DNA of 64,000 nucleotides from contig NZ_LR590470.1 in NCBI RefSeq assembly GCF_901472535.1, positions 2,294,001 to 2,358,000 on the forward strand, written 5' to 3'. Origin of the DNA: Sphingobacterium daejeonense (GTDB taxonomy: Bacteria; Bacteroidota; Bacteroidia; Sphingobacteriales; Sphingobacteriaceae). Positions 1 to 64,000 of this stretch are shown here, piece after piece; positions within the stretch are counted from its first letter, which is position 1; each line of letters begins with the position of its first letter. A program made the position numbers and the translations under genes. The notes under the pieces were generated by a model. It had not been told where the DNA came from and ran no database searches. It saw only the letters and a list, made by a program, of their open reading frames with translations.

Positions 1-1
1 T

Positions 2-964
2 GCTATCAATTTAAAAAATCTTACCAAAGAAGCTGAAAACAGGGTTATTGAAGAGTTTGGCAAGAGAGAATCTGAGGAGATTTTAGAGAAGATTGCCGAG
101 CTTCCTGAACGATTGGAGGATGTGCAATTAATGGATAGCTTGCATATATTTATTTCTAAAGATACAGACGAAATCGTCCCATCTCCATGGCCTGTTGACA
201 CGGAAGGTGTATTTATTGATGATAATTTCGCAGTAAAACCTTTGATCAAGGCTTTGAATAGAAGCAAGGAATACATGATTTTATCGTTGGCTCAAGGTGG
301 AGCTCATTTATATCAAGCTTTAAATGATTCCATTGAAAAAGAAATTACTAACGATGATTTCCCTTTTGACGCAAATCCATTGGAAGTATCGGGTTCCGAC
401 ACTAAAAAGATTGAAAATCGTCTAAAAGAATATTTCAATCAGATTGACAAAGCAACTGTTGCTGTTCATAACTCCAATGACTTAGATGTTGTTGTAATCT
501 GTACTGAACCCAACTATGCTATGCTGATGGAAGTTGCTGATATCCCTAAAATGTATATTGGCCATGACAATAAAAATTATGATGCTTCGGAAGCAGATAA
601 TATGGCTAAACAAGCGTTTGAATCAATTAAAGAAATTCAAAAAGAAGAACGTGGGGTAGCAATAGGCGAATTAAAACAAGCTGTATCTTCAGGGCAGGTT
701 TTGACAGATTTACAGGATATTTATCAAGCAGCTATAGATGGGCGCGGTGATTTGCTAATCGTAAATCAAGATTTTGAACAACCTGTGAAGATGACTTCCG
801 ATAGAACATTTGATTTAGCTGAAGATTCAAAAGAACCTGGTGTTGTTGATGATATCGTTTCAACTATTGCATGGGAAGTGTTGTCAAAAGGAGGAAGATC
901 ATTCTTTACCGCTCAAGAAGAACTAGAAGAATTAGGTAAAATAGCTTTAAAAGTGAGGTACTAA
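2..964 (+). CDS. baeRF-like protein (eRF1-fold), 5' end outside window
   Basis: The frame is open from the left edge to the stop at 962-964, so the start codon lies outside the window; the TTG near 113 is not a credible start because coding-like sequence (NLKNLTKEAE...RLED) continues upstream. The visible 320 residues have an N-terminal alpha/beta region, a long central linker with QIDKA, and a C-terminal part containing LLIVNQDFEQP and GGRSFF. This layout resembles the bacterial archaeo-eukaryotic release factor (baeRF) families, which share the eRF1 middle-domain fold and are thought to act around ribosomes; their role is unproven. The family call is from recollection of the pattern, not a search. 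A strong terminator follows. Confidence 0.6.
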   Translation, partial: AINLKNLTKEAENRVIEEFGKRESEEILEKIAELPERLEDVQLMDSLHIFISKDTDEIVPSPWPVDTEGVFIDDNFAVKPLIKALNRSKEYMILSLAQGGAHLYQALNDSIEKEITNDDFPFDANPLEVSGSDTKKIENRLKEYFNQIDKATVAVHNSNDLDVVVICTEPNYAMLMEVADIPKMYIGHDNKNYDASEADNMAKQAFESIKEIQKEERGVAIGELKQAVSSGQVLTDLQDIYQAAIDGRGDLLIVNQDFEQPVKMTSDRTFDLAEDSKEPGVVDDIVSTIAWEVLSKGGRSFFTAQEELEELGKIALKVRY

Positions 965-992
965 TACTGAACTTTGAGTAAATAACAAAAAT

Positions 993-1026
993 AAAAATGG
1001 GCAGGTAAAACTGCCCATTTTTATTT
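993..1026. terminator. Bidirectional terminator between convergent genes
   Basis: A hairpin with arms AAAAATGGGCAG and CTGCCCATTTTT around a GTAAAA loop sits between the baeRF-like gene (+) and the GH2 gene (-). A/T tracts on both sides make it usable in both directions. Confidence 0.85.
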
Positions 1027-2879
1027 TACTTAACTTGACTAGCGTTATTATACAGCTTATTGTGAATTTCTTTTAATTCATTAGCAGGAATTTTAATAAC
1101 CTTTCTGTCATAAGTCATCAATCCATTTGTTTCTATTTCCACATCCGTAGTTTGGGTGTATACACCTGCAGACAAACCTAATGGAATTAAGTTGCTAAGA
1201 TCAGTTACAACTTCGTTGTATCTCTTTTTCAATTCTTCTGCATTTTTAAACGATTGGTAACCCCAATTATCTTTTTGTTGCCAAGTATGGCCTTCAACTG
1301 GTAATCCTAGTCCGCCATATTCACCTAAAGCCAATACATATTGACTTCCATAAATTTCTGGGCTAGGCATTGCTGCGTCAGGATAATTGTGAATGTCAAA
1401 AATATGTCCAGGTGCACCAAAATTACCGCCAGATGCTCCATTAACGATTCTTGAAGGGTCATTTTGAATGGTCCAATCCACTATTTCTTTAGATTTAAAC
1501 TGCCCCCAAGCTTCATTGAATGGAACCCAAACGACAATAGAAGGGAAGTTGTGCAAAGTCGACATAATAGCTTTCCACTCTTTTCTGTAGATAGCTTCAG
1601 ATTCTGGAGTACGGTCTTTATCATGTTTGCCAGCGCGAATTTTTCCTGGGTTCATATCCCAAATATTTCCGCCTAAATCCCCACTCGGCATATCTTGCCA
1701 TACTAAAACTCCTAAACTATCACAATGTCTGTACCATCTTGCAGGTTCTACTTTAATGTGCTTTCTGATCATGTTAAAGCCCATTTCTTTGGTTTTAACA
1801 ACATCAAATTTCAAAGCTTCATCAGAAGGAGCAGTATGCAAACCATCTGGCCACCACCCTTGGTCTAATGGTCCATAATGGAAAACAAATTTATCGTTCA
1901 AGTACATCCTTTGGATGCCTTTTGCATCTTTTTTCAACGTGATTTTGCGCATAGCAAAATAGGAATCAGCTTCGTCTATAACTTTACCTTTTCTCAGTAC
2001 TTTAACTTTAAGATCATAAAGCTTTGGTGAATCTGGAGACCATAATTGAGGGTTGCTGATTTTCAGTTGAGCTTCTTCACCAGCATTGGCTTTAACCTCT
2101 GCAATTTTGTTGTTGTTATCATAGGCCTCCACCAAAATTTCATCACCTGCTTTTGCTGATGATAATTCTGTTGACACCTTCAAAGCAGAATTGTCAACAT
2201 CTGGAGTCTGTTTTGTCCTTACAATATGAGTTTCAGGAACTGATTCTAACCATACAGTTTGCCAAATTCCGGATACTGGCGTGTACCAAATTCCGTGTGG
2301 GTTGTTGATCTGTTTTCCCCTAGGTTGAGGTCCGTCTGATGTAGGATCCCATACACGGATGGCGATATCTTGTGTTTTACCTTTTTTTATGGCATCTGTA
2401 ATATCAAAACTGAATGGATCAAATCCACCTTGATGATTTCCAACATGCTTTCCATTTACATAGATGTCACATTCCCAATCAACAGCACCGAAATTCAATA
2501 AAACCCTGCCTTTATTGAGCTTTTTGTCTATGGTAATCTTGTTGTTATACCATAGTGCGTCATCTTTAGTAACTCTTTTTGCTACTCCTGAAAGTGCAGA
2601 TTCAACCGCAAATGGAACCAAGATGTCGCCATCCCAAGAAGATGGAATGTCTTTTTGATCTTTGTTGGTAATCTTGTATTTCCATAAACCGTTTAAGTTT
2701 TGCCAATTGTTTTTCCTCGCCAATTGAGGTCTAGGATACTCTCGGTGTGCATTTTGAGGCGTTACTTGTTCTGCCCATGGTGTAAGGATCTTATCCTTAA
2801 CCTTTGCCCAGTTTTGAGCATTTCCTTCAGAAAATGTAGCAGCAAGTAAGCAAGCGATTGCAATCGTTTTCTTCATCAT
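1026..2879 (-). CDS. Secreted glycoside hydrolase family 2 (beta-galactosidase/glucuronidase type)
   Basis: 617 residues with a signal peptide (MMKKTIAIACLLAA..GNAQ). A sugar-binding jelly-roll domain (about 50-215), an Ig-like domain (about 215-310) and a TIM barrel follow, the GH2 order. The acid/base Glu is in VVWVPFNEAWG (about residue 454) and the nucleophile Glu in ALGEYGGLG (about 520), both as expected for retaining GH2 enzymes. It should hydrolyse beta-linked sugars from oligosaccharides in the periplasm; substrate cannot be read from sequence. It lies 15 bp downstream of a sulfatase on the same strand, so the pair probably works on a sulfated, perhaps glycosaminoglycan-like, glycan. 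Confidence 0.9.
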   Translation of the reverse strand: MMKKTIAIACLLAATFSEGNAQNWAKVKDKILTPWAEQVTPQNAHREYPRPQLARKNNWQNLNGLWKYKITNKDQKDIPSSWDGDILVPFAVESALSGVAKRVTKDDALWYNNKITIDKKLNKGRVLLNFGAVDWECDIYVNGKHVGNHQGGFDPFSFDITDAIKKGKTQDIAIRVWDPTSDGPQPRGKQINNPHGIWYTPVSGIWQTVWLESVPETHIVRTKQTPDVDNSALKVSTELSSAKAGDEILVEAYDNNNKIAEVKANAGEEAQLKISNPQLWSPDSPKLYDLKVKVLRKGKVIDEADSYFAMRKITLKKDAKGIQRMYLNDKFVFHYGPLDQGWWPDGLHTAPSDEALKFDVVKTKEMGFNMIRKHIKVEPARWYRHCDSLGVLVWQDMPSGDLGGNIWDMNPGKIRAGKHDKDRTPESEAIYRKEWKAIMSTLHNFPSIVVWVPFNEAWGQFKSKEIVDWTIQNDPSRIVNGASGGNFGAPGHIFDIHNYPDAAMPSPEIYGSQYVLALGEYGGLGLPVEGHTWQQKDNWGYQSFKNAEELKKRYNEVVTDLSNLIPLGLSAGVYTQTTDVEIETNGLMTYDRKVIKIPANELKEIHNKLYNNASQVK

Positions 2880-2894
2880 ATTCTTGTTTATTTA

Positions 2895-4385
2895 TTATTT
2901 TTTGGGTTTAGATTCTGGTCTCATAGGTAATGGTGCTGGTTCGGCATCCAAAACTTTTTTCAATTTTAAAAATTCAGGATGGTCTTCTCTCCAAATATTT
3001 TCTGTTTCAACCAATCCATCTTTATAACTATACAGCTCGTAGACAGCGGGTTCAGTTGCTTTTATACTTTGCCAAGCTATCAGTCTAAAGTCTTTGTTGC
3101 GAATTGCACGACCTAATTTTCCTTCTCTAGGAAAACAGTGATAAACCGTTTCCCTTATTTCTTTATCTGGATGAAGGATATACTTGTCATAACTTAATCC
3201 ATCGATTTTTTGCTGCATACTTGGAATAGCTATTTTTGCAAGGGTCGCCAAAGTAGGGTATAGGTCTACTGTTTCTATAAGACTCTCACTGTGGATGCCC
3301 TTCTGCATTTTAGGATGTTTGATAATCAATGGAATGCGGTTGGCCAATTCGTAATTTACATGTTTGGTCCACATACCCATTTCTCCCAACAAATAACCAT
3401 GGTCTCCCCATAGTACTACAATTGTGTTTTTATCCAGGCCGGTTTCTTTTAAGTGCTTAAGGACTTTTCCTATTTGAACATCTACATAACTTACCCCGGC
3501 ATAATAGCCATGTATTAAGGTTCTTGTCAATTCATTAGGGAAGGGGTCACTTTCAGCTGCAAGCGGGATTTCGCTATATTGTGAAATTTCACCATCTCTT
3601 TTAACTGCCACAGAAGGAGCGTTCAAAGGGTTATTTTGATTATTAGGAAAAGGAAGGTCTTGAGGGTCATACAAGTCCCAATATTTTTTTGGAACAGTGA
3701 AAGGTAAATGTGGTCTTGCAAATCCAACTGCAAGGAAAAAAGGTTTTTGATTGCTTCTAAGTTCATCCAATCTATTTACAGCCTCTTTGGCAACACGGCC
3801 ATCAGCGTAGGCTTCATCCGCAACATCGAGCCTCTCCCAAGCAGAACCTTTCTCAAGTTTATTGGCATCGCCCCAGCTTTTATTGGCAAATAGGGCTTCT
3901 TCGCGAGTTTCATGCTGATGGTCAGGATTTGCATATTCTATCACTTTGTCATGCCAATGTGGAACTGACCATGACTGTTCATCATTATAGGTGTTATGGC
4001 CGACATGAAAAACTTTCCCTATAGCAGCAGTATAAAAACCATTGTTTTTGAATAGTTCAGGGAGTGTAAGGGCTTCAGGATACGAATCTCGAAATGCCCT
4101 ACCAAAATCATATAAACCTGTACTTGTTGACCTCGACCCTAATAAAAGGTTGTACCTTGAAGCTACACAAACTGCTTGATTTGTATAAGCACGCTCAAAT
4201 ACCATGGCGTCCTTTGCCCAATTGTCAATATTTGGGCTGATAGCATGTTTATCAGAATAAGTTCCCAAAGTCGGCCGCAAATCATCGACTAATATCATTA
4301 AGACATTATAAGGCTTTTCCTGAGCGTGGCTACAGTTGAAAACTATAAATAATGCAAATAATATAAATCCTGATTTAAGAAGCAT
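2895..4385 (-). CDS. Secreted sulfatase, iduronate-2-sulfatase-like
   Basis: 496 residues with a signal peptide ending near HAQ (residue 21). The metal-binding LVDDLRP (Asp34, Asp35) and the type I sulfatase formylglycine motif CVASR (Cys73) are intact, so it needs anaerobic or aerobic Cys-to-formylglycine maturation. FARPHLPF and LWGDHGYLLGE are typical of the iduronate-2-sulfatase branch. It would remove sulfate esters from a sugar before or after the GH2 enzyme acts. First gene of a two-gene operon with the GH2 gene (15 bp apart). No SusC/SusD pair is seen nearby, so this is not a full polysaccharide utilisation locus within the window. Confidence 0.88.
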   Translation of the reverse strand: MLLKSGFILFALFIVFNCSHAQEKPYNVLMILVDDLRPTLGTYSDKHAISPNIDNWAKDAMVFERAYTNQAVCVASRYNLLLGSRSTSTGLYDFGRAFRDSYPEALTLPELFKNNGFYTAAIGKVFHVGHNTYNDEQSWSVPHWHDKVIEYANPDHQHETREEALFANKSWGDANKLEKGSAWERLDVADEAYADGRVAKEAVNRLDELRSNQKPFFLAVGFARPHLPFTVPKKYWDLYDPQDLPFPNNQNNPLNAPSVAVKRDGEISQYSEIPLAAESDPFPNELTRTLIHGYYAGVSYVDVQIGKVLKHLKETGLDKNTIVVLWGDHGYLLGEMGMWTKHVNYELANRIPLIIKHPKMQKGIHSESLIETVDLYPTLATLAKIAIPSMQQKIDGLSYDKYILHPDKEIRETVYHCFPREGKLGRAIRNKDFRLIAWQSIKATEPAVYELYSYKDGLVETENIWREDHPEFLKLKKVLDAEPAPLPMRPESKPKK

Positions 4386-4541
4386 TAGGTAAAAGGTTTT
4401 GATTAGTTACTAAAAATAATAATTGTTCCCTTAGAAAAACAGAGATTCTGCAAATTATCATTATTTAATATCCTCAAATTGTCTTTTTTGTTCAAATACT
4501 TGCTCTTTTTAATCAGTAAAGCCTATTTGTCTCGTATTTTG

Positions 4542-5805
4542 TTACACTTCTTCACCTTTCATCATTTTATTCCAGTATAGGTGAGGAAGGATATATTTTT
4601 TGAGTAACCATAATCTCCAGTGCTCTTTACTGCTGTCTTTAATAAACATTTGCTTTAATTTTGGATCTGGGATAAACTCATTTTTATAGTTGAATTCGGC
4701 GAGAACCATTTTGCCATAACCTGTTACTAATGGGCAAGAAGAATACCCTTCATAAGATTTGTTGTCTGGATCTTTTTGATCAATCAATTTAAAGATGTTA
4801 TCGATGACCACAGGAACTTGCTTTCTGATAGCGGCTCCTGTTTTTGCAGTCGGAAGTCCAGCCACATCACCTAAACCAAAGATATTTGAGTATTTCTTAT
4901 GTTGCAAACTATTAATGTCCACATCCAACCAGCCAGTTTCATTCACCAAACTGGATTCTTTCACAAATTTTGGGGCGGTTTGCGGGGGAGCTAAGTGCAG
5001 TAAATCAAATGGTAATTCGATAAATTGCTCTGATGGTTGAGGGTTTTCAGAACCATCCCCTTGATTGATGATACACTCGTTATTTTTAGGATCCGAATTT
5101 TTAAAGGTGATAGTTTTCTTGGATGAGTCAATTTTAATGGGGGCATAATAAGGTTTAAAATCGATATTATACCTTTTAATTACCTCCATTAGCGTATCTG
5201 CGATTTTTTTGACGCCAAAAATTACTGTCCCAGGAGTTGCAAAAGTAACCATTGGCCGACTCAGAAAGATTGTTTCTTCTAAAATAATCACAAGCTAAAT
5301 ACATGATTTTTTGAGGAGCACCACCACATTTGATTGGGGTAGTAGGCTGAGTGAAAATAGCATTGCCGCCTTTGAAATTTTGAATACATTCCCAAGTATA
5401 GTTTGGATCTATGTAATTACTGCATACAACACCTTTGTTTACTGCTTCTTCAAGACCTTCAATTAAACTTAAATCATTTACCAATCCGCAGGCAACAACC
5501 AGGTAGTCATAGCCTATTTTTTCACCATTATTTAGCAATACTATATTGTTCTCAGGTTCAAAACTAATTACAGAATCTTTGATCCAAGTACAACCTTCTG
5601 GAATCAATTCTTTCATTGGCTTTTCGGTTTTCTTATAATCATAAGCCCCAGCGCCCACCAAAGTCCAAGCAGGTTGATAATAATGGTATTTGGCAGGGTC
5701 AATTATGGCAATCTCCAAGTTTCTGTCCTTCTTTAACATTTGAGCAGCGGTCATGATGCCGCCTGTACCAGCTCCAATGATTACAATCTTATAGTGTGTA
5801 TCCAT
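4542..5805 (-). CDS. sqr: Sulfide:quinone oxidoreductase, one frameshift
   Basis: FAD-dependent enzyme oxidising sulfide to sulfane sulfur with electrons going to the quinone pool, at the membrane. I place the start at the ATG ending at 5805 (MDTHYKIVIIGAGTGG), giving a Rossmann GxGxxG at the N terminus; an upstream ATG would add 27 unlikely residues. The redox cysteines are seen in IKCGGAPQK and YSSCPLVTGYGK, and IFGLGDVAGLPTAKTG binds FAD. The frame breaks near 5257: dropping one G of a GG pair joins LSESAN to VTFATPGTVIFG, the expected family sequence. This is most likely a sequencing error. It is divergent from the ring-cleaving dioxygenase gene. Confidence 0.85.
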
Positions 5806-5991
5806 AAGTCTATTTATATTGGTTATCCTTAAAGTTAATAAGTTGATATTGATTGCTTTGTAACCAAAGTTACTTACCATAGTCACTTCTTAACATATAT
5901 CAATGGTCTTGCTTCGGAATATCTTCATCTTTGTATCAGTAATTAAACAAAAGGAAAATTTAACTGTATATAAATTGAAAGGATAGAGAAA

Positions 5992-6927
5992 ATGAATAAT
6001 AATGTATTAGGATTGCACCATATCACAGCGATTGCAAATTTGGCTCAGAGAAATTATGATTTTTATACCAATGTACTTGGTTTAAGGATGGTAAAGAAAA
6101 CTGTAAACTTTGATGATCCAGGGACCTACCACTTTTACTATGGTGATGAAAAAGGAAATGCAGGAACTATATTAACGTTCTTTCCTTGGGAGGGAATCGG
6201 AAAAGGAAAGAATGGAGCAGGGATGGCTACAGAAATTGCTTATTCAATTCCAGATGGGGCTGTCGAGTTTTGGCAGGAGCGATTTGGAAAAAATAATGTG
6301 TTGACTGGAGACGCAGTAGAGAGATTCGGTGAAGTATATTATCCGTTCTTGGATCCGGATGGTTTGAGCCTTTCCATTGTAGTTCCTAAAGAGAATGACA
6401 AAAGAGTAGGATGGACAACAGCGGAGATTGATCAAAATAATGCTACAAAAGGATTTCACAATAGCACATTGACCTTGAGAGAATTAGAGCCAACAGCTAA
6501 AGTTTTAACTGACTTGTTGGATTATGATCAAATAGCTCAGGAAGGAAATCGTTTCAGGTTTAAAAGCAAAAATATTGATTCTGCAAATATCATTGATATC
6601 CTTGTTGACCAAAATGCTGCACGTGGAATAAATACTGCTGGAACAAATCATCATATTGCTTTTAGAGTTAAAAATGATGAAGATCAATTGGCATTGAGAG
6701 AAAAAATAATGAGTGCTGGATTACAAATTACGCCTCAAATTGATAGAGATTATTTCCATTCGTTATATTTCCGTGAACCAGGGGGTGTATTGTTTGAAAT
6801 CGCAACTGAAAATCCAGGCTTTGATGTGGATGAACCATTAGCAGAATTAGGTAACTCTTTGAAACTACCAAAGCAATATGAAGCTCAAAGAACTGCCATT
6901 GAAAAAGTATTGCCAATTTTAAAATAA
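5992..6927 (+). CDS. Ring-cleaving dioxygenase, glyoxalase/VOC family (MhqO-like)
   Basis: 311 residues with two tandem VOC modules. Metal ligands are suggested by LHHITAIA near the N terminus, NHHIAFRV (about residue 220) and GGVLFEIAT (about 263), the His-His-Glu pattern of extradiol-type enzymes. Relatives such as Bacillus MhqO/MhqA cleave hydroquinones or catechols and belong to quinone stress responses. The next gene is an MhqD-like hydrolase 77 bp downstream, the same pairing as in Bacillus, which supports the role. Substrate is inferred. Confidence 0.82.
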   Translation: MNNNVLGLHHITAIANLAQRNYDFYTNVLGLRMVKKTVNFDDPGTYHFYYGDEKGNAGTILTFFPWEGIGKGKNGAGMATEIAYSIPDGAVEFWQERFGKNNVLTGDAVERFGEVYYPFLDPDGLSLSIVVPKENDKRVGWTTAEIDQNNATKGFHNSTLTLRELEPTAKVLTDLLDYDQIAQEGNRFRFKSKNIDSANIIDILVDQNAARGINTAGTNHHIAFRVKNDEDQLALREKIMSAGLQITPQIDRDYFHSLYFREPGGVLFEIATENPGFDVDEPLAELGNSLKLPKQYEAQRTAIEKVLPILK

Positions 6928-7004
6928 TCAACTTTGTTTGTATGATATTCATATGAACATTTAGATTAATTAATAAAATTTATAACACTTAAAATTAAAC
7001 GATT

Positions 7005-7616
7005 ATGTCGAATAATATATATCAATCTGGAAATTTAGATAATCCAACCAAAGCGTTGATCATGATTCATGGCAGAGGTGGTACTGCAACGGATATTATG
7101 GGGTTGGCAGAATATTTAAATGTTAGTGATTATTTGCTGATCGGTCCTGAAGCTAGTCAGAATACTTGGTATCCCAATTCATTTATTGCACCAATATCTT
7201 CTAATCAGCCGAAGCTTAATCAGGCCTTAGAGTTGATCAACCAAGCAGTAGAGTTGGCTAAAGAAAAAGGCATCCAACCTGAAAACATTTATTTTTTGGG
7301 ATTTTCACAAGGAGCATGTCTTACTTTAGAATATACCAGCAGAAATGCACAGAAATATGGAGGTATTGTGGCTTTTACAGGAGGGTTGATCGGTGAGGAA
7401 TTAATCAAAGACCATTATAAAGGGGATTTCGAGAATACTCCAGTATTTATTGGAACCAGTGATCCAGATTTTCATGTTCCTGTAGAAAGGGTTCAAGAGA
7501 CTACTAAACTAATGCGAGAACTTGGTGCTCAAGTAGAAGAGAAGATCTATCCCAATATGGGACATACCATAACACAGGAAGAGATTCGGATTGTGAATGA
7601 AACTATTTTTAAATAA
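7005..7616 (+). CDS. Alpha/beta hydrolase, phospholipase/carboxylesterase family (MhqD-like)
   Basis: 203 residues, cytoplasmic, no signal peptide. The nucleophile elbow GFSQG (Ser near 102), an Asp in SDPDFHVP and a His in NMGHTIT form the catalytic triad; MIHGRGG near residue 20 provides the oxyanion hole. Length matches the family. It follows the ring-cleaving dioxygenase and is probably co-transcribed, hydrolysing ring-fission products or thioesters; the exact substrate is unknown. A terminator closes the unit. Confidence 0.85.
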   Translation: MSNNIYQSGNLDNPTKALIMIHGRGGTATDIMGLAEYLNVSDYLLIGPEASQNTWYPNSFIAPISSNQPKLNQALELINQAVELAKEKGIQPENIYFLGFSQGACLTLEYTSRNAQKYGGIVAFTGGLIGEELIKDHYKGDFENTPVFIGTSDPDFHVPVERVQETTKLMRELGAQVEEKIYPNMGHTITQEEIRIVNETIFK

Positions 7617-7640
7617 GTCTATTCTCTATTTATTATAAAA

Positions 7641-7677
7641 GAAAACCCCGTTAGTGATCTTTCTAACGGGGATTTTC
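7641..7677 (+). terminator. Rho-independent terminator after the mhqD-like gene
   Basis: CCCCGTTAG and CTAACGGGG form a 9-bp stem around TGATCTTT, followed by ATTTTCC; an A-run upstream would also let it serve the convergent lipoprotein gene. Confidence 0.8.
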
Positions 7678-7710
7678 CACTTAATAAACTATACTATACA
7701 GGTTTTTGAA

Positions 7711-8658
7711 TTAATCGACAAAGTTATTGTAGCTGTGAAGGACATGCGTTGAAGCTTGTTCAAATGCACTTAAATTTGATTCTTCGAATTCTGTACCTTC
7801 ATCAAGGTTACGCTGTAGAATCCTCATTTTACCCAAATAATCATTTACAGCATCATTAAATCTTTCGAAAGACCCTGCTTTTGATTGATATTGATCAGAT
7901 ATCTTATCTGCTTTGTTTTCATTCAGCAATTTTTCAATCTCTTGGTAATTCTTGGCAAATTCTGGTTTTACCTTTGCAATGTCCTTTGTGTCAAAGAACT
8001 GTTTTGTATTTTCAAGAACTATATTAAGAATGTTCTCAGACCTAATGTATTGATTCTTTAAAGGATTGTTAGCCAAGGTTACTTCTTCAGCAGCATCAAT
8101 TAAAGGTTTAAGTTGGTCAAAGACTTTTACTGAGGCCTCTCTATTCTTTTTTATTTCTGATTCTGCCTGCTCTTTGAAAGTTTTTAATTTAGCACCCTTA
8201 TCTTCCTTCCAATCCTCTGCTGATTTATAAGATTCCATATCCTTTGAAATTGTCAGTAACGCTTTATAACTTTCGTCCATCTGATCCAATAAAGGCTTAA
8301 AGTCTTTCGTGCCTTCAGGGTATTTTAAGTCTTCAATTTTATCTATCGAAAGACTGTTTAGCCTCCTGATAGGTGGAATTGAAATTGCAGTAGGATTTTC
8401 TAGTTTGGTCTTAATATGTTTCTCCAGTGCATCGAAAGTCTCTGTAAAGGCATTCATATCATTATAGTGCCTATTGTCAATCTTAACTAACGTATTGTTG
8501 AATTGAATAAGCTCGTTAGCTTTGGAAAGCTTCTGGTCATTAGAATCAAACATACCTCCAGTCTTATTTTCAGTTTCCCCTTTTTTCTCTGAATTGTTGC
8601 AACTGCTCAATAAAGAAAAGGCGAGGGCAGAGGCTGCTAAAATGTGGTTTATTCTCAT
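7711..8658 (-). CDS. DUF3829/YiiG-like lipoprotein
   Basis: 315 residues. A lipoprotein signal (LLSSCN, Cys20) precedes a mainly helical, lysine- and glutamate-rich domain. FNNTLVKIDNRHYNDM near the start and HVLHSYNNFVD at the end resemble the DUF3829 (YiiG) family; I am only moderately sure. No enzymatic motif is visible. It should be anchored in the envelope facing the periplasm. It lies upstream-to-downstream with two small genes of the same strand (39 bp from the next), possibly a loose operon. Confidence 0.6.
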   Translation of the reverse strand: MRINHILAASALAFSLLSSCNNSEKKGETENKTGGMFDSNDQKLSKANELIQFNNTLVKIDNRHYNDMNAFTETFDALEKHIKTKLENPTAISIPPIRRLNSLSIDKIEDLKYPEGTKDFKPLLDQMDESYKALLTISKDMESYKSAEDWKEDKGAKLKTFKEQAESEIKKNREASVKVFDQLKPLIDAAEEVTLANNPLKNQYIRSENILNIVLENTKQFFDTKDIAKVKPEFAKNYQEIEKLLNENKADKISDQYQSKAGSFERFNDAVNDYLGKMRILQRNLDEGTEFEESNLSAFEQASTHVLHSYNNFVD

Positions 8659-8697
8659 AATAGTAGTTTATTTAAGTTTTAAATGATATGCAATTGA

Positions 8698-9018
8698 CTA
8701 CCCAATAAATTGAAATTGCTTTTCTGCCCATGTTCCGATAATAGGAACGGGTTTCTTAACACCATTTGAAGCATTAATAGCTCCTATAATCATCAATATC
8801 AAGGTAATTAAGCCCAAATAACCTATCATATAAAAGCCGGTTACCCACATGATAATGTTAAGGACAATAGAAAGAATGACTCCAAAGATGAAGATTCCGA
8901 ATCCTTGTCTTAAGTGATATTTCAAGAAATCATCTGCTTTGTCCTTTCCTGAAAAATAAGCGATTAACCATCCAATTAGGGTAATGTAGGCGACGATTGA
9001 AAGTGTTTTGTTATCCAT
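8698..9018 (-). CDS. Small DUF4870-like membrane protein
   Basis: 106 residues with about three hydrophobic segments (residues 5-22, 42-62, 66-86). The sequence DKADDFLKYHLRQGFGIFI matches the DUF4870/Tic20-like pattern of short bacterial inner-membrane proteins of unknown function. It lies between a lipoprotein gene and a zinc-ribbon gene on the same strand. Confidence 0.7.
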   Translation of the reverse strand: MDNKTLSIVAYITLIGWLIAYFSGKDKADDFLKYHLRQGFGIFIFGVILSIVLNIIMWVTGFYMIGYLGLITLILMIIGAINASNGVKKPVPIIGTWAEKQFQFIG

Positions 9019-9036
9019 TTTTTTTGCGATTTAAGT

Positions 9037-9372
9037 TTATTTAATTGTGTGAATTATAATGCTTGTGATAAAAAACAAGAGAAATAAAGCTAGTAAGGCA
9101 TATGTGTAAAAAGGAGTTTTTGATTCCTTTTTCAATTTGATACCTTCTAATTTCATCTCAGGACTGAATTCATTAAATCTTCTATTCTGTTTGCAATGAA
9201 CACAAACTGAGCGTAACTCCTTCCACATAGGAAATAAAAAAATCCAAAATACATGAAAGTAATTTTGATAAGCGATGTATGCCAATGTATTTTGACTTTG
9301 GCAATAAGTACATGGCAATTTAGACACTTGAGTGCCGATACGAGCTTTTCTTAATCCGAATATGAAAAACAT
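9037..9372 (-). CDS. Zinc-ribbon protein with C-terminal membrane anchor
   Basis: 111 residues. CTYC (about 21-24) and CVHC (about 57-60) give a four-cysteine zinc ribbon; the intervening WIFLFPMW is hydrophobic. A single TM helix (about 88-107) ends the protein, predicting a cytoplasmic ribbon tethered to the membrane. Small Bacteroidota proteins of this form are common and uncharacterised. It is 18 bp upstream of the DUF4870-like gene. Confidence 0.65.
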   Translation of the reverse strand: MFFIFGLRKARIGTQVSKLPCTYCQSQNTLAYIAYQNYFHVFWIFLFPMWKELRSVCVHCKQNRRFNEFSPEMKLEGIKLKKESKTPFYTYALLALFLLFFITSIIIHTIK

Positions 9373-9753
9373 AGGCGATTGTTTTTGTTATTCAAAGTTT
9401 TTGAATTTGATTAAAACATGCAATAAATGCTAGTCTACAGAATACATACGTGATGGAATACGGCTATATACAATGTCTCTACAAGAATGGGTAAATGGTT
9501 GAAATTCAGTGTTTTTCTTATTCAGGTAGAATTTCGTTTTTATTATAGAACTTCTTTTTTAATTGTTAGATTAAAAATAATAAAAGCATTATTAAATAAT
9601 CATTAATTTTTCTAAATGATTAATATTGCTTGATATGAGATCGTTTAAATAGTTTTTTAGAGGTTTTTAAAGGGGATAGAATAGGTGTCGAAAAAAATAA
9701 TCCTTTTATAATGAGGCTGTTTTATTGAAAAATAAAAAAAAGATAGATTTAGA

Positions 9754-9784
9754 TTGTGAATTTATTTGAAAAAGTCTACCTTTG
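9754..9784 (+). promoter_or_regulatory. Bacteroidota-type promoter of tRNA-Lys
   Basis: TACCTTTG at 9777-9784 matches the -7 box TAnnTTTG. A TTGTG at 9754-9758 lies 18 bases upstream, the right spacing for the -33 box. The tRNA starts 41 bases after the -7 box. The rest of 9373-9753 holds nothing I recognise. Confidence 0.7.
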
Positions 9785-9825
9785 CATCACTTCAAACAAC
9801 GAAGGGTTCTGGTTAAAAGAACAAC

Positions 9826-9898
9826 GATTCCGTAGCTCAGCTGGTAGAGCAATACACTTTTAATGTATGGGTCCTGGGTTCGAATCCCAGCGGGATCA
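9826..9898 (+). tRNA. tRNA-Lys (anticodon TTT)
   Basis: A full cloverleaf: acceptor GATTCCG pairs with CGGGATC (one G-U), D arm GCTC/GAGC, anticodon stem ATACA/TGTAT with loop CTTTTAA (anticodon TTT at 9859-9861), T arm CTGGG/CCCAG with TTCGAAT, discriminator A. CCA is not encoded. Confidence 0.97.
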
Positions 9899-9903
9899 CA
9901 AAA

Positions 9904-9938
9904 AAAAGCTCAATCGAAAGATTGAGCTTTTTTTTGTG
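9904..9938 (+). terminator. Terminator after tRNA-Lys
   Basis: AAGCTCAATC and GATTGAGCTT pair around GAAA, followed by a run of eight or more T; it starts within ten bases of the tRNA end. Confidence 0.92.
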
Positions 9939-9980
9939 CCCGCCGGGATTCGAATAATATTCCGAAGGGACCCATATTGG
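9935..9980 (-). other. Possible degenerate antisense fragment of a tRNA 3' half
   Basis: Just past the terminator, TGTGCCCGCCGGGATTCGAA followed, after a short unrelated insert, by GGGACCCATA resembles the reverse complement of the tRNA-Lys 3' half (T arm and variable region). No cloverleaf can be built, so it would be a remnant. Similarity was judged by eye. Confidence 0.35.
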
Positions 9981-10083
9981 GTTCGATTCGGAGAAGGTTC
10001 AGGACAAAGTATTCAGTGGCATGTGGGGACACCTGCCACGTCGGCAAGTAATCTTCGCTCATTCAAAACGGTCTGTACAGCTC

Positions 10084-10252
10084 ACTAAATAGTTTCCCTC
10101 TCTTACGAGAGGGAATGACACGCTCACTCGTTTATTGAGGCGGGAATTGGGCGGGGAAGTGGTCGCCGCAGCGACCACTTCCCCGCCCAATTCCCGCCAT
10201 ACCCCCAGGATTGCTTGTCATTCTCAAGCTTTAGCTTGGGAAACTATTTAGT
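10084..10252 (+). repeat. Fold-back (MITE-like) element, copy 1
   Basis: 169 bp bounded by perfect 15-bp terminal inverted repeats, ACTAAATAGTTTCCC and its complement. Inside are, in order, a side hairpin CCCTCTC-TTAC-GAGAGGG, an AATGACA/TGTCATT pair, a perfect 28-bp central stem with a CGCA loop at 10139-10198, and a side hairpin CCCAAGC/GCTTGGG-like at 10224-10240 (one arm mismatched here, CTCAAGC). The result is a three-way folded structure. It codes for nothing. A second copy in the same orientation is at 12295-12464. Flanking bases for about 60 bp on the left and 90 bp on the right are also shared between copies, so the repeat unit is larger than the fold-back core. Confidence 0.85.
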
Positions 10253-10309
10253 CTCATTACAGAATTTTAGTTTGTTTGGTAGTGTGGATAGTTATTTAAT
10301 TAACCAGCA

Positions 10310-10583
10310 ATTTATAGTGCCACCCCTACAGGGTTGAATGGCATCGTATAATCTATTCTATAATAGTTACACCCCTACAGGGTTTCATGGCGTGATAATC
10401 GTTTGTTGTAATAGGTTAACCCCATCGGGGTGCCACTATTATAGCAGGTGTTAAACAAACATGCCACACCTACGGCGTTTGTGTTTGACGCGATTTTCAT
10501 TTCTATAGATATGGCAATGCCGATGGCATTTAAGAGATATTTCATGCCTCCGGCATTTAACCCCGATGGGGGTTTTTGGTCTG
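10310..10583. repeat. Cluster of short REP-like palindromes, including inverted repeat B copy 1
   Basis: Successive short palindromes occur: CACCCCTACAGGGT twice, ACCCCATCGGGGT, CACCTACGGCG, TGCCGATGGCA, TGCCTCCGGCA and CCCCGATGGGGG. The section 10451-10580 is nearly the reverse complement of 12731-12857. An open frame across these repeats on the minus strand (10375-10593) is made of repeat sequence and is not called as a gene. Confidence 0.8.
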
Positions 10584-10674
10584 TATATTCCACATTTTCT
10601 TAACTCAATGAAATTGCCTGTAGAGAGGTAACTTTAAATTTCAGTCTACATTTCAATACATCCAACATTAATTA

Positions 10675-11052
10675 TTATTCCGACTTTATAATTTCAACCT
10701 CTTCTGGAACCATAAATAGAATCTGGCAACCTGTTTCGGATTTAACTGAATGCTTATAGTTTTTTAGGGTATAGAGATAATCCCCTTTGATTAACTTTAC
10801 TCCATTAAAAAAGACTTCACCTTCTAAAATAAATGCTTCTTCACCACCAGGATGATTATGTAATGGATAGGAAGCACCTTCTTCAAATTTTAAAATAAAA
10901 CTTTTTGGTCTTTGATTATCCTCATCATAGAGCAAGACCTTATAAGAAATTCCTCGAGTATCAACATTTTCCTCCAATAATGGCTTCCATTCAATCATGG
11001 ACGTACTAACCATATATTTACCAAAATTATTTTTAGATTCCATAAAATTCAA
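10675..11052 (-). CDS. Cupin-domain protein (ChrR-like)
   Basis: 125 residues forming a single conserved cupin barrel. PLHNHPGGEEAFILEG carries the usual His-His-Glu metal ligands and KNYKHSV the third His. The spacing is typical of ChrR/anti-ECF cupins and of small quercetinase-like proteins, without an attached zinc-binding domain. It probably binds a metal and a small ligand in the cytoplasm; substrate unknown. A second Met at 11043 is an equally good start. It sits with a DUF1062 gene between the repeat copies. Confidence 0.75.
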   Translation of the reverse strand: MNFMESKNNFGKYMVSTSMIEWKPLLEENVDTRGISYKVLLYDEDNQRPKSFILKFEEGASYPLHNHPGGEEAFILEGEVFFNGVKLIKGDYLYTLKNYKHSVKSETGCQILFMVPEEVEIIKSE

Positions 11053-11205
11053 TTTCTATATTAACGTCTGTTTAACTAAAATGGTTTTATCGTGTTTTTT
11101 AAGCCCACCGATGCAGGAATTGGATTTCCCACGTTTTGAGTTTTCATTCTCATCGCAGATGAGAAAACAATTTTTAACATAATACCCTATCCACATCGAT
11201 TTTAA

Positions 11206-11769
11206 CTAACAAACCATTTCTAACTTTATCCTTTTTTGAAGAAACTTTGAATCAACCAAAATAACTTCCTTATCAATCAATTGAACCACTTGATTTGATG
11301 AAATACCCAGTAATTCCTTAATTATAGTCGATATTTTAAGATTGAAATTATATGGATATACGATTTCAAAAATAACTTGTCGATGCTGAAAGTTGATGAG
11401 ATTAGCCAATGAATCACCATGATATTTTAAAGAATACTCCATACTTGCAAAATCAAACTCAAAAGAATTTTTATTAGCAAGTACTGGTGAGAACGCATAC
11501 ATCCAAGCAGTTTCAATGTCATCATTTAAAAACTTATCATATAGTTCCTTATTTATAACTTCTGGATTTTTTCGTGTTAGGATTGTAGCGTTATAGGTAC
11601 TGTCACAATTAGTACACTTATAAATCAACCAAATATCAATATTTTTCTTCTGTGCGTTTATTCGAAACCTTTCACTGCAATAAAACTTATAACTGTCACA
11701 CCGGCTACATTTCTTTTTTAATAACGGAGTGTTTTTCACTATCACCTCCAATTTAAATTCTTGAACCAT
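11206..11769 (-). CDS. DUF1062 family protein
   Basis: 187 residues. An N-terminal four-cysteine motif (CSRCDSYKFYC... and CTNC) is followed by KFRINAQKK-type sequence (here RFRINAQKKNIDIWLIYKC), characteristic of DUF1062. The C-terminal third, ISTIIKELLGISSNQVVQLI, looks like an S4-like RNA-binding segment. Function is unknown; a nucleic-acid-binding zinc protein is a reasonable guess. It is transcribed toward the cupin gene across a 153-bp gap. Confidence 0.8.
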   Translation of the reverse strand: MVQEFKLEVIVKNTPLLKKKCSRCDSYKFYCSERFRINAQKKNIDIWLIYKCTNCDSTYNATILTRKNPEVINKELYDKFLNDDIETAWMYAFSPVLANKNSFEFDFASMEYSLKYHGDSLANLINFQHRQVIFEIVYPYNFNLKISTIIKELLGISSNQVVQLIDKEVILVDSKFLQKRIKLEMVC

Positions 11770-12240
11770 TGTTCTTTAATACCGCTTAATATTCTTTTGT
11801 GAATTGTATTATTCATGCGGTAGCATTCTCACTAGATTAATAAGATCACTGAGTTTTATAGCAATGATTTAGGTTGCTCTTTCGCGTAACCCTGCATATT
11901 CATGAATAATTATTTATTAGGAAACCGGTCGGGGAGAAATTGCCCCAACAAAAGAATTCAGCCTGTGGTTTATGAGGCTGTTATTAAGCGACTATAAATT
12001 TAAGAATGGTTCTCAAAATATATTTTGTGTTTGTGCTAATTCAAATCTACTCATTCTAGAATAAAGCTGCAAAACTTGAATCACCAATTCGATTAGGGTT
12101 GTTTTATTAATAATGCCATCAGTTCGGTGGAACTTTTTACTTCATCTTTCGATTTATATTTTTTTTATGTGTTTCCAATGTAAAAACACTTAAGTCTGCA
12201 ATCAACCAAAACTAGCCACATTTAGTGATGGTTGGGCGAC
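11770..12240. other. Gene-free stretch, possible decayed coding remnant
   Basis: No intact gene is seen. On the minus strand about 40 codons ending at the TGA at 12013-12015 read DGIINKTTLIELVIQVLQLY and onward with coding-like composition, but there is no start and I cannot assign a family. The rest is AT-rich without recognisable structure. Confidence 0.4.
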
Positions 12241-12294
12241 ACCAACCATGGCGACAAGTAATCTTTGGATATTCAAAACAGCCGTGTATAGCTC

Positions 12295-12464
12295 ACTAAA
12301 TAGTTTCCCTCTCTTTCGAGAGGGAATGACACGCTCACTCGTTTATTGAGGGGGGAATTGTGAGCGGAAGTGGTCGCCGCAGCGACCACTTCCCCTCACA
12401 ATTCCCCCCCCATACCCCAGGATTGCTTGTCATTCCCAAGCTTTAGCTTGGGAAACTATTTAGT
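12295..12464 (+). repeat. Fold-back (MITE-like) element, copy 2
   Basis: 170 bp with the same perfect 15-bp terminal inverted repeats as copy 1 and the same order of hairpins: CCCTCTC-TTTC-GAGAGGG, AATGACA/TGTCATT, a 28-bp central stem with CGCA loop at 12350-12409 (one mismatch) and CCCAAGCTTTAGCTTGGG. The central stem differs from copy 1 at several positions on both arms so that pairing is kept, which points to selection on structure or to gene-conversion between arms. Confidence 0.85.
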
Positions 12465-12528
12465 CGCATTACAGGATTTTAGTTTGTTCGGTAGAGTGGA
12501 TAGTTATTCAATTAACCAGCAATTTATA

Positions 12529-12905
12529 GTGCCACCCCTACAGGGTTGAATGGCAAAGTATAATCAATTCTATAATAGTTAAACCCCTCTGGGGTTGGAT
12601 GACCGGAAAACATATCTGCAATAATATTTTCAACACTTTAGGGTGAAAATGTGCTATTGTCGAAAATAACATTAAGCGTCTACTAATCCTGTAAGGATGT
12701 AACTATAATAGAAATTAAAGCTATACCCCCCCAAAAAACCCCATCGGGGTTAAATGCCGTAGGCATGAAATCTCTCTTAAATGCCATCGGCATGTAATAT
12801 CTATAGCAATGAAAATCGCCTCAAGCACCAACGCCATCGGCGTGGCATGTTTGTTAAATTAATTTAACTTAATGACATTAACCCTACAGGGTTTAATGGC
12901 ATCGT
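12529..12905. repeat. REP-like palindrome cluster, including inverted repeat B copy 2
   Basis: Contains CACCCCTACAGGGT, ACCCCTCTGGGGT, AATCCTGTAAGGAT, CCCCATCGGGG, TGCCGTAGGCA, TGCCATCGGCA, CGCCATCGGCG and ACCCTACAGGGT. 12731-12857 is the inverted partner of 10451-10580. The loops (ATC, GTA, TACA) vary little while the stems change in pairs. Confidence 0.8.
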
Positions 12906-13043
12906 ATGATCATCTAGAAAAATCGGTTTTTTCAAACCCATCATTTATAAAATTGTTGTTATTCATAGTTAATTGGTTGATCTAATTATTTTAAGAGAAT
13001 AGATTGATAGAATTCTTTATAGCGTATTTATTATAAAATTATC

Positions 13044-13823
13044 ATGCAGACTATTAACATCACTGAAAACATAATATTTGATTCTAATCATAATCTTAAA
13101 TTGGATATATATGAACCCAGTCAAAATCCAAAAGGAGCATTGATCGATATTCATGGAGGGGGGTGGTTTCGTGGGGATAAGTCCAAAGAAAATGATTTAG
13201 CTTCTGTTTTGGCAGAAAATGGATTTTTAGTGTTTGTTCCAAATTATCGCATAGCACCAGAATTCCTATATCCTGCTCCTGTGGAAGATATGGAAACTAT
13301 TTTAAGTTGGGTTAAATCTTCAGATTATAAATTTGATAAAAATAATATTGGATTTATTGGCAGTTCCGCAGGGGGGAATTTAGCCATTGAAATGGGGTTG
13401 AAAACCGGTTTGCCAATTGCTTCTTGGTCTGGTATGATTGATATTGAAAATTGGATTCAAAATCATCAAGATGTTGTCCCATCCAAGGGTGAGGCACAAG
13501 ATGGAGGAATACAAAGCGGCCCTAATGACGCTCTTTATAAATGGGCAATTTTAAATTATACCGGCGAAGATCAAGATCTAATAAAGAAAGCATCTTTATT
13601 GGAAAGAGTTACTAAAAAAGCAGGCCCCATGTTTTTGGCTAATTCCCTCAATGAATTTTGTCCTGTCGATCCAGTCTTTCAGTTGGCTCAAAATTTAGCA
13701 GATTTAAAAATTGCATCAGTTACCCAAATTATTCCAGGAACCAAGCATGCTAAAGGATATCTCAATCATGCCATTGATTATACACTTATCTTTTTTGAAG
13801 ACTGTTTTAAAAAGAATAAATAA
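13044..13823 (+). CDS. Alpha/beta hydrolase (esterase, BD-FAE/HSL-like)
   Basis: 259 residues without a signal peptide. IDIHGGGWFRGDKS gives the HGGGW oxyanion motif, GSSAGGNLA the nucleophilic Ser (about 113), and an Asp in FCPVDPVF with a His in GTKHAKGY complete the triad. Related enzymes are small carboxylesterases or kynurenine-formamidase-like proteins. It is a single gene convergent with the UbiA gene and 45 bp from it; substrate is unknown. Confidence 0.85.
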   Translation: MQTINITENIIFDSNHNLKLDIYEPSQNPKGALIDIHGGGWFRGDKSKENDLASVLAENGFLVFVPNYRIAPEFLYPAPVEDMETILSWVKSSDYKFDKNNIGFIGSSAGGNLAIEMGLKTGLPIASWSGMIDIENWIQNHQDVVPSKGEAQDGGIQSGPNDALYKWAILNYTGEDQDLIKKASLLERVTKKAGPMFLANSLNEFCPVDPVFQLAQNLADLKIASVTQIIPGTKHAKGYLNHAIDYTLIFFEDCFKKNK

Positions 13824-13868
13824 TAATAGTCTGTGTTTTAAAATTAGAATGTATTCCTAATACTTAAC

Positions 13869-14784
13869 TTATACCAACCCAAAAAACGGAACTAGGGCAT
13901 ACCACAAAATATACATCAACGAAACAGCCATAATACCATCTATTCTATTAGGCTTATCTCGCTTGCCCATAAATCCCACCAACAAAGCGACAAGCCAGAT
14001 AGCATGTCCAATCGCCAAGTAAATAATATCTCCAATAACTGCATTAATTTCAGGGATTTGCTTTAAGACTAATACAGATATTATAGATAATACTACAAAT
14101 CCAATAGCCAAACCCGTCGCTTTTGATTTTCCCATTCTAACCGCCAAGGTGCCTTTTCCAGTTTGTTTATCAGCTTCATAATCAGGAATGCCAGCCATAA
14201 TAATTGCAGGAACTATGGATAGGAACAATGGTATTCCCAATAACCAAGGGAAATGGATTTCCTATGTTACCTCCCTGAAAGATAAATCCACAAATTATCA
14301 CGGCAAAACTATGCGTGAACCCAACGACAACTTCTCCCAGCCATTATAGGAGAATTTCAGCGGAGGTGCAGTATAGGAAACTGCGATTAAAAATAATACA
14401 GTTGTGGCAAGAATAACTAGATGAAAAGGTGCTGTCGATAGAAATCCTAATATTACAGTTAGAACACAGCTAATAATAAATAGGTTTCTGATCGAATTCT
14501 TTATGGAATTTTCAGTCAATACGCCATTCACTAAAACCCTGGAACCTCCAGAAAAAAGTACTAAAATTCCGATTTATCTTGTCTGTTTCCCTGTCGTGAT
14601 AATCATTGCTAAATACAGTGATTACTTTCAATCAAGAAAAGTACGATGTATCCCAAGATAAAAACCAAAAGGTTAAGCTTGAAGTTAATTCCCGATAGGC
14701 GTAAGCTCCAATGCCATAAGCAAAAAATGTCATCGGATAAAATTGCAATCGTATCGCCTGTAGCCATGGTATAACCTTTTGCAT
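13869..14784 (-). CDS. UbiA-family prenyltransferase, several frameshifts
   Basis: Integral membrane enzyme attaching a polyprenyl chain to an aromatic acceptor (MenA-like in menaquinone synthesis, or related). Start at the ATG ending at 14784 (MQKVIPWLQAIRLQFYP). The first Asp-rich motif NDYHDRETDK is at about 14590, the second, PDYEADKQTGKGTLAVRMG, at about 14150-14200. At least four frame changes (near 14640, 14550, 14300, 14245) split the gene, but summed length (about 305 codons) and both motifs fit an intact family member. Given the indel pattern elsewhere, sequence error is the likelier cause, though a real pseudogene cannot be excluded. The flavodoxin-fold gene lies 32 bp upstream. 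Confidence 0.75.
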
Positions 14785-14816
14785 CAACTTTTCCCAAGGA
14801 GTAAGGATTCCATTCT

Positions 14817-15385
14817 CTAAGTTTTCCCCAATTCAAAAACTTCCTCTAACCATGTATCTTTCTGTTCCTGATCTGAGTGTTTTGATAGGACTCAATATTT
14901 TCTTTCGGACTGGACTGACTCCACAGAACTTTAATGTTGCAATCTTCAATGATTTTACTGACGGTGCACCATTTATCAATCGATCAATAATAACCGGTGT
15001 ATCCATTGTGGTAATGATCTGTGCTGTTCTAGAGCTTAATAACTTCTGGAATGCATCGGCTTGAATTTCATAAAATGCAAAGCCTGGAACAAATACTCGA
15101 TCGATAAAAAGCCTTTAGGACAGCTGGCATATTTCCCCACCAAGTAGGATAAATAAAAACCAAATGGTCAGCCCATTTTATTAATGATTGGGCGTGCAAT
15201 ATATCTTTCTCCCTATGTTGGTTTTGAGGTGAAGCAACCAAAACATTATGCTCGAAATCTAAATCTATGACCTCTAGATATTCAACTTGTGCACCAGCTT
15301 TTTCTGCACCTTTTATATATAGATTCAGCTATAGCATGACAATAACTATCCTTCCGTGGATGACCAAAATCACTAATACTTTCAT
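14817..15385 (-). CDS. NAD(P)H dehydrogenase (quinone), flavodoxin-fold, frameshifted
   Basis: Reading across frames from the ATG ending at 15385 gives MKVLVIL..., then AEKAGAQVEYLEVIDLDF and LVFIYPTWWGNMPAVLKAF, the hallmark of the flavodoxin-2/KefF/MdaB family, ending LEEVFELGKT. Total length (about 189 codons) equals the family norm. Frame changes near 15355, 15325 and 15095 plus further ones toward the end break it; extra bases are the simplest explanation. It would reduce quinones by two electrons using FMN/FAD, consistent with lying directly before a prenylquinone-type prenyltransferase. Confidence 0.75.
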
Positions 15386-15536
15386 AATAGATGTTGCTTA
15401 CCTATGGAACAGATGTGCAGGAGAAAGTGTTTGATTATTATTGACTTAAAATAAATGCCCATGAAAGTACAGGACAGTGTTCGCTATATTATTGTTAACT
15501 TTAGTTAGTCTCAACCAATAAGATAAACTACCTGTC

Positions 15537-18057
15537 ATGTATAAACCAAAATGGAAGTTTGATTTTTACGTATTTAGAATTCTGTTGATTTTCTTATTTA
15601 TAGCTTTTTGGCGTTTGAATCTATATGGCAAGAGGCAATTGAAGCTACATCTGAAGAATTAGTAGATCAGAGTGAGCCATGGTGGGTTTGGGTTTTCTTG
15701 GGAAGATTACACCCTCTGATGGTCCATTTTCCAATTGGATTATTGGTTATAGCAGGGATCATGGAGTTGGCGAAACTCAGGACATTTGATTCTAAATTAC
15801 GGACAGGAACCAATTGGTTGGTATATATTGGTGCAGCTGGATCTGTATTGGCAGTTCTTTTGGGTTTATTATTGGCGAATTCTGGAAGTTATTCGGGAGA
15901 AACATTTGAATGGCATCAATGGGCAGGAATCACAACAGCTATCTTGGCTGTTGTTACCGCATTGTTGTTATATGCTATCAATAAGTATAACAAAAGAAGT
16001 TTAATCATTGGTTATCGTACTTTTCTAATGATCACTGTATTGGGTGTTTTTATGGCTGGGCATTATGGAGGCTCCTTAACTCATGGTCAAGATTACCTGC
16101 TGAGTGCAACACCGTGGGCGCCTAAGGATGAGAATCTAGAAGGAATAGAAGGGGGCATGTCATCTGCTGATTTTGACTTTGCATCCTATACAAATGAAAC
16201 GGACTCACTTTCCTTAGAACAACAAGTCAATTTAAATCTCGCGGTCAGAACGATTCTAGCACACCATTGCTTCCAATGCCATAGCAGTGATAAAATGGAA
16301 GGCGAATTACGATTAGATGATAAAGAACTTGTTTTTAAAGGGGGAGAATCCGGAAAGGTAATCATACCCGGGGATTCTAAAGGCAGCGAGTTGGTTCGTC
16401 GCATTACTTTACCAGCTGGTCATAAGGAAGCTATGCCAGGGAAAGGAAACCATTGGGAGAAAAAGACATCGCTTTGGTCAATTATGGATTGATAAAGGAG
16501 CCCTTGGCCAGATCAAGCTAAAGGAATTTCAGAGTTGCACTTTGGCACCACGAAACCCGATTTACCTGCAGCAACTAATGGTCTGGAGAACCCAATAGAT
16601 AGATTAGTCAATGCTTATTTTGTAAAAAATAAGATCGAATGGCAGGAAGTTGTCGATGATCGGACTTTTCTACGAAGAATCTATTTTGATTTAATTGGAT
16701 TACCACCTTCCGAACAGGATTACTTAAATTTGAAGCTGATGCCAGCGCAGATAAAGGGCTAAGATTGCTCAGAACTCTTGACAAAAGACCATGAATATGC
16801 AACGCATTGGACGACCTTTTGGAATGACTTATTGAGGAATGATTATACCGGAACAGGCTATATAACACAAGGAAAGATTCAATATTTCCCCTTGGTTATA
16901 TCAATCCCTACAAAATAATAAGCCCTATAATGAATTTGCGATGGAGTTGATTGATCCTTCAGAAGAATCTAAAGGATTTATCAAGGGTATCGCTTGGCGC
17001 GGAGCAGTTAATAGCAGCCAAACTACGGCGATGCAGGCCGCGCAGAATGTATCCCAAGCGCTGCTAGGCGTAAATTTGAAATGTGCCTCTTGTCATGATA
17101 GTTTTGTAAGTGATTGGAAATTGGATGATGCTTATGCTTTTGCCAATATTTTTTCAGAAGAAGCACTTGAAATCAATCGCTGCGATATTCCTACAGGTAA
17201 AATGGCGGACACTAGAATTCTGTGGCCCGAACTCGGCGAAATCAGTAAGAATGGTTCCGTAAAAGAAAAGTCAAAGGAATTGTCAACTCTGCTCACAAAA
17301 CCTGAAAATGGCCGTTTATACCGTACTCTGGTCAATCGGATTTGGGCACAGCTGATGGGTAGAGGGATAGTGGCCCCCGTTGATGAAATGGACAAAAAAC
17401 CATGGAGCCAAGATTTATTGGATTGGTTAGCCGTAAATTTTGTAGAACAACGGTACGATATCAGACAACTATTGTATCTGATTACTACCTCTAAAACCTA
17501 TCAATTACCATCTCATACAATTAAAGATCCAAGCGAAATAAATTCAGAATCATTTGTATTCAAAGGGACATTAAAGAGAAAATTGACAGCAGAACAATTT
17601 GCTGATGCCGTTAGTTCAGTAGTAGACCCGGTTTATACGGTAGAAGCGTTAAAATATAATCCATTTGAAAATTCACAGGCTTATGCTTCAGCGTCTCCTT
17701 TCGTAAGGGCAGCGTTGGTTCAGAACGATCCATTTCTAACAGCCTTAGGTAGACCGAGCCGTGAAAATATCACCACTTCCCGCGAAGGGCAAGTGACGTT
17801 GTTGCAAGCTATGGAATTAACAAATGGAACTAAGCTCAATGAAACATTGGTCAAAGGGTTCCAAAAAATGGGTAGCGAAATATGGAAACCCTGAGCAATT
17901 GATCCAGGCAATTTATTCTCAAAGCCTTGGTAGAAAGCCATCCCAAAAAGAATTTGAAATTGCTAAAAAATTGATGGGCAACAAGATGGAGGAAGAATCA
18001 GTTCAAGAACTATTGTGGGCAATTGTTCTATTACCGGAATTTCAGTTCATCGAATAA
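15537..18057 (+). CDS. DUF2231 - cytochrome c - DUF1549 - DUF1553 membrane protein, frameshifted
   Basis: Start chosen at ATG 15537, giving a hydrophobic N terminus that joins the main frame after restoring one T at about 15600. Order: four TM helices of the DUF2231 type (LHPLMVHFPIGLLV), a planctomycete-type cytochrome domain with CFQCH (about 16270), a DUF1549 part (DRTFLRRIYFDLIGLPP) and a DUF1553 part holding a second heme motif CASCH (about 17085) and LVNRIWAQLMGRG. Frame breaks occur near 15600, 16458, 16765, 16890 and 17880. The family is typical of Planctomycetes and some Bacteroidota and is thought to be a membrane-bound electron-transfer partner of DUF1501 proteins; its substrate is unknown. 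Confidence 0.8.
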
Positions 18058-18069
18058 ATATGAAGCAAG

Positions 18070-19490
18070 ATGAAAAGTAATTATAATCGTAGAGACTTCT
18101 TAAGAACAGCAGGAGTAGGGACTTTGGCAGCATTGGCAGCAGGTGCCCCTATGTCTAGTTTTTTATCATCCTGTTCTGGTAAGATCCAATCAAGTGCTGA
18201 TACTGTCATATTACTTTGGATGGCAGGAGGGATGGCACATACTGAAACTTTTGATCCCAAGAAATATACGCCATTTGAAAAAGGGTTAGATTCAAATAAA
18301 GTTTTGAGTACTTTCAAATCTATTCCAACAGTTTTGGATGGCATCAATTTTTCAGAGGGCTTAGAATCCATTGCTTCAGTGATGGATAAAGGTACTTTAA
18401 TCCGTTCTTATGTATCTGGTGATTTAGGGCATATACTTCACTCTAGGCATCAATATCATTGGCATACCTGCTATGAGCCACCACAGACTGTATTAGCTCC
18501 TCATATTGGATCATGGATTGCCCAGGAGCTTGGGCCTAAAAATCCTGTGATACCTGCTTTTATCAATATTGGTCAACGGATGACTGTCGGTGAAGCTGAA
18601 GAGCTTAAAGCATTTCATACAGCGGGATTTTTGGGCAGCGAGTTTGGTCCGTTTATGATTCCTGATCCTACATCCGGCCTCGATGCCGTAAAACCACCCG
18701 CAGGCATGTCCTTTAGCAGATTCGAAAGAAGAAATCAGTTATATGCTGAATTGCTGGATAAAATGCCATTGGCGACCTTGGAAGTGATTACCAAAAGGAA
18801 TCCTTCAAACGCTCCATGGAGCAAGCCTACAGATTGTTGAAATCTCCAGAAGCTAAAGCATTTGATATTAAACAAGAACCTAAAGAAAGTTACGATATAT
18901 ACAACACTGGTAAATTTGGATTAGGCTGTTTAATGGCCAAGAGACTAGTAGAACAAGGAGCAAGGTTTATTAGCGTGACATCCGAATACGAACCATTTAT
19001 GGGTTGGGATACGCATGAAAATGGGCATACCCGCGCCAAGGATATGAAAAAATTGATTGACGCTCCTATAGCCCAATTGATAAAAGATCTGGACAAAAGT
19101 GGTCACTTGGACAGAACGTTGGTGATTGTGGCCAGTGAATTTAGCCGTGATATGGTGATGGAAGGAAGACCAGGTGCAGAAGTATTGCATCAAGTAGATC
19201 AGCCTGATATTATTCATGATATCAAGAACTATGGAATGCATCGCCATTTTACAGATGGCAGTTCTATCCTGATGTTTGGGGGCGGAATTAAAAAAGGATT
19301 TGTCTATGGGAAAACCGCAGACGAGAGACCATGTAAGACCATAGAAAAGCCAATAAAAATAGAAAGGATTCATCAGTCTATTTACCATGCGCTAGGTATT
19401 GACCCACAAAAACATGCTGTAGTTGAAGGAAGACCATTTTATACCACACCGGATGGAGTGCACAAAGCAGAGATGGAATTTTTTCTATAA
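18070..19490 (+). CDS. DUF1501 protein with Tat signal, one frameshift
   Basis: NRRDFLRTAG at the N terminus followed by an Ala/Gly-rich stretch is a twin-arginine signal, so it is exported folded. ILLWMAGGMAHTETFDPK and the C-terminal TLVIVASEFSRD with HFTDGSSILMFGGGI are typical of DUF1501 (sulfatase-superfamily fold). The frame changes near 18830 (NAPW to MEQAYRLL). It begins 12 bp after the DUF1553 gene and the two are almost always neighbours, so they likely act together in the periplasm on an unidentified substrate. Confidence 0.85.
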
Positions 19491-19577
19491 AATTTTCGTA
19501 TAAATACTCGTAAATACCTGATAATTATAGACTGTGTAAAAAACCCGTACCTTTATAGTAATCAATTTATATATGGT

Positions 19578-20078
19578 ATGAAATATTTATATTTATTATT
19601 CCCATTAGCTATTGTTTCATTAATGTCTTGCAATCAAACTCAAAATAACAAAGAAGCGACCACTGCAGATAGTACGATCGTAGAACAACCTGAAGCAGGA
19701 GCGGATGTTCCGTTTACGGAGGCAAGGAATTATTTTGTTAATAATACCGTTGGAGAAGATAAAAATGGAACGTTAAAAATTGAAACTCAAGAAGCATTTA
19801 ATGAATTATTTTCCCCAGCGACTACCATGGGTGAAGGTGGAATGCCTACAGAAATTGATTTCAATAAACAATTTGTAATCGCGGTCATCTCTCCAACATC
19901 AGATTTAAATCCATCAATTGACAGTTTATCTCTCAAAAAAATCAACAGTGATCTTGTTTTGGAATTCAAAGAAACAATGGGTGATAAGCAAAGTTTCTCC
20001 ACAAGGCCAGCTGCCATCCTAATTGTTGATAAACAATTTGATGGAAACCTGAAAGCTGATGTAAAAAGTACTTTATAA
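19578..20078 (+). CDS. Lipoprotein, possibly PrcB-like
   Basis: 166 residues with a lipobox (VSLMSC, Cys18), an acidic Thr/Glu linker and a C-terminal beta-rich domain (QFVIAVISPTSDLNPSIDSL... STRPAAILIVDK). This domain is reminiscent of the PrcB family of protease-complex subunits, but the match is weak. Exported and membrane-anchored. It lies alone between the DUF1501 gene and a strong terminator. Confidence 0.5.
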   Translation: MKYLYLLFPLAIVSLMSCNQTQNNKEATTADSTIVEQPEAGADVPFTEARNYFVNNTVGEDKNGTLKIETQEAFNELFSPATTMGEGGMPTEIDFNKQFVIAVISPTSDLNPSIDSLSLKKINSDLVLEFKETMGDKQSFSTRPAAILIVDKQFDGNLKADVKSTL

Positions 20079-20116
20079 GAAGGGGTAATTATTTTATTTT
20101 TTCATAATCATTGATA

Positions 20117-20148
20117 AACCTAGACTCCAATAAGTCTAGGTTTTTTTT
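20117..20148 (+). terminator. Terminator after the lipoprotein gene
   Basis: AACCTAGACT pairs with AGTCTAGGTT around CCAATA, followed by seven or more T. Confidence 0.92.
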
Positions 20149-20188
20149 ATCTCCGTTTATCACTTGTAATTCTCATTTCATCCATGTT

Positions 20189-20316
20189 TGATAGGGGACT
20201 TGTTCCACTCTCCGTCCTCTTTCGTTCGGAGCTTGTTCGGACCTCGTTCGGATGTTTTCCGAACAAGGTCCGGTTGAAGTCCGAACGAGAGAGGAACAAG
20301 AGTGGAACAAGGTACC
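20189..20316. repeat. Long imperfect palindrome with GTTCGGA repeats
   Basis: Left arm begins ACTTGTTCCACTCT and continues with TCGTTCGGA, TTGTTCGGAC and TCGTTCGGA; the right arm mirrors it and ends AGAGTGGAACAAGGT. Arms of about 55 bp surround a TGTTTT centre. The unit TCGTTCGGA/TTGTTCGGA is itself repeated within each arm. I recall similar intergenic repeats in Pedobacter-type genomes but cannot verify that here. Confidence 0.75.
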
Positions 20317-20436
20317 TGTTTGAAACAGTGCAGACCTTAAAAATAAGATTTAAAATAGATGCATAATTATTCGGAATTATAAGAAAGAATTTGATATATT
20401 TATGATATCAATTTAATATCATAAAAAACTGAAATT

Positions 20437-21309
20437 ATGGAAAAGATTATTAAACCAACCTCGGGCTATTTAGCACTTGTGTTTTTGTTGCTCAGCATCT
20501 TAGGCATCGTATTTTCGTTTATTCAGATAGCTGCTACTGATAATATAGCTTATATAGCACTCGTTGCGGTTTTGTTTGTTGTATTTATTGTGATTATAAA
20601 GGGTTTGATCATTGTAAATCCAAATCATTCGAGAGTTTTGAATCTATTTGGAAACTACGTAGGAACAATAAAAGCGAATGGATTATTTTTTATCAATCCA
20701 TTTTATACAGCTCAAAAAATCAGTCTAAGGTCAGAAAATTTACAGGGTCAAACTTTGAAGGTCAATGACAAACTAGGAAATCCGATTGAGATTGCCGCAG
20801 TAATCGTTTGGAAGATTGGAGATACGTATAAAGCTGCTTATGATGTACAGAGTTATATGGACTATGTCCGAGTTCAGAGCGAGGCCGCAGTAAGGCATTT
20901 AGCAGTAAGTTTTTGCATATGATAGTTTTTGAGGATGAGAATGCTGATCTTACCTTAAGAGATGGTGGTGAAGATGTGAATAAAATCCTTGAGAGCGAAC
21001 TATCGGCGAGATTATCAAAGGCAGGAGTTTGTTGTCGAAGAGGCTAGGATTACGCACTTGGCTTATGCGCCAGAAATTGCCGGAGCCATGCTGCAACGTC
21101 AACAAGCATCAGCAATTGTTGCTGCAAGAGCCAAGATTGTAGAAGGAGCAGTTGGAATGGTCGATATGGCCTTACAACGTTTGTCTGAACAGAATATCGT
21201 AGAACTTGATGATGAAAGAAAAGCAGCAATGGTGAGCAATTTAATGGTTGTATTATGTGGTGAGAAGGCCGCCCAACCTATTGTTAACGCAGGAACTTTG
21301 TATAATTAA
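20437..21309 (+). CDS. SPFH/band-7 (slipin-like) membrane protein, frameshifted
   Basis: Two N-terminal TM helices (about residues 12-32 and 40-58), then an SPFH domain ([20 protein letters not shown] ...). The C-terminal half reads [19 protein letters not shown] and a coiled coil rich in Ala/Gln, as in stomatin/YqiK-type scaffolds. Removing one T from three short T-runs (near 20907, 20930, 21030) yields a continuous 290-residue protein, so the breaks are very likely errors. SPFH proteins organise membrane microdomains; target here unknown. The next gene is a tiny Arc-like protein. Confidence 0.85.
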
Positions 21310-21346
21310 GGATTTTTAATTCGTCCCATTAGTAAAAAGATTATTT

Positions 21347-21531
21347 ATGAAAAAAGTTTTGTGATCAGGATTGATGAAGAAACCTTTAAACTATTGGAAA
21401 GTTGGGCTCAGGATGAATTCAGGAGTGTGAATGGACAGATAGAATTTCTGATACACCAAGGCTTGCAGAAATCCGGTCGAATGAAAAAGAATAAAAATAA
21501 TAATGACAAAGGATCAGTCGATAAAGACTGA
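21347..21531 (+). CDS. Arc-like (ribbon-helix-helix) small protein, frameshifted at start
   Basis: About 60 residues: with one A added to the A6 run after ATG at 21347 it reads MKKSFVIRIDEETFKLLE, then AQDEFRSVNGQIEFLIHQGL. DEFRSVNGQIE is the second helix-turn-helix strongly conserved in Arc-type DNA-binding proteins. It begins 37 bp after the SPFH gene and is likely co-transcribed. The terminator overlaps its last codons. Usually found as a partner of SPFH genes; the target operator is unknown. Confidence 0.8.
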
Positions 21532-21540
21532 TCCTTTTTT
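21511..21540 (+). terminator. Terminator overlapping the end of the Arc-like gene
   Basis: GGATCAGTC pairs with GACTGATCC around GATAAA, then six or more T. The stop codon TGA lies within the right arm. Confidence 0.92.
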
Positions 21541-21842
21541 AATCTCTTCTGATATATTCTCTGTCTTCATCAGTCATCCCATCATTATTACCTAAATATT
21601 CATTGTCCTCATCCGAAGGTTGCATGGTATTCGTGATGCCATATTCTTTTGGATGTTTTGGTTTTCTTCTGAACAAAATACCGCCTACAATGACTCCAAT
21701 AACAAAAAATATCCCCAGGATTATTAGTTTAGAAGTTCTTATCTCACCAAATAGCCAAAATGAAGCCTCCTCTTTATTGTTAAAAAGTACAATCGCTATA
21801 AAGGCTAATACAACGGCAATTACAATGGTTTTTTGGTTTCAT
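21539..21842 (-). CDS. LapA-like small membrane protein, frameshifted at codon 5
   Basis: Starting at ATG ending at 21842 and dropping one A of an A6 run gives MKPKTIVIAVVLAFIAIVLF and then FGEIRTSKLIILGIFFVIG, two TM helices with a short loop, followed by FRRKPKHPKE and an acidic tail ending in YIRRD. This is the LapA/DUF1049 pattern (two-TM proteins linked to LPS assembly in E. coli). About 100 residues. It is convergent with the Arc-like gene, sharing its terminator region. Confidence 0.7.
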
Positions 21843-22142
21843 AATTACAATATTTAAGACAAAACTATAAAATTATGGGAGGTTTTCAATTTCCAGTCCT
21901 CTTCCTTAATATTTTTAGTAACAATTTTATTATTTAGTAAAGTTTTAAATTATTTCCTATAATTTAATAATTGGAACAATATATGCTAAATAATATAGAT
22001 TTACCTATATTTTTAATATTTTATCCTTTTATTTTAAGGATAAATTGGAAACTAAATGGTGCTATGAACGTTTTTTAATATAGAATAATACTTGTATTAA
22101 AACGTTTGATTTGTAAACTAAATAAAAAACAAAGGGGAAGAA

Positions 22143-23128
22143 TTGGTAAGAGATTTTATTGGTAATACACCATTGCGTAGGGATGAATATTTATCCATGC
22201 GATACAACACAAATATTTTAATCAAAGAGGAGTTTCATAATCCCGGTAAGTCCTCCAAAGATAGGGCAGCTTGGTTTATGGTTGAGGATGCAATAAAGAC
22301 CAATAAAATTGCGCCGGGAGGTACTTTTGTAGAAGCTAGTAGTGGAAATACAGGTATTAGTATCGCTTTGATAGCCAAAAAGCTTGGTTATAAAGCTAAG
22401 ATTTTTGTCTCGGCGAGTTGTTCTGACGAAAAAATTGATCTTTTAAAGTCATATGGCGCAGAAATTCAACAATGCGATAATTCCAATGGTTTACATGTAT
22501 TTAATTCTACACAGTACCTAGCACAAAATTATAGCTCAAATACAGAAAATACTTACTTTACAAATCAATATTACAACTCTAACAACATCAAGGCACATTA
22601 TAAAACTACAGGTCCGGAAATCTGGACACAAACTAACGGTGAGGTTACCCATGTTTTGGTTGGAGTAGGTACAGGTGGTTCGATTTCAGGAATAGGTCGC
22701 TATTTGAAAGAACAGAATCCGAAGGTCAAGATTTTTGGGATTGAACCGAAAGATTCAGTATATAGTTTATACATGCAAAATATTCCCATTCCGGATGAAG
22801 AGGCAAAGTTTGATTCGATTGAAGGTATAGGAAGAACTTTTATCCGGGAGCATTTGACAAAAATGCCGTGGATGAAATTTTTCAGATAGATAAAAATGCT
22901 ACGGTTTCTATTTCTAAAAAATATAGGGAAATCAGCGGCAATTTGCTTGGTTATTCCAGTGCAGCAGTACTAGCGGCTCTGGATAAACATATTGAAAAAA
23001 TGAATTTAACTGAAAATGATCAAGTGGTTTTGTTTTTTCCAGACCACGGTGATCGATATATACATAAATTATATAAGGATTTAGTATCGATAGAAGAGAT
23101 AAGTGAGGACTATAATGCATCAATATAA
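22143..23128 (+). CDS. PLP-dependent cysteine synthase / cystathionine beta-synthase-like, one frameshift
   Basis: Type II PLP fold: FIGNTPL at the N terminus, the PLP lysine in NPGKSSKDRAAW, SSGNTG for substrate binding, and VGVGTGGSISGIGRYL for the phosphate. The start appears to be TTG at 22143 because AAGGGGAAG lies just upstream and no ATG is available. The frame breaks near 22868; adding one A to AAAAA joins HLTK to NAVDEIFQIDKN. About 328 residues. The loop normally reading KPG..SVKDR is altered (NPGKSSKDR), so the substrate may not be O-acetylserine. It overlaps the next gene by 14 bp. Confidence 0.8.
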
Positions 23129-24029
23129 TGATTTAGCGATTCCCATTGCTTGGCCAGATCAGACAGCAAGAGGAGATGAACTATGGATGGCCGCATTAAA
23201 GAAATTAGGAGTGGTAAAAAACCTTAATTTCAAGGTTGGTCATGCTGCTATTGTCCTTATTGAACGAAAAACTGGACATTTAAGATACTTTGATTTTGGA
23301 AGATACATTACGCCTCGCGGATTTGGCAGAGCTCGATCGAGTCAGTTTGATCCGCGGCTAGAATTGACTACTGTGGCAGAATTCTCAGATTCTGGAGAAT
23401 TGATGAATTTCGAAGAGATTTTATTGGAACTAGAAGCTAAAGAATCTGCTACGCATGGTGGCGGAAGGTTATTGTGCTCCATCTCTAAAGATATTTCATT
23501 CCAAAAAGGAGTGGCTTTTGCTGAAAGCCTGGTGGATAAAGGTCCCATTTTGTATGGAGCCTTAGCTCCCAATAATAATAGCTGTTCAAGATATGTGGCC
23601 CAGATTTTGGTCAATTCTCTAGATAAAAAAGATCCAAGGATCAATAAGATTCTATATCCTGAATGTTTAAAGGCTAGCCCAACAAGTAATGTGGTCAATG
23701 CAATTGAGCATGATGAGTTATATTGTTTTAAAGATTCTAAGTTGGAAACCTGGAATATGGGACGCTGGGATTCTCTGAAATTTCAAATAGAACTCTTACA
23801 TCCCAACTTTATTCGATCAAAATCAATGGATCTACCTGATGATTTGATTTTAGGATTTATGGAAGAGCCTGAACGCCCGGTACACCTGCCTCATGAGGCG
23901 CAATGGTTAGGTGGATTAGGAGAGGGCTGTTGGTTCTATCTTGGTAATTTAGCAAACGAAGTTGAAATTACGCGATTTAACCATAAGGGGGGAAGTGGAC
24001 TACACTGTATTGGCAAATACGGAAGATAA
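23115..24029 (+). CDS. DUF6695-like protein with NlpC/P60-like features
   Basis: 304 residues from ATG 23115 (MHQYNDLAIPIAWPDQT); a GTG 12 bp upstream is less likely. It starts inside the preceding gene, so translation is coupled. FKVGHAAIVLIERKTGHLRY and, 120 residues later, NNSCSRYVAQIL recall the His and Cys of papain-like NlpC/P60 or related folds, and FDFGRYITPRGFGRARS is strongly conserved-looking. I recall such proteins as DUF6695; function is unknown. The tight overlap with a cysteine-synthase-like enzyme implies a shared pathway, for example making or handling a modified amino acid or peptide. Confidence 0.6.
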   Translation: MHQYNDLAIPIAWPDQTARGDELWMAALKKLGVVKNLNFKVGHAAIVLIERKTGHLRYFDFGRYITPRGFGRARSSQFDPRLELTTVAEFSDSGELMNFEEILLELEAKESATHGGGRLLCSISKDISFQKGVAFAESLVDKGPILYGALAPNNNSCSRYVAQILVNSLDKKDPRINKILYPECLKASPTSNVVNAIEHDELYCFKDSKLETWNMGRWDSLKFQIELLHPNFIRSKSMDLPDDLILGFMEEPERPVHLPHEAQWLGGLGEGCWFYLGNLANEVEITRFNHKGGSGLHCIGKYGR

Positions 24030-24179
24030 AATCAGCAATTATTCCAATGCTAAATTTAGTTACCACATCCACCACAAAAAGACATGTTGTTAAACAAAAT
24101 GATCAAGAAATAATATTTAAAACTCTAGAAATAAATAATTTAAATTTAAAACAATCTATCTAAAAAAATAAAATACAAA

Positions 24180-24548
24180 ATGGAATTAAAAATTTTAAAA
24201 GCCAAGATTCATACGGTTAAAGTGACAGAAGCGAATGTAGAATACAATGGGTCAATTACGATTGACGCTGATTTATTGGATGCTGCAGGTATTGTGAAAT
24301 ATGAACAGGTTTATATTAATAATGCGGTTAGCGGAAGTCGTATCATGACTTATGTATTGCCAGGAAAACGTGGAAGTGGTGAAGTGTGTATGAATGGTGG
24401 AGCTGCATTGCACGCAAAAGTAGGAGATACCGTTCACATCCTTTCTTTTGTAAACTTAACTCCTGAGGAAGCTGAAACATACCAACCTACTTTGGTATTT
24501 ACTGAAGGAAACAACCAGATTAAATCGGTTGAGAAGTATGATTACTAG
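24180..24548 (+). CDS. panD: Aspartate 1-decarboxylase
   Basis: 122 residues, a pyruvoyl enzyme converting aspartate to beta-alanine for pantothenate. The self-cleavage site is NGSITID (Gly24-Ser25), and YVLPGKRGSGEVCMNGGAA is the conserved core. Length is normal. Cytoplasmic. A TANA-rich AT leader of 150 bp separates it from the preceding gene. coaA, the next step group in CoA synthesis, lies 20 kb away. Confidence 0.95.
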   Translation: MELKILKAKIHTVKVTEANVEYNGSITIDADLLDAAGIVKYEQVYINNAVSGSRIMTYVLPGKRGSGEVCMNGGAALHAKVGDTVHILSFVNLTPEEAETYQPTLVFTEGNNQIKSVEKYDY

Positions 24549-24558
24549 GGTAACATTT

Positions 24559-24589
24559 GACATAAGACATAAGACATAAGACATAAGAC
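24559..24589. repeat. Heptamer repeat GACATAA, about 4 units
   Basis: Four tandem GACATAA units directly after panD. The same heptamer recurs at 28876-28906, 31021-31052 and 34637-34666, and its complement-related TCTATTG/TCTAATG forms occur at 31187-31256 and 34840-34863. Confidence 0.85.
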
Positions 24590-24854
24590 TTTGTAATTGT
24601 TTTAAAGTTTTAGAAAATTGGTTCGCAGGATTGCGGACCTTTTTTTGTTGATAGTGGCAAACAACATTCATTTGAGGGTTGGAATGGTGGTTTTGCTTGT
24701 TATATTATATAATTTTGGCATATCTATTATGATTTTTAAATAGATATTTGCTTATGTTTAAAAATCACTGAAAACAGTGAGGTTTGAATTGAATTTTGTG
24801 CTTAACTTCATCAACTGAAATTGAGCCTTTACAGATCATGTTAACATATTGAAA

Positions 24855-25530
24855 ATGATTAAAAAAGTATATTTATTATTTATCGGAGTATTTATTTCAA
24901 TGTCCCTTAGTTCATGTTTTGACATTGTGGAAGAGATCAATATGAAGAGTGATGGTAGCGGGGCAATCGTTGGGACATTGAACATGAGTAAAAGCCGTAC
25001 TAAAGTTTCATCGTTGATGAAATTGGATAAGATTGATGGTTTTAAAATCCCTAACCAAGCTGAGATCAGAAAGCAAGTAACAACGCTCGTTCAATTACTG
25101 AAAAATACAAAGGGAATAAGTAATGTCAAATACAAACTTGATTTTACAAATTATATAGCCAGTATTTCCTGCGATTTTCAAGACGTAAATGCTTTGAATG
25201 CTTACACTGCGACTTTAGCTAAACATTTTAAATCCAACTTGAAATACCTATTCTAGTTATAGTTATAATTCAAGTAACAAGACTTTTGTACGTAGTTATA
25301 AGCACAACCCGGAAGCTAAAAAAGAATTTGATAAACTTAAACCTGAAAATCAGAAGTCATTTGACCAAGCATTTTATACCAGCATTTATCGTTTTCAACA
25401 ACCTGTTTTAAAGCAGTCAAATGCATCGGGGAAAGTATCCACAAATAAACAGGCTGTGATGATAAAAGTTCCTATACCGACATTAATTAACGGTAAAGCT
25501 AACTTAGCTAATACCATTGTTATTAAATAA
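24855..25530 (+). CDS. Conserved lipoprotein, one frameshift
   Basis: Start at ATG 24855 (MIKKVYLLFIGVF). A lipobox SLSSC is followed by VEEINMKSDGSGAIVGTLNMSKS, and the C-terminal part VNGKANLANTIVIK-type ending (here INGKANLANTIVIK). Dropping one C of a CC pair near 25247 joins SNLKY to YSSYSYNSSNK and gives about 225 residues. Unknown function; first of three envelope genes in a row (24 bp to the next). Confidence 0.65.
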
Positions 25531-25553
25531 TATATAAAATTAATCTATCATAT

Positions 25554-27579
25554 ATGAATAACTTGAAACTTGCCATCACTGTACTGGCAGTTAGTATAAG
25601 TGGGAATCTATTTTCTCAGGATTTACTCCATAAAGTTCCTGCAGAATCAAAATTTGTAATTGCTCTGAATGGGAAAGGATTTTTCAAACACGCAAGTGTG
25701 GAACAACTCAATGGAATATTTAAAAGAGCGGGTATTTTTGAGAAGATCATGAAAGATAATGGTTCATTTCAATCTGAGAATATCGAAGAATTTGGAATTG
25801 ACCTGAACTCCAAATCTTACCTTCATTTTAATGTTAATGATAGTTTACAGTATTTCGGTGCTCTAATTCCATTGAAAGATAAAGGGCAGTTTGAATCCCA
25901 CTTTGCCTGAAGATTCTGAAATTGAAGTGATAAATGGATTGAATTCGATTCAAACAGATGATAAAACAATTCGTATTTCTTGGGATCAACAAACACTGTA
26001 TATTCCTGGGTGGAGTAGCAATGGACAATTATTTCAAGCGAGAAGACATAAGACAGAAATATGGTATGCTTGAGAATCCAGAATACGATTATGCGGAGGA
26101 TGGCTGCTGCTGTTCCGGATACATTAGATTGGGAAGCTTATGACTATGATGAGGAAAATACAGTAGACACTATCATATTGGCAAGATCCTGAAAGTGAAT
26201 CCGTTGAGGAAGTTGAAGCAGCGGTAGAGGAAGCAGCCGAAGCTGTAATTGAAGAAGCCGAAGTTTCCACAATACCTCCTCCACCATCTTTACCTGATGA
26301 TTTTGAATCGGTCGATTCTGTATTGGAGAGAGATGAATATCAAGATGATTATTATACTCAATACAGTAAGGTAACTAATCATAATGATTCTATTAAGGAT
26401 GTTTTCGTTAGTCAACAACTTGATGCTCAAATGGCTAGACTATTATCAGGAGAATTAGGTTCCTATAAGTCAAAGAAAATGGGATCAATGAAAGATAATG
26501 AATTGATTCATTTTGAAATGGATAAATTGTCCAATTTAATGGAATACTATTATCCTACTGATATCCTATATGGCTATATGGGGAGACCATCCTTTGATTA
26601 TGGTTATGAACATATCAATAGCACCTTGTTGGTTGATGGCAATAAGATGAAATGGTTGGGAGATGTCACCTTTGACAAGGAGATGGCTAAATACTATAAA
26701 GAAATATACCAAAAGAAGATTAATCCAAAATTCTTGAGATATGTAAATGATGATGCTTTGGGTTTTCTTATCCTTCAATGTAAATTCTGAAGCTTATATC
26801 AAACATATGCCTGCAATCGTGAATAAGTTTTATGGCGGAATGGATGGGAAAATAGGTCAAATTATGGATTTGTTTATCACTGCATTTGATATTGTTGTAG
26901 ATGAGAAAGCTGTGGCCAAAGTTTTTAAAGGTGATAATTTGTTTGTGTTAAATGGAGTTTCTCAAAAAGAGGTTAAATACATCGACTATGAATATGATGA
27001 GGATTACAACTATAAAGAAATTGAAAAAACTAAGATGGAGAAGATTCCAGATTACTTATGGATGTTCTCATCGGATGACACTAGGGTATTTGAAAAAATT
27101 CTAGCTATTTTAATCACTGAAAATAGAGTTGTAGATCATGATGGAATATATGAGGCCGTAACAAACGAGATTGATCAAATAGCACCTTATATTCTGATTG
27201 ATAAAGGTATTGTGTTTTTGAGTAACAATATGGAGCAATTGAAACAAATTAAATCCAATTCATATACACCTACAGCAAGTAAGTATTCTTCCATTCTAAA
27301 AAAGAATAAATTTTCACTTGTACTGAATACCAAGAAGATACCTAGTTTGATAGATGAACTAGATCTTCCTGTTCACCGTTCTATGGATGCTGAGATCAAG
27401 AATTTGAGCCAATATGGTGATTTTTATATGATCAGTAATGGCATGAAAGGCGATAGGTTCCTTTTGGGAAGCCGGCGTTGAATTTCCGAATGAAGGAAAA
27501 GAATGCGGTTGATTATTTAATTAATACCTTTGATAATATTAGTAAGTCATTTAAAGGATTAACCTATGGGTTGGATTAA
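25554..27579 (+). CDS. Secreted protein of unknown function, several frameshifts
   Basis: Signal peptide MNNLKLAITVLAVSISGNLFSQ, then LHKVPAESKFVIALNGKGFF, reminiscent of DUF4836-type Bacteroidota proteins. An acidic low-complexity linker (about 26200-26260, EEVEAAVEEAAEAVIEEAE) joins two globular parts. Frame changes near 25905, 26030, 26100, 26180, 26775 and 27470 are bridged; the first is one extra C in CCC. About 670 residues. Its last 14 bp overlap the next start. No catalytic motif recognised. Confidence 0.55.
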
Positions 27580-28876
27580 AAAATTATTCATATTTATTAT
27601 AGGACTTATAGCTGTACTGGCTATAAGTCTTTTTGCTTTTAAATATTTTAGAGCATCAAAAGCAGATAATATCCGAATTCCGAAAGATGTTTATTCAGTT
27701 ATTAAAATAGATGTTGATGGATTGGCAACTGATATTTTTAAAAATTCGATTTCCAATTATTCGGAATATTATACCGCAAAAAAAGATAGCACTGATACCA
27801 TTAAAAGAAAAAAAATATGGAATATAGGATTAGATATTCCAGCTAAGTTATATCTTTTTAGTTTAAGTGATACTTCAAGTACATTTTATGCAGTTATTGG
27901 GGTAAATAATAAAGATAAAGTTCAGAAGTTTTTAACCAATGATTTAGAATTGATTGCTGATTCTTCTGCTATTGAATCTGGCAATGCAGGGCTGTATTCC
28001 AAGAGGCACTTCAAAGTATTGTTGGGAGGAAATAGTATGATTCTCTCGGTTGGTCCCAAAGCTAATTTGGATGAAATGACTTCGCTTTTGAAATCGGACC
28101 AGAAGGATTGGCAGCTAGCCAACAGCTTTGGAAATGGAATAGCCCAGATAAATAATGCAAGGATAAGTTATGTAGACAATAAAAAGAACTGGGCAAAATT
28201 GGATTTTATGAATGGAAAGTTTGCTCTTGATGGATATTATAAATCAGCCTTGTTCAAATTCCCTTCGAATCCAAAGGGTTTGGATCATTCTGATGACAAT
28301 GTTTTAAGTCTAGCATTTAACTCTGATCTATCCTTGATATTAAAAGATAAAGAACTGGAATTAGCGAAATTAAAATTACCAATCGATAGTGTATACAAAT
28401 ATGTAGGGAATTTTGCCTCCATTCAATTAAAGGATAACCAAGTAATGGAATCTGATACAGTCATCACTTATGATTATGATGATAATTTTGAAATGATAGA
28501 GAAAAAGGAAATTCAGCAGATTGAGGTTCCCGATCTAACTTTCAATGTGATGGCATCGCCACATCTATTGGATATCTGCCAGAGAAAATGTTTTATAAAT
28601 TCTCTAAAAACTATTCCGATGGAATGATTTATTTAACAACAAATAATACTTCCATTGAATCATTTAACTTGATCCCATCACAAAATGTTTTGTCATTGGT
28701 ATACAGTAAAAATTCTTCAGCTGCCAAATATCTTGGGTGGTTGCCGAATTATGATAGGGTAGTCCTTGGGACTATTTATGGCAAAGCAATCAGTGATAAT
28801 GAAATGGGGGTTGAAAGGGGAGTTTGTATTGGAGAATCCAGATTTGAATAGTTTTTATCAGATGCTGGTTAAATAA
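27566..28876 (+). CDS. Membrane-anchored periplasmic protein, frameshifted
   Basis: An N-terminal TM anchor (MGWIKKLFIFIIGLIAVLAI) and a periplasmic domain of about 400 residues with SVIKIDVDGLATDIF and FYAVIGVNNKDKVQKFL; repeats of this type resemble those of the preceding gene, suggesting they are paralogous halves. Frame changes near 28590 and 28805. It starts inside the previous stop region (ATG..TAA overlap), so expression is coupled. Function unknown. Confidence 0.55.
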
Positions 28877-28923
28877 GACATTAGACATAAGACATAAGAC
28901 ACAAGACCATTTCTTGTGTCTTA
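28876..28923 (+). repeat. GACATAA heptamers ending in a hairpin
   Basis: GACATTA/GACATAA units lead into TAAGACACAAGA-CCATT-TCTTGTGTCTTA (28895-28923), a 12-bp hairpin that may terminate the three-gene unit although no T-run follows. Confidence 0.7.
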
Positions 28924-29061
28924 AATTTCTCGAATCTCAATATACTCTCTCTTCATCTTGTGTCTTATATGCGTTTTAACATTTAATTTAATTTGTAATC
29001 GTTTTTTTAAACGTTTGGCTTTAGTATTTGGTCAAAGAGGTAGAACAATAAAATATTACTT

Positions 29062-29275
29062 ATGAAACGATTATTTGGATTAATATTAATAGCTATCATG
29101 GCATTTAGTGTAGCATCATGTTACAGCCATAGACATCATCCACATGGAATGCCTCCAGGACAAGCAAAGAAAAGATATGGTGGCAAATCCGCTAAGCACT
29201 ATGCACCCTGGACAGCAAAAGAAAAAATACAAAGGGAATAAAGCTAAAGGAAGACATAATCATCCTGGGACATAG
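29062..29275 (+). CDS. Small lipoprotein with PPGQAKK motif, one frameshift
   Basis: MKRLFGLILIAIMAFSVASC is a lipoprotein signal. The mature part reads MPPGQAKKRYGGKSAKHYAP and, after dropping one C of CCC, GQQKKKYKGNKAKG to the stop at 29273. The repeated PGQxKK/SAKxxAPGQ pattern is one I recognise in short Bacteroidota envelope proteins (sometimes annotated quinol oxidase subunit 4, without proof). His/Lys-rich, about 70 residues. Stands alone. Confidence 0.65.
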
Positions 29276-29300
29276 ATATGACGTTGTATATCCGTAGGGG

Positions 29301-29504
29301 AGATATGAGATATGGGATGTGAGATATGAGATAGAAAGGGTGATAGGAGCAATTCTAAACTTATTCTAAGGAGACATGATATATATTAGTCAGTATGAAT
29401 AGGTATATATCTTAACTCATGTCTTTTCCGAAAATATTATAAGTGGGATATCAATCCTTATTCAGGTTAATATCGCAAATCTCATATCTCACATCTCATA
29501 TCCC
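29301..29504. repeat. Inverted repeat of GAGATAT units around 145 bp
   Basis: Left arm 29314-29332 (GGGATGTGAGATATGAGAT) is complementary to 29479-29497. Both arms extend as degenerate GAGATATG repeats. The intervening sequence holds no gene. Confidence 0.7.
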
Positions 29505-29559
29505 GATAAAATTAAAAAAGGCCAGATTCAAAATGAATCCGGCCTTTTTTAATTTTATC
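29505..29559. terminator. Terminator of the rpsF-rpsR-rplI operon
   Basis: GATAAAATTAAAAAAGGCC pairs with GGCCTTTTTTAATTTTATC, with a further GATTC/GAATC stem near the loop; usable on both strands. Confidence 0.9.
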
Positions 29560-29568
29560 GTAGACTGC

Positions 29569-30016
29569 TTATTCAGCAACAACTTCGAAAGGGATTTGTA
29601 CTTTAACTTCCTTGTGTAAGTTCAAGTTAGCTACGTACTCACCTAATTGCTTAGGTTCAGTTTCGAAAGTGATACGACGGCGGTCAACTTCATAACCTTG
29701 AGCTTTAAGCGCTTCAGCGATTTGAATGCTGTTAACTTTTCCGAAGATCTTGCCAGATTCACCAGCTTTTAGCACCAATAGATAATTTTACTGATTCTAA
29801 TTTAGCTGCTAATTCAGTAGGCATCTTTCTTGATTTTGTCTTGTTTGAACTGAGCTTGTTTGATATTCTCAGCCAATACTTTCTTTGCAGATGGCGTAGC
29901 CATAATTGCAAATCCTTGAGGAAATTAAGTAGTTACGGCCGAAACCTGGTTTTACTACTACGGATATCGTCTTTCTCACCAAGGTGTTTAACATCTTGTT
30001 TTAATATAACTTCCAT
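29569..30016 (-). CDS. rplI: 50S ribosomal protein L9, frameshifted
   Basis: Start MEVILKQDVKHLGEKDD at 30016 and the C-terminal domain KAGESGKIFGKVNSIQIAEAL... are typical of L9 (about 148 residues). Extra single bases near 29951 (CC), 29920 (TT) and 29773 (AAAA) shift the frame; removing them restores VVVKPGFGRNYLI and LSIGAKAGESG. A functional copy is expected in every genome, so sequence error is nearly certain. Last gene of the ribosomal operon. Confidence 0.92.
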
Positions 30017-30029
30017 TATCGTATCCTCC

Positions 30030-30294
30030 TTATTTTAATGAATCAGTTACGTAAGGCATTAATCCGATGATACGAGAACGTTTCACGGCTTGAGCAACTT
30101 TACGTTGAAATTTCAATGATGTTCCAGTTAATCGACGAGGTAAGATTTTACCTTGATCATTTACAAACTTCAATAAGAAGTTAGCGTCTTTGTAGTCGAT
30201 GTACTTAATACCGTTCTTTTTGAAGCGACAGTATTTTTTACGGTTGTCCTCTACTTTAGGAGCAGTCACGTAATTGGATGTTTTCGTTTGCCAT
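30030..30294 (-). CDS. rpsR: 30S ribosomal protein S18, frameshift near start
   Basis: MANENIQ... starts at 30294, and TAPKVEDNRKKYCRFKK to TDSLK follows after dropping one T at about 30272 (CAATTACGTG to CAATACGTG). Full length would be about 87 residues. Its ATG overlaps the rpsF stop (TAATG). Binds 16S rRNA beside S6. Confidence 0.95.
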
Positions 30295-30662
30295 TAGTTT
30301 GCTACCTCCTCAGTTTTAGTTTCTGCCTTTTTGTTGAATGCACCGCTACGTTTTTTCTCGTTGTAAGCAACTGCGTGCTTGTCAAGAGAGATTGTTAAGA
30401 AACGCATCACGCGCTCATCACGTTTGTATTCAACCTCTAATTTTTTGATTAATTCACCTGGAGCCTTGAATTCAGTTAAGTGATAGAACCCAGTTGTTTT
30501 TTTCTGGATCGGATACGCTAATTTTCTCAAACCCCAATTATCTTCTGCGATAATTTCGGCTCCGCCTTCTGTCAAGATGTCTTTGAATTTTGCGATTGTT
30601 TCTTTCGCAGCATCTTCTGAAAGCAACGGGGTAAGAATGATTACAGATTCGTACTGTTGCAT
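30294..30662 (-). CDS. rpsF: 30S ribosomal protein S6
   Basis: 122 residues, MQQYESVIILTPLLSEDA..., with the S6 core EIIAEDNWGLRKLAYPI and YHLTEFKAPGE, and a charged C-terminal tail. Intact. First gene of the rpsF-rpsR-rplI operon. Confidence 0.97.
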   Translation of the reverse strand: MQQYESVIILTPLLSEDAAKETIAKFKDILTEGGAEIIAEDNWGLRKLAYPIQKKTTGFYHLTEFKAPGELIKKLEVEYKRDERVMRFLTISLDKHAVAYNEKKRSGAFNKKAETKTEEVAN

Positions 30663-30925
30663 TGTGTAAATAAATTATGTTTATTAATTTTTTGCCGTAA
30701 GTATGTTAACGGATTGCAAAGATAGAATTTTCTCCCGAATTATACTATAGATACACTATTATTTTTTCTCTCGATTTTTGGTAATCAAGCAATTGTAAAA
30801 ATCAATGTAGCTGTAAAACTACAAAACCTGCGCTATCCATCTCTTTATTAGCCTAAATATATATAAATCCCCATCTTTGCCGCTCACTAGAATTAATAAA
30901 ATTAATATTGAATTTCATTGGTAGG

Positions 30926-31024
30926 ATGCCTCTTTGGGCTAGGATTATGGTCTCCGTGACCATAGGGTTGGTAATAGGATATTTAGTTTCAAACTTGATT
31001 TATTTTTGGTTGTTGGGGCTTTAG
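30926..31024 (+). CDS. Candidate 32-residue single-TM protein
   Basis: MPLWARIMVSVTIGLVIGYL continues hydrophobic to a TAG that lies inside the first GACATAA repeat unit. A CATCTTTGC box at 30882-30890, close to a Bacteroidota -7 element, lies about 40 bp upstream. Too short to be sure; conservation is untested. The rest of 30663-31260 has no other gene. Confidence 0.35.
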   Translation: MPLWARIMVSVTIGLVIGYLVSNLIYFWLLGL

Positions 31025-31052
31025 ACATAAGACATAAGACATAAGACATTAG
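31021..31052. repeat. GACATAA heptamer repeat
   Basis: Four tandem GACATAA/GACATTA units, as at 24559 and 34637. Confidence 0.85.
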
Positions 31053-31102
31053 ACTTGTTTGAAATCTATGGATTTTGTTATCAAGAAATTATTAATTAAT
31101 AA

Positions 31103-31138
31103 AAAAAGCGATTATAGGGTGTTCTATAATCGCTTTTT
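31103..31138 (-). terminator. Terminator downstream of the aminotransferase
   Basis: AAAAAGCGATTATAG pairs with CTATAATCGCTTTTT around GGTGTT; about 120 bp past the aminotransferase stop and usable on both strands. Confidence 0.8.
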
Positions 31139-31186
31139 ATTATAATTAAGACATAAATTTTATACAATAAACTAAAATTTATAAAA

Positions 31187-31256
31187 GTCTATTGTCTAAA
31201 GTCTATTGTCTAATGTCTATTGTCTAAAGTCTATTGTCTATTGTCTAATGTCTATC
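31187..31256. repeat. TCTATTG/TCTAATG decamer-like repeat
   Basis: At least seven units of TCTATTG, TCTAAAG or TCTAATG in tandem, up to the stop codon of the aminotransferase. Related to the complement of the GACATAA-type repeats (AGACAATAGA). Confidence 0.8.
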
Positions 31257-31260
31257 CACC

Positions 31261-32469
31261 TTACGCCAACTTCCCTAATGCTTCTTTGATTCTTCTTAGG
31301 GCTTCTTTTAAGTTTTCGTCGGAAGCAGCGTATGAAAGACGGATATAATTGTTGTTTCCGAAAGAATCTCCACCTACTGTTGCTACGTGTCCGTAGTTTA
31401 ATAAGTATAGTGCAAGATCAGCAGAGTTATTGATTACATTTCCTTCTGGATCTTTTTGCCAAAGAAAGAACTGATTTCTGGGAAGAAATAGAAAGCTCCA
31501 TCTGGAAGGTTAGTTTTTACTCCAGGGATATCATTCAAAAGATCGTAAACCAGTTGGCGACGGCGTTCAAATGCTTCTTTCATCTCCAAAACACTTTCTA
31601 AACCTTGTTCATAGGCTGCAATACCTGCGCGTTGTGAGATTGAACATGTACCTGAAGTAGTCTGTCCTTGCATTTTTTCATTTGCAGCAGCGATTTCTTT
31701 GTTAGCAGCGATATATCCTAAACGCCAGCCAGTCATTGCAAATGCTTTTGAAAAACCGTTGATGATAATAACGCGGTCCTTAATAGAAGGGAATTGCGCT
31801 ATTGATTCGTGTTTATCAACGAAGTTAATATGTTCATAGATCTCATCTGAGATAATATAGATTTCAGGGGTGCTTTTCGAAAACTTTAACAAGACCTTCT
31901 AGTTCCTCCTTTGAATAAACAGAACCCGTAGGGTTACAAGGAGAAGAGAACATGAAAACCTTTAGACTTCGGCGTGATAGCAGCTTCCAATTGTTCAGGA
32001 GTGATTTTGAAATCAGACTCGATAGTGGTGTCAATAAATACAGACTTTCCTTCTGCTAGGACGACCATTTCTGAATAAGAAACCCAATATGGTGTAGGAA
32101 TGATTAACTTCATCTCCTGGATTCACCAAGGTTAACAATACATTTGAAAGGGATTGTTTCGCACCTGTAGAAACGACGATATTTGAGATGTCGTAATCTA
32201 AGCCATTTTCATTCTTTAATTTATTTACGATTGCTTGGCGAAGTTCAGGATAACCAGAAACAGGAGAGTAGCGTGTCCAGTTCTCATCCAAAGCCTTCTT
32301 AGCAGCATCTTTTACATGCTCAGGCGTATTGAAATCGGGTTCTCCTACACTTTAAACTAATAACATTAATGCCTTTGGCCGCAAGTTCACGACCTAATTT
32401 GGTCATTTTTAAAGTTGCTGATTCGGATAGATTATTGATTCTATCGGATAGTATGGATGTTTGACTCAT
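31261..32469 (-). CDS. Aspartate aminotransferase family, class I/II, frameshifted
   Basis: PLP transaminase of about 397 residues. Read across frames from the ATG ending at 32469: [56 protein letters not shown], and the PLP lysine in [17 protein letters not shown] terminus is [20 protein letters not shown]. Frame changes near 32345, 32110, 31960, 31885 and 31445 mostly fall in short runs. Likely interconverts aspartate/oxaloacetate or related amino acids; family-level call only. Confidence 0.88.
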
Positions 32470-32586
32470 GATATTACAAATATATTATATACTATTTATT
32501 ATTGATGAGAAAAATGTAACAAAATATCTCTTAGAATGATACTTTCTAAATATATCGCTCTAAATAGCGGTTTGTTAAATTTATGA

Positions 32587-32594
32587 TAGCTTTG
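32587..32594 (+). promoter_or_regulatory. -7 box upstream of the SBF transporter
   Basis: TAGCTTTG fits TAnnTTTG; the start codon at 32614 follows after 19 bases. A -33 box at the proper spacing is not obvious. Confidence 0.5.
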
Positions 32595-32613
32595 TATGAA
32601 AATCGGTTAATAA

Positions 32614-33585
32614 ATGAAGTTAAAATTTGATGGTTTTATAATTGCTCTAATCTTTATGATCATCCTAGCCTATATCTTCCCAGATATTGCAGCATATATG
32701 GATGGTCGGTTTTTAGAAATCATTACAAGTGTAGGCGTAGCGTTAGTATTTTTCTTCTATGGGCTCAAGTTAAGTTTTAATGAGATTAAACATGGTATGA
32801 AGAACTGGAAACTTCATTTGTCAGTTCAACTCTTTACTTTTGCCCTATTTCCATTGTTAGTTTTATTGTTCAGGCCATTTGTACATACTGAAACACAAGA
32901 GCAATTTTGGCTATCCTTTTATTTTCTGGCTGCCTTGCCTTCAACAGTTACTTCCTCAGTGGTCATGGTATCCATAGCTAAAGGAAATGTCCCTGCGGCA
33001 ATTTTTAATGCTTCGATTTCTGGTTTGATAGGAGTAGCGGTAACGCCTTTATTGATGCATTTCTTTCTCGAAGTTGAAGAAGTTAATGTGTTTGCTGAGT
33101 TGTATTTAGGACTTTTATTTGAAGTTATACTCCCAGTTATTTTTGGATTGATAATTCAGCCGTATTGGGGCAAATGGGCTCATAAATACTCCAAAGCTCT
33201 TTCAAACTTTGACAAAGGAGTGGTGTTATTGATAGTGTATGGTAGTTTTTCAGAATCATTTATGAATGATATATTCAATACCATCGGAACAACTTATTTA
33301 TTGAGCCTGTTTGCTGGGGTGATTGCTCTGTTTTTTACGGTTTATCTAATAATTTTAATACTAGTTCGTTATGTGTTAAAATTCAATCGAGAAGATCGGA
33401 TTTCAGCGTTGTTCTGCGGTTCTAAAAAATCATTGACACATGGCAGTGTATTTTCAAAATTCCTTTTTGCCAACAATCCAAAAATGGGGTTATTTATATT
33501 GCCATTAATGATTTATCATGCTTTTCAGATTTTTGTGGTTACCATTATTGCGCAACGTTTGGGTAAGCAGAAAGATGAGAATTGA
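32614..33585 (+). CDS. Bile acid:sodium symporter (SBF-like) family transporter
   Basis: 323 residues with about nine TM helices. FFFYGLKLSFNEIKHG, FLAALPSTVTSSVVMVSIAKGN and GSKKSLTHGSVFSKFLF match the SBF-like branch (PF13593, YfeH/RCH1 type). It sits in the inner membrane and imports or exports an organic anion; substrate not known. Monocistronic, followed by the CDF gene on the same strand. Confidence 0.88.
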   Translation: MKLKFDGFIIALIFMIILAYIFPDIAAYMDGRFLEIITSVGVALVFFFYGLKLSFNEIKHGMKNWKLHLSVQLFTFALFPLLVLLFRPFVHTETQEQFWLSFYFLAALPSTVTSSVVMVSIAKGNVPAAIFNASISGLIGVAVTPLLMHFFLEVEEVNVFAELYLGLLFEVILPVIFGLIIQPYWGKWAHKYSKALSNFDKGVVLLIVYGSFSESFMNDIFNTIGTTYLLSLFAGVIALFFTVYLIILILVRYVLKFNREDRISALFCGSKKSLTHGSVFSKFLFANNPKMGLFILPLMIYHAFQIFVVTIIAQRLGKQKDEN

Positions 33586-33651
33586 TTAACAAAAAAGTAA
33601 TACATCCTATACTTGAATTAATTATTTTTGCGATTCAAAAAAACAAGTGCT

Positions 33652-34632
33652 ATGAATAGGCAAATGAGATTGGTTTTATTATCCTTGATTACAGGTATCG
33701 TTTTGATGCTAATCAAGTTTATTGCCTATTTTATTACGGAGTCCAATGCTATCTTTTCAGATGCTGCAGAAAGTATTGTTAATATTGTGGCATCAGGATT
33801 TGCATATTATAGTATCTACCTAGCTGCACAGCCAAAAGATGAAAATCACCCGTATGGACATGGAAAAGTAGAGTTCTTCTCCGTATTCGTTGAAGGCGGA
33901 ATGATATTTATTGCAGGTAGTATTATCCTAATAAAATCTATTTACAGCCTATTCTCACCACAACCTATAACGAATGTTGAAGAGGGTATGTATCTTATTC
34001 TTGCGACCTCCTTCATCAATTTTGCAGTTGGGTTTTATTTAATGAAGAGAGGTAAAGCTCTAAGGTCGTTAACGATTGAAGCCGATGGCAAGCATCTACA
34101 GGTAGATGCATACAGTTCAATTGGTTTGATTGCAGGTCTCTTGATCATGAAATTAACAGGATTAGCCTGGATCGACTTGGCCTTATCGTTTGTTTTAGGA
34201 ACATTTATTCTTTTTAATGGCTATAAATTACTCCGCAAATCTATTTCAGGGTTAATGGACGAGTCTGATACTGAGGTTATCGAAGAAGTTGTTACTATTT
34301 TAAATGCTAACAGAAAACCAGTTTGGATTGATGTCCATAATCTAAGAGTTCAACGATATGGACAAGAGTTACATATCGACTGCCACTTAACATTACCAAA
34401 CTATTACGACCTTAATAAGGTTCACGACTGCATTTCTGATTTCGACCAAGTATTGAACGAAAATCTACATTCCAAGACAGAATTCTTTATCCATGCTGAC
34501 CCCTGCATGCCTGAGTGTTGCCATTACTGCACTGTCGAAAATTGCCCTATCCGCTCCGAACCTTATTCAAAACACATTGAATGGACAACCGTCAATGTAA
34601 CTAAGAATATGAAGCATTTTAGGGATAGGTAG
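33652..34632 (+). CDS. Cation diffusion facilitator (FieF/ZitB-like) with Cys-rich tail
   Basis: 327 residues from ATG 33652. Six TM helices carry the metal motifs SDAAES (TM2) and ADGKHLQVDAYSS (TM5), and HPYGHGKVE is the intracellular signature. A cytoplasmic C-terminal domain contains VWIDVHNLRVQRYGQELHID, then an extra tail with CMPECCHYCTVENCPIR, seven cysteines that could bind metal. Exports Zn or Fe using the proton gradient. TATTTTTG at 33623 is a likely -7 box. Confidence 0.9.
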   Translation: MNRQMRLVLLSLITGIVLMLIKFIAYFITESNAIFSDAAESIVNIVASGFAYYSIYLAAQPKDENHPYGHGKVEFFSVFVEGGMIFIAGSIILIKSIYSLFSPQPITNVEEGMYLILATSFINFAVGFYLMKRGKALRSLTIEADGKHLQVDAYSSIGLIAGLLIMKLTGLAWIDLALSFVLGTFILFNGYKLLRKSISGLMDESDTEVIEEVVTILNANRKPVWIDVHNLRVQRYGQELHIDCHLTLPNYYDLNKVHDCISDFDQVLNENLHSKTEFFIHADPCMPECCHYCTVENCPIRSEPYSKHIEWTTVNVTKNMKHFRDR

Positions 34633-34636
34633 TCTT

Positions 34637-34666
34637 TAGACATAAGACATAAGACATAAGACAATA
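34637..34666. repeat. GACATAA heptamer repeat
   Basis: Three to four units directly after the CDF stop; an oppositely directed run of GTCTAATGTCTA lies at 34840-34863, just before the next gene. Confidence 0.8.
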
Positions 34667-34895
34667 GATGTATTTCTCATGTCTTGCCTATATATATATG
34701 CTTGACCATTTTTGGACAAGGCATGAGATAATGTAACACTTTTGAATATAGGATAATTTAGAATTTTAAAACGATTATTTTCGCTAGCCTAATAATATTA
34801 ATTCTTAATTTATTTATCAAAAGACAAAAGTCTAATTTCTTTTGTCTACTGTCTAATGTCTATATTTCACTATCTTTAACCTAAAATCCACAATT

Positions 34896-35391
34896 ATGAA
34901 ACTATTAAATATTTTATTTTTCAGTGTGCTATTTATTCAAGTTTGCATTTGGTCAGGCAGATAGAGATGCTGTAAACCAGGTAATGGATCAATGGCATAA
35001 GGCAGCTGGGGAGGCGAATTTCAAGGAATACTTCGATTTAATGGATGAATCCTCGATTTTTATTGGTACAGATGCGACCGAGCGTTGGAATAAGCAAGAA
35101 TTTATGGACTATGCGAAGCCACATTTCGATAAAGGAAAGGCGTGGAATTTTACAAGTTTGGAAAGAAATGTAGATTTTTCTGAAGATGGCAAAACAGCAT
35201 GGATAGATGAGTTGTTAAATACACAGATGAAAATCTGTAGGGGTTCAGGGGTATTGGTTAAGGAAAATGGTAAATGGTTGATCAAACATTATGTTTTGTC
35301 GATGACCATTCCAAATGATTTGGTAGATCAGGTTGTGCCACTGAAGTCAGATATAGAAGACAAAATAATAGAAGAATATAAATTAAAATAA
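34896..35391 (+). CDS. Secreted SnoaL/NTF2-fold protein, frameshift in signal peptide
   Basis: From ATG 34896: MKLLNILFFSVLFIQV then, after dropping one T, AFGQADRDAVNQVMDQWH. SIFIGTDATERWNKQEF and RGSGVLVKENGKWLIKHYVLS are SnoaL-3-type signatures. About 164 residues, exported. Function unknown, perhaps a small-ligand binder. 9 bp before a GNAT gene. Confidence 0.75.
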
Positions 35392-35399
35392 GGATAATT

Positions 35400-35681
35400 A
35401 TGTTAGTGAAACACGAACAATCAGACAATAAGGGAGCATTTTTTGCTGAAGAGGATGGAAAGAGAATTGGCGAAATGACATATTCGAAGGCTGGTCCCGG
35501 TAAGATTATAATCGATCATACGGAGGTTGATCCTGAAGAAAAAGGTAAAGGGATTGGCTCAGTTCTACTTGAAAAGGCAGTTGAGTTTGCTAGGGATAAT
35601 AATCTGAAGATATTACCATTATGCCCATTCGCAAAAGCTCAATTTGATCGTGATGTCAATATTCGCGATGTTCTTTTTTAA
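35400..35681 (+). CDS. Small GNAT N-acetyltransferase (YjdJ-like)
   Basis: 93 residues. IDHTEVDPEEKGKGIGSVLL holds the acetyl-CoA motif (Q/R-x-x-G-x-G/A variant EKGKGIGS), and LPLCPFAKAQFDRD is the YjdJ-type ending. It is probably a small cytoplasmic acetyltransferase of unknown target, translated with the SnoaL-like gene (9 bp gap). Confidence 0.82.
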   Translation: MLVKHEQSDNKGAFFAEEDGKRIGEMTYSKAGPGKIIIDHTEVDPEEKGKGIGSVLLEKAVEFARDNNLKILPLCPFAKAQFDRDVNIRDVLF

Positions 35682-35729
35682 TAATAAAGGAAGATTTATT
35701 TATTAAAACAAAAACATCAAAAAAACAAT

Positions 35730-36386
35730 ATGAAAGCAGTAGTTATAGGGGGTACCGGAGCAACAGGAAGAGAATTAGTCCTTCAATTATTAGAGGATCG
35801 TCGAGTGGAATCAGTAACAGTCTTGGTAAGACGGCCGTTTTTTCCATCAGAACCGAAACTTAAGGAAGTGGTTGTTGATTTTGATCGCTTGGAAGATTAT
35901 CGAGTGTTTATCGATGGGGATACAGCATTCTCGACTTTGGGTACTACTTTAAAAGCTGCTGGGAGTAAAGAAGCACAATGGGTAGTAGATTACGATTATC
36001 AATTGAAATTTGCTGCCCTTTGTAAATTAAACAGGATTTCAACTTTTGTTTTATTGTCTTCAGCTCAAGCAAGCGTGACCTCACGCTTTCATTACACCAA
36101 AATGAAAGGATTGCTTGAGGAAGCAGTTAAAGCCTTAAATTTTCCAAAATTAGTAATCGTTCGCCCAGGACCTATTGACCGACCTAATACGGATAGGCGT
36201 GGTGAAAGAATTGCTGTGAAAGCCCTTAAATTCTTGAATTCCTATGGATTATTTAAAACCTATAAGCCTATCAGCACAATGGAATTGGCAAAAGCGATCA
36301 AGGAATCTTCATTTGAAGATAAAGAAGGTTTGGTAGACGTATATAACCCTAAAGAAATTTGGGGCGAGGAGGGTGACGAAGGTTAA
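35730..36386 (+). CDS. NAD(P)-binding Rossmann protein (HTATIP2/YwnB-like)
   Basis: 218 residues. GGTGATGRELV is the GxxGxxG dinucleotide site, DTAFSTLGTTLKAAGSKEAQ and FVLLSSAQASVTSRFHYTKMKGLLE match atypical SDR proteins of the HTATIP2 type (SxxxYxxxK variant). Probably a cytoplasmic oxidoreductase or a non-catalytic NAD(P)-sensing protein. Part of a short + strand cluster. Confidence 0.8.
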   Translation: MKAVVIGGTGATGRELVLQLLEDRRVESVTVLVRRPFFPSEPKLKEVVVDFDRLEDYRVFIDGDTAFSTLGTTLKAAGSKEAQWVVDYDYQLKFAALCKLNRISTFVLLSSAQASVTSRFHYTKMKGLLEEAVKALNFPKLVIVRPGPIDRPNTDRRGERIAVKALKFLNSYGLFKTYKPISTMELAKAIKESSFEDKEGLVDVYNPKEIWGEEGDEG

Positions 36387-36568
36387 TGATTTTCTAATTT
36401 TTCAGGTTATTCTATTGAGAAAAGTCAAAGATTTTTGATATTCCATCATTATTTTGGCTTTTATGGCTATTTAAAATTGATTTTATTATCTTTAGGCGAA
36501 TTTAAAAAAAGAGCTCATTACGCTTTTTAATTTTCACTAATAATTGCAAAATAATATCATTTCAATAG

Positions 36569-38789
<2,221 letters not shown>

Positions 38790-38802
38790 TATTCTATAAC
38801 AT

Positions 38803-38848
38803 AAAAAAGAACCCCTGATTTAATTTAATCAGGGGTTCTTTTTTTTCC
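38803..38848 (+). terminator. Terminator of icd
   Basis: AAAAAGAACCCCTGATT pairs with AATCAGGGGTTCTTTTT, followed by more T; a very stable hairpin. Confidence 0.95.
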
Positions 38849-38927
38849 ATTTCGCCTTTCACTCTCTATTGCCTTTTAGGTTGAAATTCCTTATTTTTAA
38901 TATTATATACAACATAAACCTATTTCA

Positions 38928-39785
38928 ATGAGTAATACTAAAAACAGTAGAAGGAGTTTTTTACAACGTAGTGCTTTGGGTGCTGCAGCAGTTTTAACAA
39001 GCCCAAGTTGGATGACTTCGAGCGCTTCCGAATCAGTTGAAAAGATGGCGGATCAAAATGCCATTAAATTGGGAATTGCTGGTTATAGCTTTGTAAACTT
39101 TAATTTGGAGCAGTCACTAGCCATGATGAAAAGAATGGATGTAAGATACTTATGCATTAAGGATTTTCATTTGCCATTAGATAGTACAGCAGAACAAATT
39201 GCAGCATTTCATCAAAAATTGGCGGAATCTAATGTTAAAGGTTATGCTGTAGGACCATTGTATATGAAGACTAAGGCTGAGATTGATAGAGCTTTTGATT
39301 ATTGCAAAAGAGTAGGTGTAGATCTGATGATTGGAATCCCTGAAATCAAAGATTTACCGTATGTTGCTCAAAAAGCTAAAGAATATAATATTAAATACGG
39401 AATCCATAATCATGGTCCTGAGGACAAAATTTATCCTAACGCTACGGTAATCTGGAATCAAATAAAAGATTTGGATAAAAATTTGGGTATGTGTTTTGAC
39501 ATGGGACATAATATGCGGGATGGTCAAGATCCTATAAAAGATTTAGGAAGATATAAATCTAGAATATTTGATATCCACTTGAAAAATGTAACGGCAGCAG
39601 ATGCGAAAGGATCAACATGCGAATTAGGAAGAGGAGTGATCGATATTCCTGCATTTGTCAAAGAATTATTGAAAATAAAATATCCAGGGGTATGCAGTAT
39701 TGAATTTGAAAAAGATATGAAAGATCCATTAGCAGGAATTGCTGAATCCGTAGGTTTTTTCCGAGGGGTATTGAGCGCAGTTTAA
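38928..39785 (+). CDS. Tat-exported sugar phosphate isomerase/epimerase-like TIM barrel
   Basis: 285 residues. SRRSFLQRSALGAAAVL is a twin-arginine signal. The xylose-isomerase-like barrel shows GIHNHGPEDKIYP, MCFDMGHNMRDGQDP and YPGVCSIEFEKD, providing Glu/Asp/His metal ligands. Periplasmic members are common in Bacteroidota near sugar-modifying enzymes; substrate unknown. Confidence 0.82.
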   Translation: MSNTKNSRRSFLQRSALGAAAVLTSPSWMTSSASESVEKMADQNAIKLGIAGYSFVNFNLEQSLAMMKRMDVRYLCIKDFHLPLDSTAEQIAAFHQKLAESNVKGYAVGPLYMKTKAEIDRAFDYCKRVGVDLMIGIPEIKDLPYVAQKAKEYNIKYGIHNHGPEDKIYPNATVIWNQIKDLDKNLGMCFDMGHNMRDGQDPIKDLGRYKSRIFDIHLKNVTAADAKGSTCELGRGVIDIPAFVKELLKIKYPGVCSIEFEKDMKDPLAGIAESVGFFRGVLSAV

Positions 39786-39806
39786 AAATTAAAAATATTT
39801 TATTTG

Positions 39807-39839
39807 AAAGGAATGGTCATTTTGGTCATTCCTTTTTTT
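39807..39839 (+). terminator. Terminator
   Basis: AAAGGAATG and CATTCCTTT pair around GTCATTTTGGT and a T-run follows. Confidence 0.85.
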
Positions 39840-39976
39840 GATTTTAGGTTATAGCTTATCATTTTATTAAGGTTTTAATCTGAAACTTAATTTTCTATTA
39901 AATGTTCTGTATTAAGTGGATGTTAAGTTATTTGAATCTAAAAATTAAGTAAATTTATATGGATAAACCTTTGTGT

Positions 39977-41317
39977 ATGAAGATAGCTTTATTTTTCCTA
40001 CTGAACTTGCTGTTCATACATAGCTATGCACAAAGGAGTTTTACTTTAATGAATCCCAAAATTAATTCTTTCAAATTTGAGATTAATGGAAATTTAGTAA
40101 TTGTTCCAGTGAAGGTGAATGGTGTAGAGCTGTCATTCTTATTAGACACCGGAGTCAAGGAAACTATTTTATTTGCTAGTCCACAGGATTCTGTGCCTTT
40201 AGAAAATGTATCTAAAGTTAAGTTTTCTGGGATTGGCATTGAAGATGGTGTTGAGGGAGTGATGGCTGTTGGAAATGAAATTTTGGTTGGCGAAACACTA
40301 TTGGATAGCACCCATAATATTTTTGTGATTGATGGTGAGGAATTGGATCTTTCGAGTCATATTGGTGTACCCATCAATGGAATATTGGGAAGTCGATTTT
40401 TTGAAGACTACTTGATCAAGGTAGATTACTTGAAAAATAGGATTTACATTTATGACTCCTATGAATATCCTGAAAAACTCACCAAAAATTTTACTAGAGT
40501 ACCAATTGAACTAGAAAGAAGCAGACCCTACGTAAAAATTGATTTAGATCTTGGAGATCGTCAATTAACACAGGCAAAAATGCTGGTTGATATGGGGAAT
40601 TCAGACGGTCTGTTGGTGTTTCCATTTCTTTTGGATTCATTTCAAGTCCATGAACCGAGAATTTATGATTTTATCGGAAGGGGATTCAATGGTTTGATAT
40701 TCGGTTTCAGAAACAGAATCGAAGGGTTTACTTGGACTGATTTTTATATCAATCAACCGATCGTTTCTTATCCAGACTCTAATGCTGTTCATGCTGCAAA
40801 ATTAGCTGTCAATAGGGTAGGATCTATTGGCAACCAAGTATTACAGCATTTCCATGTGATTTTTAATTATCCTCAGAATGAAATCTATCTGAAGAAAAAC
40901 CGGAATTTCAACAAGAAGTTTGAAATCAATATGGCCGGGCTGGATATCAAACATGATGGACTGGAATGGACACAACGAAGAATCCCGACAAATATTGGTA
41001 AAAGACAGGATGGCCCATCAGGTGGCATTAGTGTCTATAGTCAAGAAGAATTCAAGTATGAGTTTTCATTGAGGCCAATTTATAAAGTCGGGAATGTTAG
41101 AGAGGGTTCACCGGCGGATTTAGCAGGAGTACAAGTTGATGATGAAATATTAAAGATTAATGGTTCATCTGCACAAAACATGAAATTGAAGCAGATTATT
41201 GGTAAATTTCTGCATAAAGAAGGAGATATAATTCGACTGGTTTTGAAAAGAGGAGCTGAAGAGGTAAAGGCTGAGTTTAAATTGATCGACCCGATACCAT
41301 ATAAAAAGGATATATAA
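39977..41317 (+). CDS. Secreted retropepsin-like aspartyl protease with PDZ domain
   Basis: 446 residues; the start MKIALFFLLNLLFIHSYAQ is preferred to a Met six codons upstream because it forms a clean signal peptide. LSFLLDTGVKETI carries the DTG of one lobe; the second lobe has AKMLVDMGNSDGLLVF, with DMGN where D(T/S)G is usual, so it may be a degenerate or single-active-lobe enzyme. VGNVREGSPADLAGVQVDDE starts a C-terminal PDZ domain that could recruit substrates. Periplasmic. Confidence 0.82.
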   Translation: MKIALFFLLNLLFIHSYAQRSFTLMNPKINSFKFEINGNLVIVPVKVNGVELSFLLDTGVKETILFASPQDSVPLENVSKVKFSGIGIEDGVEGVMAVGNEILVGETLLDSTHNIFVIDGEELDLSSHIGVPINGILGSRFFEDYLIKVDYLKNRIYIYDSYEYPEKLTKNFTRVPIELERSRPYVKIDLDLGDRQLTQAKMLVDMGNSDGLLVFPFLLDSFQVHEPRIYDFIGRGFNGLIFGFRNRIEGFTWTDFYINQPIVSYPDSNAVHAAKLAVNRVGSIGNQVLQHFHVIFNYPQNEIYLKKNRNFNKKFEINMAGLDIKHDGLEWTQRRIPTNIGKRQDGPSGGISVYSQEEFKYEFSLRPIYKVGNVREGSPADLAGVQVDDEILKINGSSAQNMKLKQIIGKFLHKEGDIIRLVLKRGAEEVKAEFKLIDPIPYKKDI

Positions 41318-41331
41318 AAAAGGGATAAAAA

Positions 41332-41354
41332 AAGCCTCGAGATTATCGAGGCTA
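41332..41354. terminator. Terminator between protease gene and accA
   Basis: GCCTCGA and TCGAGGC pair around GATTA with A/T tracts on both sides; serves both converging genes. Confidence 0.85.
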
Positions 41355-41359
41355 TTATT

Positions 41360-42313
41360 TTATTCGTTTACAACTCCCATATTGCTGAATTTGTCTATTC
41401 TTTCAGTCACTAGGGTTGAAGTATCTTTAGCTTTTAGAATTGTCAGATCTGATAAGATTCTGTTTTTTACATTTAGTGCAGTTGCTTCAGGATCTTGGTG
41501 AGCGCCTCCAACTGGTTCTTCGATAATTCCATCGATCAAACCATTTCCAAGCATATCTTCTGCAGTTAATTTCAATGCTTCAGCAGCTCTTTCTTTTTGA
41601 TCCCAGCTTCTCCATAAGATAGAAGAACAAGATTCTGGCGAAATAACAGAGTACCATGTGTTCTGCAACATGTAAACTCTATCACCAATACCTATTCCTA
41701 ATGCACCACCAGATGCACCTTCACCAATCACGATACAAATAATCGGAACTTTTAAAACTGCCATTTCACGAAGGTTTCTAGCAATAGCTTCACCTTGTCC
41801 ACGTTCTTCAGCTTCTAAACCAGGATAAGCACCCATGGTATCGATTAGTGTAACGACTGGTTTGTTAAATTTCTCCGCCATTTTCATCAGGCGCAGAGCT
41901 TTTCTATATCCTTCAGGATTTGCCATCCCGAAATTGCGGAACTGACGTTCTTTAGTGTTTTTACCTTTTTGATGACCAATAACCATTACAGATTGTCCAC
42001 CGATAGTAGCAAATCCACCAACAATTGCTTTGTCATCTTTGATATTTCTATCTCCGTGCAATTCGATGAAATCATCGCAAATCAAATCAATATAGTCGAA
42101 TGTTTGTGGTCTATCGGGATGCCTTGACATCTGAACTTTTTGCCAGCCAGTCATGTTGCTATACACCTCAACTTTTGTTTCCTCCAGTTTCTCCTCCAAT
42201 TCGCGAACAGTAGCACTCATATCTACTTTGGTTTTTTCTTCTACTTGTTTAACCTTTTCAATCTGCATCTGTAAATCAGCAATCGGCTTTTCAAAATCAA
42301 ATGTCGTCTCCAT
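41360..42313 (-). CDS. accA: Acetyl-CoA carboxylase carboxyltransferase, alpha subunit
   Basis: 317 residues, [20 protein letters not shown] to the end of a complete alpha subunit. [20 protein letters not shown] and [20 protein letters not shown] form the acyl-CoA binding core, and [20 protein letters not shown] is conserved. It transfers carboxyl from biotin to acetyl-CoA with AccD in fatty acid synthesis. Intact, no frameshift. Confidence 0.97.
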
Positions 42314-42497
42314 ATTTAACTGTTTGGTGTCATTTAAGCGGAAGCTAAGTTACTTGTTTTTTAAGAATTATAAAATGTTATTTAGCCTTAACATCAATTT
42401 ATTTCCAATAAAAAACTATTTTATAGCTGATAATAAGCATAATAACAAAACGGCAGCAACACTTGTTTTGTGTTGTACTTAAAAAAATAATATATTG

Positions 42498-43386
42498 ATG
42501 CCCATGAATGCAGCCACACAAGAAAACAAACCGAAAATTCCTTGGGCTTTTATAGGAAAAGTATTGCTTGTGATAATTATTATCTATAGCCATATCTATT
42601 TTGAAAATGATATAGAGGAAAGAAAATTGCTCGCTCAGTTCTTGAGAGGTCTATATTCATTTTTGATACCGAGTATCGTCCTTTCTATGTTCAGATTCTT
42701 GGTAATCATGCTTTATAATGCACGAAATTCCAAGAAGAGGGAACGTGGTAATTTTTGTTTTGGGCATAAATAGGCTGACAGCAGTTTTAAATACAATATT
42801 CTTTGTAATAGCCATTATGACTGCATTTGGTATCAATCCTAAAGAGTTTATTACCAGTATGACCATTGTTGCCATGGCCATAGCTGTAATATTCAGAGAT
42901 TATATCACCAATATGATATCCGGATTGATCGTGATGTTTTCAGAGCAGCTTTCTGTTGGTGACCGGATAAAAGTAGGAGAACATAAAGGTAGGATTATCG
43001 ATATTACTTTTGCTAACCTAGTTTTGCAGGATGAAGAAGATGATATTGTAATGGTACCCAACAATATGGTATTTACCTCCACATTTATGAACCTTTCTGC
43101 TCATCAATCTAGTTTGTTTACTGTTCGATTTGAATTGCCATTGGAAGTTTCCCTTCATTTTGAAGAACTAGAAGAGCATTTGAAGTTAAGTTTAGTAACT
43201 CATCCTAACCTTAAAATAAAAGATGATGAATTTAAGATTAAGGTGATGGAAATAGGAAAGGATATGGTGCGTTATAAATTGGACTTACATGCAGTAACCA
43301 ACAGTAATCGTATGCATCGAGATATTGAAAACGAAATTCTAAGAGAGATTATTAAGTTCGAAAGGAAAATCCTTAAATCTTCCTAA
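42498..43386 (+). CDS. Small-conductance mechanosensitive channel (MscS family), one frameshift
   Basis: About 295 residues. Three TM helices, then the MscS pore/beta domain with MTIVAMAIAVIFRDYITNMI, SGLIVMFSEQLSVGDRIKV and NNMVFTSTFMNLS, and a cytoplasmic vestibule. Dropping one T in AATTTTTG near 42752 restores RERGNFVLGINRL. It opens on membrane tension to release solutes on osmotic downshock. Its end overlaps coaA, convergent, by 14 bp. Confidence 0.88.
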
Positions 43387-44319
43387 CCTTTACTCTTTTA
43401 ATAAAGTGTTCAGAACCTTTTTTCAGGATCAGATCAGCTCTGTATCTTGTTGGAAGGATGTTTTCATGTAAGTTAGGCCTGTTGATTTCATTCCAAATCT
43501 GTCGTGCCATAGCATAACTTTCTTCTTCAGTTAGATTGGCGTATTTATGGAAATATGAAGCTGAATTCTGAAAGGCTGTTGCTCTTAAGGATTCAAACCT
43601 GTCAATATACCATGAAACGATGTTTTTTCTCATCCGCATCTACGTATATTGAAAAATCAAAGAAATCTGAAACGAAGACCCCATTCTTTCTTGAATTTAC
43701 CTGTAGGACATTGATTCCTTCAACGATCAGAACGTCAGGCTGAGAAATCAGCAACTTTTCATTGCTCAATACATCATACTCCAAGTGGGAATATAAGGGG
43801 ACAGTAACTTGAGATTTGCCAGATTTTATGTCAGCAAGAAACTGAAGTAGCTTTTTTCGTGTCATAACTTTCTGGGAAACCTTTTCTATTTAAGATATTG
43901 CGCTTGATTAATTCTTTATTGGGATATAGGAAACCATCAGTAGTTACCAGTTCTACTTTAGGTTTGTTGGGAAGTAGGGACAGGACTTTAGTCAATACCC
44001 TTGCTGTTGTACTTTTACCTACAGCCACCGACCCTGCGATACCTATAATAAAGGGTAACTTTCGGTCATTGCGCTTAAAAAATACATTGCTTTTAGAATG
44101 CAGCTCTTGAAAATTGTGAATATGAACTTCCAACAAGTGTGCTAAAGGAATATAAATATCCTCAATTTCATCCATGGTCAACGGCTCGTTGAGGGCGTGC
44201 AGTTGATCTAAATCTTCCTCTTGAATGGAATGGGACAATTGACCGTTCAATCTTTTCCATTGTTCGCGAGTAAAATTCTGGAACGGACTTGTAAAAGTAT
44301 GTTCACTTATAGATGGCAT
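43373..44319 (-). CDS. coaA: Type I pantothenate kinase, two frameshifts
   Basis: About 315 residues. [18 protein letters not shown] is the P-loop, [11 protein letters not shown] and FPESYD are CoaA signatures, and [14 protein letters not shown] ends the protein. One extra A at about 43858 (ACGAAAAAG) and one at about 43625 (GAGAAAAAAC) break the frame; removal joins [14 protein letters not shown] and [13 protein letters not shown]. First committed step of CoA synthesis; panD is at 24180. Confidence 0.93.
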
Positions 44320-44352
44320 GGTAATTTATTTTTTCAAGTCGCAAATATACAA

Positions 44353-44778
44353 TCAAGAATTGTTTTTTACTTGCATTGTATCAATTAGATTACTTTCAAT
44401 GACAATAGGGTTCATTAACATCTTATGTACCGGACATTTTTCACCTATTGCGTAGATTCTTCTTTTTTGTTCCTCATCAAGGTCTCCTTCGATAAATATA
44501 TTGCATTTAATAAAGGTTGTTTGCTGTTGTTCGCTTTTCTGAACCTCACTGGAAATTTTGATATCGATTTTGTCGACTTTCCATTTTTTTCTGTTGGCAT
44601 ACATTCTCATTGTAATTGCCTTACAGGCTCCAACAGATGATAGCAATAATTGTGAGGGTGCAAGGCCTTTATTTTGACCTCCGAGCTCGACGGGTTCGTC
44701 TGCTAATATTTCTAAATCGTCGTATGAAATTGTAGTGGTATAACTTTCTTCACCAATACTGACCAATACCTCTGCCAT
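44353..44778 (-). CDS. OsmC/Ohr family protein
   Basis: 141 residues. LLLSSVGACKAITMRM and GEKCPVHKML carry the two redox cysteines that reduce organic hydroperoxides or form a thiol-disulfide pair. The family is broad; the substrate is unknown. It starts 5 bp after the mgsA stop, so the two are co-transcribed. Confidence 0.88.
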   Translation of the reverse strand: MAEVLVSIGEESYTTTISYDDLEILADEPVELGGQNKGLAPSQLLLSSVGACKAITMRMYANRKKWKVDKIDIKISSEVQKSEQQQTTFIKCNIFIEGDLDEEQKRRIYAIGEKCPVHKMLMNPIVIESNLIDTMQVKNNS

Positions 44779-44783
44779 ATTTA

Positions 44784-45161
44784 TTAATTATCCTCCTCTA
44801 ATAATCCTTTTATAATCAATGTTCCTGTTGCTACGTTAGTTGCCAATGGTACATTCCATAGATCACATATACGCATCAACATTTGAATATCAGGTTCATG
44901 CGCATGCTTTCCTAATGGGTCTCTAAAGAATATAATCCCTTGGATTTTTCCTTCAGCTGCCATTGCAGCAATCTGTGCATCTCCGCCTTTTGGTCCGGAG
45001 AGCTTTAACTCAACTGGTAAACCTGTTTGTTGTATATAAGAACCTGTTGTTCCTGTTGCCACGATATGGGCTTTTGCTAATTCTTCTTGATGATCTTTGA
45101 CGAAGGCAACCATTTCGGCTTTCTTCCCATCATGTGCAATTAAAGCTATTGTTTTTGCCAT
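44784..45161 (-). CDS. mgsA: Methylglyoxal synthase
   Basis: 125 residues. IALIAHDGKKAEMV, GPKGGDAQIAAM with the catalytic Asp, FFRDPLGKHAHEPD and NVPLATNVATG match MgsA, which turns dihydroxyacetone phosphate into methylglyoxal when phosphate is limiting. Co-transcribed with osmC-like gene; a thiol-redox partner is sensible because methylglyoxal is reactive. Confidence 0.94.
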   Translation of the reverse strand: MAKTIALIAHDGKKAEMVAFVKDHQEELAKAHIVATGTTGSYIQQTGLPVELKLSGPKGGDAQIAAMAAEGKIQGIIFFRDPLGKHAHEPDIQMLMRICDLWNVPLATNVATGTLIIKGLLEEDN

Positions 45162-45270
45162 TTGAATTGAATGTTTGCGTGTTGTTGATATCGCTTGGAT
45201 AAGATAACAAAAATAATTGGGGAAGGTTATTTAAACACTAAGAAAATGTCAAATATGTGAGAAATTTCTA

Positions 45271-45278
45271 TATATTTG
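45271..45278 (+). promoter_or_regulatory. -7 box of tRNA-Ser
   Basis: TATATTTG matches TAnnTTTG 13 bases before the tRNA start. A clear -33 box at the usual spacing is not seen. Confidence 0.6.
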
Positions 45279-45290
45279 CACCCACATTCA

Positions 45291-45378
45291 GGAGAGATGT
45301 CAGAGTGGTCGAATGAGCAGACCTGGAAAGTCTGTATACGGGATGACTGTATCGAGGGTTCGAATCCCTCTCTCTCCG
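45291..45378 (+). tRNA. tRNA-Ser (anticodon GGA)
   Basis: 88 nt class II tRNA: acceptor GGAGAGA/TCTCTCC, anticodon stem CAGAC/GTCTG with loop CTGGAAA (GGA at 45325-45327), long variable arm TATACGGGATGACTGTATC, T arm GAGGG-TTCGAAT-CCCTC, discriminator G. It is the boundary of the phage region. Confidence 0.97.
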
Positions 45379-46126
45379 CAATCATTACATAATAGTGATT
45401 AAACCATTACAGGGGGTTTAGTAGTTCGAAGTACTGAATCCCTTTTTTAATGAACGCTAGTGCAGTAAAGATACTGATTCTCAATAACATTTCCTAATAC
45501 TATTTGCTTCTACAGCGCACAATTTTATTGTTTTCATTTATTGTGAATTTCATAATTATTCCCCATTCAAATTATAATATTGTTAATAACTCGCATAGGA
45601 TGCTTTGAAATATTTATAATGAAAGTATTTATCTGTTGAAGATTTAATAATTCAGGCTATAACAAATGAATCTTATATAAAAAATAAGAGATAGTTTTTA
45701 ATTTAAATTAGTTTGATAGGCACGGTTTAGCCACTGTTGTTTTGTGTGACAATACGAATGGTTTTAACAGGATGTTTTATATTTTATAAAATGAATTGGA
45801 TGCGGTTTAGATGATTTGTTACAGTGGATGGGAAAAAGTTTTCAGGATTGTATTTATGGGGCTGTGATGTGTGTTCCGATATGTGGGGCAAAGAAAGGGG
45901 CATTTACATCCCCTTCCAAAACCTAGTTTATAAAAAACTATCTATCAAATAATTACAAAAAACAAACATAATATTTTTCTATCACTTATACAACCAAAAT
46001 TCCCATATATCACCCTGACATCTATAATATCTCAATATTATAGCTATATGTTATAAAATATATAAATGAATATTATCCATTATTTTTTATCGCAATCATA
46101 ACATTGTTCAGTGGTCATTTTTTAAG
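45379..46126. other. Gene-free region between tRNA-Ser and the phage region
   Basis: AT-rich sequence of 748 bp. I see no gene, tRNA or clear terminator. It may contain an attachment-site remnant of the tRNA, but no second tRNA 3' end copy is present here. Confidence 0.5.
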
Positions 46127-46813
46127 TTATAACTCATCAGCTAAATGTGACTTTAGCTTTTTAATCAAATTATATCTAGTGTACCATTCTGAATAGATGT
46201 CACTTTTAGGGTCTGCATCAACCTTTTCTTTGTATTGGTCGAATAAATCAGATAATGCCGTGATGTACTCTTCAAGCTCTGTTCCGATATTCCAATACAC
46301 AATTTTATTTAATTCAATCTTTTTTGACTTACTTAGACTATGGTTGTTGATTACCTCAATAAAGAAATCTATTTCTTTTGTTAATTCTCGTAATATTATA
46401 TCAGTACTTTCTTTATTATATATTTTCTTTTTGATTATTGTATCTAGGTCTTTATTTATATAACCCATAACTGTGTTTTCATTAAAAGGTATTTTATATT
46501 TTATAGTTGAAAGCCTTTTGTTCGTGTACTCTAATTGTTGATAGATGATGCTTAATGCTCTATTGAATTCGCTATTTTGTTTATTGTACTCTGATTCATC
46601 CTTTTGTTCCTTTAACTGTTTTTTCTGAATAAAGAAATTTATGAATAGTACTATTATTGTTATTATACCAGCTAAGAGAAGAATAAATTGGATTGTCGTA
46701 TCATTGGCATCCTTTTGCTTAGGTGAGGAATCATAAAACATATTATAAACACCTAGATAGACTACAATAAATAGAATGATGGGTAAGATGAAGTAATAAA
46801 AGATTTTTTTCAT
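46127..46813 (-). CDS. Two-TM membrane protein with coiled coil, phage-region accessory gene
   Basis: 228 residues. Two TM helices (about 5-25 and 42-63) are followed by KKQLKEQKDESEYNKQNSEF, a coiled coil, and a helical C terminus of about 120 residues. The layout resembles putative phage abortive-infection (putAbiC) proteins, which are membrane proteins with a long cytoplasmic tail, but I cannot prove membership. It is the last gene before tRNA-Ser and is not in the tail operon style, as expected for a lysogenic cargo gene. Confidence 0.5.
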   Translation of the reverse strand: MKKIFYYFILPIILFIVVYLGVYNMFYDSSPKQKDANDTTIQFILLLAGIITIIVLFINFFIQKKQLKEQKDESEYNKQNSEFNRALSIIYQQLEYTNKRLSTIKYKIPFNENTVMGYINKDLDTIIKKKIYNKESTDIILRELTKEIDFFIEVINNHSLSKSKKIELNKIVYWNIGTELEEYITALSDLFDQYKEKVDADPKSDIYSEWYTRYNLIKKLKSHLADEL

Positions 46814-47128
46814 GATGATTTTGGTTTGGATTTATAAATTATACAAATCTATAGTTTTTAATTTATTTTTACTGACTTATATAATATATAACAAATCTGA
46901 CCATCAGAAACACACCTAGAATCAATTATCTTTTTGTTTTAGTATAAGTAGTCCAAAGCGATAAAAAGTGCCTCAAAACGTCTTATTTTAGCTTATATGA
47001 GGTTTAATAAAAAAAGGCTACTGTTTAAAGGTAGCCTAGAGTATAGTTAGTTGTTTGTGTACGATATTACGTTATAAATATAGGATTTATTTTGTCATGA
47101 TGTTTTATGTCTTGATATTAAATTATTG
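46814..47128. other. Gene-free gap holding a terminator
   Basis: 315 bp between the membrane protein and the 789-residue gene; besides the hairpin at 47011-47040 I see nothing structured. Confidence 0.6.
47008..47040 (-). terminator. Terminator of the leftmost phage transcript
   Basis: AGGCTAC pairs with GTAGCCT around TGTTTAAAG; an A-run on the + strand (U-run in the minus transcript) follows. Confidence 0.8.
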
Positions 47129-49498
47129 TTAAGGTAATGGTGTCACTATCTTCATTGCCTTTACTGTTGATGGATATCTATTGTTTGTATATTCCACTTC
47201 CAATAGTTTAAAATAAGAATTACCGTATGGTGTCTGTATGAATACAGGTTGTTGGAATGTTTGGTTTATTGTTGCTATGTCTGTTTCTGTTAGATAAGCT
47301 TGGAATTCTATTATCATGATGTTATCATCTATGAGTGTTGTCAATTGTTCCTTATGGTATCTTTCATATTTGGTTATTGAGTAGTCATCTGTAACATCTT
47401 GTGTATTGGTATAGTATCTCAATGGTAAGTCAAAAAGTAGTGTATCTGTTATATTGTTGTTTATTGGGTCATACCTGAACATAGATGAATGATTGTATGT
47501 TGATAGCTTTGTCAGTTCGTTACCTTGATGTGTTATACTATATTGGTCTGTTATTGCTTCACCGTTGTTGTAGAGTATCCTTGGTTTAACTGTCATTGGT
47601 TTCTTTTTGCCTGTTAGGAATCCTTCTGTTTTATATAAGATAGGCAGTTTCTTTCTGTTTAGGTCGTGGTCTATGTTTACTGTAGGTGCAAATATTACTT
47701 CTATGTCCTTTTCGTCTTGCATACCTTTTGAATCATTGACGGTTATGTCTCCATAGTTTTTGTTTGTTTCCGATTTATACCTTTCCAACATCATATCATT
47801 GTCTTCTGTGAATTTAAAGTTGTATGCTTTTGGCAGGTTATGGTTGGTTGATAGCTTATAGGTAGAGAAATCTATCTTATCTGTCCAATCTTTTGCTTTT
47901 GTTCTATCCAGTTTCAATATATCATTATAGAATGTAGTGAATGGTTTTAATATGAATTTGTTCTTATTTTCAGGGTCTGTGACCATATAGAGGTTGAACA
48001 ATGTCATGATACTTTTCATGAAGTCTTTTACCTTTATTCCTGTAGGCAGTGCTTTGTTCAATTGGATTGTCTGACCTTGGCTGTATGCGATGTTTGATAT
48101 TACGTTTGTGTCACCGAATTTTATGACTAGGTTATTTACCTTGAAATCTGTGTTTACACCTATGTTATCCTTGCCTTGGTCTTCTCTACGTATAGCCAAT
48201 ATATAGTTACCTGCTATGTCCTGTACTTCACTGTTGTATACGATATTGAAAGTCTGTGCCGTTGTTGTTGTCTTGGTTATCTTCTGTGCAAATCTTAGGT
48301 TGGAGAAATCCTTTGGGTTATTGGTTACATCAGCTAAGCCAAAGTAATAAGTACCCTTCCAATCAGCAGGTAATGTTATTGTACCTGTCATGCTTACCTT
48401 TGACTTTAGGTATCTGTCTTTTGTTCGGAATACCGTAGTAGGTGTAGTGGTATATAAATTGAACTTATCACTGCCATCATTATACTTGTATACGGTTAAC
48501 CCTGAAGGTAACTGATATGTTGAGAAATATGACGTATTGAATGATGTTGTATTCAATGGTGCGATTAGGTTAGGTGAATTAACCAATGGTCGTGGTGGTA
48601 CTCCCAATACTTGTGCAGGCAAGGTATAGTTAATAGCAGGTAATGATGTTAATGTACCTGTATATTCGTATGACATCTGTTCACCTGTATGTGGTATATA
48701 AATCCTGTTTATGTCATCATTACCTAAGGTTTCAATCTCATAGGTATAATTATTAATTGGTGTACCATTGCTATTTAATTGGGTATATTTCTTTGTTGTA
48801 CTATCATATCTCCAACCTCGGAAAATAGCATCAAGATAGCCCTTAAGGGTTATACCCAATTTGAAGTTCCTGAAGTCATATGCACTATCCCACCAGTTAG
48901 GAATGATTTCATAATCCTCACCGTTTTCATCAGTCTGCCATATTGATAATCTCTCGTCATATCCGAAATCACATTGTCCGAATACATATCTATAATTGTT
49001 CGGGAAATTCCAAGTATCTCTAATCCTTGCAATGGTGTATGGTATATTATCATTTAAGCTATCCAATTCAGACAATTCCCTATTGTTCATCTGACCAAAG
49101 AAACTTACCATATGACCTACAATTTGACAGTTATAGGTTATATCTCTAGTAAGTACATTTATATCAGCATCCATTATCAACAGACTGCCATTTAGGATTT
49201 CTATATTGTTTTCAAGTAATATGCATCTGACCGTTCGATTCTTCTTTAGGTTGTGGTTTAAGTCAGTTGCATAAGATTCAGATGAATAAGAGGATATATT
49301 GTACAGATGGGCTAATGCTCTGTTATTTGCATGAGTACCTTTAAGTGTAAAATCCTTGGTGATTGAATCCTTTCTTTTGGTTAGGTCTGTGATAGATTCC
49401 ACGCTGAAAATATTGGTCATCTGAATTGCTTCTACATCCAAAAGATTATAAGAATTGTCTACGTCCGAAAATATGTATAAGGTATATAATGATTCCAT
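47129..49498 (-). CDS. Phage tail/baseplate-type structural protein
   Basis: 789 residues, intact. MESLYTLYIFSDVDNSYNLL begins it; the N-terminal part has LTKRKDSITKDFTLKGTHAN, similar in style to tail baseplate proteins of Bacteroidota phages. QAVMILSAPT-like sequence is absent; the C terminus reads LIDDNIMIIEFQAYLTETDI. No known catalytic motif. Preceded by the CACACTTACT motif and followed by a terminator, so it forms its own transcript. Assignment is by context and composition. Confidence 0.6.
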   Translation of the reverse strand: MESLYTLYIFSDVDNSYNLLDVEAIQMTNIFSVESITDLTKRKDSITKDFTLKGTHANNRALAHLYNISSYSSESYATDLNHNLKKNRTVRCILLENNIEILNGSLLIMDADINVLTRDITYNCQIVGHMVSFFGQMNNRELSELDSLNDNIPYTIARIRDTWNFPNNYRYVFGQCDFGYDERLSIWQTDENGEDYEIIPNWWDSAYDFRNFKLGITLKGYLDAIFRGWRYDSTTKKYTQLNSNGTPINNYTYEIETLGNDDINRIYIPHTGEQMSYEYTGTLTSLPAINYTLPAQVLGVPPRPLVNSPNLIAPLNTTSFNTSYFSTYQLPSGLTVYKYNDGSDKFNLYTTTPTTVFRTKDRYLKSKVSMTGTITLPADWKGTYYFGLADVTNNPKDFSNLRFAQKITKTTTTAQTFNIVYNSEVQDIAGNYILAIRREDQGKDNIGVNTDFKVNNLVIKFGDTNVISNIAYSQGQTIQLNKALPTGIKVKDFMKSIMTLFNLYMVTDPENKNKFILKPFTTFYNDILKLDRTKAKDWTDKIDFSTYKLSTNHNLPKAYNFKFTEDNDMMLERYKSETNKNYGDITVNDSKGMQDEKDIEVIFAPTVNIDHDLNRKKLPILYKTEGFLTGKKKPMTVKPRILYNNGEAITDQYSITHQGNELTKLSTYNHSSMFRYDPINNNITDTLLFDLPLRYYTNTQDVTDDYSITKYERYHKEQLTTLIDDNIMIIEFQAYLTETDIATINQTFQQPVFIQTPYGNSYFKLLEVEYTNNRYPSTVKAMKIVTPLP

Positions 49499-49522
49499 AT
49501 TGTTGTGTTAAGATTATTTAAT

Positions 49523-49534
49523 AGTAAGTGTGAA
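49523..49534 (-). promoter_or_regulatory. Conserved CACACTTACT element A
   Basis: TTCACACTTACT on the minus strand, 24 nt before the ATG of the 789-residue gene and directly after a terminator hairpin. See the other three copies. Confidence 0.7.
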
Positions 49535-49546
49535 AAAAGTTCATGC

Positions 49547-49578
49547 ATAAAAAAAGGATAGCGATTAGTGCTATCCTT
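49547..49578 (-). terminator. Terminator A of the 92-residue gene
   Basis: AAGGATAGC pairs with GCTATCCTT; minus-strand T-run at 49547-49554. A different hairpin from the other three cassettes. Confidence 0.85.
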
Positions 49579-49606
49579 GTTAATTGGTTTAAGGTTGATA
49601 AGTTAC

Positions 49607-49883
49607 TTATTCTGCTAATTCATCAGCAATGTCATTGATTTCTGTCATTACATCCGTAACGATGGCAAAGTCAAAATTACCATTGGCAAAGTTAACATTG
49701 GTATTGCTCGATGGCAAATAGTTCTTTACTACCGAAAATACATATTCTCCATTTTTTAACACCGCTTACTGATATTGATTCTAATCCTTCAGTTTTGCTC
49801 ACGATGTTGAATGTCAATTCATATTCTAAATGTGTAGCCTTATCTACTCTAATTGTGTTGTTACTTTCTGTTGTACGTGTCAT
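49607..49883 (-). CDS. Small phage structural protein, one frameshift
   Basis: About 91 residues from MTRTTESNNTIRVDKATHLE (ATG ending 49883). One extra A near 49762 is bridged: ISVSGV joins KNGEYVFSVVKNYLPSS, ending DIADELAE. It lies between the giant fibre and the 789-residue gene, with its own element and terminator. Role unknown. Confidence 0.6.
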
Positions 49884-49905
49884 AATTAATATATTATTTA
49901 TTACC

Positions 49906-49918
49906 AAGTAAGTGTGCA
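49906..49918 (-). promoter_or_regulatory. Conserved CACACTTACT element B
   Basis: GCACACTTACTT on the minus strand, 23 nt before the start of the 92-residue gene and after hairpin B. Confidence 0.7.
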
Positions 49919-49931
49919 TAGGTATAAATGT

Positions 49932-49950
49932 AGCCCCCATGTTGGGGGCT
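49932..49950 (-). terminator. Hairpin terminator B after the giant fibre gene
   Basis: AGCCCCCAACATGGGGGCT on the minus strand, identical to those at 59955 and 61856, but followed by ACATTTAT and not a long U-run. Confidence 0.75.
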
Positions 49951-49963
49951 TCTATATCATGCA

Positions 49964-52900
49964 CTATGAAATACCTGAAATAACTACATAATCATCCTGT
50001 ACGATACCATTCCAAACTTTGAAGACAATACCACTATAAGTTCCAGTACCTGTACCATCTGAAAACAATGTAGTATTACCTGCTATGTACCAACCATTAG
50101 GGATAAAATTACTTACTGATTTAACTTGCGTTGTATGGTAACCTGCGTACTGTTTGTTTGAACCACTTGTAGCATTAATACCTTCAGCATATAGGTAATA
50201 GTTAGTACCTGCATCCATCTGTCTATTGGTAACTGAACCTGAACTATTCAATTTAATCTTTGATTTAAAGGTATTAATCTTTGTTGAAGTCAATGTTTCT
50301 GTTGCAGATGTTATTGAATCCATAAAGAATAGATTTGAAGGTGTCCAACTTTCAGGTACATCATTGACATAAACTATACCTGCCGTCCCTCCTTCCCAAA
50401 CTTTATTTCCTGAAGAATCATAGAATATAATTTTGGGAATTCCACCGACCAAACCCATCTGAATTGCAACTTGTCCGTTACTGTGCCTTACCTTGAATTG
50501 TCCATCATTGGATTCATTAATGGATACCCTGCTATCATTTTCACTTGTCTTAATCTGTCTTGCAGTAAGATTGTCAGTATTTATTTTATCAGCTGTAATG
50601 GTACCAGTACGAATCTTTGCACCATCTATTTCAGTAGTTGAGGCAAATGACCAAGCATCCGTTTTAGACTTAGCATTAGTTGCATTGGTGTTAGCTGTAT
50701 TGGCTGTTGAAAGTGCTGTACTTGCATTCGAACTAGCTGTGTTAGCTGTTGAAAGTGCTGAAGATGCATTACTGTTAGCTGTATTGGCTGTGGTTACTGC
50801 ATTGGATGCATTTGTGTTTGCAGTGTTTGCAGTTGTCTTTGCACTAGTAGCATCTGTCTTAGCAGTGTTAGCATTACTGTTAGCTGTGTTAGCAGTTGAT
50901 ATTGCTGTACTTGCATTGTTGCTAGCCGTATTAACGGTTGACTGCGTTGCAGGGTCTAATGAACTGAACGTAACCTTACCTGTCAGGGACAGTTCCTTAC
51001 CGAAAATATTAATTGCGTTTGCTGTAATACTGATACCTGCCTTTATTTCCTCTTCGTCAGGTTTGTTGTAAACCTCTGACATATCAATTACAGTAGCCCA
51101 AGCTATGTAACTTTCAACAGGGGTTGATGCTGTAGGTGTAGGTGTACTCGCACTTACCTTGCGCAAGTCAAAGTGATTGACCGTACTGAAGTCACCTGTG
51201 TTTCCACACACCAATCTAAGGACATATTCTTCGTACATACCCGTACCTGCCGTAGGTGTAAGCCAAGTCGCTGACCTATTGGCACTGTCACCGTAACTGT
51301 TGTGAGCATCCATTATACGCCATCCAACAGGTAACTTAGCAACTATACGTGTAACAAACACCGCATTAGGTCTAGATGGGTTAGCCCATCTTACCAATGA
51401 CAGCCTTTTATTAGAATCCGCTATACCAGTATGAACAAACTTATATGCTATGCTGTTCTTGGTAGGTGAATCCGTTTGAGTATTCACCCTAGTCATAGTC
51501 GTACCCACTGCATTAGGATATTGGGTCATACTGTTAGCACCTAATACAAATGACGGGTCAGTATACAACATCTTACCGTTAGCATAAGCCTGTGCAGATG
51601 CTTGGTTCGCTATCGCCTGCGTCTGTGCCTTCACAGTCAAGTTTATCTCTTCAGGGGCTATCTTAAGCTCTGCATTGTTCATCCTAGTTGTCAACCCATC
51701 CGTTACGGTTTTGTCAGCTTTTGCAAGTATGGTATTATTGGTAATGGATATTTGATTGTCAGTATAGGTTTTACTTGATGCAACAGCATTGGTCTGTGCA
51801 GTATTTGCTTTGGTTGTAGCGTCTGTCGATGCTGAAGCAATTGCTGAAGTCCTAGCATTATTAGCCTTGGTTGTGGCATCATTGGATGCTGTATTGATAG
51901 CATCTGTCTTAGCATTGTTCACCTGTGAGGTTACCTCGGTCTTAGTAGCCCTAAGGTTTATTTCAGTCAATGATTGTGTTATATCCGTTTCAGCATTGGT
52001 AACACGTGTGGTTAATGCTGTTACTTTATTTTCCACATCTTCAGGTGATGGTTTCCAGTCTGTTGCTTTGTTACCATATTCATATTGAAGTCTCCACCAA
52101 GTGAAGTCTACGTTATCCGATATGGTTATTGGGTTTACTTGGAATTGAACCGAACCAACACCATTACCTTCTATACCTTCAAATACAATACGCTTACCTT
52201 CGTTCGGTGCCAAAATAGTTGATTTAGAACCTTGGTTGGATGCTATGACTATATTCTTTGTTCCATTGTTTTTGAACCAACCTGAAGCTGTAACTGTTTC
52301 ACCAGTCTTTGGAATTCCAATTGCTGTGAGAACTCTTACTGTACTGTTACCACCTGAAGATATAACCCTGTTTGCATCTGTTGCACCCCATTCAGGTACT
52401 GATACTGTGTTATTAGTTTTAGTTACCGATGCACCACTATATCCACCAAAGTAGTGAGCACCACTGTTACTGTTAAGCAATAGGTTACGTCCACCAACTT
52501 GAATATTTGCTACAGCATCTGAAGCTATCTGTTGTGTTTCCGCTCTAACTGTAGACTTGATTGCATCAGGTGTAATTTTAGTTTCAGCTGAAGTCATTCT
52601 TGCTGTTAACCCATCAGTGACTGTCTTATCCGATTTCAGGGTAATGGCGTTATTGACAACTGTAATCTGTGAATCAGTGTAAGTCTTGGATTCACTAACA
52701 GCTGTAGTCTTAGCGGAATTTGCTTTGTTCTGTGAACCAATTGTATTCTCACTTTCTGTCCACGATGTCCAAGATGTTGAACTACCATACCTTTGGAAAA
52801 CCCTATTGTCTACTGTAGCTGTCTGAACAACTGTACCACCACTTGAATCATTCCAAGGTAGTGTAGTTTCTAACTGACAATAAGTACCTGCAACGCCTGT

Positions 52901-55900
52901 GATACCAATAGCTGACATAAACTTAAATTCCTTAACGGTCTTTTTAGGGTAATTGGCAAAGTACCAAGCAGGTGTTTGGTTGTCGCTTCTTGTGTCCTTG
53001 AATTCAGTTACTTCATTTATGGCTTCATTCTTAGCGGTATTGACCTGTGCTGTTACCTCGGACTTTGTTGCTCTAAGGTTGATTGCAGTGGTGTTCTGTG
53101 TAATCTGTGTATTGTGATTGGTAACAGTTGTAGTCAATCCTGACAATTCGCTGTCAATATCTTCAGGTGCTTGTGTCCATCCTGTAACCTTATTACCCAA
53201 TTCCAGTTTTGGTTCCCTTGACTTAAAAATTGAACCACCATTAAATGCACTATAGTATCCAGTGTTATATGTTATGGTACATTTAGGTGCAGGTGCTGTA
53301 AATGTAAATGGTATAGTTTCTCGGATAATAACAGAATGGTAAGTATTATCTGCATTCCTGAACGTAATCCATAACCTATTAGGTGTAATCACTGTACCTT
53401 CTTTCATGCTAAAAGTATATTCACTGCCAGTACTTAGGTCAAACACATTTTTAGCTCTACCCATTGATGTATCGGTACCTTGACCAATACTTGCTTGATT
53501 CCAAGAACCATTTTCAAAACCCCCATAGATTAGGTTACGTCCACCTATTACAACATTCGCATTGTCGGTGTCTTCAGGAGCAGGTAACCATTCCAAGTTT
53601 GGCTTGGTTATATTACCTTCGTATAGGCAAGCCCAATCAACAGATGATGTACCTGCTGAACCTTGCGGATAGTGATAGAAGTATATACCCCCACCTATAT
53701 TAGGTCTTGAATCCCTTGTAAATACAATTGTCTTGATGACATCTGTTTCATTAGAAATGAAATCCTGTTTAATTCCTTGACTACCATCAACCCAAACACC
53801 CAATGTACCTGCACCACTGTTACTACCTTTTACTACCAAGGTATAGACCTTATTAGGTGGTAACAAACGATAAGATGGAGCAACCTGATAATTACCTATC
53901 TGATATATATTATCAGTCGATAATTTTTTGAATGGGGTATTAGATTTCAACAAGATATTCCTATTGGATAAGGTCATATTGTTCACAGCATTGTTGACCG
54001 TTGTGTTAACTTCAGTTTGGCTTACCTTACTAGCAATTAAACCTGCCTGTTGAATTAGTGTACTTTCAGTGGTTGATATCCTTGTCTCAACTTCATAAGG
54101 ATTAGGTGAATAATCAGTTGCTTTATTTCCTTTCTCAACTTTAATATTCTTTATCTCAAACCAAAAAGTCTGACCAACTGACAAAGCCAACAAGATACTA
54201 GCTACATCATTTGTAAAGTTCGGTTTGAAGGTTGTACTTACTCTAATATAGGTAGTAGAGTTGATTCCAGTTAAATCCAATCTGCTAAGTTCAGAATGTA
54301 ATTGTTGGTTGTTCTGACCTGATTCATTCCTCATTAAAAATACATAGTTCAGATATCCGATATTACCTCGGATGTCAAATGACAATGTATAGTCCTGACC
54401 TGTTTCTACTGAAAAGGTATGGCTTGCACTGTTACGCTGATAACCGAATGCACCTGCATCTGTTGAGGTCTTATTATATCTTACACTATATCCAACTGAC
54501 TGTGCTGTAGATGCCATTGTACCTAAACTTGTACCCCACATTTGCGGTGATTTCAGATATGAATCATAGAATATATTTGTGGCTCCAACCTGCAAATTAC
54601 CTACAGCATTATTCACAATTGTTTCAGTCGAATCCTTTACCGTATTGATTATGGCAGTAGGAGTAATCTTTGATTCAGCTGTGTTCATACGTGAATTCAA
54701 TCCATCAGTTACGGTCTTGTCGGCTTTCAAAGTGATAGCATTATTTGCTATTGTTATCTGTGCATCTGTGTATGTTTTTGCAGAAGATACAGCATTGGTC
54801 TGTGCTGAATCAGCTTTGGATTGTGAACCTACTGTAGATTCAGATTCTATCCAAGATGACCAAGCAGTAGTAGTACCTGCACGTGTGAAAATTCTACTAC
54901 CTACTTTCAGTTCCTGTTGAATAGCACCACCTGAAGTATCAGTCCAAGGTACAAAGGTTGTTAGCTGACCATAAACATAGCCTGCAACAGTTACACCCAA
55001 TACAGCAAGTGATTTAAACTCCCTTAATGTTTTGGATTTATGGTTGGTGAAGTACCAAGCAGGGTTTTGGTTTGTATCCCTTGTATCCTTGATTTCGGTT
55101 ACTTCTTTTACAGCATTGGCTTCTGCTGTATTGGCATAGCCCTGTGCAGTTGTATTGGCACTAGACAAAGCTGTACCTACCTGATTGGTTACCTCGGTCT
55201 TAGTAGCCCTTAATGCAATTTGGTCTGACTGTTGGGTTATGGATGTTTCTGTACTTGTTACCCTGTTTTTAAGAGAAGTAAATTCATTATCCACATCAGC
55301 AGGGTTTGGTGACCAAGCTGTCGCTTTGTTACCTTTTTCAACTTTGATATCCTTGAATTGATAAACAGCCCAATTGAATTTACTGAAGTCCACAAAGTGA
55401 TATAATGCTGAATAATTGGTAACATTAACCGTATGGGAAAAATACACCCATTGGTTGTTGTTAGGTACATTTATTGTCTTGGTGATGTAGATGTCACATA
55501 TGTCAATTTCAAAAATTAATGGTAAAGATTGTGTACCTCTTACCCATCCCGATAATGTCCATTCACCGTTACCAGTAACGACATTTCCCAAGCGCATACT
55601 ACCAGTTGCACTTGCAGTAGCTGTATAGCTAAATCCGTTCGGACAGTTTGAATCATTCCTGTTACCTATAATACCTGAAGTCAAAACACTGATTGGTGTA
55701 ATGGATGGTAAATTGGAATAGGTATTGGTTCCACCGATTATTATCCCATCTACTGCATCTTTGGCTATTTGTTCAGTTGAATCCTTGACAGTGGAAATAA
55801 TAGCTGAAGGCGTAATCTTGCTTTCAGCTGTAGTAACTCTGTTGGTCAATGCATCTGTAATTGTTTTATCCGCTTTAAGTGAAATAGCATTATTGGTAAC

Positions 55901-58900
55901 TGTTATTGAATTGTCGGTGTAGGTCTTACTACTAGCTAGTGCATTATTAGCTTTAGTTGTGGCATCCGTTGAAGCTGAATTTATTGCTTCACTTTTAGCG
56001 GTTGATACCTGACTAGTAACTTCTGTCTTGGTAGCTCTCAATGCTATTGCATCTGCATTCTGTGTTATTGTGGTTTCTGCTGTACTTACCCGATTTTTCA
56101 ATCCTGACAATTCAACATCAATATCTTCAGGTGCAGGTGTCCAGTCAGTTGCTTTAGTACCCACTTCTAATTTTAGGTTGCGGATATAGATTTTTACCAA
56201 ATTACTATTGGCACCTTCACCATAGAATTCGATTTTACCTGCACCTGTATTTGATGTATTGGTTAAATTAATTGGTGCTTCGTACCTAGCCCATTCACTA
56301 GTAACGGATGGGATAACACTTGAATAGATATATTTAGCATTTCCGTTACTACTGTATACCCTAACAGCACCACTAGTTGCGCCATTAATAAGGTCAACCT
56401 TTGCATCAAATGAAATCATGATTGGTTTACCCAATAGACCTGCAAACAAATCATTTAAATTCGTTCGGTATACACCATATGCTGAATTTGAAGACATACC
56501 AGTAGTAGCCCATTCAACAGCTGAATTGGTGATGTAGTTACGACCACCGATATTGATATTACCTACAGCATTATTAACTGAAACATCAACATGCGATTGT
56601 GTGACCTTAGTCGCAATTAGGTTTGCCTGTTGAGTTATGGTTGATTCTGCTGAAGATACACGACCAGTTAAACCACCAACTGTATTGTTTAAACTGTCAA
56701 ATGCAGTCTGTGATACTTTACTTTGTATTTGGTTTGCCTGTTGGCTTATGGTACTTTCAGCAGTACCTACTCTTTGGTTCAAAGCATTGTAATCAGATTG
56801 ACTAACTTTACTGTTGATAGATGTCTCCAAGACTTCAAATTTGGTTGTGGTTGATGTCCTGAAAACTTCCAAGGTATCATTGATATCTTCAGGGGCAGGT
56901 GTCCAGTCCAATGCAGGTTTATTTACTTCACCCTCATAGAGTGTAGCCCATTCAACCTTAGAAGTACCTGTTGAATTTTGTGGATAATGGTAAAAAGATA
57001 TTGCCGTTCTTGTTGGGGTATTGGTAACAGTAAAAGTTATATATTTTATAACATCATTTTCATTGTTGATTATATCCCTCTTAATTTCCTGTTGTCCATT
57101 TACCCAAACACCCAAACGACCTGCACCACTACTCGAACCTTTAACAACTAAAGTATATTTTTTCCCTATCTCTAATGGTCTTTTGCTTGGAACTATAGTA
57201 TATGAACCCATAAGGTACATAGCTTCATTTTCCAACTTTTGGATAACAACATTTGAATTGCTCAATAGGTTACGGTTACCAACCTGAATAGCCTTAAAAG
57301 CATCCAAGGAAAATTGATTTGCACTTGCGATTGCATTGGCTTGGGCTTGGTTTGCTTTATTTTGTGCGTCAATAGCTGAAGCATCAATTGCCTGTTGTTT
57401 TGCGCTATTAGCTTTTGCAGTGGCATCTGCTTTTGCTTCTGCTAATTTTGCTTCTGCATCTGCTATTGCTCTTTGTTCTTCAGCTGTAACAATCCCATCC
57501 GAATATGCTTTTATAATAGTTTCCTTTAAATTATCTTGGGCTTGTGCATAAGCCTTCATTGAAGTGTCCAAATCAGTAGATGCTTTAGCTCGGATACTTT
57601 CAATTGCTTCACTTAAGCGAGTTGAAAGTGTACCTAAGGCAGTTCTATAGTTACCAAAATTGGTATTGACTGCATTCTTTTCAGCTACTGTTGTTTTTCC
57701 ATCCGATATAGCTGTATTAATACTATTGATTAAGGTCGTGTGATTATTATTATATGCTGTCTTAGCTGTAGCTAAATTAGTTTTTGCAGTTCCAACAAGA
57801 CTAGTATTTGCATAAACAATACTGTATTGATTGTCCAATTGGAGCTTTTCAACATTGATTTCATTTATATATTTTTCAATACTAATAGCTTCTGCTTTTT
57901 CGATTATTCCATCTTGGAATGTTGTGTTAATTGTTGATTCCAAGTCACTAAGAACGTCACCCAATTCATCAATCTGTTCATCCGTATATGCCTTTGCATT
58001 CGCTGTTGATGTCGTAATTGCTTCTTGTGCTTTACTGTTTGCATGATTTTTTGCCCTCGGTCAATTTAGCATTCGCATCCGCAATTGCACGTGCTTCTTC
58101 ATCAGATACAACACCGTCTGCATAGGCTTTAACAAGGATTTCTTTTGCGTTATCCTGTGCATCCGAATAAGACTTCATGCTTGCATTTAGGTCAGATATC
58201 CCTTTATTTCTAATAGCTTCCAAAGCTTCATTTACACGTGTTGAATAGGTAGCATTCTTGGTCTTGAAATCTGCAAATGCATTGTCAACAGCGGTCTTTT
58301 CAGCTGTTGTTGTTTTTCCATCTTGGATTGCAGTATTTATAGCAGATACCAATGAAGTATATGAAGTATTTAAAGCTGTTTTGGCAGTATTAAGATTGGT
58401 TTTAGCCGTTCCTGTCAAGTTGGTGTTAGCGTAAACAATAGTGAATTGGTTGTCAATATCAGCTTTTTCACGTCCAAGGACATTCAGGTATTTTTCGATT
58501 GAAATTGCTTCAGCTTCTTGTATAATCCCATCCTGAAAAGCACCTTCGATTTCAGTCTCCAAGTCATTAACTGACTGTCTAAGCTCTGCAATTTCAGTGT
58601 CTGCGTATGTTTTAGCATCATTGTAGAATGCTTGATTCTGTGCATCTGTATAGACTTTAGCTGTATTGATAGCATTGTTTTTAGCCGTGTCAATAGCAGT
58701 GTTTGCTTCAGCTTTTGTAAAGACATTAGAACCGTTCTGAACGATTAATTTACCTTTAATGTATGCTGAATTGGCATATAGACCATAACCCGATAATGCA
58801 CCCAAGTCAGGGTCAACAATACCATCCAATTTTCCTAAACGTACCTTTGTTTTATTGGTTAATGAAGCATTGGTAACACCATCTATAACATCTATGAAAG

Positions 58901-59908
58901 GTGCACCGTTATCCGATGCAGTTAAATATACTGCACCTTGACGGTTAAGGTCGGCACTATTACCTATACGTACTAAATCATCCTTGGATTCAGGAAAACT
59001 AGCACCTTCGATAACTTGCAAAGTGAAATGTTTATCAGCATAATTAGTTGCAATAACTTTAGCTGTATAGTATTTCATTGATTTGCCGTTGAACCTTTGG
59101 CATCGTACAATGTCATTCACTACAAAAGGAATCCAAATTGTATCTTCATCTGTATCTATTGTACATCTGTAGTCATTACCTACCTTAGTTGCAGTTTCTA
59201 ATTTAATGGCATCCGATACCCAAAGTGAACCGTTGGTAGCTCTAATTTGCGATACAATTAATTCATAAACCGTAAAGTCTTTTCTGACTGTTAAACGGTC
59301 TAATTCCATTAAATAATTACCGTTGGCATCTTTGGCTAAACGATATCCAGTACCTGCAAAACCGCTCACAAAAGTAGCAGATGATTGTTCACCAATCCTA
59401 GCAACATTTGCCCCGAACTTCATCAGTCATAACTTGACTAGTTGCATCCAAAATATCTGTGTTTACACGTGAATAAGCATTCAATACATCCGTATTAACC
59501 TGCAAGTCTGCATTCAATATTTGAGTATCAATTTGCGTTTGAGCAACCAAAGTGTCAGTATTGATGTTGAATGTATTGGATATATAATTACTCTTTGCAA
59601 TGTTGGTATTGACTTCATTGGTTGCATTTACTTCAACAGTATTGACCATAGAGGATGCAGATAACACATTGGTATCAATGTTATTTACAACAGTTAAATT
59701 CTGAAAAATTGGTGATGCAGAAGTCGATAAATCTTGGTCAATTAAATCAAGAAAAGTCTTATTGTTATGCTCATGAAGCATATCTGCATTGTTATTTATA
59801 ACTTCTTTTTAATTCGTTTGCATCTGTATTAGTCCATTTACCAGTTATGTGATTGTTGCTCTCATTAAACTTGGTTTTGTCCTGATATTGTACTTTCTTT
59901 TTTGCCAT
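49964..59908 (-). CDS. Giant modular phage tail-fibre protein, about 3,313 residues, three frameshifts
   Basis: Start MAKKKVQYQDKTKF at 59908. Three single extra bases (near 59785, 59405, 58045) split the frame; dropping them joins ELK to EVINNNADM, MTDE to FGANVARIG, and LTEAKNH to ANSKAQEA. N-terminal trimer-like segment, then two tandem copies of a ~150-residue helical unit (58560-58050, 57950-57430). Seven modules beginning with GGRN/GNRN-like sequence (near 57275, 56540, 55725, 54575, 53960, 53540, 52490) each hold a carbohydrate-binding-like beta domain and RVTTAETxITQ-type coiled coils. Two W..NYPKK-type knob units (about 55080, 53010) and an Ala/Asn/Thr heptad region (50670-50940) follow, ending near the C-terminal receptor-type domain. 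It should bind the host surface. Confidence 0.85.
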
Positions 59909-59931
59909 TATATTTATGGATTTTATTAGAT

Positions 59932-59943
59932 AGTAAGTGTGAA
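59932..59943 (-). promoter_or_regulatory. Conserved CACACTTACT element C
   Basis: TTCACACTTACT on the minus strand, 23 nt before the giant fibre start and after hairpin C. Confidence 0.7.
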
Positions 59944-59954
59944 GGGCATAAAAA

Positions 59955-59975
59955 AAGCCCCCATGTTGGGGGCTT
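59955..59975 (-). terminator. Hairpin terminator C
   Basis: AAGCCCCCAACATGGGGGCTT on the minus strand with a following run of T; shared exactly with sites B and D over 19 bases. Confidence 0.88.
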
Positions 59976-59999
59976 CTATGCTCTGGATGTTTGGTATGG

Positions 60000-60107
60000 T
60001 TATAAAAAGAAATCCAAGTTATAATCAAATCCTTCACTTACTATTTCAGCAGGAACTAAGAATAATTCCAATTTTAGGTTTGCATTGGATGTAAATTCTA
60101 AATTCAT
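60000..60107 (-). CDS. 35-residue protein translationally coupled to the preceding gene
   Basis: MNLEFTSNANLKLELFLVPA to a TAA at 60000-60002. Its ATG lies one base after the TAG of the upstream gene (TAGGATG), and a terminator follows, so it is the last gene of its transcript. Function unknown; it may be a small structural or chaperone-like peptide. Confidence 0.5.
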   Translation of the reverse strand: MNLEFTSNANLKLELFLVPAEIVSEGFDYNLDFFL

Positions 60108-60108
60108 C

Positions 60109-61217
60109 CTATTTCTTGTTTTTTGTGTATTTCTTTTTTAATACATCAATGTTGTTGGTGTCTAAAACGATTGGGTATAGCTCACCACTATTCAATTCAG
60201 TATATACATTTCTACTATTAATTATACTACTGAATGCATCATATTCTTCATCTGATAATACCTGACTAGTTATAATATAACGATTAGCAATTGAGGTATT
60301 GACCACCTTCTGAAAAGGTTGATAAACCCCATTTATACGATTTAAATATCCATTGGTATTAATTACATTCTTGGTTGATGATTTGGTTTCCCTTGGTGAG
60401 ATGAACGTATTGGAAGTCATACCCCCAAACTCGTTTATCCAGTTAATATTACATAGTGTCTGATTGCAATTGTAGACCATTAAATTATATGTTCTATCCT
60501 CGGACATCTGTACACCATCATTGTCAGCTATATAAACTGTAATGGTTTTTAGATTCTGTAAATCAAAACCAATTTGCTCTGACAAACTCCTAGGTGATAA
60601 ATTAAGTCTATGTAATTTTTTGTTTTGTGGATTGGTAAAATCCATCATATGAGTTTGCTCTGTACCGTTTTTATAGGTCAAGAAAAAAGTAATATTACCA
60701 ACGTCACTAGTATTGTCAGCCAAAAAATATAGATGTTCTTTTTGTACGTAATGAAGAAATGAAAACGTTGGTCTATCCGATAAAAATTTATGTTCATAAC
60801 CTTTTTGCAGGAAATAAGAGTTCATGAGATTATTGAACAAATCAAAATTATTAAGCTTACCATTGAATGCATGATTGATACCAGTGGTTAATTTTGGTTC
60901 GGTGATATTCCCTGCATTGTCCAATACCTGTTATCTCGAGGTAGTACGATATTACACCATCCAAATTAACCAAAACATTATCTGAATTGTCGATTGGTGT
61001 TGATGTTTGAGCATCAATAATGGCTTGGATATCAATGAAGCTTTTATTTGAAGATGGGGGTAAAATAGATTGTTGTCTTTATCAAAATCTCATTGGTAAC
61101 TGCTTTTTTAACCAATACATTGTAGTATAGTGTATTGTTGTTGTCACAGCTGAATTCCCAAATCATTGGATTTTGAGAAGGTGAAAATAAATATGGTTGT
61201 CTTGTTATTGTAATCAT
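60109..61217 (-). CDS. Phage structural protein, frameshifted
   Basis: Start MITITRQPYLFSPSQNPMIW at 61217. Frame changes near 61075 and 60935 are bridged: NNLFYPPSSNKSFIDIQAII and VNLDGVISYYLEIT connect to DNAGNITEPKLTTG. About 368 residues, C terminus KKKYTKNKK. Similar in amino acid style to tail-associated proteins; function unknown. Starts 14 bp after the preceding stop. Confidence 0.6.
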
Positions 61218-61231
61218 GCTTTTTTAAAGGT

Positions 61232-61819
61232 CTAGGTTTGAAAAAATATTGGATATGTAATATTAATTGCTTGGTTGGTGGCATCATTTAATAGCTTTGG
61301 AATCTCTTTTTTGAATATGTTCTTTGGCTCTGCACCATTTAGGAATCTGTCTTTTGCCATTGCATATGCCATTTGTTCTATGGCTTTTTCGTCACCACTA
61401 AAGACTTCATCCTTACCTGCATCACTGCCTAGGTTGTAGCTTGTGTTACGAACTTTCAGGTTTTTTAAATTAATCCAATCTATAAATTCCTGTACAGGTG
61501 GCATTTTGTCTGTGTACTTGTAAGGGCTAAATGGGGCTCTAATAGCGTTAACTGAACCCTGCACACCTTCATCTAGGAAGTTGATATACTTTTCGCCAAT
61601 TATATTTATTTCGTTTGGATTAACTATCTGAAGCTCGATATTGGCAATTGAACCAGTGGCAATTAAATCTTGGTCAGTTATGTTTTGTACAACTCGGTCA
61701 ACAAAGTCAGCACATACACCTTCAAGACCTTTTTCAGGGTCTTTGAATTCAGTTCGGTCAGTACCTAAATTGTCTAACCAATCCAAACTTTGCTGTCTTG
61801 CATTGCTTTGTTTTGCCAT
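61232..61819 (-). CDS. Phage tail-completion/HK97 gp10-like protein (tentative)
   Basis: 195 residues, intact. MAKQSNARQQSLDWLDNLG; an SIANIELQIVNPNEI beta segment and INFLDEGVQGS are in the style of gp10-type head-tail connectors, which have a conserved E/D-x-G-x-x loop. It would couple head and tail. Not confirmed by search. Its start follows element D by 15 nt. Confidence 0.5.
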   Translation of the reverse strand: MAKQSNARQQSLDWLDNLGTDRTEFKDPEKGLEGVCADFVDRVVQNITDQDLIATGSIANIELQIVNPNEINIIGEKYINFLDEGVQGSVNAIRAPFSPYKYTDKMPPVQEFIDWINLKNLKVRNTSYNLGSDAGKDEVFSGDEKAIEQMAYAMAKDRFLNGAEPKNIFKKEIPKLLNDATNQAINITYPIFFQT

Positions 61820-61834
61820 TTAATATTTTTAATT

Positions 61835-61846
61835 AGTAAGTGTTAA
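61835..61846 (-). promoter_or_regulatory. Conserved CACACTTACT element D (variant)
   Basis: TTAACACTTACT on the minus strand, one base different from the other copies, 15 nt before the gp10-like start. Confidence 0.6.
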
Positions 61847-61855
61847 TCACTAAAA

Positions 61856-61876
61856 AAGCCCCCATGTTGGGGGCTT
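61856..61876 (-). terminator. Hairpin terminator D
   Basis: AAGCCCCCAACATGGGGGCTT on the minus strand followed by T-run; same as C. Confidence 0.88.
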
Positions 61877-61881
61877 CTATA

Positions 61882-62560
61882 TTAAATGTTGTTTTTATTA
61901 ATCTGAATTGAATTAAGTTCAGCTTCATCAATCATCATGCTTGCAATACTTAGTACCTCAATTATACTGCGATTCATTAATTGAAAATATGGTGTTAATG
62001 TATAATCTGAAACATCTTTGACCATCTTCAGAAATCCATAATTGGAATTGAATTCTATCTTTTGTTCTTGAAGAATTGAAGCGAGAATATTTTCTTGATT
62101 TTCTCCTTCACTGTCCGTTTGAGTAAAGATTTTGCCGAATAATTGATAAATTTCACTAATTCTCGCTGAAGCAAAAAAAAAGCATACAATACATCCGTTG
62201 TCGGTAATTGGTTAACTTTTTCTTCTTTAATGCCTGTCATCATGCTAATAATATAGCTCATTGAATCTTCATCATTTTTTAACTTCTCGTATGAAATGAA
62301 TTCATCCGTTGTTAGGTCTTCTAATTGTTTGAAGCTCCAATTGAAGTTTGATTTACTGAAATCAGGTTTTTGTGATAAAAAGCTAATGTCTTCTGTTAAC
62401 GTTTGAAAGTTTTTTGCTTCATTTCTTTAACCTCATTAATAGATAAGTCATTGAGAACTGCAACCATTTCAATCAGTTTTTGAAAATCATCATCTGTTTT
62501 AATTTTATTTAGTTCTACGTATTTTTGGAATGGTAATGTCTCCCAACTGTTTATTTTCAT
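61882..62560 (-). CDS. Phage protein, possible tail-assembly chaperone, two frameshifts
   Basis: Start MKINSWETLPFQKYVELNKI at 62560. Bridging the break near 62415 and the nine-A run at 62168-62176 gives about 225 residues: EDLTTDEFISYEKLKND, TTDVLYAFF, then ASARISEIYQLFGKIF to MIDEAELNSIQI. The layout (helix-rich, between terminase and tail genes) resembles tail-assembly chaperones. Family not confirmed. Confidence 0.5.
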
Positions 62561-62578
62561 TTTTATATATTTTATATT

Positions 62579-63786
62579 TTAAGCCCTACGGAATGAATAC
62601 GTATTACTTCTTCTAGTTCTTTTATTGTACATATGCCAACACAACGCCAATGCTATAACTTGGTCATCGTGCCCCGAAACAGCTTCATATTTTATATTTT
62701 TGGGGTTCAAGTCCGAGTATTTGTATTCAAAATTTAGCATTTCATCCGCCACGCTTTGGCAGTAGCGAATCTTTCCCTGCTCCACGGCAAGAATCAATTC
62801 TTTTATTAGAATGGGCTTACTTGCAACGTTAAAATTAAAGCCGTATAAATTTGAAAGTTCTAGTTTTAGCTCGTCAAAAATTGGCTTTCCAACTCCCGAG
62901 TTATCCATCATTTTATCTATACTTCTTGGTAATTCTTTAAGCTTCATTTTGGTTCATTCCAATCAGATTGCCAACGTTGTAATCTTGACATTGTAGCAAC
63001 TCCATTTTCATCACTTAAACCAATAACTACTGACCAATCGACCGTAGATGCAAGGTCAATACCTATAGCTTTGTCTTTTTTCCTCGATAAAGTTGGAATG
63101 ATATTTTTTGCAATGTGGTTACCGAAACAGTTCGCACCCGAAACTTGTGGAATAGCTAAATATTCCTGTGCAAAAACCATTTCAGGTAATTCTCTTTTAG
63201 CTTCTTCGATGACTTCCCTTTTCAGGTGTGGGTTGTCATATGTGCTATAGTGAAATGACTCCCAATTTTTATACTTTAGTTCACTGCTTAACCCATAGTT
63301 ATAAAATTGAAAAAACTCCCCTTGACCTCTCGGTGTACTTAAAAATATTGCATCACCATTAAAATCAGTTAAACAAGGATTAATACATTCGAAAAAGAAA
63401 TTTTTGAGTGATTTTATGTAAGCGCACTCGTCAAGTATGGCAAGGTGAAATTTATGCCCCCTAAAATTATCAGGGGCTTCACCTGTAAAAAAGCGAATTG
63501 AACCACCTGTAATTAATTTAATATATAAATCAGTTTGGTTACATTCTTCTATCAATTCACTACCAATAGTTTCAAGAAGTTCTTTGTAAAAACTTTACCA
63601 AGAGAAAATGTCGGGGTAACATAGGCTATTAGTTTTTTTATCCAATGCCCCCTGTATCGCTAATGATTTGCAGATGAGACTTTTGCCCCAGCGTCTGCCG
63701 CACATTAAGACCTTTCTTTTTGCTTTTGAATTTAAAAATTTTACTTGTCCTGAATGTGGGTTAGGTAATATTAATCTTTGTTTCAA
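62579..63786 (-). CDS. terL: Terminase large subunit, two or more frameshifts
   Basis: About 402 residues. Walker A CGRRWGKSL near residue 31, YVTPTFSLGK after the first break, Walker B HLAILDECAY, coupling STPRGQGEF, nuclease aspartates in GIDLASTVDW and HDDQVIALALCW. Frame changes near 63625, 63594 and 62946. The motor packages DNA into proheads, so this is the key evidence for a phage. It is followed by tail-type genes, with no portal or capsid on this side. Confidence 0.92.
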
Positions 63787-63788
63787 TA

Positions 63789-63998
63789 CTAAAATGGGTC
63801 ATTATTATCATCAATGTCTGTTTCAACATCAATGTCATCAGCATCTGTGCTGTCTATATCCTCAATTTCTTCATGAGGTGTAATTTTGATTACAGGTTCA
63901 GGTAATGCTTCAGGTTTTTCATAAGAAATCTCGATTTTATTAATCTGTTTCTTTTCTTCTTTCAAACCTTTTTTCAATTGCACCTCTTGTGCATAGGT
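63789..63998 (-). CDS. C-terminal part of a protein before terL, possibly terminase small subunit
   Basis: Open to the right edge, so its start is outside. TYAQEVQLKKGLKEEKKQIN continues to an acidic tail DIDSTDADDIDVETDIDDNN. Ends 2 bp before terL. Position suggests a small terminase or a scaffold-like gene; sequence alone does not decide. Confidence 0.4.
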   Translation of the reverse strand, partial: TYAQEVQLKKGLKEEKKQINKIEISYEKPEALPEPVIKITPHEEIEDIDSTDADDIDVETDIDDNNDPF

Positions 63999-64000
63999 CG

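Follow-up and report, generated by a model that had tools for sequence, protein, structure and literature searches.

An intergenic repeat with covarying hairpin arms and a predicted cloverleaf fold in a small group of Sphingobacterium genomes

The window analyzed here, a 64,000-nucleotide stretch of the Sphingobacterium daejeonense genome, holds two copies of a fold-back element whose central stems differ from each other at several bases, with the changes in one arm matched in the other. Paired change of this kind usually counts as proof that an RNA is functional. The locus raises the question of what keeps the arms alike, and of what kind of repeat the element is.

The two window copies and their family

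The copies are 93% identical, and a direct check of the sequence bore out the coordinates given for them in the preliminary description. Its account of their structure also held, including terminal inverted repeats of 15 bp (ACTAAATAGTTTCCC / GGGAAACTATTTAGT) that are perfect in both, a central stem paired at 28 of 28 positions in copy 1 and at 27 of 28 in copy 2, a CGCA central loop in each, and the lack of any open reading frame of their own. The parts of the two copies and their shared flanks are as follows.

10025..10083, + strand: left flank of copy 1, common to copy 2 (12235-12294) and to most other copies of the subfamily
10084..10252, + strand: copy 1, complete cloverleaf element, 169 bp
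10094..10115, + strand: copy 1 end hairpin of the TTNC-loop type (TTCCCTCTC TTAC GAGAGGGAA)
10139..10198, + strand: copy 1 central palindrome, arms 10139-10166 and 10171-10198, loop CGCA at 10167-10170
10221..10242, + strand: copy 1 other end hairpin, TTTA-loop type (TTCTCAAGC TTTA GCTTGGGAA)
10253..10398, + strand: right flank of copy 1, common to copy 2 (12465-12610), running into a CTATAATAGTTACACCCC..GGGG hairpin array
12295..12464, + strand: copy 2, complete cloverleaf element, 170 bp
12305..12326, + strand: copy 2 end hairpin of the TTNC-loop type, loop TTTC
12350..12409, + strand: copy 2 central palindrome, arms 12350-12377 and 12382-12409, loop CGCA, sole mismatch C12365 against C12394
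12433..12454, + strand: copy 2 other end hairpin, TTTA-loop type

Folded computationally as single-stranded DNA, copy 1 gives a cloverleaf of three hairpins closed by the paired ends, at -65.4 kcal/mol versus -20.4 in shuffled sequences (z = -13.9). A search of the genome, which is a single contig of 4.73 Mb, with the 169 bp of copy 1 returned copy 2 (E = 8.8e-67) together with nine others of nearly full length, making 11 of the window type. At least two unrelated central hairpins occupy the same frame: a second subfamily (II), found through short end matches, combines the same end hairpins with an unrelated central palindrome (GGGCGATTTTTGGG...GTTGCGG).

Read from the outside inward, the element consists of a tail (AAATAGT), a 9-bp hairpin with a 4-nt loop, a GACA tag, a spacer of mostly 16-30 nt and the central palindrome, and then the same parts in reverse. 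Its half-unit is a hairpin of about 34 bp, AAATAGTTT-stem-GAATGACA; two unlike half-units face each other around the long palindrome, and the outer tails pair with each other, closing a four-armed cloverleaf. Delimited elements are 161-185 bp long. Tags and tails are conserved in sequence, whereas the stems are conserved only in pairing. The two end hairpins of one copy always have different stems, which would keep the two halves from pairing together. In nearly all copies one end loop is of the TTNC type and the other is TAAA, TTTA or TGAA; both loops are of the latter kind in L189 and L240, and L238 is without a recognizable second end.

The pattern AAATAGTTT-N17-GAATGACA, allowing at most two mismatches, has 47 sites in the window genome versus 2 for a reversed-pattern control. 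Intact elements could be parsed in 25 cases, 19 of them in the window genome and 6 in Sphingobacterium endophyticum NYYP31, counts that rest on searches and may be low. Four broken copies (L171, L175, L176 and L187) are cut inside the palindrome. A divergent form with the same tails and a less regular fold exists in two further Sphingobacterium species, G067 and G083. By pattern search the family is absent from the remaining 90 of the 94 genomes of the genus, where the isolated matches were mostly one recurrent non-hairpin sequence. When 84,980 species were scanned for exact half-units, repeated matches of hairpin form came from S. endophyticum only, and ten further matches that were inspected (mostly in Bacteroidota) had no cloverleaf; the plasmid and phage collections searched had no match to the element.

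In most window-type copies, homology reaches about 55 bp to the left and 75 bp to the right beyond the 15-bp ends, so the repeat does not always stop at these ends. Flank type goes with hairpin type in the window subfamily, and with homology reaching this far outward, dispersal may have involved a unit longer than the stretch between the inverted ends.

Paired change in the stems and its cause

Matched change on the two arms, first described from the window copies, is real and extends across the family. Among 39 distinct half-units, 96.6% of the cells in the 9-bp end stems are paired, and both sides have changed in 87 cells versus 30 in shuffles, a count that is not a probability since the sequences are related. 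The covariation score of the end stems is 0.606, compared with 0.150 (sd 0.020) after shuffling and 0.05-0.19 in slid registers, and G-U occurs in 3 of 351 cells. In the central arms, compared over 22 bp, Watson-Crick pairing within a copy is 97.5% in subfamily I (a figure inflated by the choice of arm boundaries by complementarity, and the same in a fixed 22-bp window whose center was also picked by complementarity) and 97.1% in subfamily II. Pairing arms across copies lowers these values to 76.9% and 70.6%, and none of 2000 shuffles matched the within-copy pairing. RNAalifold, run on the eleven window-type copies, found both sides changed in 20 of 61 pairs.

As causes of this pattern the preliminary description had named selection on folded DNA or RNA and gene conversion from arm to arm. 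Our comparison favors templating between the arms at the DNA level over RNA selection, on four observations of which none is decisive singly. First, paired positions change at a rate not far below that of unpaired ones: the arms differ by 2.2-2.4% within a copy and by 17% (I) and 21% (II) between copies, and the unpaired spacers differ by 26% (I) and 35% (II) between copies. Slow fixation of compensatory changes would be expected to lag much further behind the spacers. Second, length changes of +1 and -1 are matched in both arms, the distance from AATTG to the loop being 23 in L178 and 21 in L180 on either side, and 22 in the other window-type copies. Third, the loop of L186 is reversed with respect to the ends, and subfamily II has loops in both orientations; copying or flipping of a palindrome through its arms should have this effect. 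Fourth, G-U is no commoner than A-C among the central-arm mismatches (4 and 5, respectively, in the small total of 17 mismatches in 671 pairs). Selection on folded DNA may still have had some part in keeping the pairing; the spacers change somewhat faster than the arms, which leaves room for some selection for pairing. The exchange of whole hairpins between copies could account for part of the pattern.

The strongest competing explanation is that the element is transcribed from neighboring genes, that the folded transcript stabilizes mRNA ends or terminates transcription, and that selection on this RNA keeps the stems paired. The strong covariation would be expected on this account, and it agrees with the terminator-like hairpins facing outward at both ends of the element, with the intergenic position of the copies, of which few (4 of the 31 with both neighbors called) sit between divergent genes, and with one loop class that reads as GNRA on the opposite strand. 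Stems in RNA, however, usually pass through G-U, and here G-U is as rare as A-C. The same place is moreover filled by unrelated central hairpins, both orientations are present, and Rfam gave no family above its cut-off at the element. We therefore regard maintenance by RNA selection as unlikely, although a role of the element in transcripts is possible. Identity with a retron-like or other described RNA was rejected, there being no Rfam match above the gathering score.

That template switching can produce and maintain perfect stems has been published (PMC8794818). The hairpins of that work share with ours perfect stems and multi-base compensatory changes written in one event; they were described for RNA genes, whereas the hairpin here lies in a dispersed repeat.

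We consider it probable that the element is a non-autonomous, intergenic, REP/MITE-like repeat of a small Sphingobacterium group, with arms kept alike mainly by arm-templated copying and with past dispersal in trans. Two unlike short hairpins with TGTC-type tags, set head to head, flank a near-perfect palindrome of 20-30 bp, and with the outer tails paired, single-stranded or cruciform DNA is predicted to fold into a cloverleaf with four arms. The central arms would be kept identical mainly by template switching, during replication, across the extruded hairpin, a change in one arm being written into the other, and the broken copies probably arose by deletion inside the palindrome. Very strong covariation in a dispersed repeat, with no excess of wobble pairs and with matched arm lengths and loop inversions, is what mutual copying of DNA arms should produce. 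Should this be borne out, the family would be a natural test case for how much covariation mutation can create unaided, and a caution for RNA searches that rely on covariation.

Dispersal and relation to known repeat classes

Orthologous sites with and without the element were found at two places. One S. endophyticum element lies between convergent genes that are 383 bp apart; in the window genome 10 bp separate their orthologues. The tRNA-Lys locus that precedes window copy 1 has syntenic counterparts in S. endophyticum, G067 and G083, all of them without the element. The empty sites suggested as a check in the preliminary description were thus found in the sense that presence and absence fit gain or loss, but the extra DNA exceeds the element at both places. 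Because more than the element differs between the compared sites, they document presence and absence and not a single insertion. The target duplication proposed along with them did not appear: direct repeats of at least 5 bp bound the ends in 2 of 25 elements, with 1.1 expected, which is not above chance. A second empty-site comparison, at L184, was discarded since L184 is bordered by an insertion sequence and by a region present in several copies that is apparently an rRNA operon.

The many scattered copies, together with orthologous sites that lack the element, point to past dispersal by an enzyme acting in trans. Such an enzyme might be the DDE transposase of a classical insertion sequence, which would recognize the inverted ends of the element as those of a derived MITE. 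YPAL, ERIC, NEMIS and RUP are listed as MITEs (PMC3733652), and our element resembles them in its size (about 165 bp, within their 70-300 bp), inverted ends (perfect over 15 bp in the window copies), lack of coding sequence, intergenic position, stable fold and occurrence in several copies, and the sites without the element would fit as well. It differs in the lack of a target duplication above chance and in its ends, which are not sharply bounded; about 9-11 bp of them are kept family-wide and homology often continues past them. No parent insertion sequence, or autonomous relative with the same ends, was recognized around the half-sites of the window genome. On balance a MITE origin of this kind appears unlikely. 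The insertion sequence that abuts two copies was rejected as an autonomous partner, since its ends (GGGCAATGTCATTAAGTTAAG) are unrelated and it sits in neighboring C/G hairpins. This insertion sequence (L184 300-1780, and L299) has three copies in the genome that are 98-99% identical.

Mobilization by a REP-type enzyme, raised as a possibility in the preliminary description, would make the element a REPIN or BIME moved by a RAYT (TnpA-REP) tyrosine transposase. REPINs and BIMEs with RAYT (PMC3116915, PMC6006769) likewise have two inverted hairpins, conserved tags and a dispersed position between genes, and the window genome has one intact Y1 (RAYT-like) gene, encoding a 181-aa protein with NHMH and YIHNNP motifs that resembles Bacteroidetes subclass 2.6, a subclass reported to have atypical flanking structures (PMC6006769); a second Y1 match is weak and interrupted. 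The 1.5 kb on either side of the intact gene, however, contain no unit, the nearest being about 2.4 kb away. Among the carriers, no Y1 match was obtained in S. endophyticum or G083, and no relative of the window genome's RAYT was found in these two or in G067, whose Y1 protein is unrelated. Conversely, G064, G089, G020 and G043 carry RAYT orthologues and no units were found there. The element also lacks the GTAG tag and has an extra central palindrome, and the transposase gene is neither flanked by units nor present in most carriers. REP-type mobilization is therefore not supported and we think it improbable, although a RAYT may have been lost after dispersal. Examination of the RAYT/Y1 genes of the carriers and of the abutting insertion sequence identified no mobilizing enzyme. 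We think it equally improbable that the central hairpin is a replaceable cassette, with unrelated perfect palindromes made or swapped within the conserved ends by a dedicated process on folded four-arm DNA (by a recombinase or hairpin-processing enzyme, for example) and not by replication slips.

The CGTC-tagged REPs of Di Nocera et al. 2013, which form head-to-head dimers and are reported in Bacteroidetes among other phyla (PMC3733652), share several features with the element. Its TGTC is a listed variant of CGTC and stands beside a 9-bp stem with a 4-nt loop, the intact elements are head-to-head pairs, and there is no dedicated transposase. GACA, which is TGTC reversed, occurs in most of the 39 distinct units, although the pattern that collected them included GACA and allowed at most two mismatches. 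The pairs always join unlike units, none of the intact elements having two identical stems. REP stems are expected to have 8-9 bp, a loop of 4-5 nt and A-T as their first and second pairs; the element agrees in stem and loop length, but its stem begins with two T-A pairs and the expected first A opposes an A, so that the first position is not paired A-T. Further differences are the tail, which is ACTATTT and not CCA, the long variable palindrome between the heads, and the pairing of the outer tails with each other. Without the CCA tail, with the extra palindrome, and with neither a target duplication above chance nor a parent insertion sequence recognized around the half-sites of the window genome, the element is REP/MITE-like but a full member of neither the CGTC-tagged REPs nor the MITEs, and it adds a composite form to the REP-like repeats.

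Sequences neighboring the element

Other small hairpin repeats form a mosaic in the intergenic DNA around the copies. In the window, the right flanks of the two copies are part of a 196-nt block that is 90% identical, and mosaic arrays of short hairpin repeats (CTATAATAGTTACACCCC..GGGG, ATGCCGATGGCAT, ACAAACATGCCACACC..) adjoin both elements at 10310-10580 and 12520-12800; pieces like these flank many element copies elsewhere in the genome. Directly 3' of the tRNA-Lys gene, at 9879-9954, the end of the tRNA recurs as an inverted copy of its 3' part that lengthens the terminator stem (arms of 27 bp with 85% complementarity), and the syntenic locus of G067 and G083 has similar inverted tRNA-tail pieces in tandem.

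Between the two elements, at 10675-11769, lie a cupin gene and an open reading frame of 187 aa that are absent from the syntenic S. endophyticum locus; sequences like them are present in the Sphingobacterium genomes G064, G092 and G100. Farther along the window, several broken open reading frames at 15608-19490 correspond to two genes that S. endophyticum (L279) has as single frames, of 841 and 475 aa, which suggests frameshifts from decay or sequencing error.
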